45,858 nucleotides of DNA from Gammaproteobacteria bacterium (GTDB taxonomy: Bacteria > Pseudomonadota > Gammaproteobacteria > UBA9339), in assembly GCA_023480665.1 (NCBI GenBank), contig JAMCWR010000056.1:1-45858 (forward strand). The letters are read 5' to 3'. The translations under genes were made by a program, and so were the position numbers. This document shows positions 1 through 45,858 of this stretch, piece by piece. The stretch's first letter is position 1, and each line of letters opens with the position of its first letter. Under the pieces are notes generated by a model, which did not search any database, was not told where the DNA came from, and saw only the letters and a program-made list of their open reading frames with translations.

Positions 1-1
1 T

Positions 2-127
2 GTAATTGAAATTCCATATGTGTTTAAAAAAAGAGTTCATGGCTCGAGCAAACGCAAATTAATCGGTATGATGTTTGGTTATTTAGTAACTCTAATAAAA
101 TTGAGTTATAGGCGTTATTTAAAATAA
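2..127 (+). CDS. C-terminal end of a GT2 (dolichyl-phosphate mannose synthase-like) glycosyltransferase, cut by the window edge
   Basis: The frame starting at base 2 is open from the edge to a TAA at 125-127 and gives about 41 residues. It contains EIPYVFKKRVHGSSK, which resembles the conserved end of the catalytic domain in DPM1/GtrB-type enzymes (typically E-V-P-x-x-F-x-x-R-x-x-G-x-S-K). A short basic, partly hydrophobic tail follows. Such enzymes load a sugar from a nucleotide donor onto a polyprenyl phosphate. That fits the GT87-like membrane enzyme 38 bases downstream, because GT87 members use polyprenyl-phosphate sugars. Only the last part of the protein is visible, so the N-terminal DxD site cannot be checked. 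Confidence 0.6.
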   Translation, partial: VIEIPYVFKKRVHGSSKRKLIGMMFGYLVTLIKLSYRRYLK

Positions 128-165
128 CATGAATACTATGTAATATATTATACCTAACTTTTATT

Positions 166-1413
166 ATGAGCCAAGATATAACACCTTCTATAGAATTAAG
201 ACTTTTTTCATTAGTAGTTCTATTGGGCTTTGTTTGTGCAATTTTTTATGCTGGATTTATTGAGCATTTTGGCTATTCTTATCCTTTTAATACCTTTTTA
301 TTTGATCCGACCGATCGCTTCATGGATTTTTTTAATAGCTATAACTTTACAAAACATTTTGATCCTTATCGGACAAGTAATTTAGCGGTGTATTTTCCTG
401 CAATGTATTTGATATTTGCGCCTTTTGTTATTATTGGCGCTAATATTTCTTTTATTGTATATAATATCATTTTTTGCGCATTCATATTCTTATTATATTC
501 GTATTATACAAAAAGCATTAAAAATAACTTTTGTTTTTATGACTATTTTTCAATTTTCTTGATTCTATTTTTAAGTTATCCAATTCTTTTTTGTTTAGAC
601 AGGGGAAATCTAGAAAACCTTCTGTTTGTGTTTATATCTTTATTTTTAATTTCGTTCCAAAACAAAAAATATTATTTATCCGCTATTTTGCTCGCTATTG
701 CTATTGGCATGAAGATGTATCCAATAGTTTTCATTGTTTTGTTTGTAAAAGAAAAGAAATATTTTGAGCTAGTTGTTTGTTTGGTGTTTTCTGCGTTATT
801 GTCATTTTTTGCTCTTTTTCTTTTACGGGGCGGTATGCTTGAGAATATTTCAAGCTATTTACAAAGTCTACATCAGTTCAAACAGCACTATGTGTTGACT
901 TTAGAAGGGATGCGTTATTCAGCATCTATTTTTTCTGTTATCAAGACATTTCTTCTTATTATCTTAGAAATTAAGCATAAGGTTAATAGCGAATCTCTGT
1001 ATTCTTATGCTTTAAGTGTTTTGCCTTATTACAATGTAGTAGCTGTAACAATTTTTGGTTTAGTTGCATTGTATATTATAAAATGCGAGGAGGTTTTTTG
1101 GAAGAATGCTTTGCTTTTATTATTAACGATGATTTTGTTACCCCAGGTTTCTTACGATTATAAACTTATTTATTTATTATTACCGTTTTTTTTATTTCTT
1201 AATCGACAATATTTTAATAAAAAATATGATTTAATATACTTATTTTTGTTTGCTTTATTGTTTATTCCCAAGAATTATTTTATTTCATTTAAAATTAAAT
1301 TAGCCATCTCAAATTGCGTAAATGTTTTGCTTATGCTTGGATTTATATTGACTATAATCTACGACGGCATGGTGTCATTCACAAATAAAAATAATCGTAA
1401 AAAAATGATTTGA
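166..1413 (+). CDS. Polytopic membrane glycosyltransferase, GT87 (DUF2029)-like
   Basis: The 415-residue protein is hydrophobic almost throughout, with about ten predicted membrane segments. A periplasmic-type loop lies near residues 45-75 (TDRFMDFFNSYNF). LDRGNLENLLF near residue 145 and the segment IGMKMYPIVF near residue 180 match the conserved RGN-E and K-x-Y-P signatures I associate with GT87/DUF2029 polyprenol-phosphate mannosyltransferases. These transfer a sugar from a polyprenyl-phosphate carrier on the outer face of the inner membrane. The preceding truncated GT2 gene would make that donor. No clear ribosome-binding site precedes the ATG. The base composition looks more AT-rich than the galE-ugd end of the locus. 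It could also act as a polymerase-like GT-C enzyme. Confidence 0.6.
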   Translation: MSQDITPSIELRLFSLVVLLGFVCAIFYAGFIEHFGYSYPFNTFLFDPTDRFMDFFNSYNFTKHFDPYRTSNLAVYFPAMYLIFAPFVIIGANISFIVYNIIFCAFIFLLYSYYTKSIKNNFCFYDYFSIFLILFLSYPILFCLDRGNLENLLFVFISLFLISFQNKKYYLSAILLAIAIGMKMYPIVFIVLFVKEKKYFELVVCLVFSALLSFFALFLLRGGMLENISSYLQSLHQFKQHYVLTLEGMRYSASIFSVIKTFLLIILEIKHKVNSESLYSYALSVLPYYNVVAVTIFGLVALYIIKCEEVFWKNALLLLLTMILLPQVSYDYKLIYLLLPFFLFLNRQYFNKKYDLIYLFLFALLFIPKNYFISFKIKLAISNCVNVLLMLGFILTIIYDGMVSFTNKNNRKKMI

Positions 1414-1433
1414 TTTATTGTGTGTATATGTTT

Positions 1434-3974
1434 TTAGGTTCGTCTCTCATACACTGAAATAAGTAAAGCTTTTTTTAGTGGCTTGTAGTCATTTGCAACC
1501 GCATTGAATATTTTTTTGAGCTGAGTAAGTCTCTCAACTTTCATCACAGATTCATTATAATTATAGTTCACAGTGCTTGAGTCATAGTTTACTATATCTT
1601 TTTCATATGCTCTGTTAATGTCGGAGTCGACGAATAGATATTTAGGTTTATTTTGCTTAATTGCATTAATGCAGTTTGCAATATCTTGCTCGGAAGCAGT
1701 AAACCAAGGAATGTCAAAATATGGCATTGCGCTGTATTTCTTCGCTAGAAAAGGTATGAAATTATCGTACTTGGAAATAATATATATATTATTTCCGTTG
1801 GAAAATTCATTTATTAAATTGATAGAATCGATAAAATAGGCAGGATTCATTGTGGAAACAAATTTTGCTGTTGGTAAATCCCATTGATACACTTGATGGG
1901 TTTTGAAAATATTATCAAACTCTTTTTTGGATGAATAATAAGTGAATATCGATGGGCAATAAAAAACCATTGATATTATTAGCACAATATCTAAAAACAT
2001 AGTTTCAAAAACTGCAATTTTTTTGAATTTACTACAATCAAAAAATAATTTAACTGAGGTAAAAATTGACAGCAAAATCACAGGGGTTACTATTAAAAAG
2101 TGACCTATGTCGGAGACGCTTATATAATAGAAAAACAAACCCTGGGAGTATAGAACCAAAAATAAAGCAGGGTACGTTAAAATATGTTTTTTTCTAAATG
2201 AACTAATTATTGTAATATAACTTAGGCAGATAATAATAAAAAAACTTATCATAAGTGGTTGTGAATAAGGAAAACCCAATAGTCCTTTTATGAGGAGTGT
2301 ATCTGTATAATGAGCCCCCACATTTGTGATTTTATATACAGCAAAACCTAAGATAAGTGCGGTACAAAATAATGAGATTACATTTTTTATTTTTTTACTA
2401 TCGATAACGCTCTTAATTAGCCACACTACCAATAATGATAGGTAGGCAAAAACTCCAAAAATGTTATAACATGCAATAAAAATCAGACCTATACCAAGAG
2501 AAAGTAAAAAATAAAACATTTTGCTTGATTTTGAATACAATAAAATCGAAAGCAAAAGTATAATATCAAGTAGGTGTCGCAAAGGATTTGCGCCTGGTGC
2601 AGTATAAAGAAGGGAAAAATTCAATTGGTTTAGTGTGAAAACTGAAAGAGCAAAAATCGGAAAGACATACCGTATATTTTTAAAAATTAAAAAAAGTGCC
2701 ATTAAAAATAAAGCATAGTATAAATAATAAAATGAAAACAAAACCTTAATATAGCGGTCTAAGGTGATATTACCAAAAAAATGTAATATATTTTTTAAAA
2801 TTACAGTGTTTAAATATCCATATTGCATATAGCTTTTGTTTAGATCTTTTCCGAGAGTTGCTTCGTTAATTGGCGTTAAAACATGGTTATGTAAGTGTAT
2901 AAAAAATCTGCTTAAAATTTGCCAACGTAATTCAAATTGATTGAGTTCGATGAATTTTTCCTCTTCTTTGGTATAAATCTTTGGATATGCTTGCTCAGAC
3001 AATTGTTTATAATAAAAGTTAAGGATATCTTTTTTTTCTTTATTGTTGGTCGCTAATTGCAGTAATTGAGATTTATTTGCATTACCAATAACGCATAATT
3101 CATTATTTGTATAATAATATATAGGAAACTCAAAAATTTTATTTTTTAGCTTACTTAAAATATAATCCCTGTTTAATCTAATTAAACTGCCAACTAAAGG
3201 GGAATAATGTATGCTAAAACAGTTGCTATCAATGGAAGCTGGATGCGGTTGTCTTGGATCATACTTGGTTTGTGGGCCAAACAGGTGGTTGTTATTGATA
3301 TACTCGGTGTTATCAACAAGCCTATTATTCAATATCGTTTGTTCAGGGACATCCCAAAGTTCGTTCATAATTTTTAACTTTCCAAAAACAAATGGCTGAA
3401 AAATTAAAAAAAACTGTATACAGACCAGAAATAACAAGAAGTATAGAATTTTTATTAACAGTTTATTATTTACTTGGAATGAAAAATGGCTCTTAAGAAA
3501 AAAGTAAAATGGGATAAAAAACAAAATCACCCAAACAGCTAAACGCGATAAAGCTGTTAGTTTAATGGCGGAGATGTGAATTTGCAGCGCCGGTATTAAT
3601 AGTAAATTTGCTAATATACTTATGATCAAATATATTGCAGGGATGCATTTTTTTTCACTAAAAATTTTTAGAACTTTTGAGCCAAAAGAAGTTAAGGATA
3701 ACGCGGCATAAATAATGCCCAATATAAATATGGAAAGTATGCACAAGATGTAGTTTATTATCTCAATAGGCTTGTTTGGAAAAAAAAATACCATCGTCCA
3801 TTCGTTTATAGTATTTAACGGTTGGACGAATGGAATTCTATTGAAATGTAGAATGGTATATGTCAAGCCAAAGCTAAAGATAAAAAAATATGTTGTAAAA
3901 AATATTTTTTGCTGTGTGGCTAACTCACAAATTTTTTTTATTTTGTTGATATAATAATCAAATTTTATAGTCAT
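1434..3974 (-). CDS. Large polytopic membrane protein, possible GT-C-type glycosyltransferase
   Basis: This 846-residue protein has hydrophobic N-terminal helices (about residues 25-200), a hydrophilic central region (about 200-385), a second set of helices (about 400-680) and a soluble C-terminal domain (about 700-846). The general plan, membrane helices plus a large extracytoplasmic portion, is that of GT-C glycosyltransferases, but I cannot assign a family. Near residue 630 it has SVSDIGHFLIVTP. An S/R-x-D-x-x-H element like this recurs in the membrane protein at 30993-32909, and the degraded gene just upstream aligns with the C-terminal third. It runs against the polysaccharide genes and converges on the GT87-like gene with only 20 bases between stops. 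It may be a wzy-like or sugar-decorating enzyme for this locus; that is inference. Confidence 0.5.
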   Translation of the reverse strand: MTIKFDYYINKIKKICELATQQKIFFTTYFFIFSFGLTYTILHFNRIPFVQPLNTINEWTMVFFFPNKPIEIINYILCILSIFILGIIYAALSLTSFGSKVLKIFSEKKCIPAIYLIISILANLLLIPALQIHISAIKLTALSRLAVWVILFFIPFYFFLKSHFSFQVNNKLLIKILYFLLFLVCIQFFLIFQPFVFGKLKIMNELWDVPEQTILNNRLVDNTEYINNNHLFGPQTKYDPRQPHPASIDSNCFSIHYSPLVGSLIRLNRDYILSKLKNKIFEFPIYYYTNNELCVIGNANKSQLLQLATNNKEKKDILNFYYKQLSEQAYPKIYTKEEEKFIELNQFELRWQILSRFFIHLHNHVLTPINEATLGKDLNKSYMQYGYLNTVILKNILHFFGNITLDRYIKVLFSFYYLYYALFLMALFLIFKNIRYVFPIFALSVFTLNQLNFSLLYTAPGANPLRHLLDIILLLSILLYSKSSKMFYFLLSLGIGLIFIACYNIFGVFAYLSLLVVWLIKSVIDSKKIKNVISLFCTALILGFAVYKITNVGAHYTDTLLIKGLLGFPYSQPLMISFFIIICLSYITIISSFRKKHILTYPALFLVLYSQGLFFYYISVSDIGHFLIVTPVILLSIFTSVKLFFDCSKFKKIAVFETMFLDIVLIISMVFYCPSIFTYYSSKKEFDNIFKTHQVYQWDLPTAKFVSTMNPAYFIDSINLINEFSNGNNIYIISKYDNFIPFLAKKYSAMPYFDIPWFTASEQDIANCINAIKQNKPKYLFVDSDINRAYEKDIVNYDSSTVNYNYNESVMKVERLTQLKKIFNAVANDYKPLKKALLISVYERRT

Positions 3975-4041
3975 TTATTCTCTAACTGCATTAATGCATT
4001 GCTTTGATAATTCTATAAATAAAGCCAAAAATAGTCTAATC

Positions 4042-4846
4042 TTAAAAATATATTATGTCGAGTGTTTTCATAGTTTTTATCAATAATTTTCTTGAAAATT
4101 TGTTGTTTCTGTGGACACAGGTTTGTGGACAAAGACCAGCAAAGAGGTGTTTAATTGAGTTTAGGTATCGGGTGTATTGTGCCATCACTCGTGATTTTAT
4201 CAACTTTATAAGTATTAAGTAAGGCAGGCAATCTTTATCATTAACTTCAATAAAAATAGGTTTAGTTGGTTTTTTTAAAAGCTGTTGCGTAGTATCATTA
4301 TAGTTCGTTTTGTAAAAATATTTCCTCACTGCCAGAGTTATCAACATCAACTAAAATTTTTAATTCTCCATAAAATAACGCCTGATTTCGTATTAAAATA
4401 ACCGTGCGTTTATCATTTGCAAGTTTTTTCAACAAAATAAAAATCCCTAAAAAAATTTAGTCTGATTTGTTACAGATTCAGGGTAAAAAATATTATGCCA
4501 GCTGATCAGCGTTTTTACTAAATCAGGCAAAAAAACTATATAAGAAGCGCTGACAAATGTGCAATAAAGTATAATTGGAAAAACAGTCAGAATGGCATAA
4601 ATATTAGTTTTCATTGTTTAATCGCGCTAAAAACTTGTTTTGAATAAATAAGGGATAAAAGCATTGCTGGCCAAGATGCGGTCATTAGGTTGCATACACG
4701 CGGTCTATATTGATAATAGGAAAAGAGCCCAATGCCCAATAAACTAAAGTAAAAAATAGCCGAGGTCAAAGTCGAAGATATTTTATTAAGCCAATTAAAA
4801 AATACATACAATATTCCAAAAATGTAGACAGAAATAATAAGCCCCT
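4042..4846 (-). pseudogene. Decayed paralogue of the adjacent 846-residue membrane protein (C-terminal part)
   Basis: Reading leftwards there are four coding-like pieces. The first ends at 4611 (open back to a stop near 4847, hydrophobic, including YFSLLGIGLFSYYQ). The second is 4447-4614, whose ATG overlaps the first stop as ATGA. The third, about 4320-4446, contains KRTVILIRNQALFYGE. The fourth ends at 4042 and contains KPTKPIFIEVNDKD. Pieces two and three join if one T is added to a run of seven T (plus strand A7, 4449-4455). Pieces three and four join if one T is removed near 4328-4332. The reconstructed product follows the order of features in the C-terminal third of the neighbour: helices, a YIISKYDNF-like strand, then a KYLFVDSDIN-like strand. 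The N-terminal two thirds are missing. The calls rest on alignment by eye. Confidence 0.5.
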
Positions 4847-4972
4847 ACGCATTGGGGTGTGAGTATTGGCATATTACTTAGCTCAGCGTTATAATCAACA
4901 ATTTAAAATTATTGCAGCGTCTGTTACTATTACACTAATAATACGTATATCATATGAATCTGTTGTCAAATT

Positions 4973-6283
4973 ATGCGAGCTAAGACAGTATCGAAAATAT
5001 TCAAAAAAATCCCCCCGCATTTTTATGTGGCCTCGACCGGCTGGGCGAGCCGTTTTATTTCTGGTATTGCGCAAGTAGTTTCAATTTCTATCTTGTTGAA
5101 ATATCTTGGCACCGATCTTTATGCAGCGTTTGCGGTAATAATTGGGTTGCAGTATTGGTTTATGCTATCTGACCTTGGGCTTGGGGCATCGCTGCAAAAT
5201 TATCTTTCTGAGTGTTTTGCCAGAGGAGAAAACCCAAAACAACTTTTAAGCACCGCAGCAATCATGGTTTACTGCTTGCTTTTGTGTGGCACACTAATTT
5301 TTCCTTTATTTTCGCCGGTCTTACAGCATTTCCTTTTGCGGAAGGTATCGCCAGATTTTGCTACGGGGAATTATTACCTTCTCATAACAATTGGCGTTAT
5401 TTATATAGCCACAAATGTTTTTAATATTAGTTATCGCGTGCTATTTGCTTGCAAAAAAGGGTATTGGGCATACATTTACCAGGGTTTGAGTTATTTCTTT
5501 GCGCTCGTTGGGATTGTGATAGTAAAATTTTGGAGTTTATCTGGCGATCATCTACTTGATATGCTGCTAGCCTGGATGTTGCCACCGCTACTTTTTGCTG
5601 TGATTGCGTTTATTCAGTGTTTTCCGTTTACAGATGTTCTTGCGAATTTCGAGAAAAATATTGTTAAAAAAATCGCCATACGTAGTTTTAAATTTTGGGG
5701 ATTTACTCTTGCGGCAACTTTCGCCATTTATAGTGATTATTTAGTCATCAGCCAAACTTTAAATACACATGACATTGCAATTTATAATATTTTGGCAAAA
5801 TGTTTCAATTTTATGTTTTTTGTCTATATGGCATTATTGACTGCAGTGTGGCCAGAATTGGCAGAGCTTTTTGTGAAAAAAGACGTAAAAAAAGCCAATT
5901 CATTGTTATACAAAACTATTGTTGTTGGTGCGGTATTAACTATATCCTCAAGCCTAATATTTTTAATTGGTAAAAACTTTTTTATGGCGATTTTAGCTGC
6001 AAAATCTGGTTTAATTTTGCCGGTGTCTGCGATCATTTTATTTGGCGAGTATTACTTAATTCGGGTTTGGGTCGATGCATTTTCTGTAGGTTTACAGAGC
6101 CAAAATACCTTACGGGTAATGTTAATTTCTTCTTGTATGCAGGCATTGATTAGTGTAACTGGCATGTATATTTTTTCCAGGGCATATGGTCTAAATGGTA
6201 TCATTTGCGGTATGTCGCTTGCATTGCTCGTTACATCAGCGTGGATATTGCCTTTAGTTTATTATCGAAAGAAAGTAGAATAG
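4973..6283 (+). CDS. wzx: Wzx-type polysaccharide repeat-unit flippase
   Basis: The 436-residue protein has about 12 membrane segments and the layout of the polysaccharide transport (PST/MVF) family. It has a basic start, then TGWASRFISGIAQVVSISIL and LGTDLYAAFAVIIGLQYWF, and the early charged motif DLGLGASLQNYLSE (about residues 66-79) that typifies Wzx/RfbX proteins. Flippases of this type move undecaprenyl-pyrophosphate-linked repeat units across the inner membrane. It heads a plus-strand run; the next glycosyltransferase starts 4 bases after its stop. The ATG at 4973 is preferred because the hydrophobic helices begin soon after it. Its specificity cannot be read from sequence. Confidence 0.8.
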   Translation: MRAKTVSKIFKKIPPHFYVASTGWASRFISGIAQVVSISILLKYLGTDLYAAFAVIIGLQYWFMLSDLGLGASLQNYLSECFARGENPKQLLSTAAIMVYCLLLCGTLIFPLFSPVLQHFLLRKVSPDFATGNYYLLITIGVIYIATNVFNISYRVLFACKKGYWAYIYQGLSYFFALVGIVIVKFWSLSGDHLLDMLLAWMLPPLLFAVIAFIQCFPFTDVLANFEKNIVKKIAIRSFKFWGFTLAATFAIYSDYLVISQTLNTHDIAIYNILAKCFNFMFFVYMALLTAVWPELAELFVKKDVKKANSLLYKTIVVGAVLTISSSLIFLIGKNFFMAILAAKSGLILPVSAIILFGEYYLIRVWVDAFSVGLQSQNTLRVMLISSCMQALISVTGMYIFSRAYGLNGIICGMSLALLVTSAWILPLVYYRKKVE

Positions 6284-6287
6284 GTGC

Positions 6288-7331
6288 ATGCAAGAACAAA
6301 AATTACCTAAGGTTTCAGTTTGTGTGCCAGTTTATAATGGTGCAAGTACAATTCTTGATACTCTAAAATCAATTGCAAATCAGACCTACAAAAATTATTC
6401 AGTGTTAATTTTAGATAATAAATCAACAGATGGTACTCCTGAAATTGTCGAAAAGTTTATTCAAGGAAAAGAAAAATTTACTTTGATTCGATTTAATGAA
6501 AATATCGGTGGTGAAGGTAATTTTAACAGGTGCATTCAATACGCCGATGGTGATTACACTGCAATTTTTCATGCTGATGATATTTATATTGATACCATTC
6601 TTGAAAGGCAGGTTGAATTTTTTACATCTCATCCACAAGCTGGCGCAGTGTTTACGCAGAGCTATTTAATTGACGATACCGCTAACATAACTGAAAAGAA
6701 ATTTATGCCTAAAGAGCTAGACCTAGCAAGGCAATGTGAATTTAATTTTGCTGAAATATTTAAATTAATGTTACGTTATGGGAACTTTTTAACCTTCCCA
6801 AGCGCGTTAGTGCGAACTAACGTATATAAAAATGAGATTCTTGGTTGGCGTGGCAATAAATATTTTACATCTGCTGATCTTGATGTTTGGCTGCGTATAT
6901 TACTTAAACATCCAATCGGCATATTAAATGAATATCTTTTAAAATATCGAGCTGGTACAGCAAGCTATAGTTATAGGGTAATGAAAAAACAACTTAAGCG
7001 ACATGATTTATTTTTAGTGTTACGAGACTATGTGGCGTTTTCAAAAGATAAGGTTTTGAATAAATATGATCTAGATAATTATTTATTTTTAAGATTAAAA
7101 GAAAATTTACGGCGTGCAATTTTGTATTTAATTCAAAATAACCCGAAAAAATCAAGAAAACTGGCAAAGCCTGTTATTGTAACAAAAAATATACTACCAG
7201 CTTTAAAAAGTCATTGGCGTTTTGGTATTTACATGGTTGGGATAGCGGTATATTTATTATCATTATTACCACTTGGCGCTTTTGGAAGAAGCATGTTAAC
7301 TTTTGTGCGTTATAGAAAGTTTAAATTATGA
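6288..7331 (+). CDS. GT2 family glycosyltransferase
   Basis: The 347-residue protein begins with the GT-A nucleotide-binding fold: KVSVCVPVYNGASTILDTLK, then NKSTDGTPEIV (about residues 44-54). The metal-binding region is DGDYTAIFHADD (about residues 87-98), where HADD takes the place of DxD. A C-terminal hydrophobic stretch near residues 310-330 (GIYMVGIAVYLLSLLPLGAF) probably anchors it to the inner membrane. It would add one sugar to the lipid-linked repeat unit on the cytoplasmic face. It is packed between wzx (4 bases) and the next transferase (15 bases), so the genes are almost certainly cotranscribed. Donor and acceptor are unknown. Confidence 0.85.
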   Translation: MQEQKLPKVSVCVPVYNGASTILDTLKSIANQTYKNYSVLILDNKSTDGTPEIVEKFIQGKEKFTLIRFNENIGGEGNFNRCIQYADGDYTAIFHADDIYIDTILERQVEFFTSHPQAGAVFTQSYLIDDTANITEKKFMPKELDLARQCEFNFAEIFKLMLRYGNFLTFPSALVRTNVYKNEILGWRGNKYFTSADLDVWLRILLKHPIGILNEYLLKYRAGTASYSYRVMKKQLKRHDLFLVLRDYVAFSKDKVLNKYDLDNYLFLRLKENLRRAILYLIQNNPKKSRKLAKPVIVTKNILPALKSHWRFGIYMVGIAVYLLSLLPLGAFGRSMLTFVRYRKFKL

Positions 7332-7346
7332 TTTAGTAGGAAATAA

Positions 7347-8579
7347 ATGGTTGATAAGTTTTATACAGTTGTGATTATAAACGATTTTGCCTATATAAAT
7401 GGCGGCGCTGCGGCAGTTGCAATTCAAAGCGCGCGCGCATTAGCTGAGCGAGGCCATCAAATTATTTTTTTTGCAGCAGTTGGGCAGATTGCATCAGAGC
7501 TTCGGCATCAAAATATAACTATTCACTGTTTGGAACAATTTGAAATTTTGAAAGATCCAAATAGGCTGCGAGCCGTTATGCAAGGAATATGGAACTTTAA
7601 AGCTGAGCGTGAAATCAAAAAAATACTCCTTAAGCTCAATCCATGCACAACCATTGTGCATTTGCATGGCTGGACTAAAGCTTTATCATCAAGCGTAATT
7701 CAGGCTGTAGTTAAAAATAAGTTTCATTTGGTTTGTACTATTCACGATTATTTTTTAGCCTGTCCAAATGGTGGATTTTTTAATTATCAAAAAAATTGTA
7801 TTTGTCACCTTAAGCCGCTTTCGATGAAATGTATTTTTACAAACTGTGATTCGCGAAATTATTTACAAAAGCTCTGGCGGGTAAAACGCCAATTTGTGCA
7901 AAAAATATTCGGGGGCGCGCCAAATAAAATAAAAAATTATATTACAATCTCAAATCTTAGTGAAGAAATCATTAAACCCTATCTGCCAAAAGGTGCGCAA
8001 ATATTTCGGATTGATAATCCAATTTCAATTGAAAAATCCTTGCCGGTGCAAGTTGAAAAAAATCAGGCTTTCGTATATATCGGGCGGTTGGCGAAAGAGA
8101 AGGGGGTGTTGTTTCTTGTCAAGATTGCAGCAAAACTTAAGATTAAAATTATTTTTGTTGGCGATGGAGAATTAAAGCAACAAATTCAGAGCATTTATCC
8201 AGATGCAATTATTACTGGTTGGGTAACTACCGCAGAAATTAGTCAGCACTTAAATTCTGCGCGCGCAATTATTTTGCCTTCATTATGGTATGAGACTCAA
8301 GGGCTGGTGGTAACCGAAGCTGCCGCAAAAGGCGTGCCAGCTATTGTTTCTGACCAATGCGCTGCAACTGAGTTTGTTGATAATGGAATTACTGGTTTTT
8401 GGTTTGAAAGCGGTGATGCAGATGACCTCGCTGCAAAAATTTCCCTATTCCAAAATGATGAAACTGTAAAAAAACTTGGGTTTGAGGCATATTCCAGATA
8501 TTGGCAATATCCAAAATCCGTTGCCGAACATGTTAGTTTGCTCGAAAACTGTTATAATAATATCCTATCAAATAATTGA
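7347..8579 (+). CDS. GT4 family glycosyltransferase
   Basis: The 410-residue protein has the GT-B two-domain layout. The N-terminal domain opens with VVIINDFAYINGGAAAVA, the glycine-rich acceptor-side loop. The second domain starts near residue 235 with FVYIGRLAKEKGVLFLVKIA, a GT4 hallmark. It ends with the E-x7-E region, seen as WYETQGLVVTEAAAKGVP near residues 315-332. A cysteine cluster (ACPNGGFF...NCICHL...MKCIFTNC, about residues 138-172) could bind a metal; this cluster recurs in some GT4 enzymes of polysaccharide loci. A good AGGAA ribosome-binding site lies 7 bases before the ATG. It retains the nucleotide-sugar donor; sugar identity cannot be inferred. Confidence 0.85.
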   Translation: MVDKFYTVVIINDFAYINGGAAAVAIQSARALAERGHQIIFFAAVGQIASELRHQNITIHCLEQFEILKDPNRLRAVMQGIWNFKAEREIKKILLKLNPCTTIVHLHGWTKALSSSVIQAVVKNKFHLVCTIHDYFLACPNGGFFNYQKNCICHLKPLSMKCIFTNCDSRNYLQKLWRVKRQFVQKIFGGAPNKIKNYITISNLSEEIIKPYLPKGAQIFRIDNPISIEKSLPVQVEKNQAFVYIGRLAKEKGVLFLVKIAAKLKIKIIFVGDGELKQQIQSIYPDAIITGWVTTAEISQHLNSARAIILPSLWYETQGLVVTEAAAKGVPAIVSDQCAATEFVDNGITGFWFESGDADDLAAKISLFQNDETVKKLGFEAYSRYWQYPKSVAEHVSLLENCYNNILSNN

Positions 8580-8604
8580 ATATTTAATTTAATTTGAGGA
8601 ATAG

Positions 8605-9759
8605 ATGAAAGTAGCCGTTGTACACGATTGGCTCGTTACCTACGCGGGGGCAGAGCGAGTTTTAGAACAAATATTAACTTGTTATCCTGAAGCTGATCTT
8701 TTTGCGGTTGTCGATTTTTTTAATGACGAGCAACGCTCAAAGTATCTTATGGGGAAAAAAGCTAATACAACTTTTATCCAAAAACTACCTTTTGCAAAAA
8801 CAAAATATCGCGCATATTTATCATTAATGCCGCTTGCAATTGAGCAGCTTGATTTATCTAAATATGACCTGGTAATTTCAAGTTCGCATGCTGTTGCCAA
8901 AGGTGTGATTACCGGGCCAGATCAATTGCATATTAGCTATGTGCATTCTCCTATGCGTTATGCCTGGGATTTGCAACATCAATACTTAAAAGAAAGCGGA
9001 TTAGAGAAAGGCGTCCGCTCGTTTTTTGCGCGGCGTATTTTACACAAAATGCGGATTTGGGATTTACGTACTGCTAACGGCGTTGATTTTTTTATTGCAA
9101 ATTCTAATTATATTGCAAAAAGGATCTGGAAGGTCTATCGGCGCGAAGCCAAGGTAATTTACCCGCCGGTGCTGAGTAGCGCATGCGTCAAATCCACTAA
9201 ACCTAAAGAAGATTTTTATCTCACAGCTTCAAGATTAGTGCCGTACAAAAAAATTGATTTAATAGTTAAAGTGTTTGCAAAAATGCCAGATAAAAAACTA
9301 ATTGTAATTGGTGATGGGCCGCAAATGAAAATAATAAAAAAAATCGCGAGCCGAAATCAGAATATCACCCTCATGGGGTATCAAGATAGCGCAGTTGTGT
9401 TAGATTTTATGCAGCGAGCAAAGGCATTTATATTTGCCGGTGAAGAAGACTTTGGTATTGTAAATGTAGAAGCTCAAGGCTGTGGCACGCCTGTAATTGC
9501 ATACGGGAAGGGCGGTGGTCTTGAGACAATAAACTCTATTAATAGCGCGAGCCCAACCGGTCTATTTTTTTATGAGCAGACTGAAGAAGCATTAATTGTC
9601 GCGATAAATAAATTTGCGCATATAAAGTTTAACCCTGATTTTTGTTACGCTAATGCCGAAAAGTTTTCTCAAGAAGTTTTTATTAAAGAGTTTCGAGCAT
9701 TTGTGGATATGGCTGTTGCAAAGAAATTTGGAGCTGAGGCGGCTAAGTCTGATAAATAA
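8605..9759 (+). CDS. GT4 family glycosyltransferase, WbaZ-like
   Basis: The 384-residue protein begins with MKVAVVHDWLVTYAGAERVL, the characteristic start of a GT4 subgroup that includes WbaZ-like mannosyltransferases. Later it has HISYVHSPMRYAWDL (about residues 111-125), also typical of the subgroup, then YLTASRLVPYKKIDLIV and the nucleotide-binding IVIGDGPQ. The acidic E-x7-E region is EEDFGIVNVEAQGCGTPV. It is preceded by a GAGGA ribosome-binding site and sits 25 bases after the previous transferase. It probably adds a hexose (mannose by subgroup similarity) to the repeat unit. The sugar assignment is weak. Confidence 0.85.
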   Translation: MKVAVVHDWLVTYAGAERVLEQILTCYPEADLFAVVDFFNDEQRSKYLMGKKANTTFIQKLPFAKTKYRAYLSLMPLAIEQLDLSKYDLVISSSHAVAKGVITGPDQLHISYVHSPMRYAWDLQHQYLKESGLEKGVRSFFARRILHKMRIWDLRTANGVDFFIANSNYIAKRIWKVYRREAKVIYPPVLSSACVKSTKPKEDFYLTASRLVPYKKIDLIVKVFAKMPDKKLIVIGDGPQMKIIKKIASRNQNITLMGYQDSAVVLDFMQRAKAFIFAGEEDFGIVNVEAQGCGTPVIAYGKGGGLETINSINSASPTGLFFYEQTEEALIVAINKFAHIKFNPDFCYANAEKFSQEVFIKEFRAFVDMAVAKKFGAEAAKSDK

Positions 9760-9799
9760 GCCTAATAAGCAGCTTTAACATAAGAGGCAATATAAAACT

Positions 9800-11155
9800 A
9801 TGTTTTTAAATGAACCAATAAAAAAATATGCCTGGTCTTTGACGTTTATTGCCAAAGCGGTTGATGTTTTACTGTATATTTGCTCCGGATTATTTGTTTA
9901 TTATTTTTATTTTTCCACGTTTTATTTCCCATCTTATTACATAATTTCTTTCATTGTTGCTGCATTGCTGATTGTCCCGATCTTTTCATCATTTGGCGTG
10001 TATGCATCGCTGCGTGGTCGCTCATTTATTGCTGTGTACTTTAAAACGCTATACCCGGCTTTTTTGGTGTTGGTGGTCTCGCTTGCTGCAATTGCGTTTA
10101 TTACCAAAACTGGCGAACTTTATTCGCGCGCCTGGTTTTTAACTTGGCATGTCACGGCAATTTTTTTGCTAACATTATTTAGAACGCTATTGCGTCAGGG
10201 GTTAATGTATTTTAGGAAGCGCGGGTTTAACCATAAAAAGATCGTTATTATTGGTGAAAGTAGTTTAGCGCACGAAATTGTAAAGCGGACTCAATCAGAA
10301 ATTTGGATTGGATTTGACGTCGTGTCTATCATTGATCAACCTAATTTAGAAAAACTTTCGCATGATATCCAGAGCAACTCTATCGATGAAGTTTGGCTAA
10401 TGTTATCAAAATTAACGCGAGAGCAGGTGCGCGAAATTGTAAGCTCCCTACATAAGAATATTATCACTATTCGCTATTTTCCGGATATTTTGGGGTCAGA
10501 CCTGTTTAATCATTCGTTTGATGAAATCCTTGGTTTACCAGTAATCAACATCATTGAGTCCCCCATGCGCGGAATAAATCGAGCACTAAAGGCTCTCGAA
10601 GATTATATTCTTGCCACAATTATTTTAATCATCATGAGCCCATTATTGCTGGTGATTGCGCTATTAGTAAAATTAAGTTCACCCGGGCCAATTTTTTATC
10701 GGCAAAAACGTATCAGCTGGAACGGAAAAGAATTTGATATCTTAAAGTTTCGCTCCATGAAAATTAATTCTGAAGAAAAAACTGGAGCGGTGTGGGCGGT
10801 TCCAGATGATAAGCGCACCACTGCAATTGGTGCTTTTTTGCGTAAGACTAGTATAGATGAGCTGCCTCAATTCATTAATGTCCTAAAAGGTGATATGTCT
10901 ATTGTTGGTCCACGTCCGGAGCGCCCAGTATTTGTCGAACAGTTTAAACATGAAATTCCTGCTTATATGCAAAAACATCTAGTGAAAGCAGGAATTACTG
11001 GTTGGGCGCAAGTTAATGGTTGGCGTGGGAATACTGATTTAAAAAAGCGCCTTGAACATGATCTTTATTATATCAATCATTGGTCGCTGTGGTTTGACTT
11101 AAAAATTATCTTTTTAACTTTTGTGCGAGGTTTTGTGCATAAAAATGCCTATTAA
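9800..11155 (+). CDS. wcaJ: Polyprenyl glycosylphosphotransferase, WcaJ type (initiating enzyme)
   Basis: The 451-residue protein has four N-terminal membrane helices (about residues 15-125) and a CoA-binding-like Rossmann domain (about 145-235; KKIVIIGESSLAHEIV). A re-entrant hydrophobic helix (about 268-292) follows, then the bacterial sugar-transferase catalytic domain. Catalytic-domain motifs are SSPGPIFYRQKRISWNGK, LKFRSMK, the Asp-Glu pair in TSIDELPQF, GDMSIVGPRPERP and GITGWAQVNGWRG. The last is typical of the WcaJ group, which transfers glucose-1-phosphate to undecaprenyl phosphate. This starts repeat-unit assembly on the inner membrane. Glucose rather than another hexose is inferred from family resemblance. 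The gene is the last of the close-packed run from wzx; a 233-base gap follows. Confidence 0.85.
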   Translation: MFLNEPIKKYAWSLTFIAKAVDVLLYICSGLFVYYFYFSTFYFPSYYIISFIVAALLIVPIFSSFGVYASLRGRSFIAVYFKTLYPAFLVLVVSLAAIAFITKTGELYSRAWFLTWHVTAIFLLTLFRTLLRQGLMYFRKRGFNHKKIVIIGESSLAHEIVKRTQSEIWIGFDVVSIIDQPNLEKLSHDIQSNSIDEVWLMLSKLTREQVREIVSSLHKNIITIRYFPDILGSDLFNHSFDEILGLPVINIIESPMRGINRALKALEDYILATIILIIMSPLLLVIALLVKLSSPGPIFYRQKRISWNGKEFDILKFRSMKINSEEKTGAVWAVPDDKRTTAIGAFLRKTSIDELPQFINVLKGDMSIVGPRPERPVFVEQFKHEIPAYMQKHLVKAGITGWAQVNGWRGNTDLKKRLEHDLYYINHWSLWFDLKIIFLTFVRGFVHKNAY

Positions 11156-11204
11156 TTTAGACCTCAAAAACCGTTTGATTTAAGCTTTTTGGATCCCATC
11201 TATA

Positions 11205-11320
11205 ACTCTTTGAATTAAAACTAAAAAACCTGCATGTTTTGTAACACTTTGATTTTAAACGTAAATTTTTTTACATGTTTTATGAGTCATCTCTTTGATT
11301 TTAAACGAAATTTTTTTAAG
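11205..11320 (+). repeat. Imperfect direct repeats in the intergenic region
   Basis: The 15-mer CTTTGATTTTAAACG occurs at 11247-11261 and again at 11293-11307, each followed by an A/T-rich AAATTTTTTT tract. CATGTTTT precedes each copy, at 11233-11240 and 11274-11281, so the unit is about 41-46 bases. A weaker third copy starts with CTTTGAATTAAAACTA at 11208. The repeats lie between the wcaJ-like gene and the flavoprotein gene. They may be a remnant of slippage or a regulator-binding region; there is no sign of a mobile element. Confidence 0.55.
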
Positions 11321-11360
11321 CCAGAAAATTGATAAACCTCGCAACTTCGGCAACATCTAG

Positions 11361-11366
11361 TATAAT
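11361..11366 (+). promoter_or_regulatory. Candidate -10 element (TATAAT) before the flavoprotein gene
   Basis: A perfect TATAAT lies 22 bases before the TTG at 11389. The -35 position shows only a poor match (CTCGCA at 17 bases spacing). Transcription would start about 11373, giving a very short leader if TTG 11389 is used and about 43 bases if GTG 11416 is used. It would let the flavoprotein-galE-ugd genes be expressed separately from the upstream glycosyltransferases. Confidence 0.35.
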
Positions 11367-11388
11367 GTCGCTTTAGAAAAGATAAAAA

Positions 11389-12942
11389 TTGGACCTAAAA
11401 ATCAACAGAACAAAAGTGAGCAAAAAAGAACAAATTGCGATTATTATCGGCGCAGGACCCGCCGGCCTTACTGCCGCATATGAGCTTGTAACCCGCACGA
11501 AAATTAAGCCGATTATTTTTGAGGCAGCCGATGCAATTGGCGGCATTGCCCGCACCTACAATTTTCAAGGCAATCGTATGGATCTTGGCGGGCATCGTTT
11601 TTTCTCAAAATCAAAACGTGTTACCGATTTTTGGTTTAAATTTTTACCGCCAGAATCAGAATCCACCCAAATAAACAGCGCTAGCACGAATACCGACAAG
11701 TTGATGTTATTGCGTAACCGCGTTTCAAGGATCTTGTTCTTGCGAAAGCTATTTCCCTACCCATTGCAATTTAATTTGGCGACGCTTCGAAAGTTGGGCG
11801 CAATCCGCATTCTAAAAATTGCCGCCAGTTATTTATATGTTTGTATATTCCCGCGTCGCCCTGAAAAGTCCCTTGAGGATTTTTTTATTAACCGTTTTGG
11901 CAGAGAGCTTTATACAATTTTCTTTAAAGATTATACCGAGAAGGTTTGGGGTGTGCCATGCAGTTTCTTAACTGCAGAATGGGGTGCGCAGCGCATTAAA
12001 GGTTTATCAATTACTAAAACTTTATTGCATGGATTAAAAAAGCTATTTGCAAAATCAGCAAAATCAGCAAAATCAGCAAAATCAAATGGCACAACTGAAA
12101 CTTCTCTAATTGAAAAGTTTTGGTATCCAAAATTTGGGCCAGGTCAATTATGGGATGAAATAGCTGCCGCAATAATTGCGCAAGGTGGCGAAATTCATTT
12201 TGACCACAAAGTCGTTGCGGTACATACAAAAGACCAGCAGCTTACAGCGGTCGATGTATTAATTGATGGTGAAGTTGTCACTATGACTGGGGATTATTTT
12301 TTCTCAACGATGCCAATAAAAGAATTAATTATTGGCATGGAGGAGACAGTCCCACACGCTGTTTTAGAGGCCGCAACAGAATTAAAATACCGGGATTTTA
12401 TTACTGTTGGTGTTTTGTTAAAAGATTTAAAAATTAAAGATAATCATGTGGGATTGATTAGAGATAACTGGATTTATGTGCAAGATGCAGATGTAAAATT
12501 AGGTAGAATCCAAATTTTTAATAATTGGAGCCCGTATCTAGTTAAAGATAAAAATCAAATTTGGTTGGGTTTAGAATATTTTTGCAATGCAAACGATGAA
12601 ATATCTAGAATGGATAATAGCGAACTAGCAGAGTTTGCCATAAGCGAACTAGTAAAAATTAATTTTATTGAACGTGATACGGTAATTACGAGCACAGTTT
12701 TTCGCACCGAAAAAGCCTATCCAGCTTATTTTGGCGGTTATAAGAAATTTCACGAAATTCGTCAATATCTCGATCAATTTGCAAATTTATTTTTGATTGG
12801 TAGAAATGGCATGCATCGTTACAACAACATGGATCATTCAATGCTAACTGCTATGACTGCGGTAGATAATATTTTAGCGAATGTTAAACTTAAAAATAAT
12901 ATTTGGAACGTGAATACTGAAAGCGAGTATCTAGAAGCGTAA
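11389..12942 (+). CDS. FAD/NAD(P)-binding oxidoreductase, UDP-galactopyranose-mutase-like
   Basis: The 517-residue protein starts with a dinucleotide-binding fold: [18 protein letters not shown], the acidic end [14 protein letters not shown], and [13 protein letters not shown] (about residues 62-74), which is typical of the family annotated as protoporphyrinogen-oxidase/UGM-like flavoproteins in polysaccharide loci. The C-terminal FAD contact region is [19 protein letters not shown]. It may interconvert or oxidise a sugar nucleotide; the exact reaction is not established. The longest frame opens with TTG at 11389. GTG at 11416 gives a protein starting [14 protein letters not shown] and is an equally good start; neither has a strong ribosome-binding site. 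A run of Ala-Lys-Ser repeats near residues 221-232 comes from a 9-base tandem repeat. galE follows 21 bases later. Confidence 0.75.
12049..12084 (+). repeat. Four tandem copies of a 9-base in-frame repeat inside the flavoprotein gene
   Basis: GCAAAATCA is repeated four times without interruption (12049-12057, 12058-12066, 12067-12075, 12076-12084). Because the unit is a multiple of three it encodes repeated Ala-Lys-Ser and copy-number changes would not break the frame. It sits in a probable surface loop between two conserved domains. Confidence 0.9.
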
Positions 12943-12963
12943 GCTTTTACCTTTGGAGATTTT

Positions 12964-13947
12964 ATGGCAAAAATTTTAGTGACAGGTGGCGCAGGTTATA
13001 TTGGCTCGCATATGGCAGAGATGCTGGGGGAGGTCGGGCATAAAGTTGTCGTGCTAGATAATCTTAAAAGCGGCAAAGCAAATGCAGTTTTAAGCGCTGA
13101 ACTGATTGTAGCAGATTTAGCCAATCAAGCTTATTTAGACGCTGTGTTTGCTCAATATAAATTTGATGCTGTGATGCATTTTGCCGGGCTGATTCAAGTT
13201 GGTGAATCAGTAATTTATCCAGACAAATATTATCAAAATAATGTTGCCGCAGGGCTTAATTTATTAAATGTCGTGAAAAAATTTGCAGTTAAAAATTTTA
13301 TTTTTTCCTCAACCGCCGCAGTTTATGGCGAACCAAAATATGTGCCGATTGATACAAAGCACGCACTTTTTCCAGTAAACCCATATGGCAAATCAAAATT
13401 AATGTTTGAGCAAATTTTAGCTGACTATGGCAATGCTTTTGGTTTAAGATCCATTTGCTTGAGGTATTTTAATGCAGCCGGTGCTGATCCGCTTGCGCGA
13501 ATTGGTGAGAATCATAATCCGGAGACGCATTTAATTCCTTTAGTGCTACGAGCTGCCTGCAGTGAAGACGGTTCAATTAAAGTATTTGGTAATGATTACA
13601 ATACAAGCGATGGCAGTTGTGTGCGTGATTATATTCATGTAGTGGATTTATGTTCCGCACATTTATTAGCTTTAGATGCGCTTTTATCTGGCGCAAAAAG
13701 CAATGTCTATAATTTAGGCAATGGCAAAGGTTACACGGTTTTTGAAGTGATTAAAGCTGCAGAGAAGGTGACAGGTAGGTCGATAAAGTTTGAAATTCAT
13801 GGTAGGCGTGCAGGCGATCCTGCAGTACTTGTTGCAGACGCCGAGCGCACGATTAAAGAATTAAACTGGCAGCCGCAATATCCAGATTTAGAAACCATTA
13901 TCAAGCACGCTTGGCAGTGGGAAAAAAAGCGTTTTGCAAATGAATAA
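12964..13947 (+). CDS. galE: UDP-glucose 4-epimerase
   Basis: The 327-residue protein is a short-chain dehydrogenase/reductase-fold epimerase of usual GalE length. It has the NAD-binding GGAGYIGSHMAEML at residues 8-21, the Ser-rich FSSTAAVYGEP region, and the catalytic Tyr-x3-Lys as Tyr141-Gly-Lys-Ser-Lys145. It also has LRYFNAAGADP and the C-terminal GRRAGDPAVLVAD that contacts the UDP-sugar. It interconverts UDP-glucose and UDP-galactose (possibly also the N-acetyl forms) in the cytoplasm. Context suggests it supplies UDP-galactose to the polysaccharide transferases, and perhaps to the mutase-like flavoprotein 21 bases upstream. A GGAG ribosome-binding site precedes the ATG. Confidence 0.93.
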   Translation: MAKILVTGGAGYIGSHMAEMLGEVGHKVVVLDNLKSGKANAVLSAELIVADLANQAYLDAVFAQYKFDAVMHFAGLIQVGESVIYPDKYYQNNVAAGLNLLNVVKKFAVKNFIFSSTAAVYGEPKYVPIDTKHALFPVNPYGKSKLMFEQILADYGNAFGLRSICLRYFNAAGADPLARIGENHNPETHLIPLVLRAACSEDGSIKVFGNDYNTSDGSCVRDYIHVVDLCSAHLLALDALLSGAKSNVYNLGNGKGYTVFEVIKAAEKVTGRSIKFEIHGRRAGDPAVLVADAERTIKELNWQPQYPDLETIIKHAWQWEKKRFANE

Positions 13948-13971
13948 GCGCGCAATTAATAGGTGATTTAA

Positions 13972-15327
13972 GTGAGATCTGATACGAATTTTAAGATTAC
14001 AATACTTGGCTCAGGTTATGTGGGGCTAGTGACAGGTGTTTGTTTAGCCGAGATCGGGAATGAAGTTATTTGCGCAGACACTGATTCCGCTAAGATAAAT
14101 TTACTTAAACAAGGAAAGTCACCAATACATGAAAATAACATGGAGGAATTTTTAACAAAAAATATTTTGGCAAAGCGCATTTCTTTTACAGAAGATGCGG
14201 CAAGCGGCATTAAACAGAGCAAATTTATTTTTATTGCGGTTGGTACGCCGTCAGCGGCTGATGGTTCTGCTGATTTGCAATATATTTTCAGCGTCGCAAA
14301 ATTGATTGGACAGAATCTCGAGAATGAGCATGAATATGTGATTGTGATGAAATCTACTGTGCCGGTTGGTACTGGAGATAAAGCTAAAGAGATTATCAAT
14401 AACGAATTAAAGCAGCGCAGTGTTTCATGTAAATTTGCCATGGTTTCAAATCCTGAGTTTTTAAAGCAAGGCGATGCTATTCGTGATTTTATGCATTCTG
14501 ATCGGATTATTGTTGGCACTGATCTACCGCACCCATTGGCTTTAATGCACCAATTATATGCGCCACTTAAGGCTAAAATTATTTCTATGGATATTCGTTC
14601 CGCTGAATTGGCAAAATACGCTGCAAATGCATTTTTGGCGACCAAAATTAGTTTTATCAATGAAATTGCGCAATTTGCTGAGAAATTTGGCGCTGATATT
14701 GATAATGTGCGTATTGGTATAGGTACTGATCCACGGATTGGTTTAGATTTTTTACATGCCGGATGTGGTTATGGTGGCTCATGTTTTCCAAAAGATGTGA
14801 AGGCATTAATTTGGATGGCGCGTGAATATGGTATGGAAACATCATTATTCAATGCTGTCGAAGGCATTAATTTGCGGCAAAAACACCTATTATTTAATCG
14901 CATCAAAAAACGTTTTGGTGATTTAGAAGGGAAGGTGATTGCTGTCTGGGGTTTAGCTTTTAAACCAAACACCAACGATATGCGCGAGGCGCCAAGTATG
15001 GTGTTGCTAGAATCGCTTTGGCGCTCAGGTGTGTTAGTGCGGGCTTATGATCCAGTGGCAATGCCAGATGCGCAGAAAATTTATGGTGAGCGTGTAGATT
15101 TTATTTTATGTGATAGTGCCGAAGATGCATTAGTTGGCGCCGATGCGTTAGCAATTGTCACGGAATGGGAAGAATTTCGTAAAGCTAATTTTGCTAATAT
15201 TAAATCGAAGCTAAAACAAAGTATAATTTTTGATGGTCGTAACATATTCCATCCTTTAGAGATGGCAGAGCAGGGTATAGAATACTATTGTGTCGGGCGA
15301 AAGAAGGTTACACTTAAAACAACTTAA
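13972..15327 (+). CDS. ugd: UDP-glucose 6-dehydrogenase
   Basis: The 451-residue protein makes UDP-glucuronate from UDP-glucose with two NAD+ reductions. It has the N-terminal NAD site GSGYVGLVTGVCLAE, FIAVGTPSAADGSADL, KSTVPVGTG, NPEFLKQGDAIRDF and the catalytic-cysteine motif AGCGYGGSCFPKD with Cys271. The C-terminal UDP-binding domain includes AVWGLAFKPNTNDMREAPS. The start is a GTG with AGGTGA about 7 bases upstream. It lies 24 bases after galE, so the two form a UDP-sugar supply pair. Presence of ugd suggests an acidic polysaccharide containing glucuronate or a derivative. Confidence 0.95.
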   Translation: MRSDTNFKITILGSGYVGLVTGVCLAEIGNEVICADTDSAKINLLKQGKSPIHENNMEEFLTKNILAKRISFTEDAASGIKQSKFIFIAVGTPSAADGSADLQYIFSVAKLIGQNLENEHEYVIVMKSTVPVGTGDKAKEIINNELKQRSVSCKFAMVSNPEFLKQGDAIRDFMHSDRIIVGTDLPHPLALMHQLYAPLKAKIISMDIRSAELAKYAANAFLATKISFINEIAQFAEKFGADIDNVRIGIGTDPRIGLDFLHAGCGYGGSCFPKDVKALIWMAREYGMETSLFNAVEGINLRQKHLLFNRIKKRFGDLEGKVIAVWGLAFKPNTNDMREAPSMVLLESLWRSGVLVRAYDPVAMPDAQKIYGERVDFILCDSAEDALVGADALAIVTEWEEFRKANFANIKSKLKQSIIFDGRNIFHPLEMAEQGIEYYCVGRKKVTLKTT

Positions 15328-15330
15328 CAC

Positions 15331-15335
15331 GAGGG
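15331..15335 (+). promoter_or_regulatory. Ribosome-binding site that decides the symporter start
   Basis: GAGGG ends 6 bases before the ATG at 15342 but touches the in-frame ATG at 15336. Initiation at 15342 is therefore favoured, shortening the protein by two residues. Confidence 0.6.
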
Positions 15336-15341
15336 ATGACA

Positions 15342-16604
15342 ATGCAAACTGATGCCGCAACCACGAGCTTAAATTATCGTTTTACTTGGCAAATAATTTT
15401 GGCTATGTTTATTGGGATAATTGCTGGGTTAGTTATTCGAAACTTACCTGCAGCTTGGATAGTAAAGGTAGATTTGATTGATAATGTATTTAATGTGGTT
15501 GGTACAGTGTTTTTACTTTTGATAAGAACACTAATTGCTCCAGTGTTGTTTATTGCTTTGATTGATGGGATTTATAATTTTGGCAGTTTAAAAAAATCCA
15601 GCCGCTTAGCAATGAGCGCAATTATATTGGCAGTTCTCACCACAGTAGCAGCAATCGGGTTTGGTTTCTTAATTGCAAATTTATTTCATTTGGGTGTAAA
15701 TTCCGTTCAACCTTTGCCCACAGATTTTAAAATCGACCCTTTGCCTACTGTTCCCCAATTTATTTTAAGTATTATTCCAGGGAACCCAATTACCGCATTT
15801 GTTGATATGAACATTTTTCAAATTTTAATTCTAGGGTTTTTGTTTGCTGCTGCACTAAGTTATGCTGGTGTGAGCGGCAAAAAAATTGCGGATTTTACTG
15901 CTGATTTAAAAGTAGCAATGACTGCGCTGACAAGGTGGTTAATGCGTTTTGCACCATACGGGATTTTTTGTTTAATGACTGTTCTATGTTTTAAACTAAA
16001 TTACAATTTAATTTTGGATATTTTTGGTTATTTCTTAACTATCTTATTAGCATTAGTAGTGCATGCAGCAGTAACCTATGGGTTTTTATTGTTTGCTGCT
16101 GGATTAAATCCTTTAACTTTTTTCAAAAAAATGTTCAGTACAGCATTGTTTGCATTTAATATTTCAAGCAGCAATAGCGCAATCCCGTTTTCCTTAGAAC
16201 AAATTGAACATCGTCTAGGCGTAAAAAATCAACTAGCAGCTTTTGTATTTACTGTTTGTACGGCGCTAAATAAAAATGGCACTGCAGTTATGCAAGCCGC
16301 TGCCGCAGTATTTATTGCGCATGTTTATCACATCAATATTGATCCAAGTAGTTATCTTGTTGCTGGTTTAATCATTATTTTAGCTAGCATTATGACCGCA
16401 GGTATTCCAGGTACTGGATTAATTACACTTTCTATGGTGCTTGCACAAATTGGTGTGCCACCACAAGGAATTGTAATAATTATTGGTGTCGATCGATTAT
16501 TGGATATGGCACGTACTGCGATAAATGTACTTGGGAACGCTGCGATCACATGCGCCCTTGGGGTTAAGTCTTCGCAGCTTGATACTAATATTTATGAAAG
16601 TTAA
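15342..16604 (+). CDS. Dicarboxylate/amino acid:cation symporter (DAACS, GltP/DctA family) with altered cation-site residues
   Basis: The 420-residue protein has the eight-helix, two-hairpin layout of the glutamate-transporter homologue family. First-hairpin serines are seen as SSSNSAIPF. Helix 7 is LNKNGTAVMQ, the second hairpin TAGIPGTGLITLSMVL, and helix 8 VDRLLDMARTAINVLGN. In the archaeal GltPh, helix 7 reads NMDGT and helix 8 ends NVTGD; the two Asp residues (D312, D405) help bind Na+. Here both positions are Asn. Helix-8 Asp, Arg and Asn substrate contacts are kept (DMARTAIN). It probably imports a dicarboxylate or amino acid with changed ion coupling. It follows ugd closely but has no obvious role in polysaccharide synthesis. 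Confidence 0.8.
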   Translation: MQTDAATTSLNYRFTWQIILAMFIGIIAGLVIRNLPAAWIVKVDLIDNVFNVVGTVFLLLIRTLIAPVLFIALIDGIYNFGSLKKSSRLAMSAIILAVLTTVAAIGFGFLIANLFHLGVNSVQPLPTDFKIDPLPTVPQFILSIIPGNPITAFVDMNIFQILILGFLFAAALSYAGVSGKKIADFTADLKVAMTALTRWLMRFAPYGIFCLMTVLCFKLNYNLILDIFGYFLTILLALVVHAAVTYGFLLFAAGLNPLTFFKKMFSTALFAFNISSSNSAIPFSLEQIEHRLGVKNQLAAFVFTVCTALNKNGTAVMQAAAAVFIAHVYHINIDPSSYLVAGLIIILASIMTAGIPGTGLITLSMVLAQIGVPPQGIVIIIGVDRLLDMARTAINVLGNAAITCALGVKSSQLDTNIYES

Positions 16605-16632
16605 TTTTTAAGAATAATTATTCAGGAATGAT

Positions 16633-18300
16633 ATGGAAAAAATTTGGTTAAATTCTTATCCAGCTGGTTGTGCGCATGACATCAACCCAGATGTTTACCC
16701 ATCTCTAATTGCAATGTTTGAAGATAGTTGCCAAAAGTTTGCACTGCATCCAGCATTGAGTAATTTGGGTTCAGTGATGACATACAGTGAATTATTGCAA
16801 AAAAGCCGGAATTTTTCCGCATTTTTGCAGAACCATTTATGTTTAAAAAAGGGCCAGCGCATTGCATTGATGCTGCCAAATGTTGCGCAATATCATGTCA
16901 GTTTTTTTGGGGCGTTGTATGCTGGTTTAGTGGTAGTTAACATTAACCCTTTATATACTGCGCGTGAATTGATTGGGCAATTAAATGATTCAGGCGCAGA
17001 AGTTATTGTGGTTCTCGCAAATTTTGCACATGTTTTGCAGCACGCTTTACCTGAGACACGTGTTAAGCATGTAATTGTAACTGAAGTTGGGGATTTGTGC
17101 GGGTTTGTTAAATCAGTGATAGTTAATTTTATTGTGCGTAACGATCAAAAACAGGTGCCATTCTGGAATATCTTTGGTGCAATTAACTTTAAAAAAGCCA
17201 TGGCTCTTGGAAAAATGAGCAGATTTAACCCAGTTCCCATTGCTGCAAATGATCTTGCATTATTGCAATATACTGGCGGAACCACTGGTGTTAGCAAAGG
17301 CGCAATGATAACTCACCGGAATTTGTTAGCAAACATTGAGCAGGCTTGCGCTTGGATCGGAGGGAAGTTAACTCCGGGCGAAGAAACCAGCGTAACCATC
17401 TTACCTCTGTACCATATTTTTTCTTTGACAATTTGCTGCTTAACTTTTATTCGTATCGGAGCCTTTCAGCTATTAATTGCTAATCCGCGTGATTTGCCCG
17501 GTATGGTCAATAAAATTTCTAAATACCCAATAACAATATTTGTTGGCTTAACCACATTGTTTAATTCATTAGTAAATAGCGCGGAATTTCGTGCTCTCGA
17601 TTTTAGTAAATTAAAATTGACTGTGGCGGGTGGTATGGCAGTTAATCCGCATGTAGCAGAAAAATGGCGTGAAGTTACAGGCTCAATGATTCTCGAAGGG
17701 TATGGTTTAACCGAGGCGAGCCCAATTGTTTCAATGACACCGCTTACTCAAGAAGCTTTTATTAGCAGCATTGGTTTGCCAGTCTCCTCCACAGAAATTT
17801 CCATTCGCGATGATAATGGAGCTGAAGTGGCAATTGGCGAAGAAGGTGAGTTGTGTGTGCGTGGGCCACAGGTAATGCAAGGCTATTGGCAACGTCCTGA
17901 TGAAAATTCAAAGGTATTTTATCCAGATGGTTGGCTGCGAACTGGCGATATTTGTGTGATCGATGAAAAAGGGCTTTTGTATTTGGTTGATCGCAAAAAA
18001 GATATGATTGTGGTTGCCGGTTACAATGTTTATCCAACCGAAGTTGAAATGGTAATTTCTTCACACCCAATGGTGCATGAGGTAGCTGTAGTTGGTGAAA
18101 CAAGCAAACACGCGGGTGAAGTTGTAAAAGCATACGTGGTGAAAAAAGATGAGTCATTAACTAAAGAAAAGTTAATTGCCTACTGCAAAGATCGTCTTAC
18201 TAGTTACAAAGTCCCAAAGCGAGTCGAATTCTTAAAAGAGCTACCAAAATCAAATGTTGGGAAAATTTTACGTCGCGTGTTACGAGAGCACCCAGTATAA
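16633..18300 (+). CDS. fadD: Long-chain fatty acid-CoA ligase
   Basis: The 555-residue protein belongs to the ANL adenylating superfamily and has FadD length. The P-loop is LLQYTGGTTGVSKGAM (about residue 210), the adenylate motif is GYGLTEASPIVS (about 356), GWLRTGDI lies near 435, and the C-terminal catalytic lysine region is SYKVPKRVEFLKELPKSNVGKILRR. It activates fatty acids to acyl-CoA through acyl-AMP at the inner membrane. The N-terminal segment (NSYPAGCAHDINPDVYPSL) is like that of gammaproteobacterial FadD. A CAGGAA ribosome-binding site precedes the ATG. Its location between a symporter and htpG does not suggest a special role. Confidence 0.9.
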   Translation: MEKIWLNSYPAGCAHDINPDVYPSLIAMFEDSCQKFALHPALSNLGSVMTYSELLQKSRNFSAFLQNHLCLKKGQRIALMLPNVAQYHVSFFGALYAGLVVVNINPLYTARELIGQLNDSGAEVIVVLANFAHVLQHALPETRVKHVIVTEVGDLCGFVKSVIVNFIVRNDQKQVPFWNIFGAINFKKAMALGKMSRFNPVPIAANDLALLQYTGGTTGVSKGAMITHRNLLANIEQACAWIGGKLTPGEETSVTILPLYHIFSLTICCLTFIRIGAFQLLIANPRDLPGMVNKISKYPITIFVGLTTLFNSLVNSAEFRALDFSKLKLTVAGGMAVNPHVAEKWREVTGSMILEGYGLTEASPIVSMTPLTQEAFISSIGLPVSSTEISIRDDNGAEVAIGEEGELCVRGPQVMQGYWQRPDENSKVFYPDGWLRTGDICVIDEKGLLYLVDRKKDMIVVAGYNVYPTEVEMVISSHPMVHEVAVVGETSKHAGEVVKAYVVKKDESLTKEKLIAYCKDRLTSYKVPKRVEFLKELPKSNVGKILRRVLREHPV

Positions 18301-18345
18301 AAACTTCATAAAACTCTTTGCATGAGAGAAAAGTTATGCAAAAAG

Positions 18346-18373
18346 GTTGAAATTCATATTTTTGCACCCATTA
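18346..18373 (+). promoter_or_regulatory. Candidate sigma-32 (heat-shock) promoter for htpG
   Basis: GTTGAA (18346-18351) and ACCCATTA (18366-18373) are separated by 14 bases. This resembles the CTTGAA / CCCCATtTA heat-shock consensus with 13-17 bases spacing. It lies about 120 bases before the htpG start, and htpG is a classic sigma-32 target. Confidence 0.45.
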
Positions 18374-18496
18374 AGTGTAGTAATGCAGAGAGATAATTAT
18401 TTGGATTCTAGTAATATAGAATTAATCTAAAGCTTTAACTAAACTCTGTAATTTTATGATTAATAAATAAATTTTTATTGATAATGAGGAACACTT

Positions 18497-20392
18497 ATGA
18501 CTAAAGAAGCACAAACCCAAACCTTAAGTTTTCAAGCAGAAGCGCAGCAATTATTGCATTTAGTAACTCACTCGCTTTACAGCAAAAAAGAAATTTTTTT
18601 ACGTGAACTTATTTCTAATGCTTCTGATGCTGCCGATAAATTGCGCTTTGAAGCCATTTCTAATCCCGCTCTTTATGAGAATGATTCAGAGCTAAAAATT
18701 TGGGTAGAGTTCGACCCCAAAGAGCTTACTATTATAGTGCGCGATAATGGTATTGGTATGAGCAAGCAAGAGGTGATTGATAATTTAGGTACTATTGCAA
18801 AGTCAGGTACACGTGAATTTTTGGCTGGTTTAACTGGAGAGCAAGCAAAAGATGCTAATCTTATTGGCCAGTTTGGAGTTGGTTTTTATTCGGCTTTTGT
18901 CATAAGCGATAAAGTTACTGTAAAAACTCGACGCGCTGGATTACCTGATTCTGCAGGGGTGCTTTGGGAATCAACTGGAGCCAGTGATTATTCAATTCAA
19001 GATTTCGAAAAAGCTACTCGTGGCACTGAAGTTATTTTACACCTGAAAAAAGACGAAGAAGAATTTTTAGATTATTGGCGCCTATCAAACATTATCACCA
19101 AGTATTCTGATCATATTTTATTACCAATCTTGATGAAAAAACCCGCTGAAGATAAAAAGACAGAAAAAGAAGCGCAATTTGAAGCGGTAAATAAAGCCAC
19201 AGCATTATGGACTTTAGCAAAGAAAGATATCAAAGATGAAGAGTACAAGGATCTCTACAAACATATTAGCCATGATTATGCTGACCCAATGCTTTGGAGC
19301 CACAATAAAGTTGAGGGTAAATTAGATTATATTACTTTGTTATATATTCCAACACATGCGCCATTTGATTTGTGGAATCGCGACCATCGCCATGGTTTGA
19401 AACTATATGTGCAACGCGTGTTTATTATGGATGATGCTGAGCAACTTTTGCCAAATTATTTGAGATTTGTGCGCGGTGTTGTTGATTCAAAAGATTTGCC
19501 GCTAAATGTTTCGCGTGAAATTTTGCAAAACAATAAAATAATTGAGCAAATTAAATCTGCTGTGATTAAGCGTGTGCTTGAGCTTCTTGAAAAATTAGCA
19601 ACTGATGATAAAGAAAAATACCAGCAATTTTGGCAAGCATTTGGGCAGGTTTTAAAAGAAGGTACCGCTGAAGATTTTGCTAATCGTGAAAAAATTGCCA
19701 AACTATTATGTTTTGCCTCAACCCATACTGATCAACCAACACAAAATATTTTCCTTGATGATTATATTGCACGTATGCAAAAAGAGCAGGATAAAATTTA
19801 TTATCTTACCGCTGAGACTTTTAATGCTGCAAAACATAGCCCGCATCTTGAAATGTTTAGGAAAAAAGGCATCGAGGTGCTGTTGCTTTCTGATCGCGTT
19901 GATGAATGGATGCTTGCGCACTTATCAGAATATGCAGGTAAAAAATTCCAATCTGTTGCTAAAGAAAATATGGATTGGGGTAAGCTTGAAGACAAAGAAA
20001 CTAAAAAACATTTTGAAGATGCCAAGGTTGATTTTGCAAAAGTAATTGAGCAGATGCAGAAAATTTTAGTTGATAAAGCTAAGGAAGTAAAAATCACAGA
20101 ACGTCTTACGGACTCACCAGCTTGCTTAGTTACCGGGGAATTTGATCCAAGCATGCATTTACAGCGCATAATGCTTGCGGCTGGCCAGGATATGCCAAGA
20201 GGTAAGCCTACGCTAGAGATTAACCCAGAGCACCCGCTTGTGCAGCGCTTAAAATCTGAACAAGATGAGCATGTTTTTAGCGAACTAACGAATCTTTTAT
20301 TTGAGCAAGCATTAATTGCAGAAGGTGGCAAACTCGATGATCCAGCAGCCTTTGTTAAAAGGATGAACACCTTGTTGTTACAATCAGCTTAA
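18497..20392 (+). CDS. htpG: Hsp90-family chaperone HtpG
   Basis: The 631-residue protein is a full-length bacterial Hsp90. The N-terminal GHKL ATPase domain holds [17 protein letters not shown] (about residues 36-52), [33 protein letters not shown] and GTEVILHLK. The middle domain includes [20 protein letters not shown] and [19 protein letters not shown]. The C-terminal dimerisation domain ends at residue 631, and there is no MEEVD tail, as expected for bacteria. It refolds client proteins in the cytoplasm in an ATP-dependent way. A GAGGA ribosome-binding site sits before the ATG. A heat-shock promoter candidate lies upstream. Confidence 0.97.
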
Positions 20393-20695
20393 ATAGCTTA
20401 ATAATTAACATTATAATTAATATCTTTACAAAAATCGTTGTAGAATAATGTACATACGATACGAAATAGGTTATAATAATCAATAATGTTAATATAAAAG
20501 GACTTTTTATGGGAGAGATGTTAACTAAGGGAATAGTTTTTAAATTGCCACTAAAAAATTACTCAAAAACAATTCCTTTGTAGCAAGAGATTTGTTCTAT
20601 TTTTGTTCGCCATATTTTCCTGTTAATTTTTAATATCTTAAATAAAATATTTTGATGGGGTTAATTTTCGAAACCTATTAAAAAAGGGAAGGATA
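20393..20695 (+). other. 303-base intergenic region between htpG and the HD-GYP regulator
   Basis: This region is AT-rich and includes several TATAAT-like stretches (for example TTATAATAAT near 20471). Apart from one possible 24-codon reading frame listed separately, I see no gene, strong terminator or long repeat. It probably contains the promoter of the signalling operon that starts at 20696. Confidence 0.4.
20509..20583 (+). CDS. Possible 24-residue small protein, unknown function
   Basis: A short open frame, ATG to TAG, is preceded by AAAGGA 6 bases upstream, a good ribosome-binding site in a region otherwise without genes. The peptide starts MGEMLTKGIVFKLPLKNY and is basic and mildly amphipathic. 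It could be a leader peptide, a small membrane-active peptide or chance. There is no family to compare it with. Confidence 0.2.
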   Translation: MGEMLTKGIVFKLPLKNYSKTIPL

Positions 20696-21781
20696 ATGAT
20701 CATGAATGAGGAAGAGAAAAGACAAGCTTGTATTATGGTTGTGGATGATGCGCCGCAAAATTTAACTCTATTAACAAACATGCTGCAAAAACGTGGCTAT
20801 CGTGTTTATGCTTTTCCAAGTGGCGAATTGGCAGTTAAGGCGGTGAAAAAAAGCCCTCCAGATTTAATTTTACTTGATATTAATATGCCGGAAATGAACG
20901 GCTATGTGGTTTGTGAAAAAATAAAATCTGACAAAAGCATTCCTGATTTTCCAATTATTTTCTTAAGCGCGTTAACTGAAATTGATGATAAAGTCAAAGC
21001 TTTTCGTGTAGGCGGCGTTGATTACATTTCAAAGCCGTTTCAGTTTGAAGAAGTTGATGCACGGGTACAAACGCATTTAAAAATACGTGATTTGCAGGCA
21101 AAGCTTGAAGAAAGTAATAAAAACTTGCAAGAAAAAGTTGAGGAGCAGGTTAAAGAGATTTCAGAATCGCAAATGTCGACGATTTTTTCTTTGGCAAAAT
21201 TAGCAGAATATCGCGACATTGAAACCGGAAAACACCTTGAAAGGGTACAGGATTATTGCCACCTTATCGCCAAAACCCTACGCGAGTCGGAATACCGTGA
21301 CCAAGTAAATGATGAGTTTATAGAAACAATTTATCATGCATCACCTTTACATGATATTGGAAAGGTGGCTATCCCAGATAAAATTTTGCTTAAGCCTGGT
21401 GAATTAACCGAAAGTGAATTTGAAATAATGAAAACACACGCAGCAATAGGCGCCAAAGCGTTAGTAGAAGTTTATAAAAAATATTCACGGAATTATTTTA
21501 TTCGCATGGGTATCGAAATTGCGCGTTCACATCATGAAAGATGGGACGGAAAGGGTTACCCCGACCATTTGACAGGGGACCAAACACCTTTAGCAGCACG
21601 TATTATGAAGTTGGTAGACGTTTACGATGCTCTTCGAGCAAAACGTTGTTATAAGGATGCATACGACCATACAACAACATACAAGATTATAGTCGATGGT
21701 CGAGGAACCGAGTTTGATCCAGTGTTAATAGATGTTTTTGTGAAGTTAGAGAAGCAATTCAATTCAATGCATAAACTTTAA
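20696..21781 (+). CDS. Response regulator with HD-GYP output (cyclic-di-GMP phosphodiesterase)
   Basis: The 361-residue protein starts with a receiver domain (about residues 12-130): VVDDAPQN, the phospho-acceptor Asp61 in LILLDINMPEMNG, the Ser/Thr position LSALTE and Lys in ISKPF. A short coiled coil (about 135-160) leads to an HD-GYP domain. HD-GYP motifs are LAEYRDIETGKHLERV, SPLHDIGKVAIPD, KTHAAIGA, HHERWDGKGYPDHL and DVYDALRAKRCYK. All signature metal-binding residues appear intact, so it should hydrolyse cyclic-di-GMP when phosphorylated. ATG 20702 is an alternative start with better spacing from AAGGA. It precedes a FIST protein (53 bases) and a hybrid kinase, its likely phosphodonor. 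Confidence 0.9.
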   Translation: MIMNEEEKRQACIMVVDDAPQNLTLLTNMLQKRGYRVYAFPSGELAVKAVKKSPPDLILLDINMPEMNGYVVCEKIKSDKSIPDFPIIFLSALTEIDDKVKAFRVGGVDYISKPFQFEEVDARVQTHLKIRDLQAKLEESNKNLQEKVEEQVKEISESQMSTIFSLAKLAEYRDIETGKHLERVQDYCHLIAKTLRESEYRDQVNDEFIETIYHASPLHDIGKVAIPDKILLKPGELTESEFEIMKTHAAIGAKALVEVYKKYSRNYFIRMGIEIARSHHERWDGKGYPDHLTGDQTPLAARIMKLVDVYDALRAKRCYKDAYDHTTTYKIIVDGRGTEFDPVLIDVFVKLEKQFNSMHKL

Positions 21782-21822
21782 ATATTTATTGTGCCGCTAT
21801 GCTATAGTTTTTATAATTTTAC

Positions 21823-21828
21823 AGGAGG
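21823..21828 (+). promoter_or_regulatory. Strong Shine-Dalgarno deciding the FIST-protein start
   Basis: AGGAGG ends 6 bases before the ATG at 21835. The in-frame TTG at 21829 abuts it and cannot be the start. Confidence 0.85.
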
Positions 21829-21834
21829 TTGGTT

Positions 21835-23025
21835 ATGAGTGATGCACTATTTGGAGTTGGAAAAAGTATACTTGGCGATTCCCTTGGGGCTGCTAAAGAA
21901 GCCGCACAAAATGCATTAAGTAAATTAAAAGGGAAAGAGCCGACCTTTGCTCTTATGTTTGCGACTACTGGCTATGATCAAAACCTGCTAATGCAAGGGT
22001 TTGTTCAAGTTTTTGGAAATCTTCCTATGTCTGGTTGTAGTGGCGAAGGCATTATTACTCCAAGCGGTTCTGAAGAGGGGAGTTGTGTGGTTGCAATTAT
22101 GCTTTTTTCTGGGTCGGAGTTTAAAGTTTGTAATTTTTTAACTACTGGATTAAAAGATAACTCATATAAATGTGGAGAGGAAATTGCCGAAAGCTTTAAT
22201 CAATGTCCAATTTCTGCGAAAGGAAGTTTAATGATTTTTTTGGATTCAATGACTGCAAATGTTACCAAGGTTTTCGAGGCTCTTGAGAAAAAATTAACAT
22301 GGAAGCCGCTAATTCTAGGCGGTACCGCTGGTGATATGATGAAGTTCCAGAAAACCTACCAATATCATAATGGGAAAGTTTATACTGATGCGATTTCAGC
22401 GGTATTATTACCTGGTGATTATCAGATTGATTGGCTTGTTTCGCACGGGTGTGAAGAAATTGGTTTTGAACAAACCGTTACCAAAAGTGACAAAAATGCT
22501 ATTGTGGAAATTGATAATCAACCAGCCTGGGAAGTATTTAGAAAATATCTTCCAGGTAATCCTGATATATTTAAAGCAGAGGATGCCTTTCATCTTTGTT
22601 TAGGCGAAGTACATAAATGCGATGAGCCTTATGGTGAGCAGCTAATTATCAGAATGCCAGTCGGGCTTGAAAAAAAAACTGGTGCCGTTAAATTTTCTGT
22701 AGAAATTCCGATCGGTTGTCCAATTCATCTTACTCGACGTGATCCACAGTCAATTGCTGAAAATGTTTTAAATGCATTTAAGGGGTTGCTTGAGCGAAAT
22801 AAAGACAAAAAAGTTCTTGCAGTATTTCAATATGACTGCGCCGGAAGAGGAAAGGTTATTTACGGGGATATGATTAATACCGTTCTATTTAAGCCATTGC
22901 AACAATTGCTTGATCCGGATACGCCATGGATAGGTTTTCATACCTACGGTGAAATTGCTCCCATAGGCAGTAAAATATTTTTTCATAATTTTACTGCTGT
23001 AATCGCGGTTTTATTTGATAAGTAA
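21835..23025 (+). CDS. FIST-domain sensor protein, NosP-like
   Basis: The 396-residue protein consists of a FIST N domain (about residues 35-220) and a FIST C domain (about 225-390). The N domain shows [15 protein letters not shown], the nucleophile-like [13 protein letters not shown] and LGGTAGDMM. The C domain ends [15 protein letters not shown] and the conserved [24 protein letters not shown] proteins sense small ligands. A subgroup called NosP binds haem and nitric oxide and inhibits a partner histidine kinase. SHGCEEIG near residue 202 contains a His in the region that could serve as haem ligand; that is a guess. Its position between an HD-GYP regulator and a hybrid kinase is the arrangement known for NosP. 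The kinase follows 20 bases later. Confidence 0.85.
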
Positions 23026-23045
23026 TTGCTGTCAGCAGCGTACGT

Positions 23046-26000
23046 ATGACTCAGAAAAGTTTTGACACTCAAGTTGATAAAACAAAAAAATTGCATGAGC
23101 AAATAAGTCGCCTTGTCAGATCAGAGCGAAATCTTTATGAAATACAAGCCTCTTTAGATCAGCAATTGCAAAAAATTAATCTATTAAATAAGTTTAGTTT
23201 GATAATAGTTAAAGCGCGATCGATCGATGAAATTTTATCAGCAAGTATTGATTTATTTTCCTCGATTTATATTGTGCAAAACGCCGTGGGATTATTGTTT
23301 AATACGAAAAATAAACAACTAAATGCAAAAATTAAAAAAATACGTGGTAAAAACCCTGAGAATATAAGCATTAATCTTGAATATGCTGATATAGCTTCAC
23401 TTAAAATCCATAGTTCAGCTGAAATAATCCAACTGCATTCGACAACAAACCAATTTTTTGTTAATTTTGCGCAAAATACGTTTTCTAAAGTTTTTAATGC
23501 AAAAATAATTTTTGATCCAGAGTCAGAAATATTATACTTATTTGAACAAGATGAAAACGTTGGTATCTCATACTTACTTTTGTTTTATTGTCCAGCAAAA
23601 AATTTATTGGCATATGGTGAAAAAATCCCAGAAGAATCTGATTATCCTTTTATTAACCTGGTGGGCAAACATTTAAATAATGCTGCGGAAAATTTATTGT
23701 ACCATGAAAGGTTGCTTAATTTTGCAGCCGAACTCGAAGTACAGGTTAAGCAGCGCACTAAAGAGCTAACAGAGAGTCGCGAAAAATATCGTTCAATAAT
23801 CGACAGCACTAGTGATTTGATTTGGGAATTGGACGCCCAAGGAAAGTATACTGAAATCGAAGGCAAAGTAGAAAAAGTATTGGGCTACAAACCCGAAGAG
23901 CTTATTGGAAAAACACCTTTTGATTTGATGCCTGCAAACGAAGCAGCAAAAGAAAGGAATTTTTTTAATGAATTAGTTGCTACAAAAGGTTCATTTAGTG
24001 ATCGAATTAATGTAAATACACACAAAGATGGTTGCGAGGTTATCCTTGAGAGTTCTGCAGTCCCAATTCTTAATGAAAATGGCGTTTTTAAAGGATTAAG
24101 AGGTATTGATCGCGATGTAACAGAACGTATATATGCTCAGAGGAATTTACAGAATTTACATAAAAGATATTCAGAATTAGTGTCAAAGCTTGCGGTCGCA
24201 GTATATCGAAGAAGGCCAGGCCCAGAAGGGCAATTTCTTGAAGCAAATGAAGCGATGTTGAAGATGTTTGAAGCGCCATCAAGGGAAGAATTTTTAAAAT
24301 TAAAAGCGGTAGCTGTGTATGTGGACCCAAAAAGAGCGATTGAAGTTAGCAATAAAATACGCAGACAAGGCCAAATAAAAAACGAAGAAATATTATTAAA
24401 AACACTTAAAGGCAATGTTATTTGGGTAAGTATGACTGGGGCGCTTACAACAGATGAGTACGGAGCTCCTTGTATTGACGCAATTCTTGAGGATATCACT
24501 GATCGCAAAAAAATTGAGGCTGAGCTTAGTAAATATCGAGAACACTTGGAAGAATTAGTAAAGGCGCGAACCGCAGAATTAGAAACAGAAGTTATTGAGC
24601 GCAAAAAAGCTACAGAAGAAATGCAGCAAGCAAAAGAAGCTGCTGAATTAGCTAATCGGGCAAAAAGTATTTTTTTAACCAATGTAAGCCATGAGATACG
24701 CACTCCTATGAATGCAATTTTAGGCTATGCACAACTTTTAAAGCGGGATACAAATTTAACCGATACCCAACGCGAATTTATCGATATTATTAATCGTAGC
24801 GGCGATCATCTTTTGGCTTTAATTAATGATGTGCTTGAGATGTCAAAAATTGAATCTGGGAAAGTAGAGGTTATTAACGAAGAAGTTGATTTTTATTTGA
24901 TACTTGATGATATTGAAAGAATGTTTTCAAATAGAGCACAAGAAAAAGGCCTGAGTTTTGGAATAGAAAAAGCCCGAGATCTACCACGATATTTGGTTAG
25001 CGATAACACTAAAATTCGCCAGATTATTATAAACCTTATTGGTAATGCCATAAAATTTACTGAACAAGGTGGGGTTAGGGTTATTGTGTCTTCGAAGTTT
25101 GATGAAAAAAACAAACAATACGCAAACCTTGAGATTGTTGTTTCTGACACTGGAATAGGAATTGCCAAAGGTGAATTTGCGAATATTTTTAATGCTTTTG
25201 AAAAAACCCAAACCAGTGTGGTAAAAGGGCGTGGCTCGGGTTTAGGTTTAACTATAAGCAAACGCTACGCTGAATTGCTTAATGGTAACATTAAAGTTGC
25301 TAGTGACCTGGGCAAGGGAAGTACTTTTGTTTTTACCTTTAAGGCTGAGGTTACTACAGAGGCTGAAGTAAAGCCGCAGCTTAATGTTTCAATAGAGCAG
25401 ATTATTGGAATCTCACCTGAAATACCCCCACCAAAAATTTTAATTGTTGATGACAATGAATCAAATAGAAATGTTCTCAATTCTCTTCTTTTAAAAATTG
25501 GCTTTAAAACTGAGATAGCAAGCAATGGAGATGAAGCGATACAAATTTGTATATATTCGTTACCTGATTTAATTATTATGGATTTACGTATGCCGGGTAT
25601 GGATGGCATCGAGACCACAAAAAAGATAAGAAATCTTTCCCAAGGTAAAAAATTTTGTGTTTTAATGCTTACTGCAAGCGCACTTGAAGATGCGAAGAAA
25701 AAAGTATTGCAATCTGGCGCTGATGCTTTTATTCGAAAACCATACAAAGAGAATGATTTGCTCAATGAGATTGGGCAACATTTGCATCTAAAATATATTT
25801 ATCAACCCATAAGCAGGGAAGAAGCTGAGGTTGGTCTAAATATTGAAATAATTTCTGATGAGCAGTTAAAACTTATTCCAAAAAAATTGATTGATACAAT
25901 GTTTGAAGCAACTGAATCTGGAAATATTATTTTACTTAATGAACTGCTTGAAAAAGAGCTGCAGCTAATTGATAAGAATATTTATCAAAGATTTAAACAG

Positions 26001-26069
26001 CTCGCTAATAGATATGATTATTCAAAAATAATGGAGTTACTAGAAAAAGCAAGCAGTAACAAGGAATAA
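23046..26069 (+). CDS. Hybrid sensor histidine kinase (PAS-PAS-HisKA-HATPase-REC), NahK-like
   Basis: The 1007-residue cytoplasmic protein has a coiled coil (about residues 1-55), a GAF-like region (about 55-235), two PAS domains (about 245-365 and 370-490) and a second coiled coil (about 490-540). HisKA follows with [20 protein letters not shown] (His549), then HATPase_c with [25 protein letters not shown] and [16 protein letters not shown]. The receiver domain has [13 protein letters not shown], Asp846 in [10 protein letters not shown] and Lys in IRKPY. A helical C-terminal tail (about 935-1007) resembles those of other such kinases. There are no membrane segments, so input must be cytoplasmic, consistent with regulation by the FIST protein. 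Output to the HD-GYP regulator probably needs an Hpt protein encoded elsewhere. Confidence 0.9.
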
Positions 26070-26082
26070 AAAAGCTTATTCC
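26063..26082. terminator. Small hairpin between converging genes
   Basis: GGAATAA (26063-26069) pairs with TTATTCC (26076-26082) around a 6-base A-rich loop. It overlaps both stop codons of the converging kinase and potD genes and could act in both directions. The stem is AT-rich and weak. Confidence 0.35.
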
Positions 26083-27107
26083 CCCATCTTCAGCTTTTCC
26101 CAGTATTTTTCGTAGAGCTGTAGTGTATTGCTATCAAGATCACTAAGTATTTTACCGCGCTTTAAGGTTTCAGCGTCTGGATTAATAACTGGATTTTGCT
26201 GCATTTCTTTGGGTAATAATTTTATTCCAGCTAGGTTTGGTGATGATGAGCCTGTGTTTTGGATAATTTTTTTCGCAATATCAGGGCGCAAAATAAAATC
26301 AATAAACTTATATGCATTAGCCAAATTTGGAGCGTTTTTTACGATGGCTAAATTATCAATCCAAATTGTGAAACCTTCTTTTGGATAAATATATTTAACC
26401 TTTGGATTTTCTTCTTGAGTTAGGCGGCAATCACCATTCCAAGCCATGCCAACAGTTGCATCCTCATCGATGAAAATATTTGGGATTGCGTCAATATTAA
26501 ATATTTTAATGTTTGGCATTAACGTCTTAAGCTTTTGGTATGTCTGCTCAATGTGCTGAGGATTTGTGTCATTAATGGGATAGCCCAAAGTCAAAAATGC
26601 CATGGCAAAAACTTCGCGCACATCATCGAGGATCATCAATTTATCTGCAAACCTCTGATCCCAAAATTCATTCCAACTTTTAATGGAGTCTTTTTCAAAG
26701 TAATCGGTATTTACAATAATTCCAGTTGTTCCCCAAAGATATGGAATACTGTAATTATTGTTTGGATCAAATTCTTTATTCAACAAGGCTGGGTTAAGGT
26801 TTTTAAAATTGCTTAAGCGGGTTTTGTCAATTTGCTCAAGCATATTTTGTTTACGCATACGCTCAACAAAATAACTTGATGGTACGACAATATCATACCC
26901 AGAATGCGCCGAAGCTTTTAGTTTTGCAAACATTGTTTCGTTGTTATCATATTCGCTTATATTCAAGCGGATACCGGTTTCTTTGGTAAATTCTCTGGCA
27001 ACTTCGGCAGGTAAATAATTTCCCCAAATATAGATATTTAGAATGTTCGCTGCAAAAGCAGGAAAGATAGAGAACGTAAGAATAATACTAAAAATTAACT
27101 TTTTCAC
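26076..27107 (-). CDS. potD: Spermidine/putrescine ABC transporter, periplasmic binding protein
   Basis: The 343-residue protein has a signal peptide (MKKLIFSIILTFSIFPAFA, cleavage likely after Ala-Ala near residue 20). The mature fold begins LNIYIWGNYLPAEVAREF, the PotD/PotF opening. Further family motifs are SGYDIVVPSSYFVERM, YLWGTTGIIVN, WNEFWDQRF, DDVREVFAMAFLTLGYP and VGMAWNGDCRLTQEENP. It binds polyamines in the periplasm and delivers them to PotBC. It is the last gene of potABCD and overlaps potC by 20 bases, which suggests translational coupling. Whether it prefers spermidine or putrescine cannot be decided by eye. Confidence 0.92.
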   Translation of the reverse strand: MKKLIFSIILTFSIFPAFAANILNIYIWGNYLPAEVAREFTKETGIRLNISEYDNNETMFAKLKASAHSGYDIVVPSSYFVERMRKQNMLEQIDKTRLSNFKNLNPALLNKEFDPNNNYSIPYLWGTTGIIVNTDYFEKDSIKSWNEFWDQRFADKLMILDDVREVFAMAFLTLGYPINDTNPQHIEQTYQKLKTLMPNIKIFNIDAIPNIFIDEDATVGMAWNGDCRLTQEENPKVKYIYPKEGFTIWIDNLAIVKNAPNLANAYKFIDFILRPDIAKKIIQNTGSSSPNLAGIKLLPKEMQQNPVINPDAETLKRGKILSDLDSNTLQLYEKYWEKLKMGE

Positions 27108-27870
27108 TGTTTTTTCTCAAAGCTGTTTGGGCAGCTAATACCACAAATAAAGTAATTAGCAACAAAAGTGTACAGAGTGCATTTACTTCTGGTTTAACGC
27201 CTAAGCGTACCATGGCATAAATTTTTAAAGGCAAAATTTCAAAAGTTGGGCCAGTGACAAAATAGCTGATGATTACGTCATCGAGTGACAAAGTGAAACT
27301 TAGTAGCCAACCCGCAGCAATTGCGGGCAGTAATAGAGGGAACACAATTTTAGTAAATATTGTTAAATCAGTTGCCCCAAGATCCATTGCCGCCTCAAAA
27401 ATTGAGCTATCCACAGAAGTAATTCGGCTAAAAATTGTTACAGAGACAAACGGTAAACATAAAGTTATATGCGCTAATAATAAAGTCCAAAACCCCAAAG
27501 GAATCTTCAAAAAGCTATACAATAAAAGCAGCGAAATACCCATGACAATTTCTGGAAATAAAATTAAGGCATAAATTAAACCATGCAAGATTTTTTTTCC
27601 TAAAAATTGATAGCGATAAAGGCTAACCGCAGCTAGCGTGCCAAGAAAAGTTGCAAAAGTTGCGGCTAGCAAGGCAATGATAATTGAATGATAGGCGACA
27701 ATTAATAGGGCAGTGTCATGAAGTAATTCAGAGTACCAACGGAAAGTAAACCCTTTCCAAATCAAAGAACGCGTAGCGTCATTAAAAGAAAATACAACAA
27801 CCACTACAATAGGCAGGTACAAAAAAATATAAACAAAAATTGTATAGATATATTTGCTAGCTTTATTCAT
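27088..27870 (-). CDS. potC: Spermidine/putrescine ABC transporter permease PotC
   Basis: The 260-residue inner-membrane protein has six predicted helices. It carries the EAA loop that docks onto the ATPase, seen as EAAMDLGATDLTIFTKIVFP (about residues 162-181). It has VVVFSFNDATRSLIWKGFT near the start and SLDDVIISYFVTGPTFEILP near residue 215, both typical of PotC. It overlaps potB by 4 bases (start/stop overlap) and potD by 20. It forms the translocation pore with PotB. Confidence 0.93.
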   Translation of the reverse strand: MNKASKYIYTIFVYIFLYLPIVVVVVFSFNDATRSLIWKGFTFRWYSELLHDTALLIVAYHSIIIALLAATFATFLGTLAAVSLYRYQFLGKKILHGLIYALILFPEIVMGISLLLLYSFLKIPLGFWTLLLAHITLCLPFVSVTIFSRITSVDSSIFEAAMDLGATDLTIFTKIVFPLLLPAIAAGWLLSFTLSLDDVIISYFVTGPTFEILPLKIYAMVRLGVKPEVNALCTLLLLITLFVVLAAQTALRKNSEKVNF

Positions 27871-28724
27871 GCCAAGTCTTCCCGATCTTTAGCTTTTGAA
27901 TTTCGCCAATAAAGCAAAATAAAAACCCCCATTAATACGGTAATTACAACACTAATTGCTGCGCCAGCTGGCCAATTGTTTGCAGTTAAAAATTGGTGCT
28001 CAATTAAGTTTCCAACCAAAATGTTTTTTGCGCCACCAAGTAGCACAGGAATATAAAACATTGTCATTGCGGGTAAGAATACCAAAACTGATCCGGCTAA
28101 AATCCCAGGGATTGTTAGCGGGATAATTACCTTGATAAAAGTGGTAATCTTAGATGCACCAAGATCACGTGCTGCTTCGATATATTCAGGATTTAATTTC
28201 TCTATGTTTGCAAATAAAGGCAAAATCATAAATGGTAGTAGATCATAAACACAGCCAGTAAGCACCGCCGGGTAACTATATAGGATTTGTATTGGATGAT
28301 GAATAATTCCAATAGCAATTAGAGTGGCATTTATAATACCTTTGGCTTTCATCATTGCCATAATCGCATAGGTGCGGATCAGTGAACTTGTCCAAAATGG
28401 TATAATCACCAGCATTAATAGTAAGGTGCGATATTTGCTGGAATTTTTAGCAATAATAAATGCAAATGGATATGAAATAACTAGGCAGATAATTGTACAG
28501 GTGCTGGCTAAGTAAATAGATTGCAATAGAATATTTAAGTATGCTGAGTTGAATAATTGGTTATAGTTGGTTAATGTTGGCTCAAATTTTACGATCGTAT
28601 TTGGGTCGTTACTGAGAAAGCTTGTGACAAAAGTAAGGCTAAGCGGCACTAAAGAAAAAATGCCGAGCCAAAGCCAAACTGCGCTCAAAGAAAATGGTTT
28701 AAACAGATTCAGTTTGTTCTTCAT
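27867..28724 (-). CDS. potB: Spermidine/putrescine ABC transporter permease PotB
   Basis: The 285-residue protein has six membrane helices and the EAA loop EAARDLGASKITTFIKVIIP (about residues 182-201). A PotB-type segment near residue 110 is IIPFWTSSLIRTYAIM, and MTMFYIPVLLGGAKNILVGN lies near residue 220. It pairs with PotC in the inner membrane. Its start lies inside potA (26-base overlap) and its end overlaps potC by 4 bases, so expression should be tightly coupled. Length is normal for the family. Confidence 0.93.
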   Translation of the reverse strand: MKNKLNLFKPFSLSAVWLWLGIFSLVPLSLTFVTSFLSNDPNTIVKFEPTLTNYNQLFNSAYLNILLQSIYLASTCTIICLVISYPFAFIIAKNSSKYRTLLLMLVIIPFWTSSLIRTYAIMAMMKAKGIINATLIAIGIIHHPIQILYSYPAVLTGCVYDLLPFMILPLFANIEKLNPEYIEAARDLGASKITTFIKVIIPLTIPGILAGSVLVFLPAMTMFYIPVLLGGAKNILVGNLIEHQFLTANNWPAGAAISVVITVLMGVFILLYWRNSKAKDREDLA

Positions 28725-29817
28725 ATGGCAACATTACTTCCCAACCAGGAATCCAATCTATCCATACTTTTTCTGTAATATGGTAGTCAAGGTTTTCGTC
28801 ATCTTCATTAAAAAACTCACTAGCTAAAATGCGTTTTTCACTTGGGAGACGGACAATTAAATCTACAGTAGAGCCTTTGTAAATAACCTGCTCAATGGTA
28901 CCAGGCAACATTTCTTTTGTTTCTTCAGGGGTAATTTCATTTTCCCCCCAAACAGCGACATCTTCTGGCCGTACAATAATGTGTGCGCGTTGTTTTACTG
29001 AGAAGTTTCGTTTGTTGGTGAGAATAAATTTTTTGCCTTCAATTAAAACAGCAACTTTATTGCCACGCACATCTTGAATTTCTGAATCAAAAATATTGGT
29101 TTCGCCAATGAATTTAGCTACATATAAACTATTTGGTTCTTCATAGATATCTTTTGGGGTGCCGATTTGCTCTACATAGCCTTCGGTCATAATAGCTACG
29201 CGATCTGACATTGATAATGCCTCTTCTTGGTCGTGAGTAACAAAAATAAAGGTAATGCCAAGGCGACGCTGTAGCTGTTTAAGTTCAATACGCATGCTTT
29301 TACGCAAATTATGGTCAAGTGCGCTTAGTGGCTCATCTAATAGCAACACTACTGGTTCGTTAACTACAGCGCGAGCAATCGCAACTCGTTGCTGTTGGCC
29401 ACCGCTAAGTTGATTTGGTTTGCGTTTTGCGTGTTGTTCGAGCTTTACCATTCTCAATACTTCTGCCACTCTTTTTTCAATTTCAGCTTCAGGGACTTTT
29501 TTGCAACGCAGGCCAAAAGCCACATTATCAAAAACAGTCATATGTGGAAATAGAGCGTAGCTTTGAAAAACCATATTTAGGTGGCGCTCTTCAGGAGGGA
29601 GCTTTGTAACATCTTTTCCGTTAATATAAACCGTACCGGTATCTGGTGTTTCAAAACCTGAAATAATTCTTAGTAAAGTAGTTTTGCCACAGCCAGAAGG
29701 ACCAAGCAGGGTAAGAAACTCTCCGTTTTTTATACTGAGATTGGTTTCGTGTAGGGCTTGATAGCTGCCAAATTGTTTCGAAACCCCTCTTAATTCAACT
29801 ATTATTTCATCGTTCAT
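28699..29817 (-). CDS. potA: Spermidine/putrescine ABC transporter ATP-binding protein
   Basis: The 372-residue protein has the ABC ATPase core: Walker A GPSGCGKTTLL (about residues 38-48), the Q-loop FQSYALFPHMTVFDNVAFGL, signature LSGGQQQRVAIARA, Walker B VVLLLDEPLSALD and switch FVTHDQEEALSMSDR. A C-terminal TOBE-type regulatory domain (about 270-365) contains IIVRPEDVAVWG. It energises polyamine import through PotBC. As first gene of the operon it is divergent from glk; the 187-base space between them should hold both promoters. Confidence 0.95.
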   Translation of the reverse strand: MNDEIIVELRGVSKQFGSYQALHETNLSIKNGEFLTLLGPSGCGKTTLLRIISGFETPDTGTVYINGKDVTKLPPEERHLNMVFQSYALFPHMTVFDNVAFGLRCKKVPEAEIEKRVAEVLRMVKLEQHAKRKPNQLSGGQQQRVAIARAVVNEPVVLLLDEPLSALDHNLRKSMRIELKQLQRRLGITFIFVTHDQEEALSMSDRVAIMTEGYVEQIGTPKDIYEEPNSLYVAKFIGETNIFDSEIQDVRGNKVAVLIEGKKFILTNKRNFSVKQRAHIIVRPEDVAVWGENEITPEETKEMLPGTIEQVIYKGSTVDLIVRLPSEKRILASEFFNEDDENLDYHITEKVWIDWIPGWEVMLPYEEQTESV

Positions 29818-30004
29818 TTTTGTTGATCATAGCAAATGGTTTTCAAGTGTGTGATTATGAGAAAAATATTTTTCTTTGTCTACACTTTTTGTTAACAAGT
29901 ATTCGCATTTTAAACTTAGAAATGTATAATGGCCATCTCAAAAATTTTACATCTGTGTATTAAGCCACAGATCATTCATTAATATTTTAATCCGGGGATA
30001 AGCA

Positions 30005-31021
30005 ATGATGGTGTTGTCTGGTGATATTGGCGGAACGAGCACGCGGTTGCTGCTTGCTGAGTTTGGTGATAATGACAAACTAAAGGTTGTTAAAATTGGT
30101 CATTATAGTAATAGCGACTTTGCAAGTTTTTATAGCATAGTAGATACATTTTTTACCGAAGCAAATATTAGTTCACAGCAAATCTCAAGCGCATGCTTTG
30201 GTGTGGCTGGCCCTATTGTGAACGGGATTGTTAAATTTACTAACTTACCATGGGTAATTAGGTTAAATGAGACCAAAGAAAAACTAAAACTTGAAGTTTT
30301 ATACCTAATAAATGATTTTGAGGCTATTGGTTATGGGATTGAAACACTAACACCAGAAGATTTTTTTATGGTGCAGCAGGGCAAGGCGCGAGAAAACTCA
30401 GTTAGAGCTTTTATTGGGGCTGGTACGGGTCTTGGGATTGGTTTTATGACCCGTACAAATGGGTCATATGTGGTTTATCCAACTGAAGGCGGGCATGTGG
30501 ATTTTGCGCCAACTGATGATACTCAGGTTGATTTACTGCGATATATGCGTAAAAAATATCACCGCGTATCGTTTGAGCGAGTACTTTCGGGGCCAGGGCT
30601 AGTGCATATTTATCATTTTGTACGTGATAATAAAATATTTGGCGAAGATGAAAATCCTGAATTACGGTTTTTAATCGAAGGTGACCAAAATATCGATATT
30701 GCGGCAACAGTTGCAAAGTACGCGATTAAGCATGGCGATATTTTGGCGCAACGCGCCTTAGATATTTTTATGCGGATTTATGGGGCTGCTGTTGGAAATT
30801 TGGCTTTAACTACTCTGCCATACGCCGGTTTATATATAGTAGGAGGAATTGCACCAAAGCTGCTGGAACAAATCAAAGGCAAGGTATTTATGGATATGTA
30901 TTACGACAAGGGTAGAATGGCGAACTTAATAAAAGATATTCCCCTTAATATTGTTCTAAATACTGACGTAGGTTTGCAAGGCGCAGCAATTTATGCGTAC
31001 CGAAAGCAACAACAACACTAG
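30005..31021 (+). CDS. glk: Glucokinase
   Basis: The 338-residue protein is a bacterial Glk of the ROK/ASKHA fold. The phosphate-1 motif is LSGDIGGTSTRLLLAEF (residues 4-20), followed by ACFGVAGPIVNG, LPWVI, LINDFEAIGYGI (catalytic Asp in NDFEA), FIGAGTGLGIGFM, PTEGGHVDFAP and VGGIAPKLLEQIKG. It phosphorylates glucose to glucose-6-phosphate with ATP in the cytoplasm. A GGGGA ribosome-binding site precedes tandem ATG codons at 30005 and 30008, and either could start. TATAAT at 29925-29930 is a possible -10 element. It overlaps the next gene by 29 bases. pfkA lies nearby on the other strand, so two upper-glycolysis genes sit close together. Confidence 0.92.
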   Translation: MMVLSGDIGGTSTRLLLAEFGDNDKLKVVKIGHYSNSDFASFYSIVDTFFTEANISSQQISSACFGVAGPIVNGIVKFTNLPWVIRLNETKEKLKLEVLYLINDFEAIGYGIETLTPEDFFMVQQGKARENSVRAFIGAGTGLGIGFMTRTNGSYVVYPTEGGHVDFAPTDDTQVDLLRYMRKKYHRVSFERVLSGPGLVHIYHFVRDNKIFGEDENPELRFLIEGDQNIDIAATVAKYAIKHGDILAQRALDIFMRIYGAAVGNLALTTLPYAGLYIVGGIAPKLLEQIKGKVFMDMYYDKGRMANLIKDIPLNIVLNTDVGLQGAAIYAYRKQQQH

Positions 31022-32909
31022 CCTAAAATTTTTTATTGCTTTTTTTATTGCTGTAGTTACTTTCAGCTCAGTTTCTGTTCCATACGCGCTCGGCATTGAT
31101 CCGCCCTGGATGTTTGCCAATAATTTTTTACATTTGGATCAGCGAATTGGCACTGTTTGTTTTACATCATTTGGGCCGCTTGGGTTTTTGCTCTGGACCA
31201 CGCCGACTGCAGATAATATTTTAATCGCGAGTATTTTTTGGCTGTTAATACGATTTTTTTTAGCATTTACCTCCATTGAATTAGTATTTAAGCTCAATAA
31301 AGAAGCTAGTATTGGCAAGTTAATTTTTAGAAGTATTTTGATATTTCTAATTTTAATTATGATCCCCGCAGTTTTTGGCTATCTTGCAATATTTTTTAGT
31401 GTAATAAGTTTATTGTTATTGCATTGTCTTGAACCAACGAAAAATCGATATTTGCTCTATGCAGCTTTTTTTGCATTAATCAATTTATTAATTTGCCCAA
31501 CATATTCAACATTACCTTTTTCAGCTTTATTTACCTATCTAGTTATTTTTAGCATTAACGAAAAGTCGCTAAAACAGTTTATTCGAGTAGTTTTTTTTGG
31601 GGTAATTTCTTATTTAGCGCTTTGGTTGATCATTAACCACAGCTTAATTAGTATAGTGAAATTTTTAATAGTAAATTTTAATCTGATTATTGGTTGCCAA
31701 GTAGCGGCATCGCTTAATCCAGCTAATAATTGGTTAGACATTGGGGTTGTTTTTGTAGCTTTTTCTGCGGTTTTTTTGGTGTTTCGAAACCGAAATTTTT
31801 TTGCTGTGAATGGCCAGCTTACGCCAGCACTATTTTTATTACCATTTTTTATTGCATTTAAATATGCCTATGCTCGGGAAGATACTCATTTATTTTTTAT
31901 GTTCTATTTTTTAGCTACAACATTTTGCTATTTTTTGGTGATAGCAAGCTCTAATAAAAAAATTTTAGTATTACTTATAATTGGTCTTGCAGCGCTATTT
32001 TTTAGCTTAAAGAATCAGTTTGCAGTCGGATATAAAAATAATTTTCTTGTGTTAAATACCCAAGGCCTAACAAACATTAAAACTAAAATTTTTCAATATC
32101 CGGAGTACAAAGATAGCTTGTTGAGGCTTTCAGCTAAGAATCTCAAACAAGGAAAAATGCCAAAGATAGTATTGGAAAAAGTCGGCAATAGTTCCGTTGA
32201 TATTTATCCAGAAGATGTTTCTTTAATAGTCGCTAATTTTTTAAATTGGCAGCCACGGCCATTAGCTCAATCGCTTTTAATTACCACTGCATATCTTGAT
32301 CAGTTGAATGCTACGCATTTTGCTGATAGTGATAAAGCGCCAAGTTTTATAATTTGGGCCCCACTAAAGCTTAATTCCGGGTTATTTAGGGTTGATGGCG
32401 ATGGAAGATACCTTTTGAGTGAGGCGCCGGCAACTATTTACCAGATTTTAAAATGGTATAAGGTGGAATTATTAATTCCACCATTTGCAGTTTTAAAACG
32501 CACTAAGACGCCACAAGTTCTGTCGCCAAAAATACTAAAGTCAGAAGAGATTGCTTGGAACGCCTGGGTTAAGGTCCCGGAAGGTTACTCGGGGATTTTG
32601 CGTGCGCATGTTTTTCCAGAAGAAACTTGGTTTGAGAAAATTAAAATAATATTGTATAAACAAGATAGTTTGTGGGTGGATTATAAATTGATAGATGGTT
32701 CAGTAATTAGCCATCGATTTGTAACGAGTACTGCGGCGCAGGGTATTTGGGTGAGTCCTGCAATTGCAACTTTCCCAGAAATTTTTACCCGCAAACTCAA
32801 TGTTCTTGCAATTCGTTTCCAGCATTCTACGGATGATTTTTTTGTTGACAAGATAAAAATCACTTGGGAGCAAATTAATTTTCGAAAAACTAATCCCCGT
32901 TCTAACTAG
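30993..32909 (+). CDS. Polytopic membrane protein with soluble C-terminal domain, possible GT-C-like
   Basis: I do not recognise the family of this 638-residue protein with confidence. About ten hydrophobic helices cover residues 10-345, including a first one just after the start. The rest (about 360-638) is mostly soluble and rich in beta-type sequence. An early loop has DPPWMFANNFLHLDQRI followed by TSFGPLGFLLWT, resembling a D/Y-GPL loop seen in GT-C-like proteins. Near residue 295 it has YAREDTHLFFMFYF, an R-x-D-x-x-H element shared in form with the protein at 1434-3974. The start lies inside glk (29-base overlap), suggesting translational coupling. It converges on pfkA with an 8-base overlap of coding ends. 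A sugar-linked membrane function is inferred. Confidence 0.5.
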   Translation: MRTESNNNTSLKFFIAFFIAVVTFSSVSVPYALGIDPPWMFANNFLHLDQRIGTVCFTSFGPLGFLLWTTPTADNILIASIFWLLIRFFLAFTSIELVFKLNKEASIGKLIFRSILIFLILIMIPAVFGYLAIFFSVISLLLLHCLEPTKNRYLLYAAFFALINLLICPTYSTLPFSALFTYLVIFSINEKSLKQFIRVVFFGVISYLALWLIINHSLISIVKFLIVNFNLIIGCQVAASLNPANNWLDIGVVFVAFSAVFLVFRNRNFFAVNGQLTPALFLLPFFIAFKYAYAREDTHLFFMFYFLATTFCYFLVIASSNKKILVLLIIGLAALFFSLKNQFAVGYKNNFLVLNTQGLTNIKTKIFQYPEYKDSLLRLSAKNLKQGKMPKIVLEKVGNSSVDIYPEDVSLIVANFLNWQPRPLAQSLLITTAYLDQLNATHFADSDKAPSFIIWAPLKLNSGLFRVDGDGRYLLSEAPATIYQILKWYKVELLIPPFAVLKRTKTPQVLSPKILKSEEIAWNAWVKVPEGYSGILRAHVFPEETWFEKIKIILYKQDSLWVDYKLIDGSVISHRFVTSTAAQGIWVSPAIATFPEIFTRKLNVLAIRFQHSTDDFFVDKIKITWEQINFRKTNPRSN

Positions 32910-33903
32910 CAAGAATTTGTGTTAGCTTGATTATTGACTCATCAGTTAAGCGTCGTGATGGTTGGTTTGGATTAGGGAAGGGTGCTAGTACATATTTACC
33001 ATCTTGCATTGCTGTCATGCAACGTGATTTACCTGATAACAATCCTTCAACAGCCATGTTTCCCATAATTGAACCAGCAGACCGATCGAGGAGGGTTGGC
33101 GAACCACCGCGTTGAATATGGCCTAAAATACAAACTCGATACTCAAACCCTGGGGTAATTAATTTTAGAGCTTGCGCCATACCAAAACTTCGTCCAGGGG
33201 AGTCTGCCTCTGCAACTACAATAATTAAACTCTGTTTTTTTCTTCTCGGGGAAATTATTTTTTTAGCTAGCTCAGGAATTGAAGTTGGGAATTCTGGCGT
33301 GATAACAAATTCTGCTCCGCCTGCGAGGCCCACATCAGCAGCTAAGAAGCCTGAATTTCTGCCCATGGTTTCAACTAAAAAATATAGACTATTACTTGTT
33401 GCGGTGTCGCGAATCTTGTCAATTGCTTGTAATGCGGTATTGCGCGCTGTATCAAAGCCGATTGTATATTCAGTGCCTACGATATCGTTATCAATTGTAC
33501 CAGGGATACCAATAGTTTTTGGTCCGCCTTCTTCCTCAAGTATGGCGGCACCGCGATACGTACCATCTCCGCCAATCGCAACCATATATTCAATTTTTTC
33601 TTGAGCCAAAAATTTTCGGCATTTATCGCGAACTTCTTTTTTTAAAAATTCATGAGAGCGATTTGATCTGATAATAGTGCCGCCGCGTTGAATGCAATTT
33701 GCTACGCTATGCGGTTCCATAGTAAAAATTTTTTCATCGACCAATCCTTGATATCCATCGTGACAAGCGTAAACCTTAAAACCGTGATAATGACCTGATC
33801 GAACAACTGCGCGAATTACAGCATTCATTCCTGGCGAGTCACCACCAGAAGTTAGTAAAAGAAGATTTTTTTGATCTTGATGAGATTTTGTAGGCATTGG
33901 CAA
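32902..33903 (-). CDS. pfkA: ATP-dependent 6-phosphofructokinase
   Basis: The 333-residue protein has LLLTSGGDSPGMNAVIRAVV at the start and the substrate-binding PGTIDNDIVGTEYTIGFDTA with its catalytic Asp (about residues 130-149). It also has VETMGRNSGFLA and LGHIQRGGSPT. In IGGDGTYRGA the Gly after GGD, together with Gly (not Lys) in PGTIDND, points to the ATP-using rather than pyrophosphate-using type. It converts fructose-6-phosphate to fructose-1,6-bisphosphate. Length is close to the usual 320. Its stop overlaps the end of the converging membrane-protein gene by 8 bases. Confidence 0.95.
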   Translation of the reverse strand: MPMPTKSHQDQKNLLLLTSGGDSPGMNAVIRAVVRSGHYHGFKVYACHDGYQGLVDEKIFTMEPHSVANCIQRGGTIIRSNRSHEFLKKEVRDKCRKFLAQEKIEYMVAIGGDGTYRGAAILEEEGGPKTIGIPGTIDNDIVGTEYTIGFDTARNTALQAIDKIRDTATSNSLYFLVETMGRNSGFLAADVGLAGGAEFVITPEFPTSIPELAKKIISPRRKKQSLIIVVAEADSPGRSFGMAQALKLITPGFEYRVCILGHIQRGGSPTLLDRSAGSIMGNMAVEGLLSGKSRCMTAMQDGKYVLAPFPNPNQPSRRLTDESIIKLTQILAS

Positions 33904-33980
33904 TTCCCTTGTCTTAAAAACATGTAAAAATAATTATAAATATAATCAATATGTTATAAAATAAACATAAAGTAATTTAT

Positions 33981-34057
<77 letters not shown>

Positions 34058-34139
34058 AAACGCAATTTTATCTTACTGTTTTTAATGAAAAATGCAATAT
34101 GTAATCCAAGGCAAGTGATGATTTGACTCTGCGCCCACA

Positions 34140-34742
34140 CTAGTTACTTGCTGGTAAAAACGGTCGTGTTACGCTCAATTCTTTTGACACAGGGTAGCAG
34201 CCAATAATTATATAGGCATTTCTAGTGTCTAATTTTCCTGTAGCTTTTGGTTCCATTGGATCTGCTTTTGCTTGGAAAGTGTATTTATCAACAGCTGTTT
34301 TTGGCCAAAAACCATTTTTGTGATTTTCTGCGGTATCTAGAAATTGGTCGTGCATTAGCAAATGATACGAGCCATGAAGTTTTTGTGCTCCTGAGCCAAT
34401 TAAATATGCGTCTGAAGTTTCCATAAGAAAATATTGCGGTTTTGGCATGCGATCAGAAATGTAATTGCATTGTAAGTATAGATATTCATTTGCTGCAAGT
34501 TTGTCTAAATTGCAGAATTGGCAGAACGATCCTGCGCATACACTGTATGGTTTGGAGCTAGGGAGTACGCAGGCGCCATCGTTAGCTTCATTACTATTTA
34601 ATGTATTAATATCTATATTTATTGTGCCGCAATTGCCAGTATTGTCGCAGTATTTTGCTTTTGAAAAATTTGCTGTTGTTGCGTTAGCATTTGCAATAAA
34701 TGCAAACAACATAGTCATTATTATTAAATTAATTTTCTTCAT
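34140..34742 (-). CDS. Exported cysteine-containing protein of unknown function
   Basis: The 200-residue protein has a clear signal peptide (MKKINLIIMTMLFAFIANANA, cleavage near residue 21). The mature part has eight cysteines, an even number that suits disulfides in the periplasm or outside the cell. CQFCNL is a C-x-x-C pair but lacks a thioredoxin context. Shared elements with the preceding gene product are an early C-D-N...C pair, the Y-x-x-C region, LLMHDQF (there ILFHNDF), YTFQA (there YFQA) and a late CYP (there CFP). This suggests diverged paralogues. GGAG lies 6 bases before the ATG. It is the second gene of a two-gene unit (29-base gap). Confidence 0.6.
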   Translation of the reverse strand: MKKINLIIMTMLFAFIANANATTANFSKAKYCDNTGNCGTINIDINTLNSNEANDGACVLPSSKPYSVCAGSFCQFCNLDKLAANEYLYLQCNYISDRMPKPQYFLMETSDAYLIGSGAQKLHGSYHLLMHDQFLDTAENHKNGFWPKTAVDKYTFQAKADPMEPKATGKLDTRNAYIIIGCYPVSKELSVTRPFLPASN

Positions 34743-34771
34743 TTATTTCTCCGATAGCTTATATTTAATTT

Positions 34772-35329
34772 TTAACCGAACATCCCTTTGAGAGGTTGGC
34801 GATTTTCACCTTTTCCGGGAAAGCATTGCACGCTGCCTTTTGGTTCTGAAATAAAATCAATGCGGCTATCGTCGCAAGTCTTGCCGTATTTCGTATTATC
34901 CTCGACCGCCTGAAAATAAACTGTATTAAACTCACTTAATTGATGAAATGCATCTGCATAATTATTGTCGTCGGCAGTAAAATCATTATGAAATAAGATA
35001 TAGCCAGTCATGCCGCTAGCAAAATATGAAAAACCTTTCATTAACGAACAATGGTTTCGCATCATTACAAATTTTGCCCCATCCTGCGCTACGCAATACA
35101 TAGTGGCATATTGAGTTTTATCCGGATTACGCCTGTCTAGAACAGATAAGTTTTTAAGAGAGCAGGTTTGATTTTGGTTATCGCACTCAACCACCGGGTC
35201 GGCATTAGCTGCGAGGCTGCGTAGAGGCAAAAACGCTACAGAAGATAATAAAACTGCGCAAATTAAATTTAAAGCCGTGCGTAATTTTATACGCCGCGGC
35301 AAGGTGAAAAATATGCTTCTTATTTTCAT
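34772..35329 (-). CDS. Exported cysteine-containing protein of unknown function, probable paralogue of its neighbour
   Basis: The 185-residue protein has a long basic N-region followed by a hydrophobic core (LNLICAVLLSSVAFLPL) and likely cleavage near RSLAANA (about residue 42), so it should be exported by Sec. The mature region has six cysteines (ECDNQNQTC, MYCV, NHCS, KTCDD, QCFPG). The spacing of its conserved elements follows the 34140-34742 protein. A GAGGAAAG ribosome-binding site is well placed. It ends with a basic, glycine-containing tail (KGENRQPLKGMFG). I cannot assign a function; a secreted effector, adhesin or inhibitor are all open. Confidence 0.6.
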   Translation of the reverse strand: MKIRSIFFTLPRRIKLRTALNLICAVLLSSVAFLPLRSLAANADPVVECDNQNQTCSLKNLSVLDRRNPDKTQYATMYCVAQDGAKFVMMRNHCSLMKGFSYFASGMTGYILFHNDFTADDNNYADAFHQLSEFNTVYFQAVEDNTKYGKTCDDSRIDFISEPKGSVQCFPGKGENRQPLKGMFG

Positions 35330-35598
35330 ATTATACTTTCCTCGTTATGGGTTATTAAAATGCCCGGGTTACTGATGCACCATTATTTACGCTAGCAGTA
35401 AAAAGCGATATCCGTTTTTATTACGGATGTTTTTCCGGGGCGGGTTTACTATAAAATATAATAAAAGGTTTTGTTTAGTTCTAATTGCCCAAGCTTACCA
35501 TGTTTAGAAAGGCGATTATGGTTTAATTATAAAAATATTTATAATTTTGCGCAATATTAGCTGCATAAATCTGCACAAAATATAATAGAGGTATCGTT
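35330..35598. other. Intergenic region between divergent exported-protein genes and the biosynthetic cluster
   Basis: A hairpin (ATCCGT 35410-35415 with ACGGAT 35423-35428) is followed by GTTTTTCC. TATAAT occurs at 35457-35462 and at 35581-35586, but neither has a convincing -35; the second would overlap the ribosome-binding site of the prenyltransferase gene. The promoter of the cluster is presumably here. No small gene is seen. Confidence 0.35.
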
Positions 35599-36450
35599 AT
35601 GCGTGTTGAAGGCATTATTAAATACTATAATTTTAAGGAAATGTTTAATATAGGTAGTAGCGTACCTTTGAAAGTATTCGAAGATTTTTTACTTGGTAAT
35701 GTAAACTGGACTAATCTCGAATGTTCAAATAATTATAATAATGGAACCGTTTTTTCACAACGTTTTAATTTATGGTTTTACTCTACCAAAAACCGGCAGA
35801 ATATTAAAAAAAACATATCTGATATTTTGTCATTTTTCGATCAAATGGAATCTTCTTGCTCTATTAAGTTCGATTATAGTTTGCTGAATTATGTTTTAAG
35901 AAGGTTTGATTTTGATGAAATTTATAGCGTGACATGTGGTGTAGATTTTAGGCCATGTTTAGAAGAATCTAAGATGAAAATCTGGTTTATTACAAAAAAA
36001 CATACAAAAAAAATATTTGATATTATTATGATACATGGAGCGTTTGATGAAACAATGGAGCTTTGTAAAGCAGTTAAACCTATAAGCAATACTCTAAATC
36101 TTTTTGGTTTGGAATTATCTTTTTCTGGTACAACCCGTTTTAAAATTTATCCATATTTCTCGCAAAAAAAATTTGCAATTCTCAAAGATTTTTTTCATGC
36201 CCAAACCTTTTCTTTGATCAAAAAATGCAGATGGATATGGATAACTTTTGATAAGGAACTAAATAAAATTATTCATTTTGCGCCAAAGAATATTGATAAA
36301 TTTCTTAAGCTGGCAAGCATTAAGAAAATTTCTTTGATAAACCAAAAATATAAATGCTATGGGTACAAAATTTTTATTATTTCTTTTTTGGAGAAAGAAA
36401 TACAACGAAAAAACTTTAAAAAAATAAATTTATATTGTTTTGATTGTTAA
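35599..36450 (+). CDS. Peptide prenyltransferase, LynF/PagF/TruF (cyanobactin) family
   Basis: The 283-residue protein matches the cyanobactin ABBA-barrel prenyltransferases along its length as I recall PagF. Matches are PLKVFEDFLLG, SIKFDYSLLNYVL, the strand GVDFRPCLEESKMKIWF (PagF: GIDLRDNLAESSLKMHI), LFGLELSFSGTTRFKIY (PagF: LIGFDFYFNGKSEIEIY) and the closing KKINLYCF (family: N-I-R/N-L-Y-Y). Glu41 occupies the place of PagF Glu51, thought to engage the acceptor hydroxyl. Known members attach dimethylallyl or geranyl groups to Tyr, Ser/Thr, Trp, His or Arg of ribosomal peptides. Here no cyanobactin protease or heterocyclase is nearby; the gene precedes a leader-like small gene and an NRPS. 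AGAGG lies before the ATG. The substrate is unknown. Confidence 0.82.
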   Translation: MRVEGIIKYYNFKEMFNIGSSVPLKVFEDFLLGNVNWTNLECSNNYNNGTVFSQRFNLWFYSTKNRQNIKKNISDILSFFDQMESSCSIKFDYSLLNYVLRRFDFDEIYSVTCGVDFRPCLEESKMKIWFITKKHTKKIFDIIMIHGAFDETMELCKAVKPISNTLNLFGLELSFSGTTRFKIYPYFSQKKFAILKDFFHAQTFSLIKKCRWIWITFDKELNKIIHFAPKNIDKFLKLASIKKISLINQKYKCYGYKIFIISFLEKEIQRKNFKKINLYCFDC

Positions 36451-36485
36451 TTTAATAATGCATCTTAATTTAATGTGAGGTTGAT

Positions 36486-36674
36486 ATGGTTTCGATACGC
36501 AAAGATAATAAATCAAGCGAACTCAAGCGATTTCTTAATAAAATAAATCGAGATAGTAAATTTAGAAAGATGATCCAAAGTCGGATAAATGATTCTAAAG
36601 TTAATGCGTTAAGACAGATTTTAGAGGATTTTGGATTTAAGCTTACTAAAAATGAATTTAAAGAAATTCTTTAG
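36486..36674 (+). CDS. Nif11-leader-like 62-residue protein without a core peptide
   Basis: The sequence SSELKRFLNKINRD then KFRKMIQ and ILEDFGFKLTKNEFKEIL follows the Nif11-like leader pattern (L-x-x-F-L-x-K-x-x-x-D-x-x-[LF]-R-x-x-[LI], then A/L-x-x-x-G-[FY]-x-[LF]-[ST]-x-x-E/[FL]). In RiPP systems such leaders precede a Gly-Gly-type cleavage site and a core. Here the protein stops exactly where a leader would end, with no Gly-Gly, Cys, Trp, Tyr or His. It is basic, whereas such leaders are usually acidic. GTGAGG is a good ribosome-binding site, 35 bases after the prenyltransferase gene, so the two are coupled. Alternatives: a free-standing recognition factor, a decayed precursor, or an unrelated helical protein. 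Confidence 0.5.
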   Translation: MVSIRKDNKSSELKRFLNKINRDSKFRKMIQSRINDSKVNALRQILEDFGFKLTKNEFKEIL

Positions 36675-36676
36675 GG

Positions 36677-36699
36677 TTGCCCAATTTTTTAATTGGCAA
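36677..36699 (+). terminator. Hairpin just after the leader-like gene
   Basis: TTGCC-C-AATT (36677-36686) pairs with AATTGGCAA (36691-36699) through nine pairs with one bulged C and a TTTT loop, beginning 2 bases after the stop. No U-run follows, so it may be an attenuator or mRNA-stabilising stem that sets the ratio of upstream to downstream products. Confidence 0.35.
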
Positions 36700-36797
36700 T
36701 GAATTGATTTCTGATTATGTGGTTCGTAGCTGATATGATTTTGTGCTAATTGCTAGGAATATGGGTAAATCGCATAAGTAAAATAGCAGAGTGTTCT

Positions 36798-37502
36798 ATG
36801 ATAAAAAAAATAGGTGTATTTGGTGGGCTTGGGCCATTGGCATCAGCAAAATTCGTTGAGACAATTTACTTCTGTGGTTTACAAAATGTTGCAAATGAAC
36901 AAGAACTTGTTGAGGTTATTTTATACTCTAAGCCATCAATTCCGGATCGCACTGAATATTTATTGCAGGGAAAAACAGAAGTGTTATTTCAGGAACTTTC
37001 AAAAGGTATTGAAAAACTTATAAGCTGTGGTGCTGAAAAAATAATAGTTTGTTGTTTTACGATGCACTATTTAATACCGCAACTTAAGGAAAATATTAGA
37101 AGTAGAATAATTCAATTACCAAGCATCTTATTATTGGAAATTATAAAACAAAGAAAAACTGTGTTATTGCTTTGTACTAAAGGAGCAAAGAAACTAAAAA
37201 TATTTGAGAAAGATTTGCTATGGAATCATGCTAGCAAATATATTGTGAGAATAAATGATGATGATCAGGAGCTAGTGCATAATGCTATATATAAAATCAA
37301 AAAAAATGATCCAAACAAGGTTGTTTCCAATGAACTTGCTTCGCTTTTGAAAAAATATAAAGCGAATATTTTAGGCGCTGGATGCACTGAATTTCATTTG
37401 CTTAGTTCGAAACAATATTTTAATTCCATGGAGGATAATTTTCCTAGTTTTATTGATCCACTAATAACTATTGCAGAAAGCTTGGTATTGCCAAAAAGTT
37501 AA
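36798..37502 (+). CDS. Asp/Glu/hydantoin racemase-family enzyme (amino-acid racemase)
   Basis: The 234-residue protein starts KIGVFGGLGPLASAKFVETI, the opening of aspartate/glutamate racemases. It keeps both catalytic cysteines: Cys86 in CFTMH (family C-N-T-x-H) and Cys196 in GAGCTEFHLL (family G-C-T-E). These act as the two acid/base thiols in a PLP-free two-base mechanism. I chose ATG 36798 because the conserved strand begins there; the frame extends back to a TTG at 36750 that adds 16 atypical residues. It ends 18 bases before the NRPS gene, so it probably supplies a D-amino acid (Asp or Glu by family) to a later NRPS module. The Asn-to-Phe change in CFTMH may alter specificity. Confidence 0.75.
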   Translation: MIKKIGVFGGLGPLASAKFVETIYFCGLQNVANEQELVEVILYSKPSIPDRTEYLLQGKTEVLFQELSKGIEKLISCGAEKIIVCCFTMHYLIPQLKENIRSRIIQLPSILLLEIIKQRKTVLLLCTKGAKKLKIFEKDLLWNHASKYIVRINDDDQELVHNAIYKIKKNDPNKVVSNELASLLKKYKANILGAGCTEFHLLSSKQYFNSMEDNFPSFIDPLITIAESLVLPKS

Positions 37503-37520
37503 AACTCTTAAAGTAAAAAA

Positions 37521-40500
37521 ATGACTAAACAGATGATTGATCAAAATAAAAACACAATTTATCAGCTATTTTCTGATCGGGTAAAAAAGAGCGCTAGTAA
37601 TATTGCTGTGGTTTATGATGGCGAGGCTATTACATATGCCGAGCTTTTTGATCGTATAAATCGTTTAGCTCAGGAAATTCAGATTCTTGATGAAAAAAAA
37701 AGAATGCAAGGCCAGGATTTTTTTATAGGCTTATCATTGAGTCGTGGCATCGAAATGATAACAGGAATGTTAGCAATTATAGCTGTTGGAGGTACATATG
37801 TTCCGCTTGATCCATTATACCCAAAAGAGCGCTTAGCTTACATAGTTGATGACGCAAAAATAAGCATAGTTTTAACAGACAAAAAATTAATCCCTAAGTG
37901 GAAAACGATTAAGAATGATTTACATTATGTCTGCATAAATGGAAACAAACACTATCAAGGAGATGCGCAGCCAATATTTAATGATACAGCTAATGTTGAT
38001 AATTTAGCCTATGTAATTTATACATCCGGATCTACAGGAAGACCAAAAGGGGTGATGGTGAAGCAAAGGGGTGTGATTAATTTGGCTTGCGCACAACGCA
38101 AGATACTAGATCTAAACGAGAAAAGTCATGTTTTGCAATATTCATCAATTAATTTTGACGCTTCCGTTTGGGAAATATTTTCAACGTTGTTCTTTGGAGC
38201 TTCGCTTTATATTGTCCCGGAAAAAATAAGACCTGATTATAGAAAATTATGTACTTTTATAAATAAAAACAAGATCAGCATAGCGGTGTTACCGCCAGCT
38301 ATTTTGTCATTATTCCCTAACAACAATTTAAGGTCGTTGCAAACTCTTGTAGTAGCGGGTGATGTTTGTAATGAAGTAATCATGAAGAAGTGGGGCAAGC
38401 ATAGAAAATTAATTAATGCATACGGTCCTACAGAAGTTACTGTATGTGCAACTTACGCTATTTATGAAGGTGTATGCAAATATAACAACATTGGTTATCC
38501 TATTGCCAATGTTAGTCGCTATGTTCTTGGTCATAATTTGAAAAAAGTTAGCAAAGGATCCGTAGGCGAACTTTTTATTGGTGGCGTGGGTTTAGCTCGT
38601 GGGTATCTTAACCAGCCAGAATTAACCAAAGAAAAATTTATTGAGAACCCATTCTTATCTGATCAGGAGCGAGCTGATAAAAAAGCCCTTGGAGAAGATA
38701 CAAGAATTTACAAAACTGGGGATTTAGTAAGATTAGTATCTGATGAGAGTATTGAATTTATTGGCAGGATTGATAACCAAGTTAAGATTCGTGGATTTAG
38801 AATAGAGCCAGAAGAGGTAGGATATTTATTAAATAAACACCCAGGTATTAATAAATGTATAGTAATAGCAAAGGAGGTTAAAGATAAAAGTCAACAAGAT
38901 CAAATATCCCAAAAAAGACTTATTGCCTACTATGTAGTAAATAAAAACACTAATTTGAATAAGGTAACTTCGAATGTTCTTAGAAAATATTTAGAGCAGA
39001 ATTTACCTGAGTATATGATCCCATCTTATTTTATTTCTTTAAAACAAATGCCCTTGACGCTGAATGGCAAAATAGATAAAGAAAACCTACCTTTACCAGG
39101 GGGCGATAATTTAAACCTGGACAATAAATATGTGTCTCCTCATACCCACGAAGAAAAGATTTTGACGAAGATTTGGCGCAATGTTTTGAAGTTAGATATA
39201 GTTGGAATTAATGATAACTTTTTTAGTTTGGGTGGGGATTCGCTGAATGCGGCTACGGTAGCGATAAAGATTAATGATGTTTTTGGTTTGGGCGTTAGTT
39301 TGGAGACATTGTTTAAATATCCCACAATTTTTGAATTTGCAAAGTATATTAACAAATCATTTCAGTTGAAATCAAAACAACCATGTATAGGGCTTAAAAA
39401 GCAACCTAGAGGCAAATTTATACCGCTTTCATATTCGCAGGAACAAATATGGTTTCATCAGCAACTGCTAGGCGATAATTGTGTATATATTGAAAATTTT
39501 AGTATTAATTTTAATGAAATGATGAACATAAAATGCTTAGAAAAGGCCATAAATTATTTAGTGAGAAGACATGAAGCACTTAGGTTTAGATTGGTAAAGC
39601 ATAATGAGCAAATATTGCAGCGATTTGAAGATTATAAAAAGTTTAAGCTGCATGTCATAAATTTACCTAAAAATTCTAAAGGACTGGTTGCTGCGGAGAC
39701 AGTAGAATATATAACATCAGTTATTAAAAAACCTTTTGATTTGTTTCATGAGTCGCCGATTCGCTTTATCTTAGCAAAATTGACGAGTAACTTTTGCAAG
39801 CTATATGTTGTTGTTCATCATATGGCTTTAGACGGTATTTCTCTATATAAAATATTTTTACCAGAGCTGGAGAAAGCATATAGGGCATTTTTAGAAAATA
39901 AAACCCCTTGTTTCGATAAAGTAATATTTCAATATGGTGATTATGCCAATTGGCAAAGAAATCTTATTAGAAATACAGCGATTGTTACCGGGCAATTAAG
40001 TTACTGGAAAACACAGCTTGCAGATTTAGAAGGTTTAAATTTATTTGTTAGTCCAACAGATTCTAAGTCTATGCTGTGGTTTGGCGCAAGAGAGTGCTTG
40101 AAAATTTCTCCAGAACTTTCTTTACAGCTAAAAAATTTCAGTAAAGCAGAAAGTTGCACTCTTTTTATAGTACTCATGGCAGTATTTGTTATATTACTTT
40201 TTCGTTACTCTGGTCAGAATGATATAGCTTTTGGGACTGTATTTCATGGAAGAAATCAAGAACTATTGAGCAAGATATTCGGAAACTTTTTAAATACTAT
40301 AATTATTCGGTGTAGGTTCGTAAATTCAATTACTTTTTCTGAGTTATTGGTGTTGGTTAAGAAAGTATTATTAGAGGCACAAAAAAATCAGGATATACCA
40401 TATCAAATTGTTTCTAAGAATATTTCCGTTAAAAACGGCATGAATAACCAAATGTTTAATACCGCTTTTATTTTTGAGCCAGCATTAGAAGATGATAAAT

Positions 40501-43500
40501 CCAAATGGGAATTAAGTCAGTTAGAAATGCATAATGATACCACAAAATTTGATCTAACTTTTGAGTTGGACGAAAGATCATATGGCATCATAGGCAGAGT
40601 CGAATACAATAAAAATATTTTTAGTAAGTCTTCAATTCTGCGAATGATTGATCACTACCAAATATTATTGGAAAATATTGTAAAAAGCCCATTGACCCCA
40701 ATTTCATCCATTAATTTACTTACCAAAGAAGAAAAGCAGTTTTTAACAAAATTTAACCAAACCAATGCCTATTACCAAAAAGATAAAACTATTCATGAGC
40801 TTTTTGAAGAACAAGCCCGAAAAAACCCAAACCATATTGCTCTAATATTTGAAAACCAGGAATTAACTTATAAAGAATTAAACGAAAGAGCAAATCAATT
40901 AGCGCTTTATATTAGAGCGCACTATGAAAATGCAAAGCCGCAAAACCATAGAAAGCTTCGACAAAAATTTATTCCAGATACATTAATTGCTTTGTGTTTG
41001 AATCGCAGTTTTGACATGCTTGTTAGTATTCTTGGCGTCCTTAAAGCAGGAGGGGCTTATGTGCCAATTGACCCATCTTATCCAGAAGAAAGAATAAAGT
41101 TCATTTTACGAGATACAAATACAGAAATGGTTATAACCCAAGAACATTTTGGTAAAAAACTAGAAGCAATTACAAAAGCATATAAAGATAGAAATACTAA
41201 GATCATTTTCATAGATAATGATCAAACAAAGAAGAAACTTTTGCAGCTATCTGTGAGTGATCTTAAACCTATAAGCAAAGCCAAAGATCTTGCGTATGTT
41301 ATTTATACATCGGGAACAACAGGCAAGCCGAAAGGGTCGATGCTTAACCATTCAGGCATAGTAAATAGAATTCAATGGATGCAAGGCAGATATCCATTAA
41401 CACCTGTGGATAGAGTTTTACAAAAAACCCCTTATGTTTTTGATGTGTCGGTGTGGGAATTGTTGTGGGCAAATTGGTATGGGGCAACCATAGTGTTAGC
41501 TAAACCAGATGGGCACAAAGATAATCAATACTTGCATGAGTTGATTACAAAGCAAAAAATCACAGTTTTGCATTTTGTACCATCTATGTTTAATGCGTAT
41601 TTAGATTATATTGCTAGCAGTGAATTATTTAAGGCCCCATCGGTAAAACAATTATTTTGTAGTGGTGAAGCGTTACCATCATCTCAGGTATTAAAATTTG
41701 AACAATTAAAAAGTAATGGACAGCTGGCAGAAAAAACACGTCTTAGTAATCTTTACGGACCAACTGAAGCATCAATTGACGTAACTTATTATGACTGTGA
41801 TAAACAACAAAATTTAATACCAATAGGCAAACCTATTGCGAATATTCAAGTCTATGTATTAGACACAGACTTTAATCAAGTCCCAATTGACTTGATTGGT
41901 GAATTATATATAGGTGGCGTGGGTTTGGCTCGTGGTTATCTTAACCAAACAGAATTAACCCAACAAAAATTTATAGAAAATCCTTTCTTGTCTAGGCAAG
42001 AAAGGGCTCATAAAAAGTTAATTGGTGAAGATACTAGGATTTATAAAACTGGTGATTTGGGAAGGTGGCGCGCTGATGGCAATATTGAATTTATTGGCAG
42101 AATTGATAATCAAGTGAAGATTCGAGGTTTTAGAATAGAGTTGAGTGAAATTGAATCTTTGCTATGTAAGTATCCTGGTATAACACAATGTATAGTAATA
42201 GCTAGTGATATTGGTATACAGAAGCAATTAATTGCGTATTATGTGACTAAAAAAACCAAAAAAGACACAGAAATAACCGTTAATTTACTTAGGCATTATC
42301 TTGAGCGTGATTTGCCAGAGTATATGATTCCTTCTTATTTTGTTGCTCTAGAAAAAATACCATTAACTATAAATGGCAAGGTAGATAAAACAGCTTTGCC
42401 ATTACCAAATAGCAGTAATTTAAAATTGGCTAATGAATATGTAGCCCCAAGAACTACATCGGAGAAAATTTTGGCCAAGATTTGGCGTGATGTGTTGAAA
42501 CTGGATCGGGTTGGTATTTACGATAATTTTTTTAACTTAGGTGGCGATTCAATTATGAGCATTCAGGTTGTTTCTCGTGCTAGAGAAGCTGGTCTTTATT
42601 TAGCACCAAAGCAACTGCTTGTTAATACTACGATTGCTGAATTAGCAAAAGAAAGCTTGGAAAATAAAAGTGGGCTTGATGATATTGTAGCAGAACAAGG
42701 GTTAGCGTCCGGAGAGTTTAATTTTACCCCAATTCAACAGTGGTTTTTTGAGAAAAACTTTATCAATCCCAATTATTTTAATCAGGCATTTCTTTTTAAG
42801 TGCAAATTACAAATCGATAAAAATATTCTTATTAAAGTATTTACTAAGTTGATGGAACATCATGATGTTTTACGATTGCGGTTTTCTAATTTTAAGCAGA
42901 AGTATGTAAATAGTAAAACAACTGCAACTCCATTAATCAAAGAAATTGATTTATCTAAAGTCAAAGACCAGGCGAGTTTTATAGAAAAAAGCAATGCTAA
43001 GCTTCAGGCTGGTTTAGATATAGAGCATGGTCCAGTTATGATTTTAGGTTTGTATTATAACCATGTTGATGGCAGGCAAAGATTATTTATTGCAATTCAC
43101 CATTTAATTATTGATTGGGTATCTTGGAAAATATTCCTTGAAGACATAGAGAGCGCTTACCAACAACTTTTATCAAATCAAAAAATATCTTTGCCGGCAA
43201 AAACCAGCTCCTATAAAACCTGGTCTGAAGTTTTGCAAAGCTATGCTAAGAGTGAATTATTGCGCTCAGAATTGGATTATTGGTTATCAATAGAAAAAGA
43301 AGTAAGTAATTTGCCAGTAGATCGGGTATCTGAAACAACACAGGTTAAGTGCGCGGGGCTTTATACTATTCGTTTAACTCAAACAGAGACGAAGCAATTA
43401 TTAACTGAGGTTCCTAAGGCTTATCAAACACACATTAACGATATTCTTCTTTCGGCACTTGCTTTAGCTGTTTTTGCGTGGACTGGGCAAAAGAACCTTT

Positions 43501-44153
43501 TTTTAAATTTGGAAGGACATGGTCGTGAAGGTTCAATTCTTAATGTTGATGTTTATAGAACTATTGGTTGGTTTACCTCTATTTATCCAGTTCATTTATA
43601 TTTACCGGATGAAGTAGACAACATGGGAAATTATCTAGCCATGACAATAAAAGCGATAAAGGAGCAATTACGCAAGATACCAAATAAAGGAATTGGATAT
43701 GGTGTACTCAAATACCTAGCTAATGATAATTTATCTAAGCAGTTTAAGAAAAATGATCGAGCCAGTATTAGCTTTAATTATTTAGGAGGAATGGACGATG
43801 ATTCATTAACAATATTACAAAAAACACCAGAATCAGTGGGTAGCTATGTTTCATTAGACAATCAAATGACTAGTTTGATTGATGCTAATGCTATGGTCAT
43901 GAATGATCATTTATATGTAAATTTTTGCTTTAGTAGTCGACATTATTATCCAGCTACCATAAAAAACTTTGGCAATGGGTTTAAAAAATACTTACGACTT
44001 TTAATTAATCATTGTACCCAACCAGACGCAGTAGGATATACACCTTCAGATTTTAAAGCAATTCAACTAAATCAAAAGGAGATTGATAATATTTTAGATT
44101 CTGATTCCAAAAACCTTGAAACTTTAGCTGGTAATATTATTGAGGAATTTTAA
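37521..44153 (+). CDS. Non-ribosomal peptide synthetase, A-T-C-A-T-E, predicted aromatic (Phe-like) then D-Ser
   Basis: The 2210-residue protein begins directly with an adenylation domain (about residues 13-525; YVIYTSGSTGRPKG), so it is an initiating module. T1 is DNFFSLGGDSLNA with pantetheine Ser574. The C domain (about 630-1070) has HHMALDG at 766-772. A2 (about 1090-1610) has YTSGTTGKPKG. T2 is DNFFNLGGDSIMS with Ser1677. The last domain (about 1730-2170) is epimerisation type: HHLIIDWVSW (1860-1869), GHGRE, RTIGWFTSIYPV, NKGIGYGVL, FNYLGG. Specificity codes read by alignment to GrsA are D-A-W-V-V-A-A-V-C-K for A1, close to Phe codes, and D-V-W-H-F-S-L-I-D-K for A2, close to the Ser code of EntF. 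The short tail after E may dock to the next protein. Confidence 0.93.
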   Translation: MTKQMIDQNKNTIYQLFSDRVKKSASNIAVVYDGEAITYAELFDRINRLAQEIQILDEKKRMQGQDFFIGLSLSRGIEMITGMLAIIAVGGTYVPLDPLYPKERLAYIVDDAKISIVLTDKKLIPKWKTIKNDLHYVCINGNKHYQGDAQPIFNDTANVDNLAYVIYTSGSTGRPKGVMVKQRGVINLACAQRKILDLNEKSHVLQYSSINFDASVWEIFSTLFFGASLYIVPEKIRPDYRKLCTFINKNKISIAVLPPAILSLFPNNNLRSLQTLVVAGDVCNEVIMKKWGKHRKLINAYGPTEVTVCATYAIYEGVCKYNNIGYPIANVSRYVLGHNLKKVSKGSVGELFIGGVGLARGYLNQPELTKEKFIENPFLSDQERADKKALGEDTRIYKTGDLVRLVSDESIEFIGRIDNQVKIRGFRIEPEEVGYLLNKHPGINKCIVIAKEVKDKSQQDQISQKRLIAYYVVNKNTNLNKVTSNVLRKYLEQNLPEYMIPSYFISLKQMPLTLNGKIDKENLPLPGGDNLNLDNKYVSPHTHEEKILTKIWRNVLKLDIVGINDNFFSLGGDSLNAATVAIKINDVFGLGVSLETLFKYPTIFEFAKYINKSFQLKSKQPCIGLKKQPRGKFIPLSYSQEQIWFHQQLLGDNCVYIENFSINFNEMMNIKCLEKAINYLVRRHEALRFRLVKHNEQILQRFEDYKKFKLHVINLPKNSKGLVAAETVEYITSVIKKPFDLFHESPIRFILAKLTSNFCKLYVVVHHMALDGISLYKIFLPELEKAYRAFLENKTPCFDKVIFQYGDYANWQRNLIRNTAIVTGQLSYWKTQLADLEGLNLFVSPTDSKSMLWFGARECLKISPELSLQLKNFSKAESCTLFIVLMAVFVILLFRYSGQNDIAFGTVFHGRNQELLSKIFGNFLNTIIIRCRFVNSITFSELLVLVKKVLLEAQKNQDIPYQIVSKNISVKNGMNNQMFNTAFIFEPALEDDKSKWELSQLEMHNDTTKFDLTFELDERSYGIIGRVEYNKNIFSKSSILRMIDHYQILLENIVKSPLTPISSINLLTKEEKQFLTKFNQTNAYYQKDKTIHELFEEQARKNPNHIALIFENQELTYKELNERANQLALYIRAHYENAKPQNHRKLRQKFIPDTLIALCLNRSFDMLVSILGVLKAGGAYVPIDPSYPEERIKFILRDTNTEMVITQEHFGKKLEAITKAYKDRNTKIIFIDNDQTKKKLLQLSVSDLKPISKAKDLAYVIYTSGTTGKPKGSMLNHSGIVNRIQWMQGRYPLTPVDRVLQKTPYVFDVSVWELLWANWYGATIVLAKPDGHKDNQYLHELITKQKITVLHFVPSMFNAYLDYIASSELFKAPSVKQLFCSGEALPSSQVLKFEQLKSNGQLAEKTRLSNLYGPTEASIDVTYYDCDKQQNLIPIGKPIANIQVYVLDTDFNQVPIDLIGELYIGGVGLARGYLNQTELTQQKFIENPFLSRQERAHKKLIGEDTRIYKTGDLGRWRADGNIEFIGRIDNQVKIRGFRIELSEIESLLCKYPGITQCIVIASDIGIQKQLIAYYVTKKTKKDTEITVNLLRHYLERDLPEYMIPSYFVALEKIPLTINGKVDKTALPLPNSSNLKLANEYVAPRTTSEKILAKIWRDVLKLDRVGIYDNFFNLGGDSIMSIQVVSRAREAGLYLAPKQLLVNTTIAELAKESLENKSGLDDIVAEQGLASGEFNFTPIQQWFFEKNFINPNYFNQAFLFKCKLQIDKNILIKVFTKLMEHHDVLRLRFSNFKQKYVNSKTTATPLIKEIDLSKVKDQASFIEKSNAKLQAGLDIEHGPVMILGLYYNHVDGRQRLFIAIHHLIIDWVSWKIFLEDIESAYQQLLSNQKISLPAKTSSYKTWSEVLQSYAKSELLRSELDYWLSIEKEVSNLPVDRVSETTQVKCAGLYTIRLTQTETKQLLTEVPKAYQTHINDILLSALALAVFAWTGQKNLFLNLEGHGREGSILNVDVYRTIGWFTSIYPVHLYLPDEVDNMGNYLAMTIKAIKEQLRKIPNKGIGYGVLKYLANDNLSKQFKKNDRASISFNYLGGMDDDSLTILQKTPESVGSYVSLDNQMTSLIDANAMVMNDHLYVNFCFSSRHYYPATIKNFGNGFKKYLRLLINHCTQPDAVGYTPSDFKAIQLNQKEIDNILDSDSKNLETLAGNIIEEF

Positions 44154-45858
44154 ATGAATAAAATAACCGGCAATAAAATATCTAATTTAATTTATGCTCT
44201 TCAAGCTAAGGGCATCAAATTTGATGTAAGCGTTGACAAATTAAGATGTATTCTTCCACATGGTATTACATTATCTGACATTGAAAAAAATACGTTAAAA
44301 CACAACAAGAAGAATATTATACAGTTTTTACGTCATTCTACTTTTAAGAAAACAATAGAAACAATTTATGGTTTGAGTCCACTACAGGAAGGACTGCTAT
44401 TTCATGCTCTCTATGCCCCGGAAAGCGATCAATATCGTACCCAAATTATTTTTGAATGCGCAAGTGTAAATTCTAATATTTTAAAATTAGCTTGGATTGA
44501 GCTAGTTAAAAGACATGCAATTTTAAGAACCAAATTCCTTTGGCAAGGATTAGAAAAACCAGTGCAAATAGTACAAAAAGAAGTAGATTTGCCCTGGTAT
44601 GAGGAGGATTGGTCTAATCTTAATAGAGAAGAACAGGAGCAAAACCTGCTTGAATATTTTAAACATGATTTAGATCAATCATTTGATTTTTCTAAACCGT
44701 GTTTAATGCGCATGCATTTAATTAAGCTAAATTCTAACAAAAACGCAAGGTATGTTTTTGTTTGGACATACCACCATATTTTGTTGGATGGTTGGTGTTT
44801 GCCCATTATTTTTGCAGAGTTGGATGAGCTCTATCTAAGTATTATTAATGGTAAAAAATTATCATTGCCAGCAGTACCCGCTTATGAAAAGTACATAGAA
44901 TGGTTATCTGGACAAAGTAAAGACGAAGCCAAAGTCTTCTGGCAAGGGCAATTGGCGGGTATAGATAGCCCTACCGATCTTGGTGTAAACAAAAATAAGC
45001 TAGAGATACACAAACCTATAGTTGATCTTAAAGAATATCATGAATGTTTATCCAATGATTTCTCAAATGAATGTCGTTTTTTTGCTAAAAAGAATTCTGT
45101 TACCTTAGGCGCGTTAGTGGGGCTTGCTTGGTCTATAGTGCTTACAAAATATAGCAACCAAGAGGATATTGTTTTTGGGGCAACTGTATCAGGTAGGTTT
45201 GGTGATATACCTCAGATAGAAAAAATGGTCGGTCTTTTTATAAATACCTTGCCTCTTCGGGTAAAAATTAGTAAAGATAAAACCGTTAGAGATGAATTGC
45301 TTGATCTTCATAAAAAAATTCAGTTGATTAACCAATATAGTTATTTAAGTTTAAATGAAGTTCAAACCCAGAGCGCTATTCCCAAAAGCATACCTATTTT
45401 CTATAGTTTGTTTGTATTTGAAAATTATCCATTAGATGAGGAGCTGGCTTGTCTATTTGGATCAAATACAGGCAAAGAAAAAATAAAACTGATGTTTGAA
45501 AATATCAAATTTTATGAAAAAACCAACTATCCACTAACTCTTGTGATTTTACCGGGAACCAAACTATTTATTAAAGCAATTTATGATGCGGAATCATTTT
45601 CCAGTGAAGTCATAAAATCTTTAGTAAGGCATGTTCACAATGCATTAATTTGGTTGATAAGAAACGAAGATCAACTTTTAGCAAAAGCCAATATTTTTAC
45701 TACCAAGGAACTTAATCACCTAATTGATCATTATAACAAACCACAAAAACACTACCCAAATGACAAAACGATACAACAATTGTTTGAAGAGCAGGTTAGA
45801 AAAACTCCAAATAATATAGCGCTCGTATATGAAGGTAAAGAGTTAACCTATAAGGAAT
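44154..45858 (+). CDS. Non-ribosomal peptide synthetase, TubC-type docking domain, C domain and start of A domain (cut by window edge)
   Basis: The ATG directly follows the previous stop, with GAGGAA inside the end of the preceding gene as ribosome-binding site. Residues about 8-60 (NLIYALQAKGIKFDV, then DKLRCILPHG and NIIQFLR) match the TubC N-terminal docking domain pattern. A condensation domain follows (about 67-500): LSPLQEGLLFHAL, the active-site HHILLDG at 207-213, and FGATVSGRFGDIP. The S-P-L-Q-E-G-x-L-F-H motif is typical of C domains that accept a D-residue from upstream, which fits the preceding E domain. An A domain opens near residue 540 (FEEQVRKTPNNIALVYEG) and is cut at the edge. 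At least 568 codons are visible. Confidence 0.9.
   Translation, partial: MNKITGNKISNLIYALQAKGIKFDVSVDKLRCILPHGITLSDIEKNTLKHNKKNIIQFLRHSTFKKTIETIYGLSPLQEGLLFHALYAPESDQYRTQIIFECASVNSNILKLAWIELVKRHAILRTKFLWQGLEKPVQIVQKEVDLPWYEEDWSNLNREEQEQNLLEYFKHDLDQSFDFSKPCLMRMHLIKLNSNKNARYVFVWTYHHILLDGWCLPIIFAELDELYLSIINGKKLSLPAVPAYEKYIEWLSGQSKDEAKVFWQGQLAGIDSPTDLGVNKNKLEIHKPIVDLKEYHECLSNDFSNECRFFAKKNSVTLGALVGLAWSIVLTKYSNQEDIVFGATVSGRFGDIPQIEKMVGLFINTLPLRVKISKDKTVRDELLDLHKKIQLINQYSYLSLNEVQTQSAIPKSIPIFYSLFVFENYPLDEELACLFGSNTGKEKIKLMFENIKFYEKTNYPLTLVILPGTKLFIKAIYDAESFSSEVIKSLVRHVHNALIWLIRNEDQLLAKANIFTTKELNHLIDHYNKPQKHYPNDKTIQQLFEEQVRKTPNNIALVYEGKELTYKE

Follow-up and report, generated by a model that had tools for sequence, protein, structure and literature searches.

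An F-family peptide prenyltransferase gene heads a putative five-gene cluster with a Nif11-like gene and NRPS genes in a gammaproteobacterial draft genome

The stretch of DNA analysed here (the window; 45,858 nucleotides, corresponding to the entire contig C32:1-45858) ends in five co-directional genes that run on the plus strand from position 35599 up to the contig end and place an F-family prenyltransferase of the type known from cyanobactin pathways in front of two NRPS genes. Judged from the sequence, the prenyltransferase may prenylate the peptide predicted from the adjacent NRPS, a reading that we prefer and yet hold tentatively, at somewhat less than an even chance. The cluster further comprises a short Nif11-like gene and a predicted amino-acid racemase gene.

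Results

The cluster opens with the prenyltransferase gene (LynF/PagF/KgpF-type, 283 aa; 35599..36450), followed by the gene of the 62-aa Nif11-like leader protein (36486..36674), a predicted Asp/Glu-type racemase gene (36798..37502), NRPS1 (2210 aa; 37521..44153) and NRPS2 (44154..45858, open at the contig end), all on the plus strand; these coordinates and this gene order, taken from a first-pass annotation, agree with the open reading frame listing. In order, the gaps measure 35, 123, 18 and 0 bases, and the 123 bases given earlier hold when the ATG at 36798 is taken as the racemase start; the listing has an earlier TTG at 36750. For the four genes that were scored, the 62-aa gene included, the annotated frame was the best of six by a codon-usage score derived from ten genes of the window, of which NRPS1 was one. 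A single transcript for all five genes would fit this spacing. Within 35300-37600, the plus strand showed no terminator-like site, and promoter-like matches in the same scan were no more frequent than by chance (14, with 14.3 expected); nor was an unusual RNA fold found in the 123-base gap. Since the window spans the whole contig, the truncation of NRPS2 belongs to the contig itself. The G+C content is 32.2% in 35500-45858, compared with 35.6% over the initial 35 kb of C32, and NRPS genes elsewhere in the genome (C45, C46 and C74) are likewise G+C-poor (33.6-34.3%). To the left of the cluster, two adjoining short-protein genes on the minus strand (34140-34742 and 34772-35329) encode signal-like N termini and look alike by eye.

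Profile search and predicted fold both bear out the earlier assignment of the 283-residue protein to the peptide prenyltransferases. The protein matched Pfam DUF5838 (PF19156) at 1.2e-29 (104.1 bits; cut-off, 28.8), and its predicted fold is an ABBA barrel with F-family enzymes as the nearest structures. It scored 105.9 bits against the NCBI model TIGR04445 and thereby missed the cut-off of 140, which we counted against action on an NRPS product; of its relatives, a Gemmatimonadetes protein (155.5) and one from a genome labelled Nanoarchaeota (142.5) pass this model and P0002 (94.1) fails it. P0002, with 49% identity the sole close relative from protein searches, is encoded on a contig of 1614 bases, and a nine-sequence profile retrieved nine proteins in total, the window enzyme included. 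The family was present in one of 11 genomes of the order, one of 369 in a class sample and one of 398 in a phylum sample, where the samples overlap and the positive is the window's own genome every time. In the same order, class and phylum samples, no second instance of the five-gene cluster was found, and this was also counted against an NRPS product as substrate.

A pattern scan yielded eight related loci: six cyanobacterial, one labelled Nanoarchaeota and one from Gemmatimonadetes. Their enzymes share about 20-30% identity and are thus homologues, not clear orthologues. Ten large open reading frames from the six cyanobacterial loci were scored with NCBIfam, and all ten came out as PatA/PatG-type proteases above the cut-off, with at least one at every locus. 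NRPS genes were found at none of the eight loci (tblastn of NRPS1 at E 1e-3 over the flanks compared, which amount to only 3.7 kb for the Nanoarchaeota-labelled locus). Orthologues that never neighbour NRPS genes had been named in the first-pass annotation as an argument against its own reading; this half applies, as the eight loci have no NRPS gene yet represent homologues rather than clear orthologues. So far as it goes, the F-family thus appears from its gene neighbourhoods to serve ribosomal peptides where the context is known, once beside a Nif11-like precursor, and this ribosomal, NRPS-free context counts to the same extent against prenylation of an NRPS product. The Nanoarchaeota-labelled locus itself (L025:1-1906) lies on a short contig of a metagenome-assembled genome and its F-family gene, whose product scored 142.5 bits with TIGR04445, faces a radical SAM gene.

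The Gemmatimonadetes locus (L026:54-12439) represents a candidate prenylated RiPP cluster, with the F-family gene and a gene for a Nif11-like precursor near each other. That precursor carries a VAGG site and a 40-residue tail, and the further genes are HlyD-like, ABC-transporter and two FAD/GMC oxidoreductase genes. Both this locus and the window pair an F-family enzyme with a Nif11-like gene, but the former has a precursor with VAGG site and tail and, in its 12.4 kb, no NRPS. Pairing of prenyltransferase and Nif11 in such a RiPP-like setting was counted in favour of the reading that we prefer, which includes a capture of such a pair by an NRPS cluster.

The Nif11-like protein of the window scored just below the cut-offs of both TIGR03798 (1.4e-6; 28.4 bits against 32.3) and Pfam Nif11 (0.0019; 18.9 bits against 23.8). 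This is a weak failure, because the Gemmatimonadetes precursor misses both cut-offs as well. The original Nif11-leader-like call stands. The AF2 model has four helices at a pLDDT of only 66.6. The protein stops at the end of the Nif11 domain, with neither a cleavage site (GG) nor a core, and so cannot be a normal precursor substrate. Besides, it is the only Nif11 match among the 11 genomes of the order, and no other short precursor-like gene was found beside the prenyltransferase.

The predicted racemase matched Pfam Asp_Glu_race (2.5e-15) and exceeded the cut-off of TIGR00035 (100.2 bits; 93.1), and it carries two cysteine motifs, VCCFTMH and AGCTE. An identity as cysteate racemase was not reached with the CuyB model (110.1 bits; cut-off, 190).

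The two genes after the racemase were confirmed as NRPS genes, with C, A and T domains all found by Pfam and motifs. NRPS1 has the order A1-T-C-A2-T-E, for which profiles place A1 at 37572-38609, C at 39417-40745, A2 at 40803-41942 and the C-like E domain at 42714-44063, all on the plus strand; the motif HHLIIDWVSW in this last C-like domain has the E-domain form. NRPS2 begins with a TubC_N docking domain (Pfam, 1.3e-6), continues with a C domain at 44358-45722 on the plus strand (Condensation, 3.6e-87; motif HHILLDGW) and reaches the start of an A domain. Read by motif, the A-domain codes are DAWVVAAVCK (A1) and DVWHFSLIDK (A2), the first presumably aromatic and the second presumably serine by the usual code tables. 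GrsA, which activates phenylalanine, was the strongest single-domain PDB match of A1 (368.6 bits), and the first residue may therefore be aromatic; plain phenylalanine at this position would offer no side-chain nucleophile, a point counted against the NRPS product as substrate. The best structure matches of A2 add no support for serine: EntF, at 286.3 bits, falls below several others, and the best ones are not known as serine-activating enzymes, which was counted against the reading that we prefer. NRPS1 has matches in nine of the 11 genomes of the order, and in seven of these (the window's own included) the match falls in an open frame longer than 1,000 aa; in G003, it matched only a single frame of ligase size.

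With regard to RiPP machinery elsewhere, a search of the draft genome gave no PatA/PatG-type protease: its sole S8 peptidase (contig C43) reached 54.1 bits with the PatA/PatG model TIGR03895 (cut-off, 421.05). What had been noted for the window, that no cyanobactin protease is visible, thus extends to the whole draft genome. The one YcaO gene of the genome lies on another contig than the prenyltransferase (C18, ~103158-104132) and scored 238 bits with the McrA-glycine thioamidation YcaO model (cut-off, 365). A TfuA-related gene comes after it, and before it lie a short open reading frame and MoeB/ThiF-like and MoaD/SAMP-like genes; together these genes resemble a thioamidation cassette.

Discussion

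According to the reading that we prefer as the most economical one, NRPS1 would begin the chain with an aromatic residue bearing a free amine, as suggested by the A1 code, and would then add serine (A2), which the E domain would convert to D-Ser. NRPS2 would dock to NRPS1 and extend the chain, and a free D-amino acid from the racemase might feed a later module. The prenyltransferase would modify the released peptide leader-free, with the aromatic first residue, or the amine of that residue, as the most likely site; we propose this mode of action by analogy with the cyanobactin relatives, whose substrates are released peptides. The Nif11-like protein may then represent a leftover or a helper from an ancestral RiPP cassette, composed of a prenyltransferase and a Nif11 precursor, that the NRPS cluster captured. 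Points that we counted in favour are the tight co-directional spacing, the family and fold of the enzyme, the match of A1 to GrsA, relatives that are leader-free and substrate-tolerant, the substrates listed for PagF, the search of the draft genome that gave no PatA/PatG-type protease and the location of the YcaO gene on another contig.

LynF, PagF, KgpF, LimF, PatF and DciF share both PF19156 and the ABBA-barrel fold with the window enzyme. However, the cyanobactin F enzymes with context adjoin PatA/PatG proteases at all six cyanobacterial loci, whereas the window enzyme, with its score below the TIGR04445 cut-off, adjoins NRPS genes. CymD, TleC and MpnD are indole prenyltransferases that act on NRPS products or building blocks; they, too, have NRPS partners and are related to the window enzyme through a distant ABBA fold. 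In the accessible parts of the respective publications, cyanobactin prenyltransferases of this fold are described as leader-free and substrate-tolerant enzymes of released peptides (PMC12715784) and, in a 2026 review, as modifying residues within peptides (PMC13290415); for PagF, both free L-Tyr and linear peptides are listed as substrates (PMC7253389), and AutF, another family member, N-prenylates arginine in peptides (PMC9609003). As far as the available text goes, Wakeel, McShan and Agarwal place MppC in one family with the cyanobactin enzymes and report that it requires a Nif11-like leader, that supplying the leader in trans fails to restore activity and that docking depends mainly on Phe340 (PMC12715784). 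MppC resembles the window in its Nif11-like partner sequence and, by the statement of that paper, in fold class, but differs in having a full precursor with core and a LanM in place of a core-less Nif11-like protein and an NRPS neighbour.

Suomilide and aeruginosin clusters offer a further parallel, as Aer3/BslB is described, in the text available, as N-prenylating agmatine within an NRPS pathway (PMC13122637). By this description, Aer3/BslB is like the window enzyme a prenyltransferase serving an NRPS pathway, but its substrate is agmatine, it is cyanobacterial, and the same portion of the paper mentions neither a Nif11 gene nor a racemase (PMC13122637). In the accessible sections of previous reports, bslB goes unnamed in the main text of a paper that described the Nostoc KVJ20 cluster earlier (PMC10157211), the word prenyl is absent from the 2021 suomilide paper (PMC8609519), and a Planktothrix study was unable to tie +68 Da on agmatine to any cluster enzyme (PMC10744761). 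Our literature search found no description of an F-family enzyme in an NRPS cluster. The statement of the first-pass annotation that it knew of no described system with this combination has to be put more narrowly, given Aer3/BslB (PMC13122637). Its overall interpretation is upheld in part, namely for the enzyme family, the Nif11-like protein, the NRPS and the draft genome search that gave no PatA/PatG-type protease; action of the enzyme on the NRPS product is presumed. Prenylation inside an NRPS pathway is already known; the new part would be the F-family enzyme with an NRPS cluster, in one truncated instance.

Several other readings share this evidence. Prenyltransferase and Nif11-like gene might be a RiPP remnant, or a separate pair acting on another peptide, with the NRPS as a chance neighbour. 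The PatA/PatG proteases at all six cyanobacterial loci, the tailed Nif11-like precursor of the Gemmatimonadetes locus and the absence of NRPS genes from the eight related loci speak for this, but no core-bearing RiPP precursor, protease or exporter of that kind stands beside the enzyme, the racemase gene comes next, 18 bases ahead of NRPS1, and the open frame, the coding score and the retained family-wide residues argue against decay; we consider it rather unlikely. Prenylation might also come first, such that a free amino acid is prenylated and then loaded by an A domain, just as CymD prenylates tryptophan ahead of loading for cyclomarin. Yet the A1 code resembles an ordinary aromatic pocket, not one widened for a prenyl group, and MppC rejects free L-Trp in the text available (PMC12715784), which leaves this order of events unlikely.

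Alternatively, the Nif11-like protein could be a free adaptor that binds the prenyltransferase in the manner of a leader and delivers it to the NRPS peptide, be this carrier-bound or released. The domain is retained, the core is lost and the gene lies 35 bases downstream of that of the enzyme; besides, MppC, of the same fold class, requires both parts of its Nif11-like leader according to the accessible text (PMC12715784). Against this, a leader in trans fails for MppC in the same text (PMC12715784), and the window enzyme, with its 283 aa, ends before the position of Phe340, where MppC mainly docks its leader, so that this site has no obvious counterpart as judged by length. We thus regard such an adaptor as quite improbable, and equally improbable the broader idea of a RiPP leader module grafted onto an NRPS, in which a core-less Nif11 would serve as a free docking subunit for leader-guided tailoring of a substrate that is not ribosomal. 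Finally, the neighbourhood might be an assembly or binning artefact, as the source draft genome (1.9 Mb, 98.63% complete) consists of 75 contigs with a contamination estimate of 7.83%, and a 16S match was not found for it. This is highly improbable, though, for a single contig carries all five genes, separated by small gaps, and tetranucleotide frequencies of the cluster correlate at 0.95-0.97 with those of three further segments of C32 and of five segments taken from elsewhere in the assembly, all comparisons being within this genome.

If the enzyme works on an NRPS product, as we prefer to think, it would be a natural, NRPS-adapted counterpart of the tolerant RiPP prenyltransferase tools and possibly a tool for lipidation. 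RiPP and NRPS parts would then mix in a genome of 1.9 Mb, and in the order to which it belongs, seven of 11 genomes match NRPS1 through frames of more than 1,000 residues. In addition, the core-less Nif11-like gene allows one to ask whether an unattached leader domain can guide a tailoring enzyme.

Truncation of the cluster at the contig end was counted against an NRPS product as substrate. Other NRPS or NRPS-PKS genes of the genome lie on contigs C43, C45, C46, C51 and C74. On C46 (L017:7898-13438), a 5'-open NRPS gene with the order T-C-A-T-TE is followed by an MFS exporter gene; it could be a candidate 3' end of the window cluster or of that on C74, and sequence similarity leans to C74. Contig C51 (L015:2684-10360) carries a compact NRPS-PKS hybrid in one frame of 2,559 aa, which comprises formyltransferase, A, T, KS and AT domains and ends in a reductase-type domain.
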